From assembly GCA_025153445.1 (NCBI GenBank), contig JANZNS010000003.1, positions 62,001 through 126,000 of the forward strand: a DNA stretch of 64,000 nucleotides. The letters run 5' to 3'. The number at the start of each line of letters is the position of its first letter. The stretch's first letter is position 1. Origin of the DNA: Marinobacter sp. BGYM27. GTDB taxonomy: Bacteria > Pseudomonadota > Gammaproteobacteria > Pseudomonadales > Oleiphilaceae. Positions 1 through 64,000 of the stretch are shown in pieces. The position numbers and the translations under genes are program-made. The notes under the pieces were generated by a model. It was not told the origin of the DNA. It ran no database searches and saw nothing but the letters and a program-made list of their open reading frames with translations.

Positions 1-461
1 ATACTGATAAAACCTGCCCAGAAACGGGGAGCAATTACCCGGCGCAATGGGTCCACGCCCATCATTTCCATGCTGGAAAGCTGCTCTGTCGCTTTCATCA
101 GGCCAATCTCAGCTGTCAGCGCCGAACCGGCCCGGCCCGCAAACAGCAGTGCAGTCACCACTGGCCCCAGTTCGCGCACCAGTGTCAGCGCCACCATCTG
201 GCCAATCGCCTGCTCCGAGCCGTAGTCTGAAAGAATATTAAACCCCTGCAGCCCCAGCACCATGCCAATAAACAGACCTGAGACCACAATGATGGCCAAC
301 GACAGCACGCCAACGGCGTAGAGTTGCTTGACCAGCAGCGGGAATCCCGTCGCAATCTGAGGCACCGCGAACAGACTGCGAAACAGGAACTCTGTAGCAC
401 GCCCAAGGGATGCCAGTGTGTCGAGGGCGCCGCGGCCGAACAATGCAATTCGGTTAATCAT
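1..461 (-). CDS. mlaE: MlaE, phospholipid ABC transporter permease (3' end beyond window)
   Basis: This is the inner-membrane permease of the Mla system, which moves phospholipids between inner and outer membrane to keep outer-membrane lipid asymmetry. 153 codons are visible, reading [20 protein letters not shown] at the N-terminus, then hydrophobic segments and the family's stretch [16 protein letters not shown] with the EQ...[10 protein letters not shown] region before it. The C-terminal part lies left of the window. The ATG overlaps the mlaF stop codon in an ATGA arrangement, so translation is probably coupled. Downstream genes (mlaD, mlaC, mlaB) are expected outside the window. Confidence 0.93.
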
Positions 462-1282
462 GATCGCTCTCCACTGCGAGCAGCGACATTGAGGTCATCG
501 CCAATATCCGCTGCTGCGTAATGGAATGGCACCGGCCCGTCAGGCAGACCCTGCAAAAACTGCTGCACCCGCTCGGACGGATTGTCACGCAACTCATCCG
601 CCGTCCCTGATCCGATCACCTTGCCATTGGATACGATGCAAGCGTAATGACAGATGCTCAAAGACTCCGGCACGTCATGGGAAACGAGTACGCTCGTGAG
701 CCCCATAGTTTCATTCAGCTGGCGAATCATTTCCACCAGCACGCCTTTGGCAATCGGATCCTGGCCGGTAAAAGGCTCGTCGTACATGATCAGCTCGGGA
801 TCCAGCACAATACTTCTGGCAAGCGCCACCCGGCGCGTCATACCGCCGGAAAGCTCGGACGGCATCAGATCACGCGCGCCCCGCAGGCCGACGGCTTCGA
901 GCTTCATCAGCACCACATCGCGAATCATGTCTTCCGGTAAATCCGTATGAACGCGCAGCGGAAAGGCAACGTTTTCAAACGCACTCAGATCAGAAAACAG
1001 GGCGCCACTCTGAAACAGCATGCCCATCCGCTTGCGCAACGTATAGAGCGCAGCACGACTGATCTTGTGAACCGGATGACCATCAACAAGAATAGAACCG
1101 CTGTCGGGCTTCAGCTGACCGCCAATAAGTTTGAGGAGGGTTGTTTTACCGGTGCCGCTCGGACCCATGATGGCGGTCACCTTACCTCGAGGGATATCCA
1201 GCGAGAGCCCGTCAAAGATGCGACGGTTGCCTCGACTGAAAACGAGATCGCGGATTTCAATGTAAGCAGACTGTGCTGTCAT
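458..1282 (-). CDS. mlaF: MlaF, phospholipid ABC transporter ATP-binding protein
   Basis: ATPase subunit of the Mla phospholipid transporter, 274 aa, cytoplasmic and bound to MlaE. The Walker A motif GPSGTGKTT is near residues 40-48, the signature is LSGGMTRR, and Walker B is LIMYDEPF. The C-terminal tail of about 30 residues after the ATPase core is usual for MlaF. AGGA lies 9 nt before the ATG at 1282, supporting that start. It is the first visible gene of a leftward mla operon, divergent from the exchanger/kds/lpt genes, the same arrangement as in E. coli and Pseudomonas. Confidence 0.95.
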
Positions 1283-1678
1283 CCAAGACTATCCTGTTGG
1301 GCAGGCGCACCCCGTAAATGCGGCGGCAGTTTACCAGATTCTTCCCTAACGCGATGCTGATGCGGCACAACGTGAAATACCCGTTAAATTCTCGATATTT
1401 CCCGTATACAAACCCATCAACGCTATCACCCGGGCACGCATCCCGAGAGAGACGTGCGGTACATTATGCCAACTTGGCTACAAGCTCAAACCGAAAATCC
1501 TGAGCATTTCGACCAGTATGACTAATCAACTGTGGCAACAGCAAAATTTGCAAAGGCCAAAACCAGACGCGCCGCTGTTGCGACTCGCGGAGATCTGCCG
1601 CACAATTCCGCCCTTTCCTGAAGCGACACGGGCACACTGCTAAGTCGGTGATCGCAGCCAAAACTACGGGACCACTCA
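1283..1678. other. Divergent intergenic region mlaF / exchanger
   Basis: About 400 bases with no convincing gene. It must contain the promoters for the leftward mla genes and the rightward exchanger-kds-lpt genes, but I see no strong -35/-10 pair. Short open frames here (for example 1464-1685 on the - strand) lack family resemblance and a ribosome-binding site and are treated as noise. Confidence 0.5.
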
Positions 1679-2641
1679 ATGTCACTACTCCCTTACATCG
1701 GCGCCATCATTGCCGGCCTGCTGCTACTTGTCTGGAGTGCCGATCGTTTTGTTGAAGGCGCTGTGGCTCTGGCGCGAAATTCCGGCATGTCACCCATGTT
1801 GATCGGCCTGACCATAGTCGCATTCGGCACTTCCGCCCCGGAAATGCTGGTCTCCGCAACAGCGGCGTTGACCGACGCCCCTGCTCTGGCTGTCGGCAAC
1901 GCGCTGGGATCGAACATCGCCAATATCGGCCTGGTATTGGGTATCACAACCCTGGTTGCACCAATACCCCTGAACAAGACGGTGCTGACGCGTGAGCTCC
2001 CGATTCTGCTCGCCGTCACGGTACTGGCTTTGCTTTTACTGTTGGACCAGAGCCTGACGCCGCTTGACGGCATCCTTTTCCTTGCCATGCTCGCTGCGGC
2101 CCTGTTTCTCATGAGCCGAAAAGGCAAAGAGGGTGAAGCGAGAGAAGTCATTGAAGAGGTGGAGGGTGTGCCTGCCATGTCGGCCGGCAAGGCCTCCCTG
2201 CTGTTTGGCATCGGCCTGGGCGCGTTAATTGTCAGCTCCCGCATACTCGTTTGGGGTGCGACCGAACTGGCATTAACGATGGGCGTCAGTGAGCTGATTA
2301 TCGGCCTGACCATTGTCGCCATCGGCACCAGCCTGCCAGAGCTGGCGGCGTCTGTCGCCAGTGCTCTCAAGGGGCATCATGATGTTGCACTGGGCAACAT
2401 CATTGGCTCCAACCTCTTCAATCTGCTTGCAGTGCTTGCGATGCCTGCCCTGCTGAACCCGCTGCACATTGATCTGGACGTGCTCTACCGCGATTACGGC
2501 ACCATGGCCGGGCTCACCATCCTGCTTGCCCTGTTCGCCTATGGCATGCGTAAAAAGGGCAAACTGGCCCGGTTTGAAGGTGGTATACTGTTGGCCTGCT
2601 ATATTGCCTACACGGTCGTGCTCTACAACGTCGCTCGATAA
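1679..2641 (+). CDS. yrbG: Calcium/sodium antiporter, CaCA family (YrbG-like)
   Basis: Inner-membrane cation/Ca2+ exchanger of 320 aa. It shows the two inverted alpha-repeats that define the CaCA family: GLTIVAFGTSAPE at residues 43-55 with GNALGSN after it, and GLTIVAIGTSLPE at 209-221 with GNIIGSNLFN at 239-248. Hydrophobic segments run through the protein, broken by a charged loop (about 147-165). GGGA sits 8 nt before the ATG. It stands directly before kdsD, as yrbG does in E. coli, so it probably belongs to the LPS operon's transcript although its own role there is unclear. Confidence 0.93.
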   Translation: MSLLPYIGAIIAGLLLLVWSADRFVEGAVALARNSGMSPMLIGLTIVAFGTSAPEMLVSATAALTDAPALAVGNALGSNIANIGLVLGITTLVAPIPLNKTVLTRELPILLAVTVLALLLLLDQSLTPLDGILFLAMLAAALFLMSRKGKEGEAREVIEEVEGVPAMSAGKASLLFGIGLGALIVSSRILVWGATELALTMGVSELIIGLTIVAIGTSLPELAASVASALKGHHDVALGNIIGSNLFNLLAVLAMPALLNPLHIDLDVLYRDYGTMAGLTILLALFAYGMRKKGKLARFEGGILLACYIAYTVVLYNVAR

Positions 2642-2655
2642 GGATTGCCTTTGTT

Positions 2656-3624
2656 ATGACAACCTCTTTTATCGACTCTGCACTGCAATCGATTGCCATT
2701 CAGCGAGAAGCGATCGAAGCACTCTCTGACCAGATTGATGACACCTTTACCAAAGCGTGCGAAGTCATCATGGCATGCAAGGGACGCGTTGTCGTAACCG
2801 GGATGGGAAAGTCCGGCCATATTGGCAACAAGATTGCCGCAACCCTGGCCAGCACCGGCACACCCTCTTTTTTTGTCCACCCCGGCGAAGCCAGCCATGG
2901 GGACCTGGGCATGATCACAAGCCAGGATGTCGTGATCGCAATTTCAAATTCCGGCAAAACGGCGGAAGTACTGACGATTCTGCCACTCATCAAACGCATG
3001 GGCGCGCCACTGATCAGCATGACGGGCGATCCCGATTCTGTGCTGGCACGGGAGGCGATCGCCAACCTGGACGTGAGCGTACCCAAGGAAGCCTGCCCGC
3101 TCGGCCTCGCGCCCACCAGCAGCACGACAGCTACACTGGTCATGGGAGATGCACTGGCCGTATCTCTGCTGGAAGCACGAGGCTTCAGCGCCGAAGACTT
3201 TGCGTTTTCCCATCCCGGCGGCAGCCTGGGCCGGCGCCTGCTGCTTCGCGTTTCCGATATTATGCATACGGGCGATCGCATTCCGCGAGTCAAACCCGAT
3301 ACGCTACTGGGTCGCGCCTTGCTCGAAATATCGCAAAAAGGCCTCGGCATGACCACCGTGGTTGATGGCAGCGGCATGCTGGTCGGCATATATACCGACG
3401 GCGACTTGCGGCGGACACTTGACCGCAATCTGGACATTCACCATACCGCCATCCATGACGTCATGACGGTAAACGGCAAAACGATCCATGACGATCAGCT
3501 CGCGGCCGAAGCGCTGAATTTGATGGAGGAGCTGAAGATTAACGCCCTGCCCGTGATCAGTCGCTCCGGTGAACTGGTTGGCGCTATCAACATGCACGAC
3601 CTGCTCCGTGCAGGCGTCATCTGA
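2656..3624 (+). CDS. kdsD: KdsD, arabinose-5-phosphate isomerase
   Basis: Converts ribulose-5-phosphate to arabinose-5-phosphate, the first committed step to Kdo for lipopolysaccharide. The 322-aa protein has an N-terminal SIS domain (about 35-180) with GMGKSGHIG at 49-57, HPGEASHGDLG at 75-85 and ISNSGKT at 96-102, followed by two CBS domains (about 205-265 and 270-322). Length and domain order match the family. It follows the exchanger by 14 nt and leads into kdsC. Confidence 0.96.
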   Translation: MTTSFIDSALQSIAIQREAIEALSDQIDDTFTKACEVIMACKGRVVVTGMGKSGHIGNKIAATLASTGTPSFFVHPGEASHGDLGMITSQDVVIAISNSGKTAEVLTILPLIKRMGAPLISMTGDPDSVLAREAIANLDVSVPKEACPLGLAPTSSTTATLVMGDALAVSLLEARGFSAEDFAFSHPGGSLGRRLLLRVSDIMHTGDRIPRVKPDTLLGRALLEISQKGLGMTTVVDGSGMLVGIYTDGDLRRTLDRNLDIHHTAIHDVMTVNGKTIHDDQLAAEALNLMEELKINALPVISRSGELVGAINMHDLLRAGVI

Positions 3625-3652
3625 TCAACATACTGATAAGATCATAAACACC

Positions 3653-3670
3653 CCCGATCCCGCCATCGGG
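3653..3670 (+). other. Small hairpin between kdsD and kdsC
   Basis: Inverted repeat CCCGAT/ATCGGG with a 6-nt loop, in the 74-nt gap between kdsD and kdsC. No U-tract follows, so it looks more like an mRNA-stability or processing element than a terminator. Weak call. Confidence 0.3.
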
Positions 3671-3698
3671 TACAGTTCAGCTATTAAGGATCCAGTTA

Positions 3699-4247
3699 AT
3701 GGAGCGTCCACTGCCTGACGACCTGATTTCAAAAGCGGCACAAATCCGTCTGCTCGCGCTCGATGTCGATGGCGTCATGACCGATGGCCGGCTGTTTTTC
3801 TCAGCTCAGGGCGACGAGCTTAAAGCGTTCCACAGCCTGGACGGGCACGGGATCAAACAGCTCAAAAAGGCGGGCATCGACGTGGCGATCATTACCGGCC
3901 GCAACTCCCCCCTCACGGCTCGCCGCGCAGCGGATCTGGGAATCACACTGCTGCAGCAAGGACGGGAGGACAAAGCCAAGGCTCTGATCGAACTGCTCGC
4001 AGAACTGGGCCTTCAGCCAGAAGCCGCAGCCTACATGGGAGACGACTTACCTGACCTCGGCGCTATCCAGATTGCAGGTCTGGGCGTTTCGGTCCCTAAC
4101 GGTCACTGGTACGTCCGCGAGCATGCCGACTATTGTACCGAGTTGGCCGGAGGTGAAGGCGCCGTCCGCGAACTGTGCGACCTGATCCTGCAGGCTCAGA
4201 ACAAGTTGGCCGACATGCACCTGCACTATCATGAGCCTGAGGCCTGA
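3699..4247 (+). CDS. kdsC: KdsC, Kdo-8-phosphate phosphatase
   Basis: HAD-family phosphatase that releases Kdo from Kdo-8-phosphate. At 182 aa it is the short cap-less type that works as a tetramer. Motif I DVDGVMTDG is at 22-30 with the two catalytic aspartates, motif II ITGR at 64-67, and motif III GDDLPD at 113-118. AAGGA precedes the ATG by 8 nt. It is followed after 2 nt by lptC, so Kdo synthesis and LPS export genes are joined. Confidence 0.96.
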   Translation: MERPLPDDLISKAAQIRLLALDVDGVMTDGRLFFSAQGDELKAFHSLDGHGIKQLKKAGIDVAIITGRNSPLTARRAADLGITLLQQGREDKAKALIELLAELGLQPEAAAYMGDDLPDLGAIQIAGLGVSVPNGHWYVREHADYCTELAGGEGAVRELCDLILQAQNKLADMHLHYHEPEA

Positions 4248-4249
4248 CC

Positions 4250-4843
4250 ATGATCTTCGGCCCCCTGAGCAGGGTACGACTGCGGAACACGGCTATCGGT
4301 ATCGTCGCCGTGGCACTGGTCGCGCTGGTATGGAAAAGCGGTGACCACAGCAATATCGCCCCGACGTCCGATCTGCGTGGACCGAAAGAACCCGACAGCT
4401 TTATCGTCAACGGCGAATACCGCTCATTCGATCAGACAGGCCATACATCGGCAGTAATCACCAGCCCCCGCATTGAGCAGTTTGAAGCGCAGAATACGGC
4501 GCACATGCAGGAGCCCCGTGCCCGCATGATTGATACCCAGTCAGGCCAACCCTGGACACTGCGCGCTGACGAAGGCGATTATCAGCTGAACGAGGATGTA
4601 GTCGATCTATCCGGAAACGTTGTCATCACTCGCACCGTCGGCGGCAGCACCGAAAGCCAGCTTAAGACCGAGCGTCTGACACTGGATAACAAACAACGCA
4701 TTGTGCACACTGATGCACCGGTCGTGATGACTGACCCTAGCGGCGTCACCCGTGCGACCGGCATGAAAGCATGGATTGATGAGCGGATCGTAGAGCTCAA
4801 TTCACAAGTGGAAGGACAGTATGAGTCGTCATCACCGCGCTAA
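4250..4843 (+). CDS. lptC: LptC, LPS export periplasmic bitopic protein
   Basis: LptC passes lipopolysaccharide from the LptB2FG transporter to LptA. The 197-aa product has a single N-terminal membrane anchor (about residues 14-28) and a periplasmic domain rich in beta-strand and polar residues, including the LSGNVVITR type segment typical of the OstA/LptC fold. Its last 23 bases overlap the start of lptA, and it starts 2 nt after kdsC, so translation of kdsC-lptC-lptA is likely coupled. Confidence 0.92.
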   Translation: MIFGPLSRVRLRNTAIGIVAVALVALVWKSGDHSNIAPTSDLRGPKEPDSFIVNGEYRSFDQTGHTSAVITSPRIEQFEAQNTAHMQEPRARMIDTQSGQPWTLRADEGDYQLNEDVVDLSGNVVITRTVGGSTESQLKTERLTLDNKQRIVHTDAPVVMTDPSGVTRATGMKAWIDERIVELNSQVEGQYESSSPR

Positions 4844-5372
4844 GCGCCTGGCAGCCTGCACTCTCACCGCACTGACCATCGCAGCAGCGAACACCCCGGT
4901 CTTTGCCTTTGACCTCAACTCTGACAGCCCGATCAAAGTGAGCGCTGACAAGGCAAGATTGGACGACGGCCAGGGCCGCGCCGTGTATACGGGCGATGTC
5001 GTCGTCCGTCAGGATGCCACTGAATTGACTGCAGACAAGGTCGTTCTGATCCGAACTGACGGCCTGCTTGACCAGATCGAGGCCTTTGGCAAGCCGGCTC
5101 ACTACACCCAGCCAAAAGCCGGAGAAACGGCCGCAACGGATGCCGAGGCGGAAAAGATTACCTACATGGCGGGCGAGAACCGTATTCTGTTCGAAGACAA
5201 AGCCGTAATTCGCCAGGCCGGCAACGTATTCAAGGGTGAACGCATTGATTACGATACGGCGAAGCGCATCGTCACGGCCGAAGGTAGTCGAAACGGCGAG
5301 AGCAATGGCCGGGTCGAGATGGTCATTCAGCCCAACAAGGTTAAATCAGATGGCAAGGGGGACGGCAATTAA
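4821..5372 (+). CDS. lptA: LptA, periplasmic LPS bridge protein
   Basis: LptA forms the periplasmic bridge that carries lipopolysaccharide to the outer-membrane LptDE complex. The 183-aa precursor has a signal peptide (hydrophobic core about 10-24, likely cleavage after VFA at residue 29), followed by the OstA fold with ISV-type strands and the GDVVVRQ and KVVL segments. It overlaps lptC by 23 bases in another frame and its TAA shares one base with the ATG of lptB. Confidence 0.94.
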
Positions 5373-6097
5373 TGGCTATTCTCCGCGCCAGCAATCTCGC
5401 CAAGAGCTACAAACACGTCAATGTTGTCAAAGATGTGTCACTGGAAATTCGCAGCGGGGAAATCGTCGGTTTGCTGGGCCCTAATGGCGCGGGCAAGACC
5501 ACTTGCTTTTACATGATTGTCGGCCTCGTCAATGCAGACAAAGGCCGCATCAACATTGATGACAGGGATATCACCCCGCTACCGATGCACGGTCGCGCTC
5601 GCGCAGGTATCGGATACCTGCCCCAGGAAGCATCGGTTTTTCGCAAGCTCACCGTGCACGACAACATCATGGCGATTCTTGAAACCCGCAGCGCACTCAG
5701 CCGCGCTGAACGGGAGTCGCAACTGGAAACCCTGCTTGAAGAATTCCATATCACCCATATTCGCGACAGCCTCGGCATGGCCCTGTCCGGCGGCGAGCGA
5801 CGGCGAGTCGAAATTGCCCGGGCACTGGCCATGGAGCCTGCATTTATTCTGCTTGACGAGCCTTTCGCCGGCGTTGACCCCATCTCCGTCAGCGACATCA
5901 AACAAATCATTCGCCATTTACGGGACAAAGGCATCGGTGTACTGATTACCGATCATAACGTGCGGGAAACGCTGGATATTTGTGAGAATGCCTACATCGT
6001 GAGCGGTGGGCACATTATTGCCTCCGGCCATTCCGACGACATCCTCTCCAATCAACAAGTTAAAGAGGTCTACCTTGGCGATGAGTTCAGGCTCTGA
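5372..6097 (+). CDS. lptB: LptB, LPS export ABC transporter ATPase
   Basis: ATPase that powers extraction of lipopolysaccharide from the inner membrane with LptFG. 241 aa, the usual length. Walker [13 protein letters not shown] is at 33-44, the Q-loop LPQEAS near 83-88, signature LSGGERRR at 138-145, and Walker B ILLDEPF at 159-165. The ATG overlaps the lptA stop by one base. The next gene, rpoN, is about 300 nt away, so a separate rpoN promoter is possible. Confidence 0.97.
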
Positions 6098-6401
6098 GCC
6101 ACAGGGTTCACAGCAGATGAATAGCATGTCAGGCTGTCGCATAATGCTGCAGGGCGGGTAAACTCAACAGGAGATGCAAAACGTCGCACGCGACGGTCAG
6201 GCGGAACCTGAATTTTCGAAAAAGCGGAACCGTTTCAGCTCAGGCATTGTCATTGGCATATCCATAGCAGTAAACTTCGGCAAAGAATTTGCTTGTTCTG
6301 CCAAGTCGCCACTTTGTAACACTTTTTTCCTGGCCCCGCATGATGTCGGGTGCGACCTGGCCCGAACACACCAAGTAGCCAAGGGTGACGGGAATAAATC
6401 G
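6098..6401 (+). other. lptB-rpoN intergenic leader
   Basis: About 300 bases between lptB and the start chosen for rpoN. The rpoN frame stays open back to 6174, but that part does not resemble sigma-54 and reads as random. A weak promoter-like pair may lie in the AT-richer stretch around 6285-6330, but nothing is convincing. Confidence 0.4.
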
Positions 6402-7952
6402 ATGGTAATGAAAGCTTCGCTTCAGCTGAAGCTCGGTCAACAACTCACGATGACCCCGCAACTGCAACAAGCCATACGCTTGCTGCAGCTTTCGACGTTA
6501 GATCTCCAGCAGGAAATCCAGCAAGCACTGGAATCCAATCCTATGCTGGAAACCTCGGAAGACGATGACAACTCCCCAGAACACAACCAGGACGACGAGC
6601 ACGGTGAAAATAACACCGACTCCGATCACAGCGCCGATGACAGCACGCCCGATCAACCTGAGCCCACGATGCCGGAAGATCCTGAATGGGAAGCACCCTC
6701 GGACGAACCGGACTGGCTGAAGGAAACCCAGGCTGATATCCCCGAAGATCTGCCCGTCGACACGGCATGGGACGATATTTACCAGTCTGCTCCGGCCCCC
6801 GCATCGCGTGGCGATGACGATGACGACTCCGATTTCGAATCCCGCAACTCCCCTGCGGAGACACTGCAGGATCACTTGCTCTGGCAATTGAATCTGACCC
6901 CCATGAGCGAGCGGGACCAGGCTATTGCCCATGCCCTGATGGATTCGGTTGATTCCCGCGGCTACCTGACCACCTCACTGGATGACATCCACTCCGGCCT
7001 GTCCGACGACGCTGACGAAGACCCGCTCGAGCTCGATGAGGTCGAGGCTGTGCTGCGCCGCCTCCAGCACTTTGATCCCCCGGGCGTGTTTGCTCGCGAT
7101 TTGCAGGAATGCCTGCTGATCCAGCTTGGTCAACTCCCTCCGGATACCCCGTGGCTTCCACAGGCACGCCTTGTAATCAGTCACTACATCAACCTGCTCG
7201 GCAATCGGGATTATGCCCAACTGCTGCGCAGGAGCCGGTTGACGGAGGAGCAGCTCAAAGCGGTGCTGGCGTTGATCCAGACCCTGACACCACGTCCAGG
7301 CGATGCATTGGACAGCGTAGAACCTGACTATGTGGTGCCGGATGTCGTGGTCACCAAGGTCAAGGATCGCTGGCGAGTTGAGCTGAATCCTGAAATTGCA
7401 CCACGCATTCGTGTCAATGCGGGCTATGCTGCATTAATAAAGCGAGCAGATTCCAGCGCCGACAACACCTATATGCGGGATCAATTGCAGGAGGCGAAAT
7501 GGTTCATAAAGAGTCTTCAAAGTCGCAACGAGACGCTATTGAAGGTAGCAACGCGCATTGTTGAACATCAGCAGGGCTTTCTGGATATCGGCGAGGAGGC
7601 CATGAAACCTCTGATTCTGTCGGATATTGCCCAGGCAGTGGGCATGCATGAGTCCACAATATCCCGTGTAACGACACAGAAATACATGCACACTCCGCGG
7701 GGAATATTTGAGCTGAAGTACTTTTTCTCCAGCCATGTCAGTACCAATGAAGGTGGAGAGTGTTCGTCTACTGCAATCCGTGCCATGATCAAGAAACTGG
7801 TAGCGGCAGAGACACCAAAAAAACCGCTCAGCGACAGTAAAATTGCCACATTGCTCGGCGAGCAAGGCATACAGGTCGCGCGCCGCACAGTCGCCAAGTA
7901 TCGGGAAGCGATGCATATACCGCCGTCCAACGAGCGGAAGCGGCTGGTCTGA
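6402..7952 (+). CDS. rpoN: RpoN, RNA polymerase sigma-54 factor
   Basis: Alternative sigma factor for enhancer-dependent promoters (nitrogen, motility, other functions). From 6402 the protein is 516 aa and begins [20 protein letters not shown], matching the glutamine-rich region I of the family. A long acidic region II (about 55-155, many D/E) follows, then the core-binding domain, the HTH region and the RpoN box ARRTVAKYR at 493-501. GGGA 7-8 nt upstream supports the ATG at 6402; the ATG at 6408 is the other candidate. It leads the hpf-ptsN-rapZ-npr cluster, as in most gammaproteobacteria. Confidence 0.95.
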
Positions 7953-8071
7953 AAATGACGCCTGCCCCGGGTGAGACTGGGCAGCAAAGGATTCAAAGCG
8001 TTCGTCACACGACGAGCACCGTTTGCCAGGCGGACAACCCGCTCTGGCACTCTCGACAACAGGAGAAGCCT

Positions 8072-8380
8072 ATGCAACTCAACATCTCAGGTCACCATGT
8101 CGAACTCTCACCCGCTCTGAAAGATTATGTCGATGGCAAGTTCGAAAAACTCGAACGCCATTGCGATGACATCACAAATTGCCAGGTCACTTTATCCGTT
8201 GAGAAGCTACGCCAGACCGCAGAGGCCACTCTTCACGTCGTCGGTGGCGAGATTCACGCAAAAGCCGAAGACGAAGACATGTACGCAGCGATCGATTCGC
8301 TGGTAGACAAACTTGATCGACAGCTCCTGAAACACAAGGAAAAGACTGTCGCCCGAATGCACGGCGCCGGTCACCGGTAG
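8072..8380 (+). CDS. hpf: Hpf, ribosome hibernation promoting factor
   Basis: Small protein of 102 aa that binds the 30S decoding region and promotes inactive 100S ribosome dimers in stationary phase. The start MQLNISGHHVELS matches the family, as does the central NCQVTLSVEK...AEATLHV segment. The frame is open further upstream, but AGGAGA lies 6 nt before 8072 and homology begins there. It is the short form, without the C-terminal dimerisation domain of long HPF. Located between rpoN and ptsN as in E. coli and Pseudomonas. Confidence 0.94.
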   Translation: MQLNISGHHVELSPALKDYVDGKFEKLERHCDDITNCQVTLSVEKLRQTAEATLHVVGGEIHAKAEDEDMYAAIDSLVDKLDRQLLKHKEKTVARMHGAGHR

Positions 8381-8409
8381 TCGTTTTATAACAGGAAAGC
8401 ATTCCATCC

Positions 8410-8877
8410 ATGACGGAAACAGCACTGACAATCACCTCAATCCTGGCTCCCGAGCTCACCCTTTGTGGTGTGCCGGGAACCAGTAAGAAGCGAATTCTTG
8501 AGCTGATAGCGGAACAGGTCACCCGCCAGCATCCCGAGCTCGAGGAACCCCAGATTTTTAATAACCTGGTGTCTCGCGAGCGACTGGGAAGCACCGGAAT
8601 CGGCCAGGGCATTGCCATCCCTCATTGCCGGCTTGAAGGCTGTCAGGGCGTTATCGGTGCATTGATAACACTTGAAGAAGGTGTTGCCTTTGACGCCATC
8701 GACAATCAGCCCGTCGACTTGTTGTTCGCACTGATTGTTCCCAAGGAAGCCACCAGCGAACACCTGGAATTATTGAGCCAGCTTGCCGAAAAATTCAATG
8801 ACCGCTCCTTCTGCGAGAAGCTACGGCGCTGCGAAACATCAGCGGCGCTGTTCGATGCGATGACGCAAACGGCCTGA
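8410..8877 (+). CDS. ptsN: PtsN, nitrogen PTS EIIA component
   Basis: Regulatory EIIA-Ntr phosphocarrier, which takes phosphate from Npr and influences potassium, nitrogen and envelope regulation. 155 aa, the typical length. The phospho-accepting histidine is His72 in GIAIPHCRL, and the EIIA core LVSRERLGSTGIGQG precedes it. Its partner npr lies two genes downstream, with rapZ between, the standard order. Confidence 0.96.
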   Translation: MTETALTITSILAPELTLCGVPGTSKKRILELIAEQVTRQHPELEEPQIFNNLVSRERLGSTGIGQGIAIPHCRLEGCQGVIGALITLEEGVAFDAIDNQPVDLLFALIVPKEATSEHLELLSQLAEKFNDRSFCEKLRRCETSAALFDAMTQTA

Positions 8878-8947
8878 CATCGCCTTCAGCCCAAAACAGA
8901 GACCAATCTTCAGTGATTGAGGGTCACAGACTCAATAAAGGCTCCCT

Positions 8948-9838
8948 ATGAAACTCATCATCGTCAGCGGGCGTTCCGGCTCCGGCAAAAGCACCGCTCT
9001 TCATGTGCTGGAGGATCTCGGCTTTTACTGTATCGACAACCTTCCTATTGGCCTCCTTTTTCCTTTGACCGAAGAGGCAGAAGGCACCGAACTCAAAAAG
9101 GTGCGTAATATTGCCGTCAGCATTGATGCCCGGAACCTGTCTGCAGAAATCGCCAATTTCGAAGCCATTCATGAACGCCTGAACAAGGCCGCCATGAAAG
9201 TCGAGCTGGTCTTCCTGGACGCCACGGATCAATCGCTGCTGCAGCGTTTTCACGCGACACGACGCAAGCACCCGCTGAGTGATGGCAGCACCTCGCTGCG
9301 CGAAGCCATCGCCGATGAGAAGCGCTTGCTGGAGCCATTGGCCCGTCTCGCCGACCTGCACATTGATACCACCGAGCTCTCGATGTACGAGCTCAGAGAC
9401 ATGATCAAACAGCGCGTTGTAGGGCGGCGTGAACAGGATCTTGCCCTGCTGTTCCAGTCTTTCGGCTTCAAACACGGCGTACCGGTAGACTCAGATTATG
9501 TGTTCGATGTTCGCTGTCTACCCAACCCCTACTGGGACACCAGCCTGCGGAAATTCACCGGCGCCGATGCCGAAGTTCAGACCTTTCTCGAGGCACAACC
9601 CGCCACGATAAAGATGCTGGACGACCTGACGCGCTTTCTTGAAAACTGGCTACCCGCATTTCGCAGCAGCAATCGCAGCTACATGACCATCTCTATCGGC
9701 TGCACCGGTGGCCAACACCGATCGGTGTATATCTGCGAAAAGCTGAGCGCCTATTTTCGTGAAGACTACGCCAACATTCAGGTGCGCCATACCGAACTAC
9801 CTCACCTGAACGCAACGTCACCCCAGGACCCCGCATGA
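8948..9838 (+). CDS. rapZ: RapZ, RNase adapter / nucleotide-binding regulator
   Basis: In enterobacteria RapZ delivers the GlmZ/GlmY small RNAs to RNase E and so controls glucosamine-6-phosphate synthesis. The 296-aa protein has Walker A GRSGSGKS at 8-15 and the conserved C-terminal GCTGGQHRSV at 251-260. Whether the sRNA partners exist in this organism cannot be seen here. The stop codon overlaps the npr start in an ATGA, implying coupled translation. Confidence 0.94.
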   Translation: MKLIIVSGRSGSGKSTALHVLEDLGFYCIDNLPIGLLFPLTEEAEGTELKKVRNIAVSIDARNLSAEIANFEAIHERLNKAAMKVELVFLDATDQSLLQRFHATRRKHPLSDGSTSLREAIADEKRLLEPLARLADLHIDTTELSMYELRDMIKQRVVGRREQDLALLFQSFGFKHGVPVDSDYVFDVRCLPNPYWDTSLRKFTGADAEVQTFLEAQPATIKMLDDLTRFLENWLPAFRSSNRSYMTISIGCTGGQHRSVYICEKLSAYFREDYANIQVRHTELPHLNATSPQDPA

Positions 9839-10104
9839 TCCGCTCCACCATCACGATCATCAACAAGCTGGGCCTTCACGCCAGAGCCGCAGCAAAACTG
9901 GTCACTACCGCTTCCGCCTATGAAAGCTCAGTACACATCCTCAAGGGTGACCGTGAAGTTGACGGCAAAAGTATTATGTCGGTGATGATGCTGGCCGCCA
10001 GCCGCGGCACCGATATCACGCTGATAATTGACGGTCCTGACGAGCAGCAGGCGCTTGAGGCTCTAACAGCTCTGATAAACGACTATTTCGGGGAAGGCGA
10101 GTAG
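9835..10104 (+). CDS. npr: NPr, HPr-like phosphocarrier of nitrogen PTS
   Basis: 89-aa phosphocarrier that passes phosphate from EI-Ntr to PtsN. The phosphorylated histidine is His15 in GLHARAA, and Ser46 in GKSIMSVMML occupies the regulatory serine position of HPr proteins. The gene overlaps rapZ by 4 nt and is the last member of the rpoN-hpf-ptsN-rapZ-npr cluster. Confidence 0.95.
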   Translation: MIRSTITIINKLGLHARAAAKLVTTASAYESSVHILKGDREVDGKSIMSVMMLAASRGTDITLIIDGPDEQQALEALTALINDYFGEGE

Positions 10105-10177
10105 TCCAAACGGCCTGAATAAGGAATCTGGCGGGTTTCACCTATACTGAATTCTCACGTCTGCAACGTAAGTCCGC

Positions 10178-10183
10178 TATAAT
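10178..10183 (+). promoter_or_regulatory. Candidate -10 box upstream of mgtE
   Basis: A consensus TATAAT lies about 78 nt before the mgtE start, in the 156-nt gap after npr. No good -35 is seen at 17 nt; TTCTCA with a long spacer is the nearest. The leader between this box and the ATG has no clear magnesium riboswitch. Confidence 0.35.
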
Positions 10184-10260
10184 AAATAAATTTCCGGAGC
10201 GGCTCTGCCCGATTCTCCAACCGCCGTCACGGCCTTACGGCCCGTAATCATGGGTGATTC

Positions 10261-11622
10261 ATGTCAGATGCACTCGAAAACAGCCAAGCCAGGCAGCGCC
10301 TCCGTTCGCTCGGAGAAGCGCTGGATAGCGGTGCCTTGCAGCAGGTCGCGCGCATCCTCAATGGTGGACTGAGCCCGAGTGACATTGCCCACCTGCTTGA
10401 ATCTTCGCCTCCACGCCAAAGGGCACTGCTGTGGAATCTGGTAGACAAAAGCCTTGAAGGTGAAGTTCTCCAGTACCTGAACGATGACATTCGAGGCTAC
10501 TTCCTGAGCAAGTTGAACGCCCAGGAACTGGCCACGATCATCGAAGATTTTGAATCAGACGATCTCGCTGACTTACTCCAGCAGCTACCGGATACGGTCA
10601 TCCAGGAAGTCCTCGACACAATGGACGACCAGGATCGGCAGCGGGTAGAGGAAGTACTGTCCTACCCGGAGGACACGGCCGGCGGCCTGATGAACACCGA
10701 CACCATCACGGTGCGGCCTGATCTCAGCATCGATGTTGTTCTGCGTTATCTTCGCAGACACCGATCCTTGCCGCCCATGACCGACAGCCTGATTGTCGTC
10801 AGTCGACGTGATGAATTTGTCGGCGTGCTGCCGATAACCAAGATGCTGGTCTCCAGCCCGAGCGCCACCGTCCGTGAAGTCATGGACACCGATATCGAAC
10901 CTATCCCGGTTTTGATGGCCGACACTCAGGTGGCAACCCTGTTCGAACGGTATGACCTGATATCAGCGCCAGTGGTTGGCGACAACGGCAAGCTGCTCGG
11001 CCGGATCACTATCGATGACGTGGTCGACGTTATCCGCGAGGATGCCGACCACTCGCTGATGAGCATGGCCGGTCTGGACGAAGATGAAGATACCTTTGCC
11101 CCAGTGATAAAGACCACCCGGCGGCGCGCCGTCTGGCTCGGCATCAATCTCATCACCGCCTTTATTGCCTCGTCGGTCATCGGCCTGTTTGAAGGCACTA
11201 TCGAAAAAGTGGTGGCCCTCGCCGTCTTGATGCCGATTGTGGCGAGCATGGGCGGCATCGCTGGCAGCCAGACATTGACGCTGGTTATTCGAGGCATGGC
11301 TGTCGGCCAGATCAGTGGCGCGAACGTGGCCTGGCTGCTCCACCGGGAATTTTGGGTTGGCGCGCTTAATGGCCTGCTCTGGGCCGTGGTCGTTTCGGTC
11401 GCCGCAACACTCTGGTTTGGTGACCCCATGATTGGCCTGGTCATCGCCGCTGCGCTGATCATTAACCTTATTGCAGCAGCGCTGGTTGGCACCATGCTGC
11501 CGCTGTTCCTGAAATCACGTAATATTGACCCAGCGCTTGCTGGTGGCGTCATCCTGACCACCGTTACCGACGTCGTCGGGTTTATGGCCTTCCTCGGCCT
11601 CGCAACGCTGCTATACGCTTAA
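10261..11622 (+). CDS. mgtE: MgtE, magnesium transporter
   Basis: Mg2+ channel of 453 aa. The order is cytoplasmic MgtE N domain (about 20-130, helical repeats such as ELATIIEDFESDDLADLLQQL), tandem CBS domains (about 135-255), then a membrane domain of about five helices (285-450) with the conserved GGIAGSQTLTLVIRG pore-region sequence. The cytoplasmic domains act as the Mg2+ sensor in characterised MgtE. darP follows after 18 nt. Confidence 0.95.
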   Translation: MSDALENSQARQRLRSLGEALDSGALQQVARILNGGLSPSDIAHLLESSPPRQRALLWNLVDKSLEGEVLQYLNDDIRGYFLSKLNAQELATIIEDFESDDLADLLQQLPDTVIQEVLDTMDDQDRQRVEEVLSYPEDTAGGLMNTDTITVRPDLSIDVVLRYLRRHRSLPPMTDSLIVVSRRDEFVGVLPITKMLVSSPSATVREVMDTDIEPIPVLMADTQVATLFERYDLISAPVVGDNGKLLGRITIDDVVDVIREDADHSLMSMAGLDEDEDTFAPVIKTTRRRAVWLGINLITAFIASSVIGLFEGTIEKVVALAVLMPIVASMGGIAGSQTLTLVIRGMAVGQISGANVAWLLHREFWVGALNGLLWAVVVSVAATLWFGDPMIGLVIAAALIINLIAAALVGTMLPLFLKSRNIDPALAGGVILTTVTDVVGFMAFLGLATLLYA

Positions 11623-11640
11623 GGAATCAGAGTAGACAGC

Positions 11641-12165
11641 ATGACTACAGACAGCAATGAACATGACAGCGATGAGCTGTACAAGAGTAAAAGTGAACTC
11701 AAACGGGAAATGCATGCTCTGCAGGATTTCGGTAAGCGGCTCATGGAACTGAAGCCGGAGCAGCTGGCGCCGTTGAAGATGAGCGACACCTTGCGTACGG
11801 CGATCGAAGAATCCCGCCGTATACGCCAGAACGAAGCCCGACGTCGACACCTCCAATATGTTGGCAAGGTTGTACGCCAGGAAAACGATCTCGATGAGCT
11901 CATGCGCTCTGTAGAAGCCTACGATTCAGGCAGCGCCGAACATACACGTCGCCAGCACCTTGCTGAGCGCTGGCGCGACCGCCTGATCAGCGAAGGCGAC
12001 TCGATTGTCGGCGAGTTTCTGACCTACTGCCCTTCTGCCGATATTCAGCACCTGCGCAACCTGTCACGCAATGCCAGAATGGACGTCAAAAAAGGCAAGA
12101 ACACCGGCCACAGCACCAAGCTGTTCCGTTATCTGCGCGAGTGTATAGACGAGCACGACGCCTGA
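11641..12165 (+). CDS. darP: DarP (YjgA), ribosome-associated protein, DUF615
   Basis: 174-aa protein of the DUF615 family, which acts late in 50S subunit assembly in E. coli. It is highly charged and helical, with the family's SKSELKREMHALQ at the start and the IQHLRNLSRNAR segment near the C-terminus. In Pseudomonas this gene lies between pmbA and tldD; neither is present here. It ends convergent with the nitrilase gene. Confidence 0.9.
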   Translation: MTTDSNEHDSDELYKSKSELKREMHALQDFGKRLMELKPEQLAPLKMSDTLRTAIEESRRIRQNEARRRHLQYVGKVVRQENDLDELMRSVEAYDSGSAEHTRRQHLAERWRDRLISEGDSIVGEFLTYCPSADIQHLRNLSRNARMDVKKGKNTGHSTKLFRYLRECIDEHDA

Positions 12166-12184
12166 CTCAGACGGACATCACTCC

Positions 12185-12212
12185 CACACCGCCGGTCAAA
12201 GCCGACGGTGTG
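12185..12212. terminator. Hairpin between convergent darP and nitrilase genes
   Basis: CACACCG (12185-12191) pairs with CGGTGTG (12206-12212), with a short inner CGG/CCG stem. It covers the last codons and stop of the nitrilase gene on the - strand and lies just after darP on the + strand. No long U-tract, so termination is plausible but not certain. Confidence 0.4.
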
Positions 12213-13029
12213 ACCATACCGGCATGCGTTCACGGGTATGGGCTATGCGCTCCTGATCCAGCTCAGCAACCGCTACCGTGGCACCTTCACTGACTTCGGC
12301 TACCATTGCCCCCCAGGCGTCGACAATCATCGAGTGTCCGTAAGTACGGCGCTTGGCGTCGTGCTCACCGCCTTGTCCGGCCGCGACCATCCAGACCTGA
12401 TTTTCAATTGCCCTGGCCCGGATCAACGGATGCCAATGCGCCAACCCGGTCTGGTAGGTGAACGCACTTGGCAAGGTTACCCACTCCGCGCCGCGCGCCC
12501 TCAGTGCCCGAAACAGTTCCGGGAACCGCAGGTCATAGCAAATCGCGAGGCCCAGCTTCCCCAAAGGCGTATCGACCGTGACCACGTCCTCACCAGGCTC
12601 GAAGGTATCGGACTCCCGATAGTTGCCTTGCGCATCATTTACTTGCGCATCAAACAGATGGATCTTGTCGTAGCGGGCAACTTCCTCCCCGGATTCGTTG
12701 TAAACAAGGCAGGCCGCTCGCACCCGATGATCCAGAACATCGCCGTTTGGGCGCGCAGCGATGGGTATAGAGCCCCCCACAATCCAGAGTTTCAGTCGTC
12801 TCGCCTCTTCCGCAAGAAAACGGCGAATCCGTCCTTCCGGCGTGCGCTCGCCCTGCCCTACAATGAGCATCTGGCTGGTATTCAAAACCGCGAAATTCTC
12901 CGGCAGCACCGCGACGACAGCACCTTTTTGACGGGCCGATTCCAATAGCTCGCGAGCTTTTTCCAGATTCACATCCAGGTCATACCCGCTCACCATTTGC
13001 AGCACTGCAACCTGTCTGGTCGTCATCAT
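12196..13029 (-). CDS. Carbon-nitrogen hydrolase (nitrilase family, Nit/YbeM-like)
   Basis: Amidase of the nitrilase superfamily, about 277 aa. The catalytic triad is visible: Glu44 in LPENF, Lys122 in YDKIHLFD and Cys164 in AICYDLRFP. It most resembles the Nit2/YbeM branch, which removes deaminated glutathione or omega-amide metabolites; the exact substrate is not determined by sequence. AGGAG lies 5 nt before the ATG at 13029 and 8 nt before the next ATG at 13026, so a GTG at 13035 is unlikely to be used. It follows yhdP on the same strand, as in Pseudomonas. Confidence 0.88.
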   Translation of the reverse strand: MMTTRQVAVLQMVSGYDLDVNLEKARELLESARQKGAVVAVLPENFAVLNTSQMLIVGQGERTPEGRIRRFLAEEARRLKLWIVGGSIPIAARPNGDVLDHRVRAACLVYNESGEEVARYDKIHLFDAQVNDAQGNYRESDTFEPGEDVVTVDTPLGKLGLAICYDLRFPELFRALRARGAEWVTLPSAFTYQTGLAHWHPLIRARAIENQVWMVAAGQGGEHDAKRRTYGHSMIVDAWGAMVAEVSEGATVAVAELDQERIAHTRERMPVWSHRRL

Positions 13030-13118
13030 CCACACTCCTGAATTAACGGAAAAGCTCGGTTGTTACTCGCCTTTGACCTTCAATATTCGCCGGCCCAATC
13101 CGGGTTCAGGTTCGAAAT

Positions 13119-16100
13119 TCAGTTGCCTGTATCGAACACATTCCGGAGATTAACTTCAGGCTGATCCCAGGTACCACCTACAGAATAAGTTGCACTGGTC
13201 AGTTTACTCAACGGATCGCCCAACACCTTGTCCAATACGAACAACGCACCGCCAATCGGTGCTGAGGCACCCATCAGGATAGCGGCTAGCGGCAGGTTCT
13301 GGGTCAACGGCAGTACCACGACCAGACGCATATCCAGACCTTCTGATGCCAGATCCGTGGTCCCCGTGAGTTTGAAAGCACCGGAGGGGCCCACTATCTG
13401 AAGCTCCGGATCCCATTTCAGAACGCCTGACTCCAGTAACGCCTTGCCTGAAATGGCATCAAATGCCACGCCGGCTTCGTATAGATCAGAGAAATCCAGC
13501 TTGAGCCGTCGCCAAAGTGTATCGGAATTCAGAATGCCAAAAACCCGGAATATCTGCGCCGTATTATTGCCTTCCAGGATGACGCCGTCGTCAATCCGAA
13601 AGCTGAGATCACCATTGGTATTGGTGGCGGCGGCATCACCCGGCGCTCCCAGCCACTGCAGATTGGCATCAACACGTGCCTTTTCACTTTTAAGCGGTAC
13701 AGAGCCATTCAGCCAGGGGCTAATGTCCGCCAGGTTCTCACCGGCGATTTCGCCTTTCACCTCTGTCGTTTCCAGACCACTGCGTATACCCCAGTTCAGG
13801 AAGCCTTTCACCACAAGCGTGCCGACACTGCCCTGAATATCCCGAATACTCAGGTTGTCATCACTGGGCCTGACCAGCAATGACCAGGCGCCGAAATCAC
13901 GCTGGTTGAGGGTAAGCGAATTGACGGATAAGTTAACGTCTGGCCAATCTCCAACGCCTCTCTCCTCGAAAATCACCACCGGCTCTTCAGCCGTATCCGC
14001 TTCCGTGGACGCCTGCTTTACCAGTGCTATCTTCTCGAGATTGACACTAATAGGCTTTCTGTCAGCTGGAAGACGTACCTGACCGGCCACATCGGGCCCC
14101 TGGAGATCAAGCGCCCACCCTTCCGTATCCGGAGTCGCGGTCAGAGAAACATCACTGAAGGACTGTCCCATGCCCATTACTTTGCCGAAGGTCAGCGCAA
14201 TCTTATGCAGCCACGTATAGTCGCCAGAAGCCAGGTCGCCCTTGACCTGTTCAGGGCTGTACTTCTCGATTGCCGCCTGCCACTGCTCCAGATCCAGCCT
14301 TTCTACAGGGCCTACAATATCCAGGCCTCGCGTTTCAGGTAACACGGTCGGATCCGCACCAAACTCGACTCTACCGCGATCAAACTGTTCGCCTTGCCAA
14401 CGCAGGCGATAAGCTAAACGATTACTCCAGCGGCCCGAGACCTCAATGGCGTCGTCGTCAGTCCACTTGAGAAGGGCATTCAGTGGCGCCTGCTCACCGA
14501 CCGACTTGCCTACAGGCATGGGCCAGTCAATCGCGACATTCGACAGCGACGACTCCACGGTGAATGAACGGGCGCTATCGGGCGTCACGTCGAGACGCGC
14601 ACTGTAATGCGCTCGTCCGCTGACACCCGGCAGGGAAGGAAGATCCAGCTCGGGAGGCAGGTTGGCCAAGTCAATACGGCCTTTCTGAATAATCCTCAGC
14701 GCCTCCGAATCCTTCAGGCGCGACAGGTTAATGTCTACTGATGAACCAAGAAAGCGTGCTTTGACCGGCTCGGCCCCAAAACCGGTAGCAGAAGTGTAAT
14801 CCACTTTGCCTTCGATCCCCGTCCAGGCCAATATCGAATCGTCATAGGCGACGCGGCCATCGCGCACACCAACGGACAAGTCGAGGTCCGTATCCACATT
14901 GTCGCCAAGAGTCAGCCCCAGATCGAGGTCAAGATGAAACTGACCCGCTATCGCCAACTTCTGCATTGCGCTTCCCGCAGACTCGCCAATTGGTGAGTGC
15001 GCAAGCCAGTACTGCAGACCTTCCTCATTGAAATCAGCTGCAGCCTTAATTTTCAGCGATACCGGGTCGGCATCACCATCGACGAATACCTCTGCATCCG
15101 ATAATGGCAAGGTGCCCACATCTGCCTTATCAAGCCTGATATGGGCCAAACCGTTGTGAACCACCACCACACCAGCCGCTCCTTCTACTTCAGGCCAGGC
15201 CTCATCATATTTCAAACGGGTATCATTGAATCTAAAGCGCATTGAGGTGGTAAAGCTGCCAGGGGGAGAACCTTCGTTCACCTGACCGTGTCCGTAAAAT
15301 ACCCCTTCTTCAACATTGGCCTGGGATACTGCGGTGCTGATCCAATTGTAGAATTCCCGGTTCACTTCTTTGGCGGGGATAAAATCCGCAACCATTCCAG
15401 CTGTACCATTGCGAGTCCCGACGCGAAGAGAGAGCGTGTCGTCACCCTGCTGGTTCAACTCCAGTTCAAAGGCACCTTCGAGCGACGTCTTTTCCTGATA
15501 GGTCATTGCTATGTCGTCGGCCCAAACCCGCGTTTGCTGCCCATCCATTTGCCAGTTGACCTGAGTGCGCACAGTATCCAGCGTCCATCCCTCAAGGTAT
15601 AACTCGGGAAAATCCAGTGTCATATTCCGGGTATCAACACTGACCTGCCCACCAGACTGATCAAGCGTCAGGGTGCCGTTTACACTCGATGCAGCCGGCG
15701 CGCCGTCATAGGCCGCAACAGACACATCGCTCAGGGTTCCGGACAAGTGGTACTGCCCAAATTCAGAATCACTATCCAGAGTGACAGCCGCAAGCGTCCC
15801 GGCCGGCCGGTAATTACCCAGCGCCTGCCTGACCGCATCCACCGGCGCCATGGCCGCGGCCATATCGGATAAAACGCCAAGTGGCAGGGCTTCAACCTTT
15901 ACCATCCAATCGTCATTGCGGATGACTTGCAGATCCAGCGGGGCAACATGCCGACCGGTCCAACGCCAGGTCAGGTCTTCAATATCCAACTGCCAGCGGT
16001 CCCCCTCTTGCCGGCGCCAGCCTACCCGGGCGCTGACCGACTCCAGCGGGGCCTGTGTTTGATTCTGGGCTCTGATCTGCAAATGCGGTATCAACACTTT

Positions 16101-16994
16101 GGCATTAACGGCTTCCAGCTCTCCCTCACTGAAGTGGAGCCACGCCTCCCCGCCCACATCGAACCCCATGATGGCCATTTCGCGCCAGTTATAGCGCTGT
16201 ATCAGCGAATCAAACAAGCGTCCGGAATCAACGCTGACGTAGAGTCGGCCGTCAAAGTCACCGCGGAAAAAATGAGCACCCTCGAGGTAAAAACGGGCCA
16301 ATTGTGTGGTCGCACCAGGCTGCATTGCCCGACCGTAAGCGCTGAATGTACCGCCAATGTAATGCAGATTCACTTGTGGAATGAAGAACGTCTGGGGCTC
16401 CTGACCTGGCACGTTCAGGCCCAGACGCACTTGGTTCAGACGGATCGACGGGTCAGAAAGAATATCACCAAGGAGATTGATCCATTGCCGGGGCCCGCCT
16501 GAACTCGACTCACCGTCCAGCAATGAAGCGCGGGCTAATGGGATACCATCAATGGAAATCGCGCCGGAGGGAAGCTGTTCAATTGCGATATCAAGGCTGC
16601 TGGCCGTCAAATCACCAAAGACAAGTCGACCACGAAGCAGCGAAATCAGGCTATCCAGTCGCACGTGGACGTCGCCGACGCGGGCCACCACACGCTCATT
16701 CTGGACAGGATCATGAACTTCCAGATCCCTTAGCCGAAGCACGGGGTCCAGTATTTGCCATTGCCCCTCAAGGGAGCCGATAGTCACCGGCTGCCCCAGG
16801 CGCTCGGAAAGCAGCGCTTCTACATCACTGCGGTAGTCGTCCACCGAGCCTAGCAACTGGCGACCGATACCGACGTATAGCGCCAGCACCACGAGTATGA
16901 CCATCACCAGCAGCCAAACCGTATTGGCCACCAGGAGCAGCCCGCGGGTGAGCAGCGAATGCCGACTTTCCTGTGTCTGAGGTGTTGATCCCAT
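13119..16994 (-). CDS. yhdP: YhdP, AsmA-like envelope phospholipid transport protein
   Basis: Very large protein of 1291 aa with one N-terminal membrane helix (about 15-42) and a long periplasmic beta-rich body. YhdP, TamB and YdbH are the AsmA-like bridge proteins implicated in moving phospholipids to the outer membrane. Family marks include the GRQLLGSVDDYRSDVEALLSE-type segment after the helix and the C-terminal AsmA-like region with VVLPLTQNLPLAA near residue 1235. It lies 68 nt downstream of rng, the same neighbourhood as in Pseudomonas and E. coli. Confidence 0.93.
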   Translation of the reverse strand: MGSTPQTQESRHSLLTRGLLLVANTVWLLVMVILVVLALYVGIGRQLLGSVDDYRSDVEALLSERLGQPVTIGSLEGQWQILDPVLRLRDLEVHDPVQNERVVARVGDVHVRLDSLISLLRGRLVFGDLTASSLDIAIEQLPSGAISIDGIPLARASLLDGESSSGGPRQWINLLGDILSDPSIRLNQVRLGLNVPGQEPQTFFIPQVNLHYIGGTFSAYGRAMQPGATTQLARFYLEGAHFFRGDFDGRLYVSVDSGRLFDSLIQRYNWREMAIMGFDVGGEAWLHFSEGELEAVNAKVLIPHLQIRAQNQTQAPLESVSARVGWRRQEGDRWQLDIEDLTWRWTGRHVAPLDLQVIRNDDWMVKVEALPLGVLSDMAAAMAPVDAVRQALGNYRPAGTLAAVTLDSDSEFGQYHLSGTLSDVSVAAYDGAPAASSVNGTLTLDQSGGQVSVDTRNMTLDFPELYLEGWTLDTVRTQVNWQMDGQQTRVWADDIAMTYQEKTSLEGAFELELNQQGDDTLSLRVGTRNGTAGMVADFIPAKEVNREFYNWISTAVSQANVEEGVFYGHGQVNEGSPPGSFTTSMRFRFNDTRLKYDEAWPEVEGAAGVVVVHNGLAHIRLDKADVGTLPLSDAEVFVDGDADPVSLKIKAAADFNEEGLQYWLAHSPIGESAGSAMQKLAIAGQFHLDLDLGLTLGDNVDTDLDLSVGVRDGRVAYDDSILAWTGIEGKVDYTSATGFGAEPVKARFLGSSVDINLSRLKDSEALRIIQKGRIDLANLPPELDLPSLPGVSGRAHYSARLDVTPDSARSFTVESSLSNVAIDWPMPVGKSVGEQAPLNALLKWTDDDAIEVSGRWSNRLAYRLRWQGEQFDRGRVEFGADPTVLPETRGLDIVGPVERLDLEQWQAAIEKYSPEQVKGDLASGDYTWLHKIALTFGKVMGMGQSFSDVSLTATPDTEGWALDLQGPDVAGQVRLPADRKPISVNLEKIALVKQASTEADTAEEPVVIFEERGVGDWPDVNLSVNSLTLNQRDFGAWSLLVRPSDDNLSIRDIQGSVGTLVVKGFLNWGIRSGLETTEVKGEIAGENLADISPWLNGSVPLKSEKARVDANLQWLGAPGDAAATNTNGDLSFRIDDGVILEGNNTAQIFRVFGILNSDTLWRRLKLDFSDLYEAGVAFDAISGKALLESGVLKWDPELQIVGPSGAFKLTGTTDLASEGLDMRLVVVLPLTQNLPLAAILMGASAPIGGALFVLDKVLGDPLSKLTSATYSVGGTWDQPEVNLRNVFDTGN

Positions 16995-17062
16995 GAATAA
17001 GCTCGATCGCCGGCGGCGTTACCTGCCCTCAGCAAGCCAGTGAAAGCGTGCCGTCAGATGCC

Positions 17063-18544
17063 TCACAGCAACACCACATCATACTGTTCCTGACTGTAAA
17101 ACGGCTCGACCTGGAACTTGATGGACTTACCGATAAAGGTTTCCAGATCAGCGACGTTATCGGATTCTTCATCCAGCAACCGGTCAACGACTGACTGGGA
17201 TGCCATCACCAGATAGCTTTCCGCTTCGTAAGCCCGGTTTACCCTCAGAATTTCCCGGAAAATTTCAAAGCACACCGTTTCACTGGTTTTCAGGAAGCCT
17301 CGGCCGTCACAGATCGGGCAGGGTTCACACAATACCTGCCCCAGGCTCTCGGTCGTCCGCTTGCGGGTCATTTCAACCAGCCCGAGCTCTGACACACCGG
17401 TGATTTTGGTTTTAGCGTGATCCCGCTCGAGCATCTTTTCCAGCATTCTGTGGACCTGACGCTGGTGCTCAAGATCTTCCATGTCGATGAAATCAATAAT
17501 AATGATGCCGCCAAGATTGCGCAGCCTCAACTGACGACTGATCGCTCTTGCCGCTTCCAGGTTCGTCTTGAAGATCGTCTCTTCAAGATTACGGTGCCCT
17601 ACAAAGGCCCCGGTATTGATATCGATCGTCGTCATGGCTTCGGTTTGGTCGATAATGACATAACCGCCAGATTTGAGCTGCACTTTGCGACTCAGTGCCT
17701 TCTGGATTTCATCTTCGACGCTATATAGATCAAAAATCGGGCGTTCGCCGGGATAGTATTCAACCTTGTCCGCAAACTCGGTGACAAACTCCTCTACGAA
17801 CGCGATCACCCGCTGATGACTCTCACGGGAATCAATTCTGACTTTTTCGGTCTGGGGGCGAATGAGATCGCGGATAGTGCGAATAAACAACGGCAGGTCC
17901 TGGTAGATCACCGAGGGTACTGACCCGGTCGAGGTGCGATCCACCACAGACTGATACAGGCGGTGCAGATATTTCATATCGCCCAGCAAGTCAGCTTCTG
18001 CCGCACCCTCTGCAGCGGTCCGGATGATGTAACCTCCGGACATCTCGCCAAAAGCCTCCGCGCCCTGCTCGACAAGCGACTTCAGCCTCGCACGCTCTGC
18101 GTCGTCCTCGATACGCTGGGAAATGCCGACGTGCTTCACTTCAGGCATGAAAACCAGGTAGCGCGAAGGTATCGACAGCTGCGTGGTCAACCGGGCACCT
18201 TTGGTGCCAATAGGATCTTTAGTAACCTGTACAACCAGCGACTGGCCTTCGCGTAGCAAGGTACGGATATCGGGCACTGATCGGGAGGCGTCTGCAGATG
18301 AATCATCGCCATTACTGACCGGCATCACATCAGATGCGTGAATGAACGCCGCCCGTTCCAGTCCGATATCGACGAACGCGGCTTCCATTCCCGGTAATAC
18401 CCTTACCACTTTACCCTTGTAGATATTGCCAACAATGCCTTTACGACTGGCTCGCTCGATATAGGCTTCCTGCAGCATCCCGTTTTCAACCAGGGCCACA
18501 CGCGTCTCAACCGGCGTCACATTGATCAGGATCTCTTCGCTCAT
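17063..18544 (-). CDS. rng: RNase G
   Basis: Endoribonuclease of the RNase E/G family that matures the 5' end of 16S rRNA and degrades some mRNAs. From the ATG at 18544 the product is 493 aa and begins [20 protein letters not shown], as family members do. An S1-like domain (about 38-125, with [20 protein letters not shown]) is followed by the catalytic region with TTIDINTG and IIIDFIDM and the cysteine-rich [11 protein letters not shown] link. No RNase E-type C-terminal scaffold. Its start overlaps the maf stop by 4 nt. A 17-residue upstream extension is rejected. Confidence 0.96.
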
Positions 18545-19164
18545 ACCGACGTCCCCGTCTCTGCATTTAACGCCGTTGGCTTCCAGTAATGCCATACCGG
18601 CTGGCCCGCTTCTTCAAATAGTTCTGCTGTTTCCTGCAACGGAAGACCAACCACGGCGCTATAGCTTCCCCACAGACCATCAACAAATACACCGCCTCTG
18701 CCCTGGATGCCGTAACCGCCGGCTTTGTCCAGAGGCTCCCCAGTCTGCCAGTAGGCCGCTATCTCAGCGGGTGTTATTTCGCGAAAGCGCACCTCGGTGA
18801 CGACTACCCGGGCGTAACAGCCGTGGACACCGGCCAGGGCGACCGCTGTCATTACCCGGTGGGTGTGGCCCGATAAGCGCGCCAACATCGCGCTGGCATC
18901 GGCTTCGGTTACGGGCTTGCCCATAATCTCGTCATCGAGCACCACCGTGGTATCAGAACCGATGACCAGGCTGTCAGAGTCTGTTGCCAGCGCCAGGCCG
19001 GCTTCCGCTTTCTGGCGCGCAAGCCGCTCAACATAATGGTCTGCGCGCTCGTCCTGCAGAGGGGTTTCGTCAATATTGACCGGCAACACCGAGAACGAGA
19101 GCCCGATTTGCTCCAGTAACTCCCGGCGGCGCGGGGAGGCGGATGCGAGTACAACGGGTCGCAT
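18541..19164 (-). CDS. maf: Maf/YhdE nucleotide pyrophosphatase (dTTP/UTP type)
   Basis: House-cleaning nucleoside triphosphate pyrophosphatase, 207 aa. Motifs: SASPRR at 8-13, GSDTTV with the catalytic Asp71, Lys83 in MGKPV, and GYGIQGRG further on. The presence of SASPRR and GYGIQG favours the YhdE (dTTP/UTP) subgroup. It lies between mreD and rng, the conserved order, with a 4-nt overlap with rng. Confidence 0.93.
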
Positions 19165-19191
19165 AATATTATTGTCCTGTTATCACGTCGG

Positions 19192-19662
19192 TTAGCGATT
19201 TAGTCGATCAAGAATGCCACAGACAAATGGCCAGACCAGAGCACTGGTGACGGCGGGAAAAAGATAAGTGAAGCCAGGGTCATCTGCCCCCAGCACCTGA
19301 TTAACGAAATGCACAAACATCTGATTAATACTCAGCAGCAAGAACACCATCATGCATTGCTGAGGTAAGGGAAACATCCGAAGACGCTGGTGGGTTGTGA
19401 GCACGAGAAAGGCAACCAGGCTCATTGCAAACGCGTTTATACCCATCGGGCCTGATTCAAGCACGTCCAGGAACAAACCAAGACACCATGCGACCAGCAC
19501 CCCAAAACGGTTGGGCGCGCGGAAGGTCCAGTAGAACACAATCAGGCCAAGCCACTCAGGCCTCAGGATCAACCAGTCGACGGGAAAGAGGGAAATACTC
19601 AGAACCAGCGCAAGCAGTGTACTGACGAAAAACACAGGGTAACTGATCACAGCAAGACTCAT
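19192..19662 (-). CDS. mreD: MreD, rod-shape determining membrane protein
   Basis: Integral membrane protein of 156 aa with about five hydrophobic helices, part of the elongasome with MreC, RodA and PBP2. The family sequence GINAFAMSLVAFLV and the following basic RLRMFPLPQQ loop are visible. Its ATG overlaps the mreC stop codon by 4 nt, so production should follow that of MreC. Confidence 0.92.
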   Translation of the reverse strand: MSLAVISYPVFFVSTLLALVLSISLFPVDWLILRPEWLGLIVFYWTFRAPNRFGVLVAWCLGLFLDVLESGPMGINAFAMSLVAFLVLTTHQRLRMFPLPQQCMMVFLLLSINQMFVHFVNQVLGADDPGFTYLFPAVTSALVWPFVCGILDRLNR

Positions 19663-20552
19663 TGAACTCCCCCTGACTGCGTTTCGTCGCCATCTGGCAT
19701 GCTGTCTTCCTGGCTATCATCCGACCGAAAGCCCTTGTGCTGGAAGACCACCAGCACCAGCTCGCTTCGATTGAGTTTTGCCGAAGGCTTCGCCTGTATT
19801 TCAGCGAACGGCTCACCCGGCTCGCTGCGAATAAGCGTCACCTGCGCCACCGGATAGCCTTTCGGGAAGCGCCCACCGAGCCCCGAACTCACGAGGGTGT
19901 CGCCTTCTCTGATATCGGCTGTATCAGGCACGTGAACCAACTCCAAACGGTCAACACTACCGGTACCTAACAGGATCGCCCGCACGCCACTGCGCAATAC
20001 TTCCACAGGCACTGCGTGGCTGCTATCCGAGACCAGCAATACACGGGAATTGAAACGATTTGTCTGAATCACCTGCCCCATTAAGCCGTTAGCGTCGAGA
20101 ATGGCCTGGCCTTCCGTAACCCCGTCCCGCGTTCCCTTGTTGATGATCACCTCGTGGGAGAACGGGTCAGGCGAAACTCCGATGATATCGGCCACCACCA
20201 CCGTTTCATCCAACTGTTCCGAGGCGCTTTTCAGGCTTCTCAGCTCAATATTGTCGGCTGCAAGGGACGCGTACTTGATCGACCGACGCTCCAGAATCAG
20301 CAACTTGGCCTTCAATGATTCGTTCTCTTCGACCAGCTCATCACGGCTGGTAAACACCTCATCGTTCCAGCGCGAGAGACTGTCCGGCACGTGCCCCAGC
20401 CACACCACGGGCGTCAACGCAGTGCCAATCCAGCTGCGCATGTCATCCACACGATGAAAGCGGGCATCGAGAATAATCAGGGCAAGGGAAAGCACAGCCG
20501 CCAGAAACAGCCTGAAGCTGGGGATCGGCCCCCTGACAAAGATGGTCTTAAT
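19659..20552 (-). CDS. mreC: MreC, rod-shape determining protein (probable AUU start)
   Basis: Bitopic inner-membrane protein linking MreB to the periplasmic cell-wall synthases. A canonical start occurs only at GTG 20495, but the frame upstream to a TGA at 20558-20556 encodes KTIFVRGPIPSFRLFLAA, which matches the conserved N-terminus of MreC (E. coli begins MKPIFSRGPS) and completes the membrane helix. The codon at the initiator position is ATT (20552-20550), preceded by GGGGAG with about 9 nt spacing. I therefore place the start at ATT, giving 297 aa. The coiled coil (about 70-105) and beta-rich domain follow. The alternative is 278 aa from GTG 20495, with half the helix missing. Confidence 0.85.
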   Translation of the reverse strand: MKTIFVRGPIPSFRLFLAAVLSLALIILDARFHRVDDMRSWIGTALTPVVWLGHVPDSLSRWNDEVFTSRDELVEENESLKAKLLILERRSIKYASLAADNIELRSLKSASEQLDETVVVADIIGVSPDPFSHEVIINKGTRDGVTEGQAILDANGLMGQVIQTNRFNSRVLLVSDSSHAVPVEVLRSGVRAILLGTGSVDRLELVHVPDTADIREGDTLVSSGLGGRFPKGYPVAQVTLIRSEPGEPFAEIQAKPSAKLNRSELVLVVFQHKGFRSDDSQEDSMPDGDETQSGGVQ

Positions 20553-20581
20553 AGTTCAAATCTCCCCACTCAAAACGACAA

Positions 20582-20610
20582 CCGCCGCTGCGACGAATCG
20601 ACAGCGGCGG
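20582..20610 (-). terminator. Strong hairpin between mreB and mreC (attenuator-like)
   Basis: CCGCCGCTG (20582-20590) pairs perfectly with CAGCGGCGG (20602-20610), leaving an 11-nt loop. On the - strand it follows mreB and is followed by TTGTCGTTTT, a broken U-rich stretch. It may partly terminate or stabilise the mreB message, lowering mreCD expression relative to mreB. Confidence 0.5.
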
Positions 20611-20666
20611 CTCAATACTGCAGCTTCCTTCGGGTGACTGCATATGATCTGTGCCAGAAGGCGCTA

Positions 20667-21809
<1,143 letters not shown>

Positions 21810-21992
21810 TCATGTCTGCCAAATGACGATAATGACACCCTTTCGCCACCCGGATAATGAAATATCGTCATGACGGCCCGACTGAGGGGCCACTAAAATT
21901 TCAACGGCACGCTCTGTTAATGGCACTCCCGATTAAAGCGCAATCTGTTAACATACTGCGCGACTGGTTGAACCTGTTACTGGAGACGTTAC

Positions 21993-22280
21993 GTGTCAAT
22001 ATCCCGCGAGGACATCGAAAAAGTCGCCGTGCTTGCACGCATCCGGCTTGAAGACGATCAGGTTGAAGCGCTTGAAAAAGACCTTGGCAACATCCTGAAT
22101 CTTGTGGATCAGCTGCAAGCGGCCGATACCGCCGACGTAGAACCGCTGGCACATCCCCTGGACGCCGTTCAGCGCCTGCGCCCTGATCAGGTCACCGAAA
22201 TTGACCAGCGCGAAGCCTTCCAGAAGATCGCCCCGGCGACCGAAGATGGTCTCTATCTGGTACCGCGCGTTATCGAATGA
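21993..22280 (+). CDS. gatC: GatC, Asp/Glu-tRNA amidotransferase subunit C
   Basis: Small 95-aa subunit that holds GatA and GatB together in the complex converting Glu-tRNA(Gln) and Asp-tRNA(Asn) to the amidated forms. The sequence [16 protein letters not shown] and the [14 protein letters not shown] segment are typical. It starts at GTG, with TGGAGA 6 nt upstream. It opens the gatCAB operon. Confidence 0.95.
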
Positions 22281-22339
22281 CCTTTTGACTCCCCGATTCA
22301 TAGCTGATCGACGCACTCCGACTGTCATGGACACGCATT

Positions 22340-23788
22340 ATGCATAACAAGACTGTTGCCGAACTGGCCCGCGACCTGTCGCAAGGTACCTACTCAAGTG
22401 TTGAGTTGACGCAACACTTCCTGAATCGCATCAAGCAGGAAGACACCCGCTACAACAGCTTTATTACGGTTACCGAAGATGACGCCCTGCGCGATGCCAA
22501 AGCGGCAGACGAACGCCGAAGCAGAGGCGAAGCCACGCCTTGGACCGGTATTCCGTTCGCGCACAAGGATATTTTCTGCACCAACGGTGTTCGCACCACC
22601 TGCGCATCGAAAATGCTCGAAAACTTTGTGCCGCCCTATGACGCGACCGTAACTGCACGCTTTCGTGATGCGGGAGCGGTGTGCCTGGGTAAAACCAATA
22701 TGGATGAGTTCGCCATGGGCTCATCAACCGAAAACAGTCACTTCGGGGCGACCACCAACCCCTGGGGCGAAAAACTCGTCCCCGGCGGTTCTTCCGGCGG
22801 CTCCGCTGCTGCAGTCGCAGCGCGCCTGACGCCAGCAGCAACAGCGACCGATACGGGCGGCTCCATTCGCCAGCCTGCTGCTTTCTGTGGCATCACTGGC
22901 CTCAAGCCAACCTACGGCCGCGTCTCGCGCTACGGCATGATCGCCTTCGCCTCCAGCCTGGATCAGGGCGGCACCATGAGCCGCACGGCAGAAGATAGCG
23001 CCATGATGCTCAATGTGATGGCCGGCTTTGACCCCAAAGACTCAACCTCTGTCGATCAGCCCGTACCTGATTACACCGCAAACCTGAACGCCCCGCTCAA
23101 GGGATTGCGTGTGGGCCTGCCCAAAGAGTACTTCTCGGACCAGCTCGACCCCGTTATGGCCCAGACCGTGCGCGACGCCGTGCGCGAATACGAAGCTCTA
23201 GGCGCGACAGTTAAAGAGATCTCTCTACCCAATACTCATCTTGCGATCGCGGCTTACTACGTGATTGCACCGGCCGAGGCGTCCGCCAACCTGTCCCGCT
23301 TTGACGGGGTGCGTTATGGCTACCGCTGCGACAATCCGAAAGATCTGATGGATCTGTATACCCGCACCCGGGCTGAAGGCTTTGGATCAGAGGTCAAACG
23401 TCGGATACTGGTGGGCAGCTACGCCCTGTCTGCCGGTTTCTTTGATGCCTATTACCTCAAGGCCCAGAAGGTTCGGCGCCTGATTCAGCAAGACTTTGTC
23501 GAAGCCTTCAAATCCGTCGACATCATCATGAGCCCGTCTACCCCGAGTCCGGCCTTTGCTCTTGGCTCGAATACCGACGATCCGGTCAAAATGTACCTTG
23601 AAGACATTTTCACCATCGCCATTAACCTGGCGGGCGTGCCGGCAATGTCGATTCCAGCTGGCCAGATCAAGAGCCTGCCGGTCGGGCTTCAGCTGATTGG
23701 CAATTATTTTGACGAAGCGCGCCTGCTCAATGCAGCCCATCAATTCCAGCAAGCTACCGACTGGCATCAACAGTCGCCGGCTGGCTGA
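22340..23788 (+). CDS. gatA: GatA, Asp/Glu-tRNA amidotransferase subunit A
   Basis: Glutaminase subunit of the amidotransferase, 482 aa, amidase-signature family. The Lys-cisSer-Ser triad is visible as Lys76 (PFAHKDIF), Ser151 (GGSSGGSAA) and Ser175 ([10 protein letters not shown]). It liberates ammonia from glutamine for GatB. A 59-nt gap separates it from gatC and 55 nt from gatB. The presence of gatCAB suggests that Gln-tRNA or Asn-tRNA is made indirectly in this organism, at least in part. Confidence 0.97.
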
Positions 23789-23843
23789 ATCACGACGTCA
23801 AATCCTGCAGTCTGGCGGCTGCAGGACAGGAGGATGACATACC

Positions 23844-25292
23844 ATGCAATGGGAAGTTGTGATCGGGCTGGAAATTCATGTTCAGCTCGCAACCCAAACC
23901 AAGATCTTCTCCGGCAGCAGCACCGCCTACGGTGCTGAACCGAATACCCAGGCCAGCGCTGTCGATCTCGCGATGCCGGGCACCCTGCCGGTTGCCAATG
24001 AGCAGGCATTCCGTTACGCCACCATGTTCGGCCTCGCAATTGATGCCGAGATAAACCGCCGTTCTGTTTTCGAGCGCAAGAACTACTTTTACCCGGATCT
24101 GCCCAAGGGCTACCAGACTACGCAACTGGCAGAGCCGATTGTCGGCCCCGGCCATGTGGATGTTCAGCTGGCAGACGGCACCGAAAAGCGGGTTCGCATT
24201 CATCACGCTCATCTCGAAGAAGATGCCGGCAAGTCTCTTCATGAGGACTACCACGGCATGTCAGGCATCGACCTGAACCGGGCCGGAACACCACTGATCG
24301 AAATCGTGACCGAACCGGACATGCGCAGCGCCGAGGAAGCCGTCGCCTTCGCCCGTAAACTTCACGGACTGGTGACATCACTGGGCATCTGTGACGGCGA
24401 TATGTCTCAGGGGTCACTGCGCTTTGACGTCAACATTTCAGTGCGCCCCGAAGGTGAAGAAAAGCTCGGCACCCGCACAGAAACCAAGAACCTGAACTCT
24501 TTCCGCTTTATGGAAAGCGCCATCCACCACGAAGTGGAGCGCCAGATCGACATCCTTGAAGATGGCGGCACGATTGTGCAGGAAACCCGTCTTTACAACG
24601 GTGATCGTAACGAAAGCAAATCCATGCGCAGCAAGGAAGAAGCAAACGACTACCGCTACTTCCCATGCCCTGACTTGCTGCCGGTGGTGATCGATGATGC
24701 GTTTATCGACAGTCTGCGAGCGCAAATGCCCGAGCTACCGGACGCCAAGAAGACGCGCTTCCAGGCTGAATACGCTCTATCCGATTACGACGCCAATCTT
24801 GTCAGCAGTAATTCGGCTATAGCGGATTATTTTGAGCAAACGGCAAAGGTAGGCGGTGACGCCAAGCTGGCAGCCAACTGGATTCTTGGCGAACTCAGCG
24901 CGCGCCTCAACGCGGAAGACCGCAGCTTCAGAAACTGCCCGGTACCTGCCGAGCGACTGGGGCAACTGGTGCAGCGCATCAGCGACAACACGCTGTCATC
25001 ATCTGGCGCGAAGAAAGTATTTGAACTGCTATGGAATGGCGAAAGCGCAGATGTAGATGAGCTGATTGAGCGCGAAGGCCTCAAACAGGTATCTGATACA
25101 GGAGAACTGGAAAAGCTGGTCGACTCTGTTCTGGCTGACATGCCGGAACAAATTGAACAGTATCAGTCCGCAGATCCTGGCAAGCGCAAAAAACTGATGG
25201 GTGGCTTTATGGGCCCTCTGATGAAAGCCTCAAAAGGTCAGGGCAACCCCAAAGTTCTTACCGAAATTCTCAAGAAAAAACTGGGCGACTAA
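23844..25292 (+). CDS. gatB: GatB, Asp/Glu-tRNA amidotransferase subunit B
   Basis: Subunit that phosphorylates and amidates the mischarged tRNA. 482 aa, full length. It begins [15 protein letters not shown], as the family does, with the DLPKGYQ(T)TQ and [11 protein letters not shown] motifs in the cradle domain, an internal helical domain, and the C-terminal YqeY-like tail ending [22 protein letters not shown]-type sequence (acaggagg) lies upstream. Confidence 0.97.
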
Positions 25293-25301
25293 CGCTGCCA
25301 A

Positions 25302-25340
25302 CTCACTGTCGGGTGCGCATAAAATGCACCTGACAGTGAG
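25302..25340 (+). terminator. Long hairpin after gatB
   Basis: CTCACTGTCGGGTGC (25302-25316) pairs over 15 bp, with one G-U, to GCACCTGACAGTGAG (25326-25340); the loop is 9 nt. It begins 9 nt after the gatB stop. No U-tract follows, so it may be a 3' stability element or a factor-assisted terminator. Confidence 0.55.
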
Positions 25341-25515
25341 ACCCTTGCCACAAACTGACACCCCTTACGCCGACATAAGCGACACACCGCTTGCGCTTTC
25401 GCTGTAAACAATTATGCTTTCAATGTGTTATCGAATTCTTTTCTGAGCCACTCGAGAGCAAGCAGTTAACTTTGGCTCAGATTGCAAACGTACTGACAAC
25501 AAAATAAAAGTTTTA

Positions 25516-25962
25516 ATGCGCATGGGTACAATGAACGCTCCGGCATCAACCACATTCAGCGGCATCAAAAGCATGGCCGGTAAAAACAACCTTCGTCAGC
25601 AACAGCGCGTCTCTACCAACATCGAGGTCACTGTTTGCAACCCGAATGGCAACCAACTGGTTTGCCACACGGCCAATCTGTCTCGCGCGGGAATGCTGGT
25701 TGAATGCGACAGCGACCATGTTCGCGACATTCTCCCCGGCAACTCGCCCATTGCCCCCAAAAAGGCCGTGGCGCTGGATGTGAAATTTGCCGTACCCGTG
25801 GTGAGTGTTCAGTCAGTCAACATCGAAGCAAGCTGCGAAATCATTCATGTCCGCAGGGTATCGAAAAACCGCTTCCAACTCGGCTTGCAGTTCACCGGAT
25901 TTAACGGCAACGGCCATGACTATGTGGATCAATACGTCAGCCGCCAGCTCCTGAGGAGTTAA
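25516..25962 (+). CDS. PilZ domain protein (c-di-GMP binding)
   Basis: Protein of 148 aa consisting mainly of one PilZ domain. The c-di-GMP binding marks are present: RxxxR as RQQQR at 27-31 and the (D/N)xSxxG motif as NLSRAG at 54-59. No other domain, signal peptide or membrane segment is seen. It is a stand-alone gene between gatB and cysD, so its output is unknown. No strong ribosome-binding site precedes 25516; the ATG at 25531 (sixth codon) is an alternative start. Confidence 0.82.
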   Translation: MRMGTMNAPASTTFSGIKSMAGKNNLRQQQRVSTNIEVTVCNPNGNQLVCHTANLSRAGMLVECDSDHVRDILPGNSPIAPKKAVALDVKFAVPVVSVQSVNIEASCEIIHVRRVSKNRFQLGLQFTGFNGNGHDYVDQYVSRQLLRS

Positions 25963-26075
25963 ACACACGTCAAGCGAGAAACACTCAAGCACTCGCCAGG
26001 CTCGCCCGTTATTGACCATCACCCGCCCGCCCACTTTGGCATATTGTTATGCCTCTAAACTCTAGCAGAGCGGCT

Positions 26076-26104
26076 TCTTATGCCCTCTCACTCTCTGGTA
26101 TAGT
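26076..26104 (+). promoter_or_regulatory. Predicted cysD promoter (extended -10)
   Basis: TATAGT at 26099-26104 is preceded by TGG, giving an extended -10, with a weak -35-like TCTTAT 17 nt upstream. It would give a leader of about 100 nt before the cysD ATG that contains the hairpin and palindrome described separately. Confidence 0.45.
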
Positions 26105-26129
26105 TTCGCACCATCATATAAGGGTTCCT

Positions 26130-26145
26130 CCCGAGTAAGTTCGGG
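26130..26145 (+). other. Hairpin in cysD leader
   Basis: CCCGA (26130-26134) pairs with TCGGG (26141-26145) around a 6-nt loop, between the predicted -10 and the 16-bp palindrome. Confidence 0.35.
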
Positions 26146-26154
26146 CATTCCCGG

Positions 26155-26170
26155 TCGGACACGTGTCCGA
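26155..26170. promoter_or_regulatory. Perfect 16-bp palindrome upstream of cysD, candidate operator
   Basis: TCGGACACGTGTCCGA is fully self-complementary and lies 44 bp before the cysD start, downstream of the predicted promoter. It could be a regulator site or an RNA hairpin. It does not match a CysB site that I recognise. Confidence 0.5.
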
Positions 26171-26214
26171 GTTAACCGTATTCATTTGCACACCCTGCAA
26201 CCGGTATCTGGATA

Positions 26215-27123
26215 ATGACCACCTATAATCTGACGCACCTCAAGCAGCTCGAAGCCGAAAGCATCCATATTATTCGGGAAGTGGCAGCGGAGTTCGACAA
26301 CCCTGTCATGCTCTACTCCGTCGGCAAGGACTCCTCTGTCATGCTCCACCTGGCGAGGAAGGCGTTCTATCCGGGCAAACTTCCTTTCCCGCTGCTGCAT
26401 GTGGATACCACCTGGAAGTTTCGGGAAATGATTGAGTTCCGTGACAAACAGGCGAAAAAGTTTGATCTGGACCTGATTGTCCATATCAATCAGGACGGCG
26501 TCGACGCCGGCATTGGCCCGTTCACTCACGGCAGCGCCAAACACACCGACGTCATGAAAACCCAGAGCCTCAAGCAGGCATTGAACAAGTACAAGTTCGA
26601 TGCCGCCTTCGGCGGGGCCCGTCGCGACGAAGAGAAGTCGCGCGCTAAAGAGCGTGTTTACTCGTTTCGCGACAAGTACCATCGCTGGGATCCGAAAAAC
26701 CAGCGGCCAGAGCTTTGGAACACGTATAACGGCAAAATAAACAAGGGCGAAAGCATTCGTGTTTTCCCGCTGTCCAACTGGACCGAGCTGGATATTTGGC
26801 AGTACATCTACCTGGAAAACATTGAGATCGTCCCGCTGTACTACTCGGCCGAGCGCCCTGTGGTTAACCGTGACGGAACGCTGATCATGGTTGACGACGA
26901 TCGTATGCCAATGGAACCCGGTGAAAAGCCGATGATGAAATCAGTCCGCTTCCGCACATTGGGCTGCTACCCGCTAACCGGCGCCATTCAGTCCGAAGCT
27001 GACAAGCTCACCGATATCATCCAGGAAATGCTGTTGGCGAAGAGCTCCGAACGCGAGGGGCGGGTCATCGACCATGATTCCGCGGGCTCCATGGAGCAGA
27101 AGAAACGCGAAGGGTATTTCTGA
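26215..27123 (+). CDS. cysD: CysD, sulfate adenylyltransferase small subunit
   Basis: Catalytic subunit of ATP sulfurylase, which makes adenosine-5'-phosphosulfate from sulfate and ATP in assimilatory sulfate reduction. 302 aa, full family length. The PP-loop SVGKDSS is at 35-41, and conserved [16 protein letters not shown] and [11 protein letters not shown] segments follow. Paired with cysN 85 nt downstream, which supplies the GTPase. Confidence 0.97.
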
Positions 27124-27208
27124 GGCTGGCTGTATCCGTGCCAAAGCGGACGCCGCGCAAACACTGCTATTTTGATTAGCCGACAGTATTTACGGGATCT
27201 GAACCACC

Positions 27209-28870
27209 ATGTCACATCAGTCTGAACTCATCGCTGAAGATATTCATGCCTACCTCAAGCAGCATGAAGAAAAGGAGCTGCTGCGCCTGTTGACCTGCGG
27301 CAGCGTTGACGATGGCAAGAGCACGCTGATCGGCCGCCTGCTCCACGACACCAAGATGATCTATGAAGATCACATGGCCAGCTTGAAAACCGACAGTGCC
27401 AAGATGGGCACAACCGGTGAAAAGCTCGATCTGGCCCTGCTGGTTGACGGCCTGCAAGCGGAGCGTGAGCAAGGCATTACTATCGATGTCGCTTATCGTT
27501 ACTTCTCTACCGACAAGCGCAAGTTCATTATCGCGGACACCCCGGGCCACGAGCAGTACACCCGCAACATGGCGACAGGCGCATCAACTGCGCAACTGGC
27601 AATCATGATGATTGATGCCCGCCACGGTATTTTGACCCAGACACGTCGCCACTCTTTTATCGCGTCGCTGCTGGGCATCAAGCACATCGTGGTGGCCGTC
27701 AACAAGATGGACCTGGTGGATTATAGCGAAGCCCGTTTTGAAGAAATCAAACAAGACTACCTGGCGTTTGCCGACAAGCTTGGCCTTCGGGACGTGCGCT
27801 TTGTACCGATTTCAGCACTGGAAGGCGACAATGTCGTCAACCGCAGCAACAACACGCCCTGGTTCACTGGCCAGCCAATGATGGAGATTCTGGAAACCGT
27901 TGAAGTCGGCCGGGACAAGAACCTGGAGCACTTCCGCTTTCCGGTTCAGTACGTCAACCGCCCCAACCTTGATTTCCGCGGCTTCTGCGGCACGATTGCC
28001 TCAGGCGTTATTCGCCCCGGCGACAGCATCATGGCACTGCCCTCCCGGCGCACCAGCACTGTCAAAGAGATCGTGACATTCGATGGCAACGTTGAAAGTG
28101 CTTACATCGATCAGGCGGTCACGCTCACGCTGGAAGACGAAATCGACGTCAGCCGTGGTGACATGTTGGTCAAGCCCGAGGATGAGCCCCTGGTCAGCAA
28201 CCGGTTCAACGCACACCTCGTGTGGATGACAGATACGCCGATGGCGACCGGACGCCTGTATGACATCAAACTCGGGCCGACTTTCACATCCGGAACCGTT
28301 ACTGCGGTCAACCACCAGATCGACGTCAACTCACTGGAGACAAACGATCAGCGCGATACCCTGGAGCTGAACGAGATCGGCCAATGCGAGATCACACTGA
28401 GCCAGCCCGTTGCCTTTGATGCATACCCCCGCAACCGGGCGACCGGCGCATTCATTGTAATTGACCGCCTGACAAACGTGACCATCGGTGCCGGCATGAT
28501 CAGCGGTCTTGCCAACGATAGCGACAACGGTCTTCAACCCGTCAGCAGCGAAGAGCGCGCCCGGCGCCTGGCCCAGCAACCGCTGATTATTGGTTGCGCG
28601 GGCGCTCAGGCTATCGAACTGGCCACCGCCATCGAGCGCAAACTGTTTGAACTTGGACGCACCAGCGTCGTTCTGACTCAGGAGAACGCGGGGGACGCTG
28701 ATGATCGACGCCGCACCGCACAGTTGCTGACCGCGCACGGCTTGATTGCCGTCGCCGTCAACATCGGCGACGACATTGCGGGTATAGTGGCGACGGCAGA
28801 CGCCGACAGCGACCTTGTCGCCACCGCAGATAGCGTGACCCGGGAGCTGATCAGCAAAAAACGGATCTGA
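27209..28870 (+). CDS. cysN: CysN, sulfate adenylyltransferase GTPase subunit with degenerate CysC-like tail
   Basis: GTPase subunit of ATP sulfurylase, 553 aa. Residues 1-444 are a normal CysN: G1 GSVDDGKST at 31-39, DTPGHEQ at 110-116, NKMD at 165-168, then EF-Tu-like beta-barrels. Residues 445-553 look like a shortened APS kinase (CysC): the segment [10 protein letters not shown] and the later [11 protein letters not shown] align with CysC, but the P-loop position reads [10 protein letters not shown] with no GKS/T. Length is between CysN alone (about 475) and active CysNC fusions (about 630). I infer no APS kinase activity from this tail; a separate cysC, or APS reduction directly, would be needed. 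Confidence 0.93.
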
Positions 28871-28917
28871 TCCCACATTCGCGTCTGAAAAGAGTAAAAT
28901 AGAAAGTAGAATCCCGA

Positions 28918-28964
28918 CGGCCATGAGCATCCGAACGCATTGCGTTACGAGCTGCTCATGGCCG
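28918..28964 (+). terminator. Large nested hairpin after cysN
   Basis: CGGCCATGAGCA (28918-28929) pairs perfectly over 12 bp with TGCTCATGGCCG (28953-28964). The 23-nt loop holds a second hairpin, AACGC/GCGTT. A TTTT follows a few bases later. Most likely the cysDN terminator, though the shape is unusual. Confidence 0.55.
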
Positions 28965-29016
28965 CTCGCGTTTTAACGACCTGAATCAGAGATCCCCCGA
29001 AGGGCAGAGAGAACTC

Positions 29017-30045
29017 ATGGCCATCAAACACCTACGCACGACCTTTGCCAGCCAGATGCAACCCGGGCAACCCGCTCAAGTAAGACCCGGCAAAGCACTT
29101 AGCGAACCCGGCGGCGATTACGAAGGCCTGCACAAGCAACTCAAGCGACTGTTTAATGCCAAGCCCGGCAAAAAATACGGCCGCTTCAGTGATGACATTG
29201 GCGAAAATCCGGTGAGCGCCTGGCTCCGCGACTACCTCGAAGGCAAACAGGGTTTTGAAGCCCTGACCGATCGCCTGTTCGGCCAGTGGCAGGAGCTTCT
29301 CACCAACAGCCAGGAAGAATACATCGGCCACCTTTTGTTTGTGCACGAGGCGCTGGCTGATGGAGAAGTCATCTACCTGTTTGCACTGGAGAGCGACAGC
29401 GCCCTGCGCCTGGACCACGAGCAGTCACTGGATGTGACGGATGTGCTCAGCCTGTCCCGGCTCAATCTGGCCCTGCGGCTTGAAGTCGACAACTGGATCG
29501 GTGACCACCCGTCAGAGAACTGCCTGACAATGATCCATACCCGTGGCACTGGCGAACCCGGCGAGCTGTTTATCAAGCTGTGCGGTTTCACCAATCAGGT
29601 CGATGTGGAAAAAGAAACCCTGACGTTCCTGGATGCTGTAGAAGCCTTCGCCAGTCAGACCGAAGAGCCCGAGAAAGCGGGCAAGGTAAGATCGCGCGCC
29701 TATGAATTCTGCAAGGAGCAGCATGCTCTGGGCGAACCGGTGGCGATTGAAGCATTGTCAGGCTACCTGGACGAAGACCAGCCAGAGCGTTTCAAACAGT
29801 TCGCGTCAGAGAAACAGGACCTGCCTCAGGATACGGTGCTGCATCCGGATCACCGCAAAGTGAAAAAGCTGGTGCGTATTTCCGGTTCCGGCGGTGGCAT
29901 GAGCGTTTCCTTCTCGTCAGACCTCGTTAACCAGGCGGTTTACTACGACAAGAATACCGATGCGTTGACCATCACCCGATTGCCAAAAGCCTTGCGGGAA
30001 CAGCTACAACGCTACCTGGATGGACGTGAAAGCAGCTCCGAATAA
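29017..30045 (+). CDS. yejK: YejK/NdpA nucleoid-associated protein
   Basis: 342-aa member of the NdpA family of nucleoid-associated proteins (E. coli YejK, Pseudomonas homologues). It starts MAIKHLRTTF and has the family's central stretch with CGFTNQVDVEKETLTFLDAV and the C-terminal KVKKLVRISGSGGGMSVSFS segment. In E. coli the protein is found on the nucleoid and interacts with topoisomerases. It is a single-gene unit between two strong hairpins. Confidence 0.88.
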   Translation: MAIKHLRTTFASQMQPGQPAQVRPGKALSEPGGDYEGLHKQLKRLFNAKPGKKYGRFSDDIGENPVSAWLRDYLEGKQGFEALTDRLFGQWQELLTNSQEEYIGHLLFVHEALADGEVIYLFALESDSALRLDHEQSLDVTDVLSLSRLNLALRLEVDNWIGDHPSENCLTMIHTRGTGEPGELFIKLCGFTNQVDVEKETLTFLDAVEAFASQTEEPEKAGKVRSRAYEFCKEQHALGEPVAIEALSGYLDEDQPERFKQFASEKQDLPQDTVLHPDHRKVKKLVRISGSGGGMSVSFSSDLVNQAVYYDKNTDALTITRLPKALREQLQRYLDGRESSSE

Positions 30046-30052
30046 TACGGCA

Positions 30053-30086
30053 GTAACAGGGCGGCTCACCTTGGCCGCCCTGTTAC
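30053..30086. terminator. Terminator between yejK and trmH
   Basis: GTAACAGGGCGGC (30053-30065) pairs perfectly with GCCGCCCTGTTAC (30074-30086), 13 bp with an 8-nt loop. It sits between convergent yejK and trmH and probably serves both strands, although U-tracts are short. Confidence 0.65.
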
Positions 30087-30120
30087 CCCTATCGACAACT
30101 ACATCGCCCTGAACGAAAAC

Positions 30121-30867
30121 TCACTCCCCGGTCACCAAGCCCGGATCGGGAAAATCTGCCGCGGATTTTCGCTGCCGGTTTTTTCGAATCTCACGCACCC
30201 CTGCCATCCAGTTCACACCATCAACAAGGTCTCCGGTATCCGGATCGAAAGGTGGATACGGTAGTCGCCTGTCGTCGCAATAGCGGGTAATCTGCGGCTG
30301 ACACCAGCGAAACAGCAATCGATTGTACTCTTCAGGCGGCATCCGGCTGACCTCGAACATGCCAGCCTCAGAACGCTGGCGCTGTGCCTCGGCCAGAATA
30401 ATGGCGCAGGCGGCCGAAACATTGAGGGATTCGACCATTCCCATCATCGGCACGACAACATGCTCATCAGCAGCGTCCGCTGCGGACTGACTGACACCGC
30501 CAACCTCGTTACCCAATACCAACACGCAGGGTCGGGTGAAATCCACGTCACGATAATCGACCGCACGATCAGAAAACTGGGCGGCATAGATCGCATGCCC
30601 GGATTGGCGCAAGTCACCAATTGCCGACATCATATCCGGGTGGGTGTGCGTCGTGACCCAATAATGGCTGCCACCGGTCGTCTTACGAAAGGCGCGATAG
30701 CCCTCCCTGGGCCAAACCGCATGCATATTCGCGACACCAAAGGCGTCACAGGAGCGAATAATCGCCGATACATTACGCGGCTTGTGTATCTGGTCTGTGA
30801 GCACCCGCAAATCCGGCTGGCGACGATCGAGTGTGCCCTTGATGCGGGCAAGTCTTTCTGGCGTCAT
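30121..30867 (-). CDS. trmH: TrmH, tRNA (guanosine-18-2'-O)-methyltransferase
   Basis: SPOUT-family methyltransferase for the ribose of G18 in tRNA. 248 aa. The three SpoU motifs are clear: NVSAIIRSCDAFG near 32-44, LVLGNEVGGVS in the middle, and VPMMGMVESLNVSAA later. The C-terminal extension of about 70 residues, ending basic, is as in TrmH rather than the shorter TrmL. It lies 11 nt after the DUF1820 gene on the same strand. Confidence 0.92.
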   Translation of the reverse strand: MTPERLARIKGTLDRRQPDLRVLTDQIHKPRNVSAIIRSCDAFGVANMHAVWPREGYRAFRKTTGGSHYWVTTHTHPDMMSAIGDLRQSGHAIYAAQFSDRAVDYRDVDFTRPCVLVLGNEVGGVSQSAADAADEHVVVPMMGMVESLNVSAACAIILAEAQRQRSEAGMFEVSRMPPEEYNRLLFRWCQPQITRYCDDRRLPYPPFDPDTGDLVDGVNWMAGVREIRKNRQRKSAADFPDPGLVTGE

Positions 30868-30878
30868 GAGATTGTTCG

Positions 30879-31208
30879 CTAATCTTTTGAGCGGTTACGG
30901 TGCACAGAACCGGGAAACGGGGTGACGGCATTTTTGACACGACCCAGCGACTGACTTTTATCAGCCAACTCGACCTCATCAATACGCACGACGGCATTCA
31001 TCGGGATGTAGGTTCGCTCGACACCATCAAACTCGGTGCGTAGTTTTTCCTGTGACGGATCAACGAGCACCTGACTGCGCTCGCCGAACGTCAACTCTTC
31101 TACTTCGAGAAAACCGAACATTTCGCTGGGAAATACATGCCCGGCGTAAATTTCGTACACATCGTCCTGATTATAAAAAATAATCTTGTAGCACTTTTTC
31201 ACAGCCAT
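30879..31208 (-). CDS. DUF1820 family protein
   Basis: Small 109-aa protein of unknown function, beginning MAVKKCYKIIFYNQDDVYEI. It is soluble and acidic, with the EMFGFLEVEELTFGE and YIPMNAVVRIDEVE segments typical of DUF1820, a family common in Pseudomonas and relatives near miaB. CGGAG 6 nt before the ATG at 31208 favours that start over one six codons upstream. Probably co-transcribed with trmH. Confidence 0.82.
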   Translation of the reverse strand: MAVKKCYKIIFYNQDDVYEIYAGHVFPSEMFGFLEVEELTFGERSQVLVDPSQEKLRTEFDGVERTYIPMNAVVRIDEVELADKSQSLGRVKNAVTPFPGSVHRNRSKD

Positions 31209-31354
31209 CCAACACTCCGGTAACAATCGATAGCCCGCTGCGCGGACTTCCCGCGGCCGCAGAACCCAAAACGGTTACGGATAATACCACGTGAGACCGG
31301 AACGCCGAATCGTGATAATACCTGCCGGCACTGGTTGCCGTTTGATCAGACCGT

Positions 31355-31360
31355 TATAAT
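31355..31360 (+). promoter_or_regulatory. Candidate -10 box upstream of miaB
   Basis: A perfect TATAAT, 47 nt before the miaB start, in the divergent region between the DUF1820 gene and miaB. The -35 region is weak (TGGTTG at 17 nt). Confidence 0.42.
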
Positions 31361-31407
31361 GCCGAGTTCTCCGGGAATCCTTACACCCACCGACCTGATT
31401 GAGTTAC

Positions 31408-32748
31408 ATGACCAAAAAGCTGTTTATTAAAACCCATGGCTGCCAGATGAATGAATACGACTCATCTCGGATGGCTGATCTGCTGAAATCAGGAGAAGAG
31501 GTCGAGATGACCGATAATCCTGACGATGCCGACATTCTCCTGCTTAATACCTGTTCCATTCGTGAAAAAGCGCAGGACAAGGTGTTTCATCAGCTGGGCC
31601 GCTGGAAAAAACTCAAAAAGCGCAAACCGGAACTGGTCATCGGTGTGGGGGGATGCGTGGCCAGTCAGGAAGGTCAGGCGATTATCGACCGCGCGCCTTA
31701 CGTTGATCTGGTATTCGGCCCTCAGACCCTGCACCGCCTTCCGGAGATGATCGTTGAATCCCGTAATGGAGGCGTCGGTGTCGTGGATATCTCCTTCCCC
31801 GAGATCGAGAAATTCGACAACCTGCCCTCACCCGGGGCTGACGGCCCGTCAGCATTCGTATCGATCATGGAAGGCTGCAGCAAATATTGTACGTTCTGTG
31901 TCGTACCCTATACCCGTGGCGAAGAAGTCAGTCGTCCGCTGGACGATGTCATCGCCGAGGTTGCCCACCTCGCCAGCCAGAACGTGCGCGAGATCAACCT
32001 GTTGGGCCAGAACGTCAATGCATACCAGGGTGAGACGCACGACGGCGATACTGTCGACCTGGCCGAACTCATTGCCATGGTCGCCACCATCGACGGCATT
32101 GATCGCATCCGGTTCACTACGTCGCATCCGGTTGAGTTCTCGGATTCCCTGATTGAGTGTTTCGCTCAGGTACCGGAACTGGTCAGCCACCTGCACTTGC
32201 CGGTGCAGAGCGGCTCGGACCGCATTCTGGCAGCGATGAAGCGTGGCCACACCGCGCTGGAATACAAGTCAAAGCTGCGCCGTATAAAAGCCATACGGCC
32301 GGACATCAGCTTCTCGTCTGACTTCATTATCGGCTTTCCGGGTGAAACCGATAAGGATTTCGAAGCCACAATGAAGCTGATCAGCGATATTGGCTTTGAT
32401 GCCTCATTTAGCTTCGTATACAGCCAGCGACCAGGCACGCCTGCGTCGGATTTGCCTGACGATACGCCGATGGACGTAAAGAAAGAGCGGCTGAGCATTC
32501 TCCAGCAACGTATCAACCAGCAGGTCTTCGAGATCAGCCGCCGCATGGTGGGGTCGACCCAGCGGATTCTGGTGACCGGTCTGTCCAAGAAAGACCCTGG
32601 CGAATACTCCGGACGCACCGAGAACAACCGTATCGTCAACTTCCGTACGGATAATCCCGATGTCGTCGGCCACTTTATCGACGTTGAAATTGTCGAAGCC
32701 TTCCCCAATTCTTTAAGGGGTAATCCTGTTGATGATCTGCTGCACTGA
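31408..32748 (+). CDS. miaB: MiaB, tRNA-2-methylthio-N6-dimethylallyladenosine synthase
   Basis: Radical-SAM methylthiotransferase that modifies A37 of tRNAs reading UNN codons. 446 aa from the ATG at 31408. Auxiliary-cluster cysteines are Cys12 (GCQMNEYDS), Cys49 (NTCSIR) and Cys83 (GGCVAS); the radical-SAM cluster is Cys157, Cys161 and Cys164 in [13 protein letters not shown] domain covers about 380-446. It opens the miaB-ybeZ-ybeY-corC-lnt run. Confidence 0.97.
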
Positions 32749-32820
32749 ATCGCCGATCATCCACACCGATACCTGCGCCTTTAACGGGCGCAGCCATTTC
32801 CTGTTATGCGTGAGGAATGC

Positions 32821-33813
32821 TTGAACAGCGACAACGCCAAACAATTTGATCTCAAACCCGCCGACACCCGCCGCCTCGCGGCCGTATGCGGACAATTTGA
32901 TGAACACCTGAAGCACATTGAACGCCGGATGAGCGTACGCATCGGCTATCGGGGCCAGCATTTCCGCATTGAAGGCGAAACCGAACGAGCCAACGCCGCG
33001 GCAGAAATCATCCGCCATCTTTATCGGGAAACCGAAGCACTGACCGATATTTCGCCGGACATGGTGCATCTGTTCATCCGCGAATCAGGCTTTGAACGCC
33101 TGCCGGATGCGCGCCCCTATGACGGCTCGCAGATCATCATAAAAACACCCAAGTTGCAGGCCCGCCCGCGAGGCGAGAATCAACAGCGCTACGTGCACAG
33201 CGTGCGCACTCATGACGTCAATTTTGGTATTGGCCCTGCCGGCACCGGCAAGACATGGCTGGCCGTTGCTTGCGCTGTGGAAGCGCTGAAAGACGAGCAG
33301 GTCAAGCGCATTATGCTGGTTCGCCCGGCTGTGGAAGCGGGCGAAAAGCTTGGCTTTCTTCCTGGCGATCTGGCACAGAAGGTCGACCCCTATCTCCGCC
33401 CCCTCTACGACGCACTGTATGAGATGCTGGGATTCGAACAGGTCACCAAGCTGATCGAGAAAAGCGTGATCGAAATCGCGCCGCTTGCCTTCATGCGCGG
33501 CCGCACACTGAATAATGCGTTTATTATTCTCGATGAAAGCCAGAACACCACCCGCGAGCAGATGAAGATGTTTCTGACCCGGATCGGTTTTGGTTCTACC
33601 GCAGTCATCACCGGCGATACCACTCAGATCGATCTACCCAAGGGACAACAGTCCGGGCTGGTTCAGGCCACGGCAATACTGGAAAATGTCCCCGGTATCG
33701 GATTTACCCACTTCGGTGCCAAAGACGTGGTTCGCCATCCGCTGGTTCAGCGCATTGTTGAAGCCTACGATGGTCATGATGCCAGCCTCTCAAGTGGCGG
33801 GCGCGATCAGTGA
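32821..33813 (+). CDS. ybeZ: YbeZ, PhoH-like ATPase
   Basis: PhoH-family P-loop ATPase linked to YbeY in rRNA maturation and ribosome quality control. About 330 aa. Walker A is GPAGTGKTWLA, followed by FIILDESQNTT (Walker B). The N-terminal region with RMSVRIGYRGQHFRIEGE is a KH-like RNA-binding segment. TGAGGA stands 4 nt before TTG at 32821, giving MNSDNAKQF; the ATG at 32806 lacks a ribosome-binding site but would add five residues. The stop overlaps the ybeY GTG start by 4 nt. Confidence 0.93.
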   Translation: MNSDNAKQFDLKPADTRRLAAVCGQFDEHLKHIERRMSVRIGYRGQHFRIEGETERANAAAEIIRHLYRETEALTDISPDMVHLFIRESGFERLPDARPYDGSQIIIKTPKLQARPRGENQQRYVHSVRTHDVNFGIGPAGTGKTWLAVACAVEALKDEQVKRIMLVRPAVEAGEKLGFLPGDLAQKVDPYLRPLYDALYEMLGFEQVTKLIEKSVIEIAPLAFMRGRTLNNAFIILDESQNTTREQMKMFLTRIGFGSTAVITGDTTQIDLPKGQQSGLVQATAILENVPGIGFTHFGAKDVVRHPLVQRIVEAYDGHDASLSSGGRDQ

Positions 33814-34283
33814 GTGACCTTGCAGTTGATCTCCAGATCGCGTCCGAGGCAACTGATTTACCCGGCGAAGCAGAACTGTCCAGATGGGCTTCCCTGGCCT
33901 GGCTGGGCGAAGCCCCTTCCGAAGTCACCATCCGGATTGTCGATGAATCGGAAAGCACCGAGTTGAACGGCCAGTACCGTCAAAAACACCGCCCGACCAA
34001 TGTACTGTCCTTTCCCTTTGAGCAGCCGGAAGGTATAACAGTGCCCCTGGCAGGCGATCTGGTAATTTGTGCCAGCGTTGTCGCCCGGGAAGCCGGTGAA
34101 CAACATAAAAGCCGCGACGCCCACTGGGCACACATGGTTATTCATGGCATGCTCCATTTGCAGGGGTATGATCATATCGACGACAGGGATGCCGACATCA
34201 TGGAAGCCACGGAAATCAGGCTTTTACATGAACTCGGCTTTAGCAATCCCTACATTACAGAGGAAACGGATCAGGACTCATGA
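33810..34283 (+). CDS. ybeY: YbeY, endoribonuclease
   Basis: Metal-dependent RNase for 16S rRNA 3' maturation and 70S ribosome quality control. 157 aa with the zinc motif HGMLHLQGYDH, giving His112, His116 and His122. It begins at GTG overlapping the ybeZ stop (GTGA) and its own stop overlaps the corC ATG (ATGA), so the three proteins are tightly coupled in translation. Confidence 0.96.
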   Translation: MSDLAVDLQIASEATDLPGEAELSRWASLAWLGEAPSEVTIRIVDESESTELNGQYRQKHRPTNVLSFPFEQPEGITVPLAGDLVICASVVAREAGEQHKSRDAHWAHMVIHGMLHLQGYDHIDDRDADIMEATEIRLLHELGFSNPYITEETDQDS

Positions 34284-35125
34284 GCGACGATCACTCGAGT
34301 CGCAGTCAGGGCAACAAGTCCTGGCTGGAGCGCATATCTCAGGCTTTTTCCAACGAGCCAGAATCCATCACCGATATCCTTGAGATTCTCAGGGATGCAG
34401 AAGATCACAACATCATCGATGCTGATGCCATGAGCATTATCGAGGGGGCCATGCAGGTCACCGATATGCGCGCCGATGAAATCATGATTCCCCGGTCCCA
34501 GATGGTCACCGTCAAGGCCAGCACCGATCCGAAATCATTCCTGACGGAAATCATGGACTCGGCGCACAGCCGCTTCCCGGTTATCGGAGACAGCCAGGAC
34601 GACGTGATTGGCGTGCTCCTGGCCAAGGACCTGCTGCCACTCGCACTGAACAATGACCTCAGCTGGAGCAAAATCCGCGAGGTGCTGCGTCCGCCGACCT
34701 TCGTACCGGAAAGCAAACGCCTGAACCAGCTGTTAAAAGAGTTCAAGGAAACCCGCAACCACATGGCGATCGTCGTAGACGAGTATGGCGGCACCGCGGG
34801 ACTGATCACCATTGAAGATGTGTTGGAGCAAATCGTCGGCGAGATAGAAGATGAACACGACTTCGACGAAGAAACCCACATCAAGGCACGTGCCGACGGC
34901 AATTACGCGGTCAAGGCAGTGACCTCGGTTGAGGACTTTAACGAGTTCTTTGACTGCAAGCTTGACGAAGAAGACTTCGACACGATCGGCGGCCTGGTAC
35001 TCAAGGAGTTCGGGCACCTGCCTCGTCGCGGCGAAGAAACCAGCTTTGGCGGATTTCAGTTCACGATTCTGAACGCGGATAATCGCGTTATCCGGCTGAT
35101 TCAGGTCCGCCGTCATGAATCATGA
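34280..35125 (+). CDS. corC: CorC/YbeX, CBS-domain protein
   Basis: Cytoplasmic protein of 281 aa with two CBS domains (about 65-190) and a C-terminal CorC/HlyC domain (about 200-281). It is associated with Mg2+ and Co2+ efflux in enterobacteria and lately with ribosome metabolism alongside YbeY/YbeZ. The segment MTDMRADEIMIPRSQM-like (VTDMRADEIMIPRSQMV) before the first CBS is characteristic. No membrane domain, so not a full CorB-type transporter. It overlaps lnt by 11 nt. Confidence 0.94.
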   Translation: MSDDHSSRSQGNKSWLERISQAFSNEPESITDILEILRDAEDHNIIDADAMSIIEGAMQVTDMRADEIMIPRSQMVTVKASTDPKSFLTEIMDSAHSRFPVIGDSQDDVIGVLLAKDLLPLALNNDLSWSKIREVLRPPTFVPESKRLNQLLKEFKETRNHMAIVVDEYGGTAGLITIEDVLEQIVGEIEDEHDFDEETHIKARADGNYAVKAVTSVEDFNEFFDCKLDEEDFDTIGGLVLKEFGHLPRRGEETSFGGFQFTILNADNRVIRLIQVRRHES

Positions 35126-36656
35126 CCACAATACGCCGCTGAACCTCTGGCGTGCCATTGCCCTGATCGTTGCGGGGGCACTTCAGACCCTCACGTTTTC
35201 ACCGTTTGACCTGACGGTAATCGGCCCTCTGTCGATCCTGTTGGCGTTGTTTGCAGCCATACCGGTTACCGGTCAGCACCTGTTTCGCGCCGGCTGGCTG
35301 CTGGGCGTGGGCCTGTTTGGCAGTGGCGCCTCCTGGGTCTACATCAGCATCAGCCAATACGGCAACACCTCGGTTCTGGTGTCGGTGATCCTGACGGCGC
35401 TATTCGTGGCCGGCCTTGGGCTGTTCCACGGCCTGACTTTCTGGGCCTGGGGCAAGGTTGCCCGCGACCGCAAAATCCATCGGCTCATTCTGTTCCCCGC
35501 TTTCTGGGTTCTGGGCGACTGGCTGCGAAGCTGGTTCCTGACCGGGTTCCCGTGGTTGTACCTGGGCACCGCGCAGGTTGATGGGCCGCTGGCAAGCCTG
35601 GCTCCTGTTGTTGGTGTCTATGGCGTGACGATGGTGATTGTCGCAACTGGCGTGGTGCTCTATGCACTGATCCCGGCGATCCGACAGAAGCGGCGCGGCG
35701 CCATTTTGCTGCTGTCGCTTTCCCTCATTGTTCCCTGGGCTCTTACGCCGGCGCTGAAAGACACCACCTGGACCGATCGGGCAGACAAACCGCTATCGGT
35801 CGCTGCCATGCAAGGCAATATTCCCCAGCTCATCAAATGGGACCCCGAATTCATGCAGCACCAGATGGAAACCTATCTGGCGCTGACGTCCCCCCATTGG
35901 GAACGTGACCTGATTCTCTGGCCGGAAACCGCCATACCCATCACCCAGGATCAGGCCGGCCCATTGATTGACATGATTGCGAAGCGACTGGGCCCGGACT
36001 CAACCCTGATCACCGGCATCCCCTGGTATGGGTTCAGCGATGAACTGGAAGACTTCACGTACCGCAACAGCATTATGGCCATTGGCGCCGGTGAAGGCAT
36101 GTACTTCAAGCAGCGACTGGTGCCGTTTGGTGAATATGTGCCTTTGCAGAATTGGCTCCGCGGCCTGATCGGCTTCTTTGACCTGCCCATGTCGAGTTTC
36201 TCGCGGGGGCCAGAAAACCAGTCACCGCTGACTGCCGGTGACGACAAGGTGATGCCCTTTATCTGTTACGAAATCGCCTATCCCGATTTCGTCGCCCGTA
36301 ACGCCTGGAATACCGACCTGCTGATTACCATCAGCAACGACGGCTGGTTCGGACACTCGATCGGCCCCCTGCAGCATTTGCAGATGGCGCGCATGCGGGC
36401 GCTGGAAACAGGCCGTTTTGTACTGCGAGGCACCAACAACGGGGTCACGGCCATTATCGATGATCACGGCCAGATCACGGCTCAGATTCCGCAGTTCGAA
36501 CAAGGCGTCATGCTGGGAGAGGTATATACAGTGACGGGTAAAACGCCGTACATGGCAACCGGCTCCTGGCCGGTACTGACGCTGGCGATGATCCTGATCG
36601 TTTTTGCCAGACCTCGGGCGCTGCCGAAGCCCTCCCGCCAGACACACGCGGGCTGA
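35115..36656 (+). CDS. lnt: Lnt, apolipoprotein N-acyltransferase
   Basis: Inner-membrane enzyme that adds the third acyl chain to lipoproteins. 513 aa: an N-terminal membrane domain of about six helices (1-215), a periplasmic nitrilase domain, and a last helix near 485-500. The catalytic triad is Glu271 (WPETAIP), Lys332 (YFKQRLVPFGE) and Cys384 (ICYEIAYPD). The start overlaps corC by 11 nt. Confidence 0.96.
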   Translation: MNHDHNTPLNLWRAIALIVAGALQTLTFSPFDLTVIGPLSILLALFAAIPVTGQHLFRAGWLLGVGLFGSGASWVYISISQYGNTSVLVSVILTALFVAGLGLFHGLTFWAWGKVARDRKIHRLILFPAFWVLGDWLRSWFLTGFPWLYLGTAQVDGPLASLAPVVGVYGVTMVIVATGVVLYALIPAIRQKRRGAILLLSLSLIVPWALTPALKDTTWTDRADKPLSVAAMQGNIPQLIKWDPEFMQHQMETYLALTSPHWERDLILWPETAIPITQDQAGPLIDMIAKRLGPDSTLITGIPWYGFSDELEDFTYRNSIMAIGAGEGMYFKQRLVPFGEYVPLQNWLRGLIGFFDLPMSSFSRGPENQSPLTAGDDKVMPFICYEIAYPDFVARNAWNTDLLITISNDGWFGHSIGPLQHLQMARMRALETGRFVLRGTNNGVTAIIDDHGQITAQIPQFEQGVMLGEVYTVTGKTPYMATGSWPVLTLAMILIVFARPRALPKPSRQTHAG

Positions 36657-36671
36657 GCGCGGCGCTCAGCC
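36651..36671 (+). terminator. Inverted repeat over the lnt stop codon
   Basis: GGCTGAGCGC (36651-36660) and GCGCTCAGCC (36662-36671) are perfect 10-bp inverted repeats one base apart; a realistic RNA hairpin has 7 bp and a 7-nt loop. The lnt TGA lies in the left arm. Possible end of the miaB-lnt transcript, without a U-tract. Confidence 0.4.
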
Positions 36672-36728
36672 TTCTGGCAAATACGCATTACAGCCAACCA
36701 GACTGCAGAACTGAACTGTTCAGCGCTG

Positions 36729-37298
36729 CTATTCCGGTGAAACCTTCCCACTCACTTCGGGATCATGAGGCCAGCGCGCCGTGATGCGCTCAAAGTAATG
36801 TGAACTGCAGGCGTCACAGGGCTTGAGATGACTGGTCTCCACCAGGCACACCATATGCCCGCAGGCAAGGCAGCGCAGCACACCGGCGGTGGCAATCTCG
36901 CCACTGATGTACTGTCCCGGGTCATGGTGTAGTTTGTGATCAAGCTCAAGCGTCTCGAGCCGGGTCTTATCCGCGATAGAAAACAGCAAATCGGCCAACT
37001 GGCGTTCTATCAGCGCCAGATCAAGTCGCAACCACTCACTGACGCCATCCCCGGTTTCCTCTACGAAGTTCATCAGGTGGGCAATATCCCGCTTGACGTA
37101 GGCGCCCAGCAGATCAATTTCCTCGCGGGTCATCTCTTCAAGTTCAAGCTCGAACTCGACTGCTTCGTCGATACTGTCACGCAGGGTATCCCAGCTTTTT
37201 CGCTCCACTGAATTGAGCCGTGTTTCGACCCTCTCCAGCATCCGGTTGTATGCTCGCAGAGCCTGTCCTGAAAACTCGTGTTTTTGCTGTTCACTCAT
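36729..37298 (-). CDS. Zinc-ribbon protein, DUF1451 (YbeL-like)
   Basis: 189-aa protein with a charged helical N-terminal part (about 10-125) and a C-terminal zinc ribbon formed by Cys143/Cys146 (CLACGH) and Cys161/Cys164 (CDACSS). It matches the DUF1451/YbeL family, whose function is unknown; E. coli ybeL is also next to leuS. Here it is convergent with lnt and divergent from leuS. Confidence 0.85.
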   Translation of the reverse strand: MSEQQKHEFSGQALRAYNRMLERVETRLNSVERKSWDTLRDSIDEAVEFELELEEMTREEIDLLGAYVKRDIAHLMNFVEETGDGVSEWLRLDLALIERQLADLLFSIADKTRLETLELDHKLHHDPGQYISGEIATAGVLRCLACGHMVCLVETSHLKPCDACSSHYFERITARWPHDPEVSGKVSPE

Positions 37299-37548
37299 GA
37301 CAATCGCCTCGTGTTGCCCCGGCTACTCCGGAAAGCGACAGTGCAGAATCGCACGGGAAGCTCTCCTGACTCTTCAAGTTTGACACAAACCCGGGCACCC
37401 TGCCGGCGAAGTGAGTTACGATCCTGTAGGCGTTTACTGCAACAGGCTACCTGTCCGCTGCTGTGTGCGGTAAAATGCGCCATCTTCCGCTGACAGATCG
37501 TTTGCCGCACTGCAAACCTTCAGGGACAACTCCACATCGACAGATTGA

Positions 37549-40161
<2,613 letters not shown>

Positions 40162-40231
40162 TCGATGGCGCCGGGTGTTTGGCATCCGGCGCCGTTTCCA
40201 CATTGCACGTTACCGGCAGGGAGCAGCGTAC

Positions 40232-40846
40232 ATGCCTCACAACCGCCACCACCTCAATCCGTTGTTGAACTCCGCAACAATCGCAGCGATGTGCGCGGTG
40301 CTCGCAGGATGTGGCTTTCAGCTGCGCGGCGCACCACCCGTATCAGAAGCCATGCAGCCGCTCAGTGTTGAATGCGACAGCTCGATCCCGTTCGACCTGT
40401 GTGATGCGATCAAAACCCAGTTTAATGAGGGTGAGATCGCGCTGGTGCCTGCTGACGAGGCAAAGTATCAGATCAAACTCAAGAATTTCTCGGAAGTGCG
40501 CCGCGCCAGCGCCATTCAGCTAGACGCTTCGGCGGCGGAGTATGATGTTCGCCAGAAGGTATTGATGGATGTCATCAGCGCTGATGACATCCCGGCACTG
40601 GCGAATGCCGAGGTGCGCTCCAGTGATATCTACAAATATGACGACACCAACGTGCTGGCCAAGCGTCGCGAGGAAGAAGACCTTCGCGAGAAGCTCTATC
40701 AGCGCATTGCCCAGCAGGTTATATTCCGGCTCGCTCCGCTAACCCCCCAGCGGCTGGAAGCTATCCGCAGTGAATATGAAGCCAATCAAAAGCAGTCGGA
40801 AAACGGCACCAGCGCGCCTGACGACACCGCGCCGGAAACCCAATGA
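40232..40846 (+). CDS. lptE: LptE, LPS-assembly lipoprotein
   Basis: Outer-membrane lipoprotein that plugs LptD and helps insert lipopolysaccharide. 204 aa from the ATG at 40232, with AGGGAG 9 nt upstream. The signal peptide ends in the lipobox LAGC at 24-27, so Cys27 would be acylated, followed by GFQLRG as in the family. The frame is open far upstream into leuS but that is not used. Its stop overlaps holA in an ATGA. Confidence 0.94.
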   Translation: MPHNRHHLNPLLNSATIAAMCAVLAGCGFQLRGAPPVSEAMQPLSVECDSSIPFDLCDAIKTQFNEGEIALVPADEAKYQIKLKNFSEVRRASAIQLDASAAEYDVRQKVLMDVISADDIPALANAEVRSSDIYKYDDTNVLAKRREEEDLREKLYQRIAQQVIFRLAPLTPQRLEAIRSEYEANQKQSENGTSAPDDTAPETQ

Positions 40847-41850
40847 AAACAACGCCGGCTCAGCTCGATCAGGCCTTGTCCAGAGGGCTCGCACCAGTCT
40901 ATCTGGTGTCGGGAGACGAGCCCCTGCTGGTTGACGAGTGCTGCGACCGCATTCGCAAAGCTGCACGGAATGCCGGCTTTAATGACCGCCTCACCTTTCA
41001 TGCTGATCGAGGTCTCAACTGGAATCAGGTCAACGAGGAGCTCAATGCCCTGTCGTTGTTTGCCGAACAGCGGCGTATCGAGATACACCTCCCCACCGGT
41101 AAGCTGGGCGACGGGCGCCCGGTTGTGGAGCAGATGCTGCAGTCTCCACCCGACGATATTATCCTGATCCTGATCAGCACCAAGCTCGATGCAGCTGAAA
41201 TCCGCCGTAAATGGTATAAACAGCTCGTCGACAAAGGCGTGCATGTTCCGGTCTGGCCAGTCGAACCGGACAAGTTCCCAGGCTGGCTTCAGCAGCGCGC
41301 ACGGGCACAGGGGCTGACGCTGACACAAGGCGCTCTCGACGAATTGTCGGAACGACTGGAAGGCAACCTCCTCGCCGCCAATCAGGAAATGGCCAGGCTG
41401 GCGCTGTTATCCCCTGACAAAACCATCGACGAAAATATAGTCAGCCAAGCGGTAGAAGATAGCGCCCGCTTCAACGTATTCGAACTGGTGGCCGACATCA
41501 TGCTCGGCAAAGCCGCCCAAGCCCAACGGATCATCGGGGCTTTGCAACAGGAAGCTGACAGCCCTCTCGGACTGCTTGCCATTCTCAGCCGGGATCTCCG
41601 CATGGCCGCACGCCTGCAGCAGGCCATGGCACAGGGTGAACAGTCCAGACAATTCTTCCGCTCACAGAACGTGCGGCAACCACAGCGCATGAAACAACTC
41701 GAGCAAGCCGCTCGCAGGCTGCATCCGGAACAACTGCGCCGTGCCATTCTCCGCTGCAGTGACATTGACCGAAGCGCCAAAGGGTTTGACCCACTTTCAC
41801 CCTGGCATCATCTCCGCTCACTGACTCAGGAACTGTCAGTTCGCCGCTGA
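40843..41850 (+). CDS. holA: HolA, DNA polymerase III delta subunit
   Basis: Clamp-loader subunit that opens the beta sliding clamp. 335 aa, normal length, starting MKTTPAQLDQALSRGLAPVYLVSGDEPLLV, where GDEPLLV and the following helix are typical; C-terminal collar sequences such as LRRAILRCSDIDRSAKG are present. leuS-lptE-holA is the standard cluster in the group. Confidence 0.94.
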   Translation: MKTTPAQLDQALSRGLAPVYLVSGDEPLLVDECCDRIRKAARNAGFNDRLTFHADRGLNWNQVNEELNALSLFAEQRRIEIHLPTGKLGDGRPVVEQMLQSPPDDIILILISTKLDAAEIRRKWYKQLVDKGVHVPVWPVEPDKFPGWLQQRARAQGLTLTQGALDELSERLEGNLLAANQEMARLALLSPDKTIDENIVSQAVEDSARFNVFELVADIMLGKAAQAQRIIGALQQEADSPLGLLAILSRDLRMAARLQQAMAQGEQSRQFFRSQNVRQPQRMKQLEQAARRLHPEQLRRAILRCSDIDRSAKGFDPLSPWHHLRSLTQELSVRR

Positions 41851-41931
41851 CGCTCCACTACCCTCTTGGTTGACACCTCAAGTCCCCGGGCGCATCTTTA
41901 AAAGGACGGGGCCATATGGGGGCTATCGCTC

Positions 41932-42195
41932 ATGAGGTGGAAAGAAAAACTGAAAAGACTCGCCCGCGCGACTCGACACCAGCGGGACGCAATACACCTG
42001 CAGCTTCATCTCGCTCACCAGAATCCAAGAGATGAATGGGAAGATCTTGAGCAGGACTGGGAACGTTTTCGCCACAAGCTCAGGCAGATCCTGCACAACG
42101 CCGCACAGGCAATGGATAAGACCCTCCGTGTGACACACAAAGGCAGCAGGAACTTACGGCAAGTATACGAAAATTGGCACCGGCGACTATTGTAA
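41932..42195 (+). CDS. Small charged helical protein, hypothetical
   Basis: 87-aa frame rich in Arg, Lys, His, Glu and Trp, predicted almost entirely helical, with amphipathic segments such as DEWEDLEQDWERFRHKLRQI. No signal peptide, cysteines or known motif; I do not recognise it. The ribosome-binding site is poor; a better one (AAGGA) stands before an ATG at 41916 in another frame that gives only about 40 residues. It could be a DNA- or RNA-associated small protein, but this is a guess from charge only. Confidence 0.48.
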   Translation: MRWKEKLKRLARATRHQRDAIHLQLHLAHQNPRDEWEDLEQDWERFRHKLRQILHNAAQAMDKTLRVTHKGSRNLRQVYENWHRRLL

Positions 42196-42378
42196 ACTGA
42201 TTCGGAAAGCGACATATTCAGGACCAAGCCACCGAACACAGGCTGGCTTAAAACACCAGAAAGGCATCAGATAACAACACCTGGCGCCTTGAACACTGGC
42301 AGGGTTTGTTGCGGGTATGACTGTCGGGAGGCCCGATCTGCTATGCCATTTGCGCTGTACAGAGGTTACAACGTAACC

Positions 42379-43038
42379 ATGAGATGCATACTCAAGAGTT
42401 GTTCAAGTTTCCTGATTGCGTTCTGCCTGGCGGGCACTGCTTATGGGCAAGACGGCCAAACCACATTCAGTGACCCGGAAAAAACCGTTCAGGACGTGTT
42501 CTGGAAGCAACTCTACGCGGAGGGAGGGAAAACCTTTTTCTGCGGGAAGGCATTTTCAAACAAAGGTTTTTTGATCACTCAGGGCTATATCTACCCTCTT
42601 GCCCACATCCGAAGCACACTTAAATGCGGCACCCTGTCGCAATGCGAGAAAGACGAACACTACCGCTATATCGCATCAGACCTCCACAACATGATCCCGG
42701 TACAAAGCAGTGTCGAACTATGGCGCCGCAATGCGAGCTATGCCCAACTGACTGAAAATCAGCCCACCGAAAAATGCGACATTCGCGCCACTCTGCGTGA
42801 AATAGAGCCACCGAATGCAGTAAAAGGTGATGTCGCCCGCGCGGTTGCCTACATGGCAAAAACCTACCATCTACCGCTGACAACTGCACCGCAGATTCTG
42901 ATCCAGTGGAGCAACGATGACCCACCTGACGACCATGAACTGCAAATCAATACGCTGATTGAAAACCTACAGGGCAACAGTAACCCGTTTGTCACTGACC
43001 CTACCCAGATAACCCGCATTTCAGACCTGGTACTTTAA
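42379..43038 (+). CDS. Exported endonuclease I-like protein, catalytic residues replaced
   Basis: 219-aa secreted protein with a signal peptide (core FLIAFCLAGTAYG, cleavage near residue 23). It aligns with periplasmic endonuclease I (EndA/Vvn) through TFFCG at 52-56, SDLHN at 100-104, EPP at 143-145 with ARAVAYM, and QGNSNPF at 198-204. The active-site motif EHVVPA of the family is here GYIYPL (69-74), so both the metal-binding Glu and the catalytic His are missing, while Asn104 is kept. Probably not an active nuclease. The start is uncertain; ATG 42343 (GGGAGG upstream) would lengthen the n-region. Confidence 0.72.
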   Translation: MRCILKSCSSFLIAFCLAGTAYGQDGQTTFSDPEKTVQDVFWKQLYAEGGKTFFCGKAFSNKGFLITQGYIYPLAHIRSTLKCGTLSQCEKDEHYRYIASDLHNMIPVQSSVELWRRNASYAQLTENQPTEKCDIRATLREIEPPNAVKGDVARAVAYMAKTYHLPLTTAPQILIQWSNDDPPDDHELQINTLIENLQGNSNPFVTDPTQITRISDLVL

Positions 43039-43079
43039 TCCCTGGCGCGTTGAATTACTGCCGCAGTCCTGCCAAACAT

Positions 43080-43116
43080 AAAAAAGCCGCATACCAGAAC
43101 AGTATGCGGCTTTTTT
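43080..43116. terminator. Bidirectional terminator
   Basis: GCCGCATAC (43086-43094) pairs perfectly with GTATGCGGC (43102-43110), loop 7 nt, with an A-run before and TTTTTT after. A textbook two-way rho-independent terminator between the endonuclease-like gene and the convergent acyl-CoA dehydrogenase gene. Confidence 0.92.
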
Positions 43117-43134
43117 GTCAGACTGATCCTGAGA

Positions 43135-44925
43135 TCAGAACTCTTCTGCGGTCAGATCCATCATGGCATCACTTCCGCTACGAATACCTTCCGCCAGTGA
43201 TACTGTTTTCGGCAACAGACGGTTAAAGTAGAAACGTGCGGTTTTCAGCTTGCCGGTATAGAAACCTGAGCTGTCGGCTTCTGCCTTCGGAGCAGCTGCT
43301 TTGACTATCCGGGCCCACATATAGGCCAACGCGGTGAGACCAAACAGGTCAAGATAATCAACAGACGCCGCACCCACTTCATTCGGGTCCTCAGCTGACG
43401 CATTGATGACATGCTCGGTGACGTCCGACAGACGCTCCAGCGCAGCCGCCAATGGCTCAAGGTATGGACGCAGCGTTGCATCCCCGCTGTTCGCCTCAAT
43501 GAACTCCGCCACATCCTGCGCGAACAGTTCGTAGAAGCGCCCCTGGTTCGCCACTACCTTACGGCCCATCAGATCCAGCGCCTGAATACCGTTAGTTCCC
43601 TCGTAAATCTGGGTGATCCGCACGTCGCGAACCAATTGCTCCTGACCCCATTCACGAATGAAGCCATGGCCGCCAAACACCTGCTGACCGATGATGCAGG
43701 CTTCCAGACCGCGGTCTGTCAGAAACGCCTTGGCCACAGGCGTCAGCAACGCCACCATGCCCTCAGCGTGCTCGCGACGGGCATCATCCTCGGCATACTT
43801 GGCGATATCGAGCCATTGCGCCACGTAGGTTGAGAACGCTCGACCGCCTTCTACATAGCCTTTCATGGTCAACAGCATGCGGCGTACGTCCGGATGCACA
43901 ATGATCGGATCAGCTGCCTTGTCAGCATTCTGCGCACCAGTCGGGGCACGACTCTGGATGCGGTCAAGCGCGTAGGCCCGAGCACTCTGCAGTGATGCTT
44001 CGGCTGCACCAACGCCCTGAATCCCCACTCCCAAACGCTCGTAGTTCATCATGGTGAACATGGCGTTCAAACCCTTGTTCGGCTCGCCGATCAACCAGCC
44101 GGTGGCTTCGTCGAAGTTCATCACGCAGGTTGCCGAACCCTTGATTCCCATTTTCTTTTCAATCGAACCACAGGACAGGCTGTTGTGCTCGCCCAAGGAA
44201 CCATCGTCGTTCACCAGCAGCTTGGGCACCAGGAACAACGAAATACCCTTCGGCCCTTTGGGAGCATCCGGCAGCTTCGCCAGTACGAGATGGATGATGT
44301 TCTCAGCCATATCGTGCTCGCCCCAAGTAATAAAGATCTTGGTGCCAGTGATCTTGTATGAACCATCGTCATTGGGAACTGCTTTTGAACGGATAATGCC
44401 TAGATCAGTACCGGCATGAGGCTCGGTCAGATCCATCGCCCCGGACCAGACGCCCGAATACATGTTTGGCAGGTACTTTTCTTTAAGTGCCTCGCTACCA
44501 TGGGCATTCAGCGCCAGGCAGGCGCCGGCCGTCAGCATTGGCGCAAGTCCGAAAGCGATGTTTGCACCCTGCAGCATTTCTTCAAACTGGGCCACCAGCG
44601 TCTTGGGCATCCCCATACCACCAAAATCGGGGTTGCCACCCAGGCAGTTCCAGCCACCTTCAACGATTGTCTGGTAGGCCTCGCGGAACCCTTCTGGCGA
44701 GGTTACGACGCCATCATTCCACTGGCAGCCTTGCTCATCACCTTCGCGATTCAGTGGCGCGATAACGCCGCTTGTGATCTTGCCCGCCTCTTCGATGATG
44801 GCGTCAGCCGTTTCCGGATCAACGTTCTCGGCAACCTTCGGGAGCGATGCCCAGAGTGACGGGGCATCAAACACTTCGTTCAGTACAAATCGGATATCGC
44901 GCAATGGCGCCTGATAATCAGCCAT
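43135..44925 (-). CDS. Acyl-CoA dehydrogenase, FadE-type (large, 596 aa)
   Basis: FAD enzyme for the first step of fatty acid beta-oxidation. It has the long layout of this subgroup: N-terminal helical segment, FAD domain with DLTEPHAGTDLG, middle domain, ARMLLTMKGYVEGGRAF-like (VRRMLLTMKGYVEGGRAF) segment, and the catalytic glutamate in QIYEGTNGIQALDLMGRK; an extra C-terminal domain of about 120 residues follows. It is a paralogue of the next gene upstream, sharing start, motifs and C-terminal domain. Substrate chain length cannot be told. It lies after a terminator and has its own 110-nt upstream gap, so likely its own promoter. Confidence 0.92.
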   Translation of the reverse strand: MADYQAPLRDIRFVLNEVFDAPSLWASLPKVAENVDPETADAIIEEAGKITSGVIAPLNREGDEQGCQWNDGVVTSPEGFREAYQTIVEGGWNCLGGNPDFGGMGMPKTLVAQFEEMLQGANIAFGLAPMLTAGACLALNAHGSEALKEKYLPNMYSGVWSGAMDLTEPHAGTDLGIIRSKAVPNDDGSYKITGTKIFITWGEHDMAENIIHLVLAKLPDAPKGPKGISLFLVPKLLVNDDGSLGEHNSLSCGSIEKKMGIKGSATCVMNFDEATGWLIGEPNKGLNAMFTMMNYERLGVGIQGVGAAEASLQSARAYALDRIQSRAPTGAQNADKAADPIIVHPDVRRMLLTMKGYVEGGRAFSTYVAQWLDIAKYAEDDARREHAEGMVALLTPVAKAFLTDRGLEACIIGQQVFGGHGFIREWGQEQLVRDVRITQIYEGTNGIQALDLMGRKVVANQGRFYELFAQDVAEFIEANSGDATLRPYLEPLAAALERLSDVTEHVINASAEDPNEVGAASVDYLDLFGLTALAYMWARIVKAAAPKAEADSSGFYTGKLKTARFYFNRLLPKTVSLAEGIRSGSDAMMDLTAEEF

Positions 44926-45046
44926 TTAATAATCCTCTGTCAGTGTGCGTGGGCGATCTAGCAGTCTAATAATTGGGGATGATTTTACCGCAATTCAGGC
45001 GGTAACTCATTTCGCATTACCCCGAGTACCGAGATAAGGCAATATT

Positions 45047-45080
45047 AAAAAAAAAGGCCCGCCTCAATTGAGTACGGGCC
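45047..45080 (-). terminator. Rho-independent terminator of the upstream FadE gene
   Basis: On the - strand a stem made by GGCCCG (45080-45075 side) and CGGGCC (45061-45056 side), with an inner CTC/GAG stem, is followed by nine T residues (A-run 45047-45055 on the + strand). It ends transcription of the 602-aa dehydrogenase gene before its paralogue. Confidence 0.9.
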
Positions 45081-45105
45081 CGTTCTGCCTTACAGAGACA
45101 TCACA

Positions 45106-46914
45106 TCAGAATGCGAATGCGTCTTCCGGCATATCCATCAAAGTGTCAGAACCGGCCATCATGGTTTCGGCATGCCCCTTGGTGCGTGGCAGCAGACGCT
45201 TGAAGTAGAAGCGTGCAGTCAACACCTTGGCGTTGTAGAAAGCTTCTTCCTGAGTGCCTTCAGCCATCTTGTCCAGCGCCACCTTGGCCATCTGGGCCCA
45301 CAGGTAAGCGAAGACCGCATAGCCCGAGTACATCAGGTAGTCGACGGAAGCCGAACCCACCTCATCACGGTTCTTCATAGCGTTCATGCCCACTTTCATG
45401 GTCAGATCGCCCCACTCCTTGTTGAGTGCCTGCAGCGGCTCAACAAACTCCTTCAACTGTTCGTTGTCAGCATTTTCCTTGCAGAAAACGTGGACCTTTT
45501 TGGTGAAGACTTTCAGCGCTTCGCCTTGGGTCATCAGTACTTTACGGCCCAGCAGATCCAGTGCCTGGATACCAGTAGTGCCTTCATAAATCATACCGAT
45601 GCGGGAATCACGAACGTTCTGCTCCATGCCCCACTCAGCGATGTAACCGTGACCACCAAATACCTGCATCCCCAGGTTGGCAGACTCATAACCGATCTCG
45701 GTCAGGAATGCCTTGGCAATTGGTGTCAGGAAACCAAGCAGCTCGTCGGCTTCTTTGCGCTCTTCTTCAGTCTTGCCGCTGTGAACGATGTCCACCTGCT
45801 GGGCCGCCAGATAAATCAGGGCGCGGGCACCTTCCGCCACGCTCTTCTGGGTCAGCAGCATACGGCGCACGTCAGGGTGCACAATAATCGGATCAGCCGG
45901 GCCGTCGGTGTTCTTGGGACCGGTCAATGAACGCATCGCCAGACGGTCTTTGGAGTATGCCAGTGAGCCCTGGAAGCCCAGCTCAGCGGAACCCAGCCCC
46001 TGGATAGCAGTACCGATACGAGCAGTGTTCATGAAGGTGAACATGCAGTTGAGGCCTTTGTTCTCAGGCCCGATCAGCCAGCCTTTAGCGCCGTCAAAGT
46101 TCATCACGCAGGTCGCGTTACCGTGAATACCCATCTTGTGCTCAAGGGAGCCACAGCTTACGGCGTTACGCTCACCCACGCTGCCATCTTCATTAGGCAG
46201 GAACTTGGGAACGATAAACAGTGAGATACCCTTGGTACCTTCAGGCGCGCCCGGCAGACGTGCCAGAACGATATGAACAATGTTCTCCGCCATGTCGTGC
46301 TCACCGGCAGAGATGAAAATTTTGGTGCCGGAGATGCTGTAGCTTCCATCGGCGTTAGGCTCAGCCTTGGAACGCAGAATACCGAGGTCGGAACCACAGT
46401 GAGGCTCGGTCAGACACATAGTGCCTGTCCACTCACCACTGATAAGACGCGTCAGGTAAGTTTGCTTCTGCTTTTCGGAACCGTGCGCTTCAATCGTGTT
46501 AGTCGCACCGTGGCTCAGACCCGGATACATGCCCCAGGACCAGTTAGACGTACCAACCATCTCGCTGATAACGATCCCGATAGAGTTAGGCAGCCCTTGG
46601 CCACCGTAATTCGGGTCAGCGGTCATTGAAGCCCAGCCACCCTCAACATACTGCTGATAGGCCTCTTTAAAACCAGTCGGCGTTTTGACGCCTTCTGCGC
46701 TCCAGGTACATCCTTCGTTATCGCCCACGGCATTCAGTGGTGAAAGTACCTGCTCACAAAACTTGGCACCTTCCTGAATGATGGCATCAACCATATCCGG
46801 AGTCGCGTCTTCAGCGCCTTCCAGGCCAGCATAGTGCTGCTCGCTGTTCAGCAGCTCGTTCATTACAAACTTGATTTCACGCAGGGGCGCTTTGTATTCA
46901 GGCATGGAATTCAC
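45106..46914 (-). CDS. Acyl-CoA dehydrogenase, FadE-type (large, 602 aa)
   Basis: Second large acyl-CoA dehydrogenase, 602 aa. Motifs: CLTEPHCGSDLG in the FAD domain, VMNFDGAKGWLIG, VRRMLLTQKSVAEGARAL, and the catalytic glutamate in MIYEGTTGIQALDLLGRK, then the extra C-terminal domain. It resembles the Pseudomonas dehydrogenase next to the bio genes. Its promoter region has TTGACA/TATGTT boxes with overlapping PsrA-type repeats, suggesting induction by long-chain fatty acids or acyl-CoA. It ends in its own terminator. Confidence 0.93.
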   Translation of the reverse strand: MNSMPEYKAPLREIKFVMNELLNSEQHYAGLEGAEDATPDMVDAIIQEGAKFCEQVLSPLNAVGDNEGCTWSAEGVKTPTGFKEAYQQYVEGGWASMTADPNYGGQGLPNSIGIVISEMVGTSNWSWGMYPGLSHGATNTIEAHGSEKQKQTYLTRLISGEWTGTMCLTEPHCGSDLGILRSKAEPNADGSYSISGTKIFISAGEHDMAENIVHIVLARLPGAPEGTKGISLFIVPKFLPNEDGSVGERNAVSCGSLEHKMGIHGNATCVMNFDGAKGWLIGPENKGLNCMFTFMNTARIGTAIQGLGSAELGFQGSLAYSKDRLAMRSLTGPKNTDGPADPIIVHPDVRRMLLTQKSVAEGARALIYLAAQQVDIVHSGKTEEERKEADELLGFLTPIAKAFLTEIGYESANLGMQVFGGHGYIAEWGMEQNVRDSRIGMIYEGTTGIQALDLLGRKVLMTQGEALKVFTKKVHVFCKENADNEQLKEFVEPLQALNKEWGDLTMKVGMNAMKNRDEVGSASVDYLMYSGYAVFAYLWAQMAKVALDKMAEGTQEEAFYNAKVLTARFYFKRLLPRTKGHAETMMAGSDTLMDMPEDAFAF

Positions 46915-47004
46915 CTCAGTTCTCGGTTGTGTCTGTCTCCAATACGACAGAGCACCAGCCTTGGTTTTACTCGTAGGTAATCGCAGTTGCGCTACCTGTT
47001 AATT

Positions 47005-47048
47005 AAACGGTTGTTTGAAACATACGTTTGCAGCCATTCTATTGTCAA
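47005..47048 (-). promoter_or_regulatory. Predicted fadE promoter with tandem PsrA-type boxes
   Basis: On the - strand TTGACA (47048-47043) and TATGTT (47024-47019), 18-nt spacer, about 105 nt before the dehydrogenase start. On the + strand AAAC-N4-GTTTG (47005-47017) and GAAAC-N4-GTTTG (47017-47030) are two adjacent matches to the PsrA consensus (G/C AAAC N2-4 GTTT G/C), sharing a G. The second box covers the -10. PsrA is a TetR-type repressor of fatty-acid degradation genes, released by long-chain fatty acids in Pseudomonas. Confidence 0.68.
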
Positions 47049-47054
47049 GAGGCC

Positions 47055-47096
47055 AACCACTAATTTGTGTTGCTTTAGGCAACCGAATTAGTGGTT
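47055..47096 (-). terminator. Long hairpin after the metalloprotease gene
   Basis: AACCACTAATT (47055-47065) pairs over 11 bp with AATTAGTGGTT (47086-47096); the 20-nt loop contains another hairpin, GTTGC/GCAAC. It lies between the metalloprotease stop and the fadE promoter, only 7 nt from the -35. Probably a transcription barrier, but no U-tract follows; an operator role is possible. Confidence 0.5.
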
Positions 47097-47125
47097 AATT
47101 ATAGGAATCAATGAGTTGAGAAAAG

Positions 47126-47824
47126 TCAGGCGGTGGCCTGAAAAGAGAGGCTATCAGGGATAGGGTCCGTATTACCGAGGTCAGAAATACGCTGATAGGT
47201 CGAAGCCCGGCTTTCATCTGCGCCGTTCAGCGCGGTTTTTTCACCGTCCTCGTCGGCACTGTCTAGCGCCGTTTTATCTTCACTTTTTTCAGCCGCCAGC
47301 TCGAGCTGCGCCTGTAACATAATCTGCATCGCCTTTGCAGCGACCTGCCGATCCTGCGATGAAGGCTCGGCTGGCGCCAGTGCAGCAGCCTGCACCACAC
47401 GCATTTTATCAATAGTCGCTTGCGGATTATTGGCAACGGCGGCGATATCGATGGGCACCTCTCCACCAACCGCGTACTGGGCGCCATCCGGACCGCGCTC
47501 GTAACTGTAGCTTGCCGCACCAGCATGCTGGCCACCCACACTTTGATGGGCGGCCTCATGGGCTCGAACCTCACGATCCCGTGCTTTCAGGGCTTGCAGT
47601 TGCTGAAGTTCGGCTTCCTCAAGCTCCCGCTGCACACCTTTAGCCTGTTCCGTTTCACTTTTGTCACCGGGGCGCTCAGCATCCGATTTGGCAGATACCG
47701 GCCTGGCGGTCTGGAGCTCATTTTTTTGAGTGACGACAGCTGAATTGGAAGCGACAGCAGAAGGACCGCCGTAGTGCGTTACGCCAGGATAAAGAGAAGA
47801 TGAAGGGGAAAAAGCGACAGACAT
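47126..47824 (-). CDS. SprA-related putative metalloprotease
   Basis: 232-aa protein with a low-complexity N-terminal half (about 1-75) and a conserved domain containing HEAAH at 89-93, the zinc-binding HExxH form, in the context LKARDREVRAHEAAHQSVGG. The following YAVGGEVPIDI and AAALAPAEPSSQDRQVA segments are typical of the SprA-related / CJM1_0395-like family; substrate unknown. The frame also opens at a TTG (47851) overlapping the stop of the upstream gene, but the ATG at 47824 is more likely. No signal peptide. Confidence 0.75.
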   Translation of the reverse strand: MSVAFSPSSSLYPGVTHYGGPSAVASNSAVVTQKNELQTARPVSAKSDAERPGDKSETEQAKGVQRELEEAELQQLQALKARDREVRAHEAAHQSVGGQHAGAASYSYERGPDGAQYAVGGEVPIDIAAVANNPQATIDKMRVVQAAALAPAEPSSQDRQVAAKAMQIMLQAQLELAAEKSEDKTALDSADEDGEKTALNGADESRASTYQRISDLGNTDPIPDSLSFQATA

Positions 47825-47847
47825 GGCTCGCAAGCCCGAATTAAGTG

Positions 47848-48120
47848 TCAAGCCATGATGTCGAGAAGAGAACCGAGTGTTTCATCGGCTGTTTTCACAA
47901 CCTGAGCAGAAGCTTCGACACTTCTGGAATATAACTTCAAATCGACGATGGGCTCAGCCAAGCCACCGCTTCCGGCAATGGCGCTTTCACCGCCGGTACC
48001 CTGCGGACCATCAACACCTGATCGGGCGATACGCTTGGCAGCATTTTCCGCGCCGGCAATACCGTCCTGAATACCTTTCACGCCAATCGCGAAACTGTTA
48101 TTGATGTTACTGCTGATCAT
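47848..48120 (-). CDS. Small protein with flagellar rod-like C-terminus
   Basis: 90-aa protein beginning MISSNINNSFAIGVKGIQDG. The C-terminal segment VDLKLYSRSVEASAQVVKTA followed by DETLGSLLDI closely follows the C-terminal heptad signature of flagellar rod/hook proteins (FlgC, FlgG, FlgE), and the N-terminal NNSFAIGVKGIQ is also axial-protein-like. It lacks the rest of any rod protein, so it is a mini-version of this family of unknown function. It lies directly before the SprA-type metalloprotease, overlapping or touching its start. Confidence 0.68.
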   Translation of the reverse strand: MISSNINNSFAIGVKGIQDGIAGAENAAKRIARSGVDGPQGTGGESAIAGSGGLAEPIVDLKLYSRSVEASAQVVKTADETLGSLLDIMA

Positions 48121-48168
48121 ATGGCCACCGCTGATTAAACCATTAGCTCAAGTTGACCAGATTTCTGT

Positions 48169-48861
48169 TCAAAAATCAATCAGCGGTCGAATATCCAGAT
48201 TCAGTGCCAGCGCGGCAGGGTCCGGCTCAGCCTGCCAGGGTAAATCACCCAGAAAGGGCGCCCGCAGGTGGCTTTTCAGATAGTCAAGATTCTCGGCCTC
48301 GCGTGCCATAGGCTCTCTGGATGGCCGATTACCAACCCAGCCCGCCAGCACCAGACCGTCATTTCGAATAGCTTCGGCCGTTAACAACGCGTGGTTAATA
48401 CACCCCAACTGAAGCGGCACAACCATAACCACGGGCAACTGCATTTCCTGAGCAACCCGGGAATAAGTTTCACGGTCATTCAGTGGTACTCGCCAGCCCC
48501 CAGCTCCTTCAACCAGAAACAGTTCGGCCGGGCGCATCTGAAACCCGCGACACAGGCCAACCAACCGCTGAGAGGAAAGCTGCCGACCCGCTTCCTGCGC
48601 TGCAATATGGGGCGCAATCGCAGGCAACATGGCAATCGGGTTAATCTGCTCGTAGGGCACGCGCTCTGACATGGCCGCCTGCAACATCAGAGCATCATCG
48701 TTGCGAAGCCCCTCGGGCGCCTCTTCGCAACCTGAAGCAACGGGTTTCATTGCCAGTGTTCTCAACCCCCGACTGTTAGCCGCATGCAATAAGGCCGCGG
48801 TAACCAGGGTTTTACCGACACCTGTGTCAGTGCCGGTAATAAAATAACTGCGTTTACCCAT
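48169..48861 (-). CDS. bioD: BioD, dethiobiotin synthetase
   Basis: ATP-dependent enzyme that closes the ureido ring to make dethiobiotin. 230 aa. P-loop GTDTGVGKT is at 10-18, with the conserved KPVASGC and LVEGAGGWRVPL segments. It follows bioF by 38 nt; in Pseudomonas bioH and bioC lie between these two, and both are missing here. Confidence 0.95.
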   Translation of the reverse strand: MGKRSYFITGTDTGVGKTLVTAALLHAANSRGLRTLAMKPVASGCEEAPEGLRNDDALMLQAAMSERVPYEQINPIAMLPAIAPHIAAQEAGRQLSSQRLVGLCRGFQMRPAELFLVEGAGGWRVPLNDRETYSRVAQEMQLPVVMVVPLQLGCINHALLTAEAIRNDGLVLAGWVGNRPSREPMAREAENLDYLKSHLRAPFLGDLPWQAEPDPAALALNLDIRPLIDF

Positions 48862-48899
48862 GACTACTGTTCACTCTTATGCGCTCTTTCACTTATATG

Positions 48900-50069
48900 T
48901 CAGGCGGCTGATTCAGGCGATAACTGCCGGCACGCTGCCAGTGCATTCAGCAATCTATCGAGATGCGCCTCGGTGTGTGAGGCACTGAATGTTACCCGCA
49001 ACCGCGACTCCCCTTCCGGCACTGTTGGCGGCCTGATGGCAGTAACCCAGATGCCGCGTGCCTCCAGAGCCTTGCTCAACGCAAGCGCCGACCACGCATC
49101 ACCGACCAGTATTGGCTGAATAGGCGTCGCTGAAGGCATTAAGGTGAAACCGAGGCGGCTCGCCTCTGAGCGGAAGCGGTCAATCAAATGCTTCAGATGG
49201 ACGCGGCGATCATTTGCCTGCTCCAGCAATGCCACACTGGTACAGCTTGCATAAGCGACAGCCGGCGGCATCGCCGTGGTGTATATATAGGTGCGTGCTT
49301 TTTGAACCAGATAATCGGTCAGTAACGAAGAGCCGGCCACGAAAGCACCACTTGTACCAAACGCTTTGCCCAATGTTCCGATGACAAGCGGAACATCCGC
49401 CTCATCCAATCCGAAATGCGCTACCGTGCCGCGCCCTTCCGGGCCGAGACAGCCAAAACCGTGCGCATCGTCTACGATCAGCAGCGCATCGTGTGCCCGG
49501 CACACTGCCGCCAACTCTGGCAAAGGCGCCAGGTCGCCATCCATACTGAACACACCATCCGTAACCACCAGCTTGTGGCCCTCGGTTTCCGCCAACTGGC
49601 GCTCCAGATCAGCAACATCCGCATGGGCGTACTGGCGGATCGTGGCCCGGCTCAGCTTGCACCCATCAATAATTGAAGCGTGGTTGAGCCGGTCCGAGAA
49701 AATGGTATCCCCCCGACCAGCCAATGCACTGATTACGCCCATGTTGGCCATGTAGCCCGTGGAAAAAAACAGAGCAGACTCGCGCTGCGAAAAAGCGGCC
49801 AACGCCTCTTCCAGTTTATGATGAGCCGCGTGATGGCCACAGATCAGGTGCGATGCAGCGCCACCCAGCCCTGCAGTTCCAAGCGACTCTCGCAACGTCT
49901 TGATAGTGGCAGGGTGGTTGGCCAGCCCCAGGTAGTCATTGCTACAGAAGGACAACACCGGCCGGCCCTCAACCATCATTTCCGGCTGCTGAGGGCTCTC
50001 TACCTGACGGCGCCAGCGATACAGCCCCTGCTCCCGCCGTTTATCCAGCTCCGCTTTAAAGTCGCGCAC
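48900..50069 (-). CDS. bioF: BioF, 8-amino-7-oxononanoate synthase
   Basis: PLP enzyme joining pimeloyl-ACP/CoA and alanine in biotin synthesis. 389 aa. The PLP lysine is Lys235 in GTLGKAFG, with DDAHGFG at 200-206 and the substrate-binding SNDYLGLA at 43-50. Starts 8 nt after bioB, so the two are co-transcribed. Confidence 0.96.
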   Translation of the reverse strand: MRDFKAELDKRREQGLYRWRRQVESPQQPEMMVEGRPVLSFCSNDYLGLANHPATIKTLRESLGTAGLGGAASHLICGHHAAHHKLEEALAAFSQRESALFFSTGYMANMGVISALAGRGDTIFSDRLNHASIIDGCKLSRATIRQYAHADVADLERQLAETEGHKLVVTDGVFSMDGDLAPLPELAAVCRAHDALLIVDDAHGFGCLGPEGRGTVAHFGLDEADVPLVIGTLGKAFGTSGAFVAGSSLLTDYLVQKARTYIYTTAMPPAVAYASCTSVALLEQANDRRVHLKHLIDRFRSEASRLGFTLMPSATPIQPILVGDAWSALALSKALEARGIWVTAIRPPTVPEGESRLRVTFSASHTEAHLDRLLNALAACRQLSPESAA

Positions 50070-50077
50070 GTCCAGCC

Positions 50078-51145
50078 TCAGGCGGTTTCGCGACGATCGG
50101 CGTCGGCATCGTAGAACAGGTGACGGTTGCGCTCGTCTTCGATCGCGGTAACAAGCCCTGCCGCTTGCTCCTCTTCGGTATGGGCCTGTTCACGCTGCTC
50201 GGGACGGATCCCCAGACGCTTGAAAAGCTGACGATCATGGTCTGCTTCAGGGTTCGATGTGGTCAGCAACTTCTCACCGTAGAAGATGGAGTTGGCGCCG
50301 GCCAGGAAGCACAATGCCTGCATCTGGTCATTCATTTGCTCGCGTCCCGCCGATAACCGGACGTGAGATTCCGGCATCAGGATGCGTGCGACGGCGATGG
50401 TGCGGATGAATTCAAACGGGTCCAGATCGTCAACGTTCTCCAGCGGCGTGCCCGCCACTTTAACCAGCATATTGATCGGCACACTTTCAGGGTGATGAGG
50501 CAAGTTGGCAAGCTGCATCAGCAATCCTGCACGATCATCAAGATCTTCGCCCATACCCATGATGCCGCCACAACATACCTTCATGCCCGCCTTGCGCACG
50601 TTATCGAGCGTGTGCAGGCGATCGGCATAGGTGCGGGTGGTAATGATGTGGTTGTAGTACTTCTCGGAAGTGTCGAGATTGTGATTGTAATAATCCAGTC
50701 CGGCACCAGCCAGTTCGCCTGCCTGGTCTTCATTGAGCATACCAAGCGTCATACAGGTTTCGAGCCCCAGGGATTTAACCTGGCGCACCATATCAAGCAC
50801 GTAGGGCATGTCCTTTTTCGTTGGGCTCCGCCAGGCCGCTCCCATGCAGAAGCGTGACGCCCCTTTGCTTTTGGCTGCACGGGCTTCCTCAATCACCTTT
50901 TCAATTTCCAGCAGCCGCTCCTTTTCCAGGCCCGTGTTGTAATGGCCGCTCTGGGGACAGTATTTGCAATCTTCCGGGCAGGCTCCGGTCTTGATCGACA
51001 ACAGTGTGCTCACCTGCACCTCGTTTGGATCAAAATGTTCGCGATGAACGCTCTGAGCCCTGAAAACAAGATCATTGAACGGTAGAGCAAACAGATCGCG
51101 AATATCGGACAGTGACCAGTCGTGACGAAGGTGAGTAGCAGTCAT
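50078..51145 (-). CDS. bioB: BioB, biotin synthase
   Basis: Radical-SAM enzyme inserting sulfur into dethiobiotin. From the ATG at 51145 it is 355 aa; AGGA lies 7 nt upstream. The radical-SAM cysteines are Cys56, Cys60 and Cys63 in CPEDCKYC, followed by PQSGHYNTG. The frame is open 37 codons further upstream, but that stretch passes through the promoter and has no homology. First gene of the bioBFD unit, divergent from comF, with a BirA-type operator upstream. Confidence 0.96.
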
Positions 51146-51228
51146 GGGATTTTCCTGTTGGTTCCTGACCTTCGAGCCGCTAACCTGTGCAGCCGGACTC
51201 CGGTCATTTCTGTTCATGGATTGAACGC

Positions 51229-51281
51229 ATGATAAATTGCCTGACCCATCTGTCAACCTTGGCTAACAGATTGGTTAACAA
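51229..51281 (-). promoter_or_regulatory. bioB promoter with BirA-type operator
   Basis: On the - strand TTGACA (51256-51251) and TATCAT (51234-51229) are spaced 16 nt, a strong promoter 84 nt before bioB. A BirA-like inverted repeat overlaps it: on the + strand CTGTCAACC (51250-51258), 14 nt, GGTTAACAA (51273-51281), compared with the consensus TTGTAAACC-N14-16-GGTTTACAA. The left half-site covers the -35. Further copies GGCTAACAG (51260) and GGTTAACAG (51291) lie nearby. Confidence 0.7.
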
Positions 51282-51978
51282 CTTTCTCCAGGTTAACAGC
51301 CCGTGTATTGGCTGTCTCACAACAACATCCGCTTCCGGACTGTGCCCGGCTTGCACCGCGTCACTGCCGGCCAACAGTTCGCCATGCGGGCAGTGCGGGC
51401 TGCCACTGCCCTCTATCGAATCCAGCCAGGGCACGGCGCTCTGCGGCCCCTGCATTGCCAGTCCTCCCGCTTTTGACCGAGTCGTCGCCCCCTGGATTTA
51501 CGGCTTTCCGATCAATGCTGCTATCAGCCGCTTCAAGTACAACAGCCAACGGGCACTGGGTCGGCCGTTGGCCATTGCACTCGCCAGCACGATTCGCCAA
51601 CAGGGCAAGCGTCTGCCCGACGCCTTGGTGCCTGTTCCCATGCATTCGGGGAAGTTGCGCAAACGGGGATTTAATCAGGCTGAGGAAATAGCCATCTGGC
51701 TGTCAGAACAACTGGACGTGCCCGTGATTGAAGGGGTACTTAAAAGAACCCGGCGCAGCGATGCTCAATCGGGCCTGAACCGTCAGCGCCGGCTCACCAA
51801 TCTGAAGGGCGCGTTTGCAGTGAAGCAGTCGGTGCCGGAATACATTGCTCTGGTTGACGATGTTATGACCACCGGCGCCACTGTTGAGGAATTATCTCGG
51901 CTTCTGCGGCGCCATGGCGTGAAGCGCATCGACGTTTGGGTGATCGCCAGAACGCCGCGTGAACCGCACGAACAGTGA
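51229..51978 (+). CDS. comF: ComF family phosphoribosyltransferase-like protein
   Basis: ComF-like protein of about 249 aa, related to DNA uptake or recombination proteins. The N-terminal half has zinc-binding cysteines (CIGC, CPAC, CGQCG, CGPC), and the C-terminal half a PRTase fold with [14 protein letters not shown]. It is divergent from bioB, as often seen. The start is uncertain: the ATG at 51229 lies inside the bioB -10, and TTG codons at 51259 or 51271 are possible alternatives closer to the first cysteines. Confidence 0.85.
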
Positions 51979-51994
51979 CCGCCATCTTGAGTCT

Positions 51995-53119
51995 TCAGGT
52001 ATCAATCAACTGTGCAACATGACGGGCAATCGCCAGGCTGGCCGTCAGACCGGGGGACTCAATACCCAGCAGCTGCACTACACCTTTTAGCCCATGGACT
52101 TGCGACCCCTGGATCAGAAAATCATGAAAACCGGAATCCGCCGGTCCCAGTTTTGGCCTCACTCCGGCATAAGCGGGCTGCAAGCGGGTTTCATCCAACC
52201 CGGGCCACCAACGGGCAATACTGTTTGCGAAGGCTGTTCTGCGATCGCTATCTACAGCATATTCCGGTTTCTCTATCCACTCGACATCCGGGCCAAATCG
52301 CGCCTGCCCCGCGATATCCAGTGTCAGGTGAACACCCAGCCCACCCGGTTCGGGTACCGGGTACACCAGCGTACTGAAGGGATGGCGGCCGACATAGCTG
52401 AAGTAATTCCCCTTGGCAAAATGCGCCTCAGGACGCCCGCCTTCAGGGTAGCCCTGCCAGTGATCCAGCAAATCAATGGCTTCGAGCCCTGCGGCATTCA
52501 CGATCTGGCCCGCTTCCAGAATGCAGGGCGCCTGCCCACCTACCAACACCTCGTGAAGTACATCGCCGGACGACACTTTGCTGGTCACTGCGCTGACCGG
52601 CGCATGGCAAATCACCAGCCCGCCGGCCGCCTCCAGATCCGTCAGCAATGCCAGCATCAGTCCGTGGCTATCCACTATGCCGGTCGTGGGCGAATACAGA
52701 CCCGCAACCGCACGCACATCCGGCAAAGCATCCCTTAATATCCGACCGTCATCCAGCGATACCGGCACACCACAGGCTTGTGCCCTCCCTGTAATGGTCT
52801 CCAGCGCCGCAAGCTGCCGGGTATCAGACGCAATAATCCACTTTCCGGTCTGACGACAGGGAATATTCCGCGCCTCGGCATAGCGATACAGCAGATCACG
52901 ACCTTCAACGCAAAACCGTGCTTTCAATGAATCCGGTGGATAATAGAGCCCCGCATGAATCACTTCACTGTTACGCGAGGAGGTCCCTTCGCCCCAATGA
53001 GCACCTGCTTCAAGCACGAACACATTGCGGCCCGAAAGCGCAATCTCCCGGGCACACGCCAACCCGATGACGCCGGCGCCAATGATTACGGTGTCTGTCG
53101 AATAACGTTCCAGTGCCAT
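51995..53119 (-). CDS. FAD-dependent oxidoreductase, L-2-hydroxyglutarate dehydrogenase-like
   Basis: 374-aa DAO-family flavoprotein. The dinucleotide-binding motif is GAGVIGLA at 14-21. SSRNSEVIHAGLYYP near 47-61 is the signature of the LhgO/L2HGDH branch, and GVRPKLGP near the end is also characteristic. It probably oxidises L-2-hydroxyglutarate or a close 2-hydroxy acid and passes electrons to the respiratory chain; the substrate is inferred from the family only. Convergent with comF. Confidence 0.82.
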   Translation of the reverse strand: MALERYSTDTVIIGAGVIGLACAREIALSGRNVFVLEAGAHWGEGTSSRNSEVIHAGLYYPPDSLKARFCVEGRDLLYRYAEARNIPCRQTGKWIIASDTRQLAALETITGRAQACGVPVSLDDGRILRDALPDVRAVAGLYSPTTGIVDSHGLMLALLTDLEAAGGLVICHAPVSAVTSKVSSGDVLHEVLVGGQAPCILEAGQIVNAAGLEAIDLLDHWQGYPEGGRPEAHFAKGNYFSYVGRHPFSTLVYPVPEPGGLGVHLTLDIAGQARFGPDVEWIEKPEYAVDSDRRTAFANSIARWWPGLDETRLQPAYAGVRPKLGPADSGFHDFLIQGSQVHGLKGVVQLLGIESPGLTASLAIARHVAQLIDT

Positions 53120-53274
53120 ACGCGGTACCTGACTGCAGTTGATTCAGATCATGGCGAACTCATACTAATGGCCACCAAAGTCCATCGGAGTCATTGCCTC
53201 GGTAATGCTATCATTACGCGCCGAAGATCAAGAGAGCCAACAAAAGAGTCACCGAATCACCACAGGAGGTATTC

Positions 53275-54204
53275 GTGCGGGAAGCCTTGAACGCTCGCCA
53301 TCTGGCCATGGCCGGCCTGGTGCTCACGACCCTTTTCTGGGCAGGCAATGCGCTGGTCGCCAGAGCAACACACGAATCCATCCCGCCTTTTGCGCTATCG
53401 TTCTGGCGCTGGTTTATACCAACAATCTACCTTCTGCCCTTCACCCTGAAAGCCATCAGCCGCTACAGGGATGAACTGAAAAAACATTGGATTGAAGTAA
53501 TCGCCCTCGCCTTCTTCAGCGTCGGCGCCTACAACACCATCCTGTATCTCGCAGCCCAAAGCACGGGCGCCATCAACATTGCGCTGGTCAGCTCCACCAT
53601 GCCGCTGATGATTGTTCTGTTTTCAGCCTTGATACTCCGTGAGCTCCCAGGGCGGATGCAACTGATCGGTCTGATTGCGGCATTTTGTGGCGTCATCGTA
53701 ATCCTCACCCGGGCAAACCCTGAACGCCTGACGAACGTCGCGTTTAATCACGGTGATCTTTTGATGGTCCTCTCAATCTCCAGCTGGGCGCTCTACTCTG
53801 TTCTGATCAAGCGTTGGCCGCTGAATATCCCGCTGTTCCCGCTTTTATGCATACTGATTACGCTGGGAACGCCCATGATATTCCCGTTCTATTTGTGGGA
53901 GCTCAATACTGAAGGCGGGTTCGATCTGACATCTGGCAACGTGGCCGCACTGCTGTACGTTGGCACGTTGCCCAGTGTGGCGGCCTATTTCCTCTGGAAC
54001 AACGGAATAAAGACGCTTGGCCCTGGCACGACCGGCCTGTTTGCTTACCTGATCCCCGTATTCTCAGCACTGATCGCAGTCCCGGCACTGGGGGAAACCA
54101 TAGAGCCCTATCACGCCATCGGCGGCGCCTTCGTATTGGTCGGCCTCATTGCGTCGTCGTGGCAGAATCGGACCCGAAAGCCGACGTTCAGAACAGGCCC
54201 CTGA
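53275..54204 (+). CDS. EamA/DMT family transporter
   Basis: Inner-membrane transporter of 309 aa with about ten hydrophobic helices arranged as two EamA repeats (about 15-145 and 160-300). It starts at GTG 5 nt after a perfect AGGAGGT. The LFWAGNALVAR segment of helix 1 and the LGETIEPYHAIGGAFVLVGL segment near the C-terminus are typical. Such proteins export metabolites such as amino acids; the substrate here is unknown. Confidence 0.87.
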   Translation: MREALNARHLAMAGLVLTTLFWAGNALVARATHESIPPFALSFWRWFIPTIYLLPFTLKAISRYRDELKKHWIEVIALAFFSVGAYNTILYLAAQSTGAINIALVSSTMPLMIVLFSALILRELPGRMQLIGLIAAFCGVIVILTRANPERLTNVAFNHGDLLMVLSISSWALYSVLIKRWPLNIPLFPLLCILITLGTPMIFPFYLWELNTEGGFDLTSGNVAALLYVGTLPSVAAYFLWNNGIKTLGPGTTGLFAYLIPVFSALIAVPALGETIEPYHAIGGAFVLVGLIASSWQNRTRKPTFRTGP

Positions 54205-54301
54205 CACCGACAACCCGGCTGCATTCAAGGGAGCTGCGCATCCGTATCCAAAGACGGTATACTGCACCTTTATATCTTGCCGGCAAGGAGTGCTCTGGGA
54301 G

Positions 54302-54724
54302 ATGTCCGACAGAAAGCAATTCATGATCGTCATGCTGGTGGCTGCCATCTTTGTGGGCTGGCTTGGCTGGCGCGGCGTTGAAGTTATTACCCTGAACGAC
54401 CGGTTGCAGGAAGACGCCGCACTAAAAGAATACCCCTACCTGTTCCGGGTGCTGCGTGTTGATGGCGACACTGCCATCATGAGTTCACCCCGCTCGTTCG
54501 ATATCAGCACCCGTGAAGCACTGAAAACCCTTTTTCCTGGCATGCGTTCACTCAGCGACAACCATAGGGACTGGCAACGAGCAGAGCGACAATTTGCCCA
54601 CCTGCAAGCCCGCGCCGGCACATTGATTACGCTGGACAGCCGGATTGACCGGGTGCGCTGGGAACTCGACGAGAACTGGTATCATCTTGCCGAAATGAAA
54701 GAACGACTGGCAAAGCGGCATTAG
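54302..54724 (+). CDS. Hypothetical single-pass membrane protein
   Basis: 140-aa product starting MSDRKQFMIVMLVAAIFVGW, with one N-terminal membrane helix (about 7-25) and a soluble, charged C-terminal part that is probably periplasmic. The C-terminal half contains a heptad-like helical stretch with many Arg/Glu. No motif recognised. A TATACT box at 54258-54263 could be its promoter. The frame is open upstream into the EamA gene, but the resemblance to a protein starts at this ATG. Confidence 0.62.
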   Translation: MSDRKQFMIVMLVAAIFVGWLGWRGVEVITLNDRLQEDAALKEYPYLFRVLRVDGDTAIMSSPRSFDISTREALKTLFPGMRSLSDNHRDWQRAERQFAHLQARAGTLITLDSRIDRVRWELDENWYHLAEMKERLAKRH

Positions 54725-54763
54725 GCAAGCGCCTGATTGCTGAGAGACCCCCCTCGCCTGTGG

Positions 54764-54769
54764 TATATT
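54764..54769 (+). promoter_or_regulatory. Candidate extended -10 for srkA
   Basis: TATATT preceded by TGG, about 31 nt before the srkA ATG. The -35 is not obvious. Confidence 0.38.
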
Positions 54770-54799
54770 TCGCCACCAGAACTCACGTGGCGACGCCTT

Positions 54800-55807
54800 A
54801 TGTCTGACTTACCCCAATCACGTCATCCCTATGACGCGCTTACCCCCGACACCCTGCTCGACGCCATGGAAGCAGCGGGCTTCGTGATCAACGGACGCCT
54901 GTTCGCACTCAACAGCTATGAGAACCGCGTGTATCAGGTCGGCATCGAAGACGGACCGTCAGTGATCGCCAAGTTTTACCGACCGGGGCGCTGGTCACTG
55001 GAGCAGATTCAGGAAGAGCATAGCTTTTCGCTGGAACTGGTGGATGCCGATATCCCGGTCGTTGCGCCTTCAGTAATGAACAACGGCCGCACGCTCGGAG
55101 AGCATGCCGGATTTCAGTTCGCGGTATTTCCACAACGAGGCGGGCAAGCCCCGGATACCAGCGAACCGGATATGCTCTGGCGCCTAGGCCAGTGGCTTGG
55201 GCAACTGCATAATGTTGGCGCGCAACGTCCATTTGCGGAGCGCCCCACGCTTGACCTGGTCCCGGCCCTGCGGCGCGAAGCCACCTTCCTGACCGATAGC
55301 GACCTGATCCCGAGCGACCTTCGACCTGCCTGGGATTCGCTGATCCCTGACCTGATTGATAATTGTGAAAAGCGGGTTGCCGATGCGGGACCTGTCGATT
55401 CGATTCGCCTGCACGGCGATTGCCACGCGGGTAACATCCTCGTCCGGGATGAGCAGATGCTGTTTGTAGACCTTGATGACTGCCGCCAGGGCCCTGCTAT
55501 CCAGGATCTCTGGTTGCTACTCAACGGTGATGATGCCAGCCGATCTGCACAGTTTGCTGAACTGCTGGAAGGCTATGAAACCTTTCGGGACTTCAATCGC
55601 CGCGAGCGCTTTCTGATTGAACCCTTGCGTTGCTACCGACAAATCGCCCACGCTGCGTGGCTTGCGCGACGCTGGGACGATCCGGCATTCCCCAGGTTCT
55701 TCCCCTGGTTTGTTCAGCCACGCTTCTGGTCCGACCAGATTCTGGCACTGAGGGAGCAGCTTGGCGCATTACAGGCACCACCAATTAATCTGATGGGACA
55801 ATATTAG
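54800..55807 (+). CDS. srkA: SrkA (YihE), stress response kinase
   Basis: Serine/threonine-type kinase of the APH superfamily that protects stressed cells from programmed death pathways in E. coli. 335 aa from ATG 54800, beginning MSDLPQSRHPYDALTPDTLL. Kinase marks: NSYENRVYQV, the invariant lysine in VIAKFYRPGRW, the catalytic loop LHGDCHAGNIL, and FVDLDDC (metal aspartate). A 21-residue upstream extension covers the promoter and is rejected. Confidence 0.92.
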   Translation: MSDLPQSRHPYDALTPDTLLDAMEAAGFVINGRLFALNSYENRVYQVGIEDGPSVIAKFYRPGRWSLEQIQEEHSFSLELVDADIPVVAPSVMNNGRTLGEHAGFQFAVFPQRGGQAPDTSEPDMLWRLGQWLGQLHNVGAQRPFAERPTLDLVPALRREATFLTDSDLIPSDLRPAWDSLIPDLIDNCEKRVADAGPVDSIRLHGDCHAGNILVRDEQMLFVDLDDCRQGPAIQDLWLLLNGDDASRSAQFAELLEGYETFRDFNRRERFLIEPLRCYRQIAHAAWLARRWDDPAFPRFFPWFVQPRFWSDQILALREQLGALQAPPINLMGQY

Positions 55808-55809
55808 TA

Positions 55810-56214
55810 ATGAGTGAAAGTGAACGTCGCTACAGCGCCCGTGCCCTTCTGATCACCGGCTTTATTTGCATCGTCGGCACCATCGTCGCACTTGAAAGTA
55901 CCGGGCGGCTGGCCCACACCGATGACAAGACGGAAGTCCCGGTCGGCGAGTTCAAAGCCATTTACGTGGGTCCACGGGAAGAATACAGCATGTCCCCCAA
56001 GCCTTCTGAACTGCATGCCGACTGTTATCAAGGCTACCTTGCCGTGGGCTCGGATACCGACAGCACCCTGACCGGCGTGCTGGTGGATTACAAAAACAGG
56101 GGCATTCGCTGCGCTCCCCGCCCCACGATACCCGAGATTATTCCACCGGGGTCCGAAGCCATCGCGCACCCCCCAGTCAGTCAACCGGGAAAGAAAAATG
56201 ACCCGTCACAGTAA
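55810..56214 (+). CDS. Hypothetical membrane-anchored protein
   Basis: 134-aa protein with one N-terminal membrane helix (about 12-28, ALLITGFICIVGTIVAL) and a presumably periplasmic domain with two cysteines (CYQGYL and IRCAPRP), which could form a disulfide. It starts 2 nt after srkA and its last 17 bases overlap cmoA in another frame, so it appears to be part of the same operon. No family recognised. Confidence 0.68.
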   Translation: MSESERRYSARALLITGFICIVGTIVALESTGRLAHTDDKTEVPVGEFKAIYVGPREEYSMSPKPSELHADCYQGYLAVGSDTDSTLTGVLVDYKNRGIRCAPRPTIPEIIPPGSEAIAHPPVSQPGKKNDPSQ

Positions 56215-56968
56215 AGACGACAACCCGCGACCGTTATTTGAAACCGATCGTATCTATACCGACACCCAGTCGAAAGGTGGCGACTTCCGGTTTGACTCGG
56301 CTGTAGCGCGGGTTTTTCCTGACATGATCAGGCGTTCTGTTCCTGGCTATACCACCATCATCCCAATGATTGGTGTGATCACCGAACGCTACGTTCAGGA
56401 TGGCAGCAATTGCTACGATCTTGGCTGCTCACTGGGCGCCTCCACACTGGCCATGCGCCATGGTGTCGCCAACCGGAACAGCAAGGTCATCGGGGTCGAT
56501 AACTCTGCGGACATGATTGAGCGCTGCCGTCACTTCATCGCACTGGACGATGACACGGCTGAAGTCGAACTGCGTTGTGATGACGTGCTCGATACGCCAA
56601 TCGAGAATACGTCGGTCACTACACTGAACTTCACCCTTCAGTTTATCGATCCGGACCGCCGACAAGACCTATTACAGCGGATAGCCAGCGCAACACGGCC
56701 CGGTGGGGCCCTGATTCTCTCCGAGAAGATCCGGTTCGAAGACGAAAGCGAGCAAACCGCACAAACCAACCTGCATCACGACTTCAAGCGTGCGAACGGC
56801 TACTCCGACCTCGAAATCAGCCAGAAACGGTCTGCCCTTGAACAGGTGCTGATCCCGGAAACAATTGAAGCGCTAAAGCAGCGACTGACAGACGCCGGCT
56901 TTGATCAAGTGATGCTCTGGTATCAGTGTTTTAATTTCGTCTCTTTACTGGCCGTCAAACGCGCCTGA
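56198..56968 (+). CDS. cmoA: CmoA, carboxy-SAM synthase
   Basis: Makes carboxy-S-adenosylmethionine from SAM and prephenate for wobble uridine modification (cmo5U34) of tRNA. 256 aa. The SAM-binding motif DLGCSLGASTLAM is seen near 69-81, and the family start includes DRIYTDTQSKGGDFRFD. Partner cmoB lies 86 nt downstream. Confidence 0.94.
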   Translation: MTRHSKDDNPRPLFETDRIYTDTQSKGGDFRFDSAVARVFPDMIRRSVPGYTTIIPMIGVITERYVQDGSNCYDLGCSLGASTLAMRHGVANRNSKVIGVDNSADMIERCRHFIALDDDTAEVELRCDDVLDTPIENTSVTTLNFTLQFIDPDRRQDLLQRIASATRPGGALILSEKIRFEDESEQTAQTNLHHDFKRANGYSDLEISQKRSALEQVLIPETIEALKQRLTDAGFDQVMLWYQCFNFVSLLAVKRA

Positions 56969-57054
56969 TACTTGGAAACGTCTGATCGGGCCCATTGTCG
57001 ACACCGCACATCGGACACGTCACTTAACCACTATTTCCTGAACGAGCTCTTACC

Positions 57055-58038
57055 GTGTTTGACTGGAAACAACGCTACCAACCGCTGCTGACAGATCTGG
57101 AAAGTGAAGGCAAAGCTCACTGGGCCAACCAGATCAGTGATCAGCTCTATCGCCGCTTCGAGAGTAATCCTCATGGCGATATCACGCGCTGGCATAGTGC
57201 ATTGAAACAATTGCCGGTGCTGCACAACGTTGATGCAGACATGAACAGCGCGGCGATCACGCTATCGACGGAAGGGGGGCTCAGCGATCAGCAGCGTGCT
57301 GAGCTCGAAACCGGCTTGCGCGGGCTGATGCCCTGGCGAAAAGGGCCTTTCTCGTTCTTTGGCCTGGATATCGACACTGAATGGCGCTCGGACTGGAAAT
57401 GGGATCGCGTCGCGCCTTATTTGAGTGATCTGGAGGGACGCCGCATCCTGGATGTTGGTTGCGGTTCAGGCTACCACTGCTGGCGCATGGCCGGTGCGGG
57501 TGCATGTCAGGTCATTGGCGTCGATCCCGGACTTCTGTTCCTGATGCAGTTTTTCAGCGTCAAAGACTACCTGAACGCTCCCCACGTGCACATGCTTCCC
57601 TGTCGACTGGAAGATCTTCCACCGGCGCTCAACTATTTCGACACGACCTTTTCCATGGGCGTGCTCTACCACCGCCGCTCGCCGCTTGATCACCTCCTGG
57701 AATTGCGCGACACCCTGAAAGACGGCGGAGAGCTGGTTCTGGAGACCCTGGTTGTCGATGGGCCGGAAGGCTACAGCCTGATGCCCGAGGATCGGTATGG
57801 CATGATGCGTAACGTCTGGTTTCTGCCCAGTTGCGACACGTTGATGCGGTGGCTGGAGCGCACAGGATTCCGCAATGCACGAGTGGTCGATGTTACCGCC
57901 ACCAGCCCCGAAGAGCAGCGCTCGACCGACTGGATGCGGTTTCAATCTCTGGAGGACTTCCTGGACCCGATTGACCCGACCAAAACCGTTGAGGGATATC
58001 CGGGACCACTCAGAGCCACCATCGTGGCCGAGAAATAA
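57055..58038 (+). CDS. cmoB: CmoB, tRNA U34 carboxymethyltransferase
   Basis: Uses carboxy-SAM to make cmo5U34 in tRNA. 327 aa, starting at GTG (MFDWKQRYQPLLTDL). The SAM motif ILDVGCGSGYHCWRM and the conserved MGVLYHRRSPLDHL segment identify CmoB. It ends before a strong two-way terminator. Confidence 0.94.
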   Translation: MFDWKQRYQPLLTDLESEGKAHWANQISDQLYRRFESNPHGDITRWHSALKQLPVLHNVDADMNSAAITLSTEGGLSDQQRAELETGLRGLMPWRKGPFSFFGLDIDTEWRSDWKWDRVAPYLSDLEGRRILDVGCGSGYHCWRMAGAGACQVIGVDPGLLFLMQFFSVKDYLNAPHVHMLPCRLEDLPPALNYFDTTFSMGVLYHRRSPLDHLLELRDTLKDGGELVLETLVVDGPEGYSLMPEDRYGMMRNVWFLPSCDTLMRWLERTGFRNARVVDVTATSPEEQRSTDWMRFQSLEDFLDPIDPTKTVEGYPGPLRATIVAEK

Positions 58039-58050
58039 ACAAACAGGCGC

Positions 58051-58090
58051 AAAAAAGGCGGCATCGAAATATATCGTTGCCGCCTTTTTT
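58051..58090. terminator. Bidirectional terminator between cmoB and purA
   Basis: AAAAAAGGCGGCA (58051-58063) pairs with TGCCGCCTTTTTT (58078-58090); A-run before and T-run after serve both strands. Confidence 0.92.
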
Positions 58091-58135
58091 ATTGGCTCAA
58101 TGCGATGCCAGAGCTACCAACTCTGACTATTGAGC

Positions 58136-59443
<1,308 letters not shown>

Positions 59444-59474
59444 TCAATCCTGCCCGCATGTTGGCCGGACACGG

Positions 59475-60662
59475 TTATCCATTCAAAGACTCAACGACCC
59501 ATTGGCCGTCCCGTTTAATCAACTGCCGGTCACAACCACGCGTTTCCGGAGACACATCACCGTCATCAGGCAGCGCCTGCAAAACTGTTTCTGTACGTCG
59601 TAATTCGGTTATTGCCGCTTGCAACCCGGCCTCTGCAACTGCAGGCGCCCAGATCTTGCCCTGGCTGCTTTTCTGTGAGCGCTGCCCCAGCGCGACCAAG
59701 GCTCGAATATCTGCGCTGAAACCGGTCGCAGGGCGTGCGCGCCCGAAGTCTTCGCCGATAGCGTCATAACGACCACCTTGTGCCACCGCCTGACCGTGGT
59801 CTGGCGAATAGGCACCAAACACCAGCCCGGTGTGATAGTTGTAGCCGCGCAATTCACAAAAGTCGAAACCCAGACTGACTTCCGGATAAGCTTCCGCGAT
59901 CGCCTCGGATGCCACTGTCAACTCGTCAAGCGCCTTTAGCGCCTGCTCCGGCGCACCAGCCAGTACTTTGCGCGCCTGAGCCAGCACCTCCGGGCCACCG
60001 CTGAGGCGAGCTAATTCCCGAAGGCGGGCTGCGGGCGTACCAGCCGTATAATCACCCAGCAACTCGTCGAGCTCGGGCACAGATTTACGGCGCATGGCAT
60101 CAAAAATGGCCAGCTCGGTATCGCGGTCGAGATTAGCGGCTGAGATCAGTTGCTGATAGATCGCAACATGAGCCAGGTCCAGATGCACTCTGGGAAGTCC
60201 CGCAATCCGCATCGTCTCCAGCATCAACCGGATCACTTCCAGATCGGCCTCAGCAGAGGCGCTGCCAAACAGCTCACAGCCCGCCTGTATCGGCGTCCGA
60301 CCGGTTAGCATATGTTGGGGACGGGTATGCAGCACATGGCCGGCATAACACAGTCGCGTGACCCCATCCTGCCGCAAGGTATGCGCATCAATGCGAGCAG
60401 CTTGTGGGGTCATATCCGCCCGCACTCCCATCATGCGGCCGGTCAGTTGATCGGTCAGCTTGAAGGTTTGGAGTGCCAGGTCGTTCCCCGTCCCGGTTAA
60501 CAGGGATTCGAGGTACTCAATCAGAGGAGGAATTACCAGCTGATAGCCCCAGCGCTGATAGTTATCCATGATTTCGCGGCGCAGGGATTCTATCTGGCCG
60601 GCTAGTGGCGGAAGAATATCTTCCACACCATCAGGCAGTAACCAGCGATCGGATGCAGTCAT
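59475..60662 (-). CDS. hisZ: HisZ, ATP phosphoribosyltransferase regulatory subunit
   Basis: HisRS-like paralogue that forms the hetero-octameric ATP-PRTase with short HisG, the first enzyme of histidine synthesis. 395 aa. It starts MTASDRWLLPDGVEDILPPL and has class II synthetase-like motifs (VRADMTPQAARI), but lacks the C-terminal tRNA-binding domain. Its presence implies a short-form HisG elsewhere in the genome. Confidence 0.94.
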   Translation of the reverse strand: MTASDRWLLPDGVEDILPPLAGQIESLRREIMDNYQRWGYQLVIPPLIEYLESLLTGTGNDLALQTFKLTDQLTGRMMGVRADMTPQAARIDAHTLRQDGVTRLCYAGHVLHTRPQHMLTGRTPIQAGCELFGSASAEADLEVIRLMLETMRIAGLPRVHLDLAHVAIYQQLISAANLDRDTELAIFDAMRRKSVPELDELLGDYTAGTPAARLRELARLSGGPEVLAQARKVLAGAPEQALKALDELTVASEAIAEAYPEVSLGFDFCELRGYNYHTGLVFGAYSPDHGQAVAQGGRYDAIGEDFGRARPATGFSADIRALVALGQRSQKSSQGKIWAPAVAEAGLQAAITELRRTETVLQALPDDGDVSPETRGCDRQLIKRDGQWVVESLNG

Positions 60663-60771
60663 TGGTCTCGCAACGTCAGTTCTTCACCCGCCGGCGGCAG
60701 GTCGCAGAATTTAGGATTCAAAGCAGAAAAGGAAACACAAAACCCGGCAATTCTACACATTTGAGCGACAC

Positions 60772-60805
60772 AAAAAAACCGGAGTGCGGCGACACACTCC
60801 GGTTT
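60772..60805 (-). terminator. Terminator after hflC
   Basis: AAACCGGAGTG (60776-60786) pairs perfectly over 11 bp with CACTCCGGTTT (60795-60805); on the - strand the stem is followed by a T-run (A-run 60772-60778). It separates hflXKC from hisZ-purA. Confidence 0.92.
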
Positions 60806-60844
60806 ATTTTGGCTGACGGAACGATTTAACCGTTCCGTACCTTG

Positions 60845-61729
60845 TCAGGGCTGGCTAACCTCGCCGTTCTGGTCGCCAAGGTAACGCATGAAATCGCTCT
60901 TCGAATCGATCACCATGATATCGCCCTGGCCCGAGAAGGTCTCGGAATACGCCGTCAAGCTGCGGTAGAAACGATAAAACTCTTCATCGTTCTGGTAGGC
61001 CTTCGCGTAAATCGCAGCCGCCTCACCGTCACCTTCACCACGGGTTTCCTCTGCCTTGGCAAAGGCTTCCGCTAGCACAACGGTATGCTGACGATCGGCA
61101 TCTGCACGGATACCTTCAGCCAACTCACGCCCGCGGGAACGAAATTCCTGAGCGAGCTTCTGGCGCTCAGTCTGCATCCGGCGGTAAACCGCCTCACTGA
61201 CTGACTGCGGCAGTTCGATTGCCTTAACCCGGATATCGAGCACCTTGACGCCCAACTCGTCCACGACCGTTTCGTCGATACGTGCCACCAGCTTTTGCAT
61301 CAACTCATCACGCTGGCCTGAAACCACCTCGTGCATGGTGCGAACACCAAATTCATCACGCAGGCCGTTATCAACCCGTGAGGACAGCAGCGATACCGCC
61401 CGCAACTCGTCACCACCCGTTGTACGATAGAACTCGTCCACATCCTCAATCTTCCACGCGATGTAGGAGTCAACGTCCAGCGGCTTCTTCTCGATGGTCA
61501 GATACTGGCGCGATGGCAGGTCATTGGTCATAACCCGGACATCAAACTCACGCACCTGATCGATCACGGGCACCTTGAAATGCAGGCCGGCCGTGATGTT
61601 GGTTTCAATCAACTCACCAAAGCGCAATAGAACGCCACGGTGGGTTTCAGGAATAATGTAAACACTTGAGGACACGATCAGCACAACAATCAGTGCGCCG
61701 GCTAGCCCCAGAACTGCTTTAGGACTCAT
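60845..61729 (-). CDS. hflC: HflC, FtsH protease modulator
   Basis: SPFH/prohibitin-family membrane protein forming, with HflK, a cage around the FtsH protease. 294 aa with an N-terminal membrane helix (about 5-25), the band-7 domain with RGVLLRFGELI and FKVPVIDQVREFDVR, and a charged coiled coil (about 185-245). It starts 2 nt after hflK. Confidence 0.95.
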   Translation of the reverse strand: MSPKAVLGLAGALIVVLIVSSSVYIIPETHRGVLLRFGELIETNITAGLHFKVPVIDQVREFDVRVMTNDLPSRQYLTIEKKPLDVDSYIAWKIEDVDEFYRTTGGDELRAVSLLSSRVDNGLRDEFGVRTMHEVVSGQRDELMQKLVARIDETVVDELGVKVLDIRVKAIELPQSVSEAVYRRMQTERQKLAQEFRSRGRELAEGIRADADRQHTVVLAEAFAKAEETRGEGDGEAAAIYAKAYQNDEEFYRFYRSLTAYSETFSGQGDIMVIDSKSDFMRYLGDQNGEVSQP

Positions 61730-61731
61730 AA

Positions 61732-62934
61732 TTAACGCCCCTTCCGCGAACTTGAGTTGTTGTTGCGCATCCGGATTTCCTGAACCACCTGATCCGTCAA
61801 CTGCTGGATATCAGCGCCAGAATCGGACGAGGCGCCATCAGACGACCCTGATGAACCGCTGGTCTTGTTGCGCGTGCGAGTCAGCTGATCAAGCGGCAGA
61901 TACATCATATTGTTGCCGCCTTCGGCATCAACCAGAACCTTGCTGGTACTGGAGAACACGTTCTGCATGGTATCCAGATACATCCGGTCACGGGTGACCT
62001 GCGGCGCGTCTTTATACACATTCAGGAGTGCCAGGAAACGAGCGGTTTCACCCCGCGCCCTCTCGGTCACTTCCTGCTTGTACGCCATCGCTTCTTCAAG
62101 TCGACGCTGTGCACGGCCGCGGGCTTCCGGCACGACCTTGTTGCGGTAAGTTTCAGCTTCTTCCACCAGGCGCTGCTCGTCTTCCTTCGCGCGCTGCACT
62201 TCCCGGAACGACTCCTGAACCTGTGACGGCGGCGACGTATCCTCGACGTTAACCTTGACGATCTGCAGACCGGTTCCGTACTTCACAAGGAACGACTGCA
62301 AGCGCTGCTCAACGTTGATTGCCAAAGCCGCGCGACCTTCAGTCAGCACCTGATCCAGCTCGGAGCTGCCGACTTCATGGCGCAGCGCACTATCAGTTGC
62401 AAACGCAAGCGCCTGGTTCGAGTCGCGAACATTGAGCACGTAATCACGTGCATTTTCGACGCGATACTGAACCTGCAAATCGATGGACACCAGATTTTCA
62501 TCCTGTGTCAGCATCTGGCCCTGGGACTCGGCATTCCGGACGCTGGTCACCCGTACCTTGGTGACATTGTCGATAATGGGCACTTTGAACCGAAGGCCCG
62601 GATTTTCAGTGGTGTGATACTTGCCGAAGCGAAGTACAACCGCCCTCTCCTGCTCATCAACGGTATAGAACGACTGGAACAGGATGAAGCCAACAAACAC
62701 GATAGCAACGATCGCCAGTATAGCCCCGAAGCCGGTGCTGCCGGAGCCGCCGCCGTTCGCGCCGCCACCGGAATCACCACGTCCTTTCTTGCCACCCAGC
62801 AGCTTGTTCAGCTTATCGAGACCCTTTTTCAGCGCCTCATCAAGGTCCGGCGGCCCCTGATCATTGCCACGACGTCCCCCATTTCCCCAGGGATCATTGT
62901 CGTTTCGGTTACCACCCGGTTCATTCCAGGCCAT
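61732..62934 (-). CDS. hflK: HflK, FtsH protease modulator
   Basis: Partner of HflC. 400 aa from ATG 62934, starting MAWNEPGGNRNDNDPWGNGG, with a Gly/Asn-rich cytoplasmic tail (1-75), a membrane helix (about 78-100), the band-7 domain with RAVVLRFGKYHTTENPGLRF, and a coiled coil. GGAG lies 6-7 nt upstream. An upstream extension of 47 residues reaches the hflX region and is rejected. Confidence 0.95.
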   Translation of the reverse strand: MAWNEPGGNRNDNDPWGNGGRRGNDQGPPDLDEALKKGLDKLNKLLGGKKGRGDSGGGANGGGSGSTGFGAILAIVAIVFVGFILFQSFYTVDEQERAVVLRFGKYHTTENPGLRFKVPIIDNVTKVRVTSVRNAESQGQMLTQDENLVSIDLQVQYRVENARDYVLNVRDSNQALAFATDSALRHEVGSSELDQVLTEGRAALAINVEQRLQSFLVKYGTGLQIVKVNVEDTSPPSQVQESFREVQRAKEDEQRLVEEAETYRNKVVPEARGRAQRRLEEAMAYKQEVTERARGETARFLALLNVYKDAPQVTRDRMYLDTMQNVFSSTSKVLVDAEGGNNMMYLPLDQLTRTRNKTSGSSGSSDGASSDSGADIQQLTDQVVQEIRMRNNNSSSRKGR

Positions 62935-63058
62935 AGTTCTCTCCGTTCGCAAACTCATCGAATGGGTGCAAATACTAGGGATTAATACGACGTCCGGCAA
63001 TACCGAAACGTCTTTTGTACCCGGCGCACGCTCATCAGTGCCCGTATATCTGCAAATG

Positions 63059-64000
63059 CTAGCTGTTATCTGCAAACCGAATATTTTCGGCCTGCATCTT
63101 GGCTTTACTTAATATCTGGTACCAATCGCGGGATTGCAGACGCACCTCTACAACCGTGTCGCCATCATCCCGGTACTCTTCACCTATCACCGCGCCGGCC
63201 TCATGCAGCAATGCCCGTAGTTTGCCATCTTGCGGCCCAAGCAGGACATCGAGATGAATAACATCCTCCGCCAACCGTTCGACGATCGCATCGAACAATT
63301 GCGGGATGCCTTCGCCAGTGATGGCTGACACCCACACCCGCACAGGAACACCTTCATCGTTCCTGTCCACGCGCGACTGGAAGTCTTCCAGCAAATCGAC
63401 TTTGTTGTAAACCTGAAGCATCGGCACTTCATCAGCCCCGATTTCCAGCAACACATCCTCGACCTGCTCGATATTCTCATCCCGGCGTTCGTCGGCACAG
63501 TCAATGATATGCAACAGCAACGAGGCTTCAGTGGTTTCCTCAAGCGTCGCCCGGAATGCTTCGACCAGTTTGTGCGGCAAATGCCGGATAAAGCCGACCG
63601 TATCCGCCATCACTACCGGGCCGATATCCGGCAAGTCCAGTCTCCGCAGCGTTGGATCGAGTGTCGCGAACAACTGGTCAGCCGCATACACCGATGCAGT
63701 CGTAACATGATTAAACAGCGTCGATTTGCCGGCATTGGTATAGCCTACCAGCGATACTGTCGGGATATCCGCCCGCTTGCGAGCCCGTCGCCCCTGATCC
63801 CGTTGTCGGCGGACTTTCTCAAGCCGGCGGTGTATCGATTTGATACGCGCGCGTAGGAGACGGCGATCCGTTTCAAGCTGCGTTTCACCCGGACCCCGCA
63901 TCCCGATACCGCCTTTCTGGCGCTCAAGATGCGTCCACCCCCGGATCAGGCGGGTCGCCATATGATCCAGCTGAGCAAGCTCCACCTGAAGCTTGCCCTC
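63059..64000 (-). CDS. hflX: HflX, ribosome-splitting GTPase (5' part outside window)
   Basis: GTPase that splits stalled ribosomes after stress. 313 codons are visible, the N-terminal part is beyond the right edge. Family motif RGPGETQLETDRR is at visible residues 35-47, G1 GYTNAGKST at 86-94, and the other G motifs DTVGFIRHLP and NKVDLL follow. The hflX-hflK-hflC order is standard; hfq and miaA would be expected upstream. Confidence 0.95.
   Translation of the reverse strand, partial: EGKLQVELAQLDHMATRLIRGWTHLERQKGGIGMRGPGETQLETDRRLLRARIKSIHRRLEKVRRQRDQGRRARKRADIPTVSLVGYTNAGKSTLFNHVTTASVYAADQLFATLDPTLRRLDLPDIGPVVMADTVGFIRHLPHKLVEAFRATLEETTEASLLLHIIDCADERRDENIEQVEDVLLEIGADEVPMLQVYNKVDLLEDFQSRVDRNDEGVPVRVWVSAITGEGIPQLFDAIVERLAEDVIHLDVLLGPQDGKLRALLHEAGAVIGEEYRDDGDTVVEVRLQSRDWYQILSKAKMQAENIRFADNS

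Follow-up and report, generated by a model that had tools for sequence, protein, structure and literature searches.

Predicted AUU initiation of mreC in Marinobacter sp. BGYM27 and AUH codons at the same position in other Gammaproteobacteria

Within the 64-kb stretch of Marinobacter sp. BGYM27 DNA that was analysed in full (the window), the reading of the sequence leads us to the view that mreC must initiate at the AUU codon 20552-20550. The same position holds AUU, AUC or AUA (collectively AUH) in most of the gammaproteobacterial families examined, among the matches listed. We consider it probable that this codon is a weak start which depends on its Shine-Dalgarno (SD) sequence, which is kept by selection and which also limits mreD; our confidence is tempered because the clade contrasts given below are not independent of each other and because MreC of E. 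coli is not in short supply compared with MreD. Throughout, ATG, GTG and TTG are called canonical.

The mreC start region in the window and in related genomes

As outlined in Table 1, the window carries the gene order mreB-mreC-mreD, and the mreC frame is shut by an in-frame TGA shortly upstream of the AUU, the codon between the two being ACT (20555-20553, minus strand). Downstream of the ATT the minus strand continues with AAG ACC ATC TTT GTC AGG GGG CCG, so that the N-terminus of MreC reads IKTIFVRGPIPSFRLFLAAVLSLALIILDARF... from this codon. The nearest downstream in-frame canonical codon is GTG 20495, located 19 codons 3' of the ATT. An earlier note on this DNA had proposed that no canonical codon lies between the TGA and this GTG, and that an ATT takes the place of the initiator Met codon with GGGGAG about 9 nt upstream; both statements agree with our reading of the window. 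We assign the start to the AUU because the TGA stands two codons earlier, because an SD lies 9 nt upstream and because the protein aligns from this codon with Met1 of E. coli MreC, whose ATG-encoded first residue and its successors match the residues at and after the AUH position. Furthermore, the best 19-residue hydropathy within the first 40 positions is 2.31 for the protein read from ATT (from residue 10 on) versus 0.83 for the protein read from GTG 20495. By hydropathy, MreC read from AUU thus possesses an N-terminal membrane helix, and a start at GTG 20495 would drop the cytoplasmic tail together with the first half of this helix.

Table 1 Coordinates of features around the mreC start in the window
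Feature	Position	Strand	Basis or remark
mreB	20667..21710	minus	stop 114 nt before AUU
GC-rich hairpin in the mreB-mreC gap, then TTGTCGTTTT, a T-rich tail (terminator-like)	20580..20612	minus	folding and terminator scan
SD GGGGAG, 9 nt between SD and ATT	20567-20562	minus	sequence reading
In-frame TGA shutting the mreC frame, two codons 5' of AUU	20558-20556	minus	sequence reading
Predicted mreC start codon ATT (AUU)	20552-20550	minus	ATT/ATC in 81/81 loci; aligns with Met1 of E. coli MreC
GTG, first in-frame canonical codon, within the membrane helix, rejected as start	20495-20493	minus	hydropathy
mreC CDS from AUU, 297 aa	19659..20552	minus	PF04085 MreC match 2.7e-43, over cut-off
mreD	19192..19662	minus	ATG overlaps mreC stop (ATGA)

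For comparison, a protein search of named genomes was used, from which the best 80 of 295 relatives were taken; nearly all of them are filed as Marinobacter, and together with the window locus they give 81 loci. At codon 1 of mreC, 76 of these have ATT and 5 have ATC. A comparison of mreC start regions in relatives had been suggested by the earlier note as a check, and its outcome is uniform; the 19 codons ahead of the GTG, which the note took to encode the conserved start of MreC, are indeed kept as protein in all 81 loci. The conserved Ile codon 4 of the same loci is ATC in 50, ATT in 23 and ATA in 4, with a residue other than Ile in 4, and because this codon is mostly ATC the ATT bias at codon 1 is not a matter of codon usage or chance. 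In 62 of these 81 loci (own plus best 80 of 295) no canonical codon occurs between the upstream in-frame stop and codon 1, and the first downstream canonical codon is scattered from codon 4 to codon 73 without a shared position. Two contigs filed as 'Candidiatus Thalassospirochaeta sargassi' and as 'Halomonas sp.' carry a Marinobacter-like mreC as well, and these names are probably binning or naming errors.

The family set comprised 163 genomes, 161 of them with an MreC match. The pattern ATH AAR ACN ATH TTY GTN CAR GG was found in 120 of the 163 genomes, whereas its version with ATG, GTG or TTG as first codon was found in none of the 163; the window's own genome is among the 43 genomes lacking the ATH pattern, owing to Arg at codon 7. 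Neighbouring genes served as controls. Among the best 80 of 295 relatives, mreB starts with ATG in 77 of the 80 loci with a match (68 of them exactly at the aligned residue, 9 shifted downstream by one residue, the remaining 3 being cut off or misaligned), and maf starts with ATG in 64 and with GTG in 9 of 80 loci, 7 being unresolved. For mreD, canonical codons only were sought near the mreC stop, yielding ATG in 78, TTG in 2 and none in 1 of the 81 loci; this control is blind to AUH, and in 16 of 80 cases the mreD frame contains an in-frame AUH no more than 10 codons ahead of its canonical start. The neighbours of mreC in these loci hence start in the usual way, with mreD looked at for canonical codons only.

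Of the 80 loci in which an mreD start was located (own and best 80 of 295 relatives), 78 have it overlapping the stop codon of mreC. The distance from the mreB stop to the AUH is bimodal: of 80 loci, 48 have 20-21 nt, 31 have 93-128 nt and 1 has 3 nt. Owing to this bimodality, coupling to mreB was not accepted as a full explanation. The region 20565-20625 of the window folds at -27.3 kcal/mol (z -2.87) into a stable stem, and the hairpin is a terminator-like match in the terminator scan; we claim no termination here because the scan returned 4 sites versus 3.0 expected. The hairpin is visible too in M. mangrovi, M. halodurans and Halospina, and it cannot fit in the 48 of 80 loci whose gap is 20-21 nt. 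In the window, the mreB-mreC gap also contains an ATG frame of 31 codons (20548-20643, minus strand); its TAA shares one base with the AUU.

Start codons and Shine-Dalgarno sequences across the class

A search based on an MreC alignment covered 195 genomes of the order (194 with a match) and 276 genomes of the class (250 with a match). The class survey sampled the better matches listed, which favours close relatives, and 58 weaker matches were added; the DNA was then read for a subset spread over the family labels, for the loci returned by the search and for E. coli K-12. This resulted in 359 tabulated loci among the matches listed, with some species present twice from two sources, and 179 family labels were represented by at least one locus.

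Among these listed matches 296 of the 359 loci align at MreC residue 1, where the codon is ATT in 164, ATC in 75, ATA in 26, ATG in 26, TTG in 3 and GTG in 2, and AUH therefore makes up 265 of 296. Counting distinct sequences instead, 265 remain (ATT 139, ATC 69, ATA 26, ATG 26, TTG 3, GTG 2), of which 234 have AUH. At the level of family labels with aligned loci, AUH is present in 98 of 125 and AUG in 24 of 125, E. coli being counted as one. Broken down by rank, again among the matches listed, AUH was read in 129 of 129 loci of the own family (100 distinct), in 60 of 65 loci and 31 of 33 families of the rest of the order, and in 76 of 101 loci and 66 of 90 families of the rest of the class, the ATG of E. 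coli being kept apart. These counts exclude the 63 of 359 listed loci without an alignment at residue 1; among them, 58 offer a shifted nearest candidate (ATG 22, AUH 22, GTG 9, TTG 5) and 5 offer none. If shifts of up to 3 codons are allowed, AUH occurs in 118 of 167 family labels and ATG in 41, among the matches listed. Because of the unaligned loci the class-wide share of AUH is less sure than the family-wide one.

AUH is hence the majority state of the class survey among the matches listed, and the treatment of the AUU as a peculiarity of one genome, as in the earlier note, has to be given up. The best explanation of the distribution would be that the AUH start is an old feature of gammaproteobacterial mreC, present in most families examined among the matches listed. 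It is a widespread phenomenon of the class that is unreported within the literature searched: searches on the mreC start or initiation codon, on PA4480 and on non-canonical starts in Marinobacter showed no report of an mreC AUH start among the papers listed. To our knowledge, the mreC AUH start and that of infC would be among the most widespread non-canonical bacterial starts. In one family label (f149) mreC seemingly starts with GTT AAA after a good SD, another non-canonical start that was seen in two loci (L249 and L358), the first of which also has an ATC one codon before the GTT.

The sequence upstream of the AUH codon is consistent with initiation at this codon. No canonical codon lies between the in-frame upstream stop and the AUH in 214 of the 265 aligned AUH loci among the matches listed, and of the 51 loci which do have one, a single locus shows an SD that is at least 2 kcal/mol better there than at the AUH site. 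An in-frame stop lies within 12 codons upstream in 133 of the 265. The SD core is placed 6-9 nt before the AUH in 203 and 4-12 nt before it in 213 of these 265 listed loci, and 51 of 265 lack a 4-base SD core. With one locus taken per family, the upstream bases are poor in information, the exceptions being purines that peak at -12 to -8, corresponding to the SD, and a preference for C at -2. The latter is found in 61 of 98 AUH families versus 7 of 24 AUG families, and an A at +4 in 91 of 98 versus 13 of 24, among the matches listed; both biases could stem from additional base pairs with the initiator tRNA or just from the conservation of Lys2. A reading of the conserved ATHAAR as part of a promoter was set aside, ATC being nearly as common as ATT over the families and the codon standing in SD register.

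Start codon and SD strength vary together. Among the matches listed, 3 of 26 ATG loci possess an SD core versus 213 of 265 AUH loci, and the family means of the SD energy are -7.7 kcal/mol for the 98 AUH labels versus -3.3 kcal/mol for the 24 AUG labels (p = 5e-8). A parsimony tree of 260 MreC N-termini (99 residues) contains 15 ATG-only clades, one of which includes E. coli, and 14 of the 15 have a weaker SD than the three nearest AUH tips have on average; the corresponding p of 0.001 is optimistic because reference tips are shared (L261 in 7 of the 15 contrasts). According to parsimony, the third position of the start codon changed 49 times among U, C and A, 10 times to G and 5 times from G. 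For 20 fourfold columns of the same genes the respective numbers are 486, 307 and 527, which results in an odds ratio of 0.32 (p = 7e-4) for H to G versus H to H at the start codon as compared with the fourfold columns; among the fourfold columns, that of Arg 50 equals the start codon in its scarcity of G (10 changes to G, 57 among H). AUG is thus one step away from AUH, was reached less often than expected and has mostly a poor SD where it was reached.

These data bear on a reading which we regard as rather unlikely, although it fares best among the alternatives, namely that the AUH start has no regulatory meaning and is an old weak codon tolerated through SD compensation without any selection for low output. 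Weak starts tend to keep better SDs in general (PMC5622118), in line with such a compensation, and the 49 changes demonstrate that AUU, AUC and AUA swap freely. Yet AUG, reached 10 times against those 49 changes where the fourfold columns have 307 against 486, is under-represented, and the weaker SD of nearly all ATG clades looks as if the gain of AUG had been paid for. The compensation trend (PMC5622118) accounts for part of the correlation between codon and SD, but not for the shortage of AUG. We read this shortage together with the SD pattern as a sign of selection for a weak mreC start. The earlier proposal that weak initiation limits MreC and the coupled MreD receives indirect support from the trade-off between codon and SD, from the depletion of AUG and from the overlapping mreD start, and we judge it plausible on these comparative grounds.

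Other readings of the MreC N-terminus and the Pseudomonas aeruginosa protein

If GTG 20495 or its equivalents were the start, the preceding 19 codons would be untranslated. This GTG is the first in-frame ATG, GTG or TTG, and the published numbering of P. aeruginosa MreC suggests a similar start. In one genome of the order, MreC matches the PDB 6ZLV chain at every position over 176 residues; 6ZLV and 6ZM0 are reported as P. aeruginosa MreC (PMC8137920). At this inferred P. aeruginosa locus we found TCTAGGAGCGGATC ATC AAA CCG CTA TTC, that is, TAG GAG CGG ATC ATC AAA CCG with two tandem AUC codons and with three codons separating the in-frame TAG from the predicted AUC start; farther downstream, canonical codons first appear as TTG 16 and GTG 17. 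The published residues Pro114/Phe115 and Glu188/Arg190 are residues 130/131 and 204/206 when counted from the AUC, and from this offset of 16 it follows that the published numbering would begin with GTG codon 17, which lies within the membrane helix. In the same genus, all 12 loci read carry ATC or ATA (12 of 25 genomes with a match).

The shorter P. aeruginosa form retains some hydrophobicity, 1.46 versus 2.34. Nevertheless, a start at the GTG is very unlikely: the upstream codons are conserved as protein in the 81 loci while the downstream canonical position is not shared, the membrane helix would be cut, and in E. coli the AUH position is where MreC starts. With the AUH codon as the start, the published numbering of P. 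aeruginosa MreC seems to begin 16 residues too late. The N-terminus of MreC is probably mis-annotated in many genomes, apparently including P. aeruginosa, and constructs, fusions and complementation plasmids based on such annotations would consequently be missing the cytoplasmic tail as well as half of the membrane helix.

Less probable still is an N-terminus that originates from frameshifting or readthrough of an upstream frame, either mreB or the 31-codon frame. In 48 of 80 loci the mreB stop does precede the AUH by 20-21 nt, and the short ATG frame of the window ends with TAT TAA over the AUU. Across relatives, however, the distance to mreB ranges from 3 to 128 nt and is in frame in only 30 of 80 loci, half of the listed AUH loci have the close in-frame stops mentioned above, and the upstream bases, taken at one locus per family, carry little information beyond the SD and position -2. 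A sequencing error or a decayed gene, for which one might point to an assembly of 19 contigs, is practically negligible and is refuted by the relatives, since ATT or ATC at 81 of 81 loci, the missing canonical pattern in the family genomes and the otherwise intact frame rule out the case, considered by the earlier note, of an aligned ATG in a relative together with an error here.

Proposed initiation mechanism and known systems

As we picture the initiation of mreC, the ordinary initiator tRNA would read the AUU with a third-position mismatch, helped by the good SD, and the first residue of MreC would then be (formyl-)Met and not Ile. Selection would keep the AUH codon and with it a low, SD-dependent initiation of mreC, which would be passed on to mreD via the overlapping start; the AUG lineages, mostly without an SD, would arrive at weak initiation by another route. 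In most Gammaproteobacteria such a weak start would keep the synthesis of MreC and MreD low relative to mreB and sensitive to initiation factor IF3. We infer both the low protein output and its role as the selected trait.

Two bacterial genes offer the closest models for a part played by IF3, and by analogy with infC and sigR the factor would discriminate against the mreC start, so that a control of the AUH codon by IF3 appears likely. A more far-reaching version, which we put forward tentatively and with some doubt, is that of a class-wide control in which the near-cognate start makes the levels of MreC and MreD, and thereby the balance of cell-wall elongation, depend on the state of the initiation machinery, namely IF3 per ribosome. 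If true, this would connect translation capacity directly with cell shape in most Gammaproteobacteria, and the link between IF3 and mreC would have been missed because start annotation does not expect AUH. The questions raised are why MreC and MreD would be held down at initiation and whether IF3 influences cell width.

An AUU start outside infC is also known for pcnB of E. coli, a gene of unrelated function. AUU starts are regarded as extremely rare: in PMC5622118, a single switch from AUG to AUU was reconstructed among 61,358 ancestral AUG starts; counts of this type may be biased by annotations that disallow AUH.

The infC gene, which encodes IF3, starts with ATT in E. coli and with ATC in Streptomyces (PMC5472188). 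With this type mreC shares an AUH codon at the position of the initiator Met and an SD in register, and in both genes the near-cognate start is easily overlooked by annotation. The two differ in that infC is autoregulated with IF3 as its product, whereas MreC, which acts as a membrane scaffold in the elongasome, cannot sense its own start codon in this manner; since the product is MreC (PF04085), mreC does not form an infC-like autoregulated loop. In the own genome, infC seemingly starts at one of two tandem ATT codons (ATT ATT AAA CAG; L082, 1462-1467) at the thrS stop, and its context GGAGATCTGATTATTAAA, with GGAG upstream of the ATTs, is much like that of mreC. In vitro, more IF3 leads to a smaller share of fMet-begun product at an AUU read by a CAU anticodon (PMC10158994).

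The mreC of E. coli, the organism in which this gene is best studied, is an ortholog with the same residue 1 position. It differs by its ATG and by an SD of only -3.0 kcal/mol, which we take as an alternative route to weak initiation. In this organism an excess of MreC shortens and widens the cells and MreD counters the shortening, MreC is reported to be about twice as abundant as MreD and PBP2-RodA, and the balance of MreC and MreD has been proposed to set the activity of PBP2 (PMC7793260). Given this abundance in E. coli, a very low level of MreC is not general.

The sigR gene of Streptomyces starts with a GTC that is repressed by IF3, and replacing the GTC by a canonical codon, or weakening IF3, leads to an overproduction of SigR relative to its partner (PMC5472188). 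It differs from mreC in having GTC and not AUH, in belonging to streptomycetes and not to a whole class, and in that the effect of IF3 is experimental for sigR, mreC being judged by its sequence. In both cases annotation overlooked the start, and in both a non-canonical codon would set the dose against a partner, SigR against RsrA in the one case and possibly MreC and MreD against MreB and PBP2 in the other.
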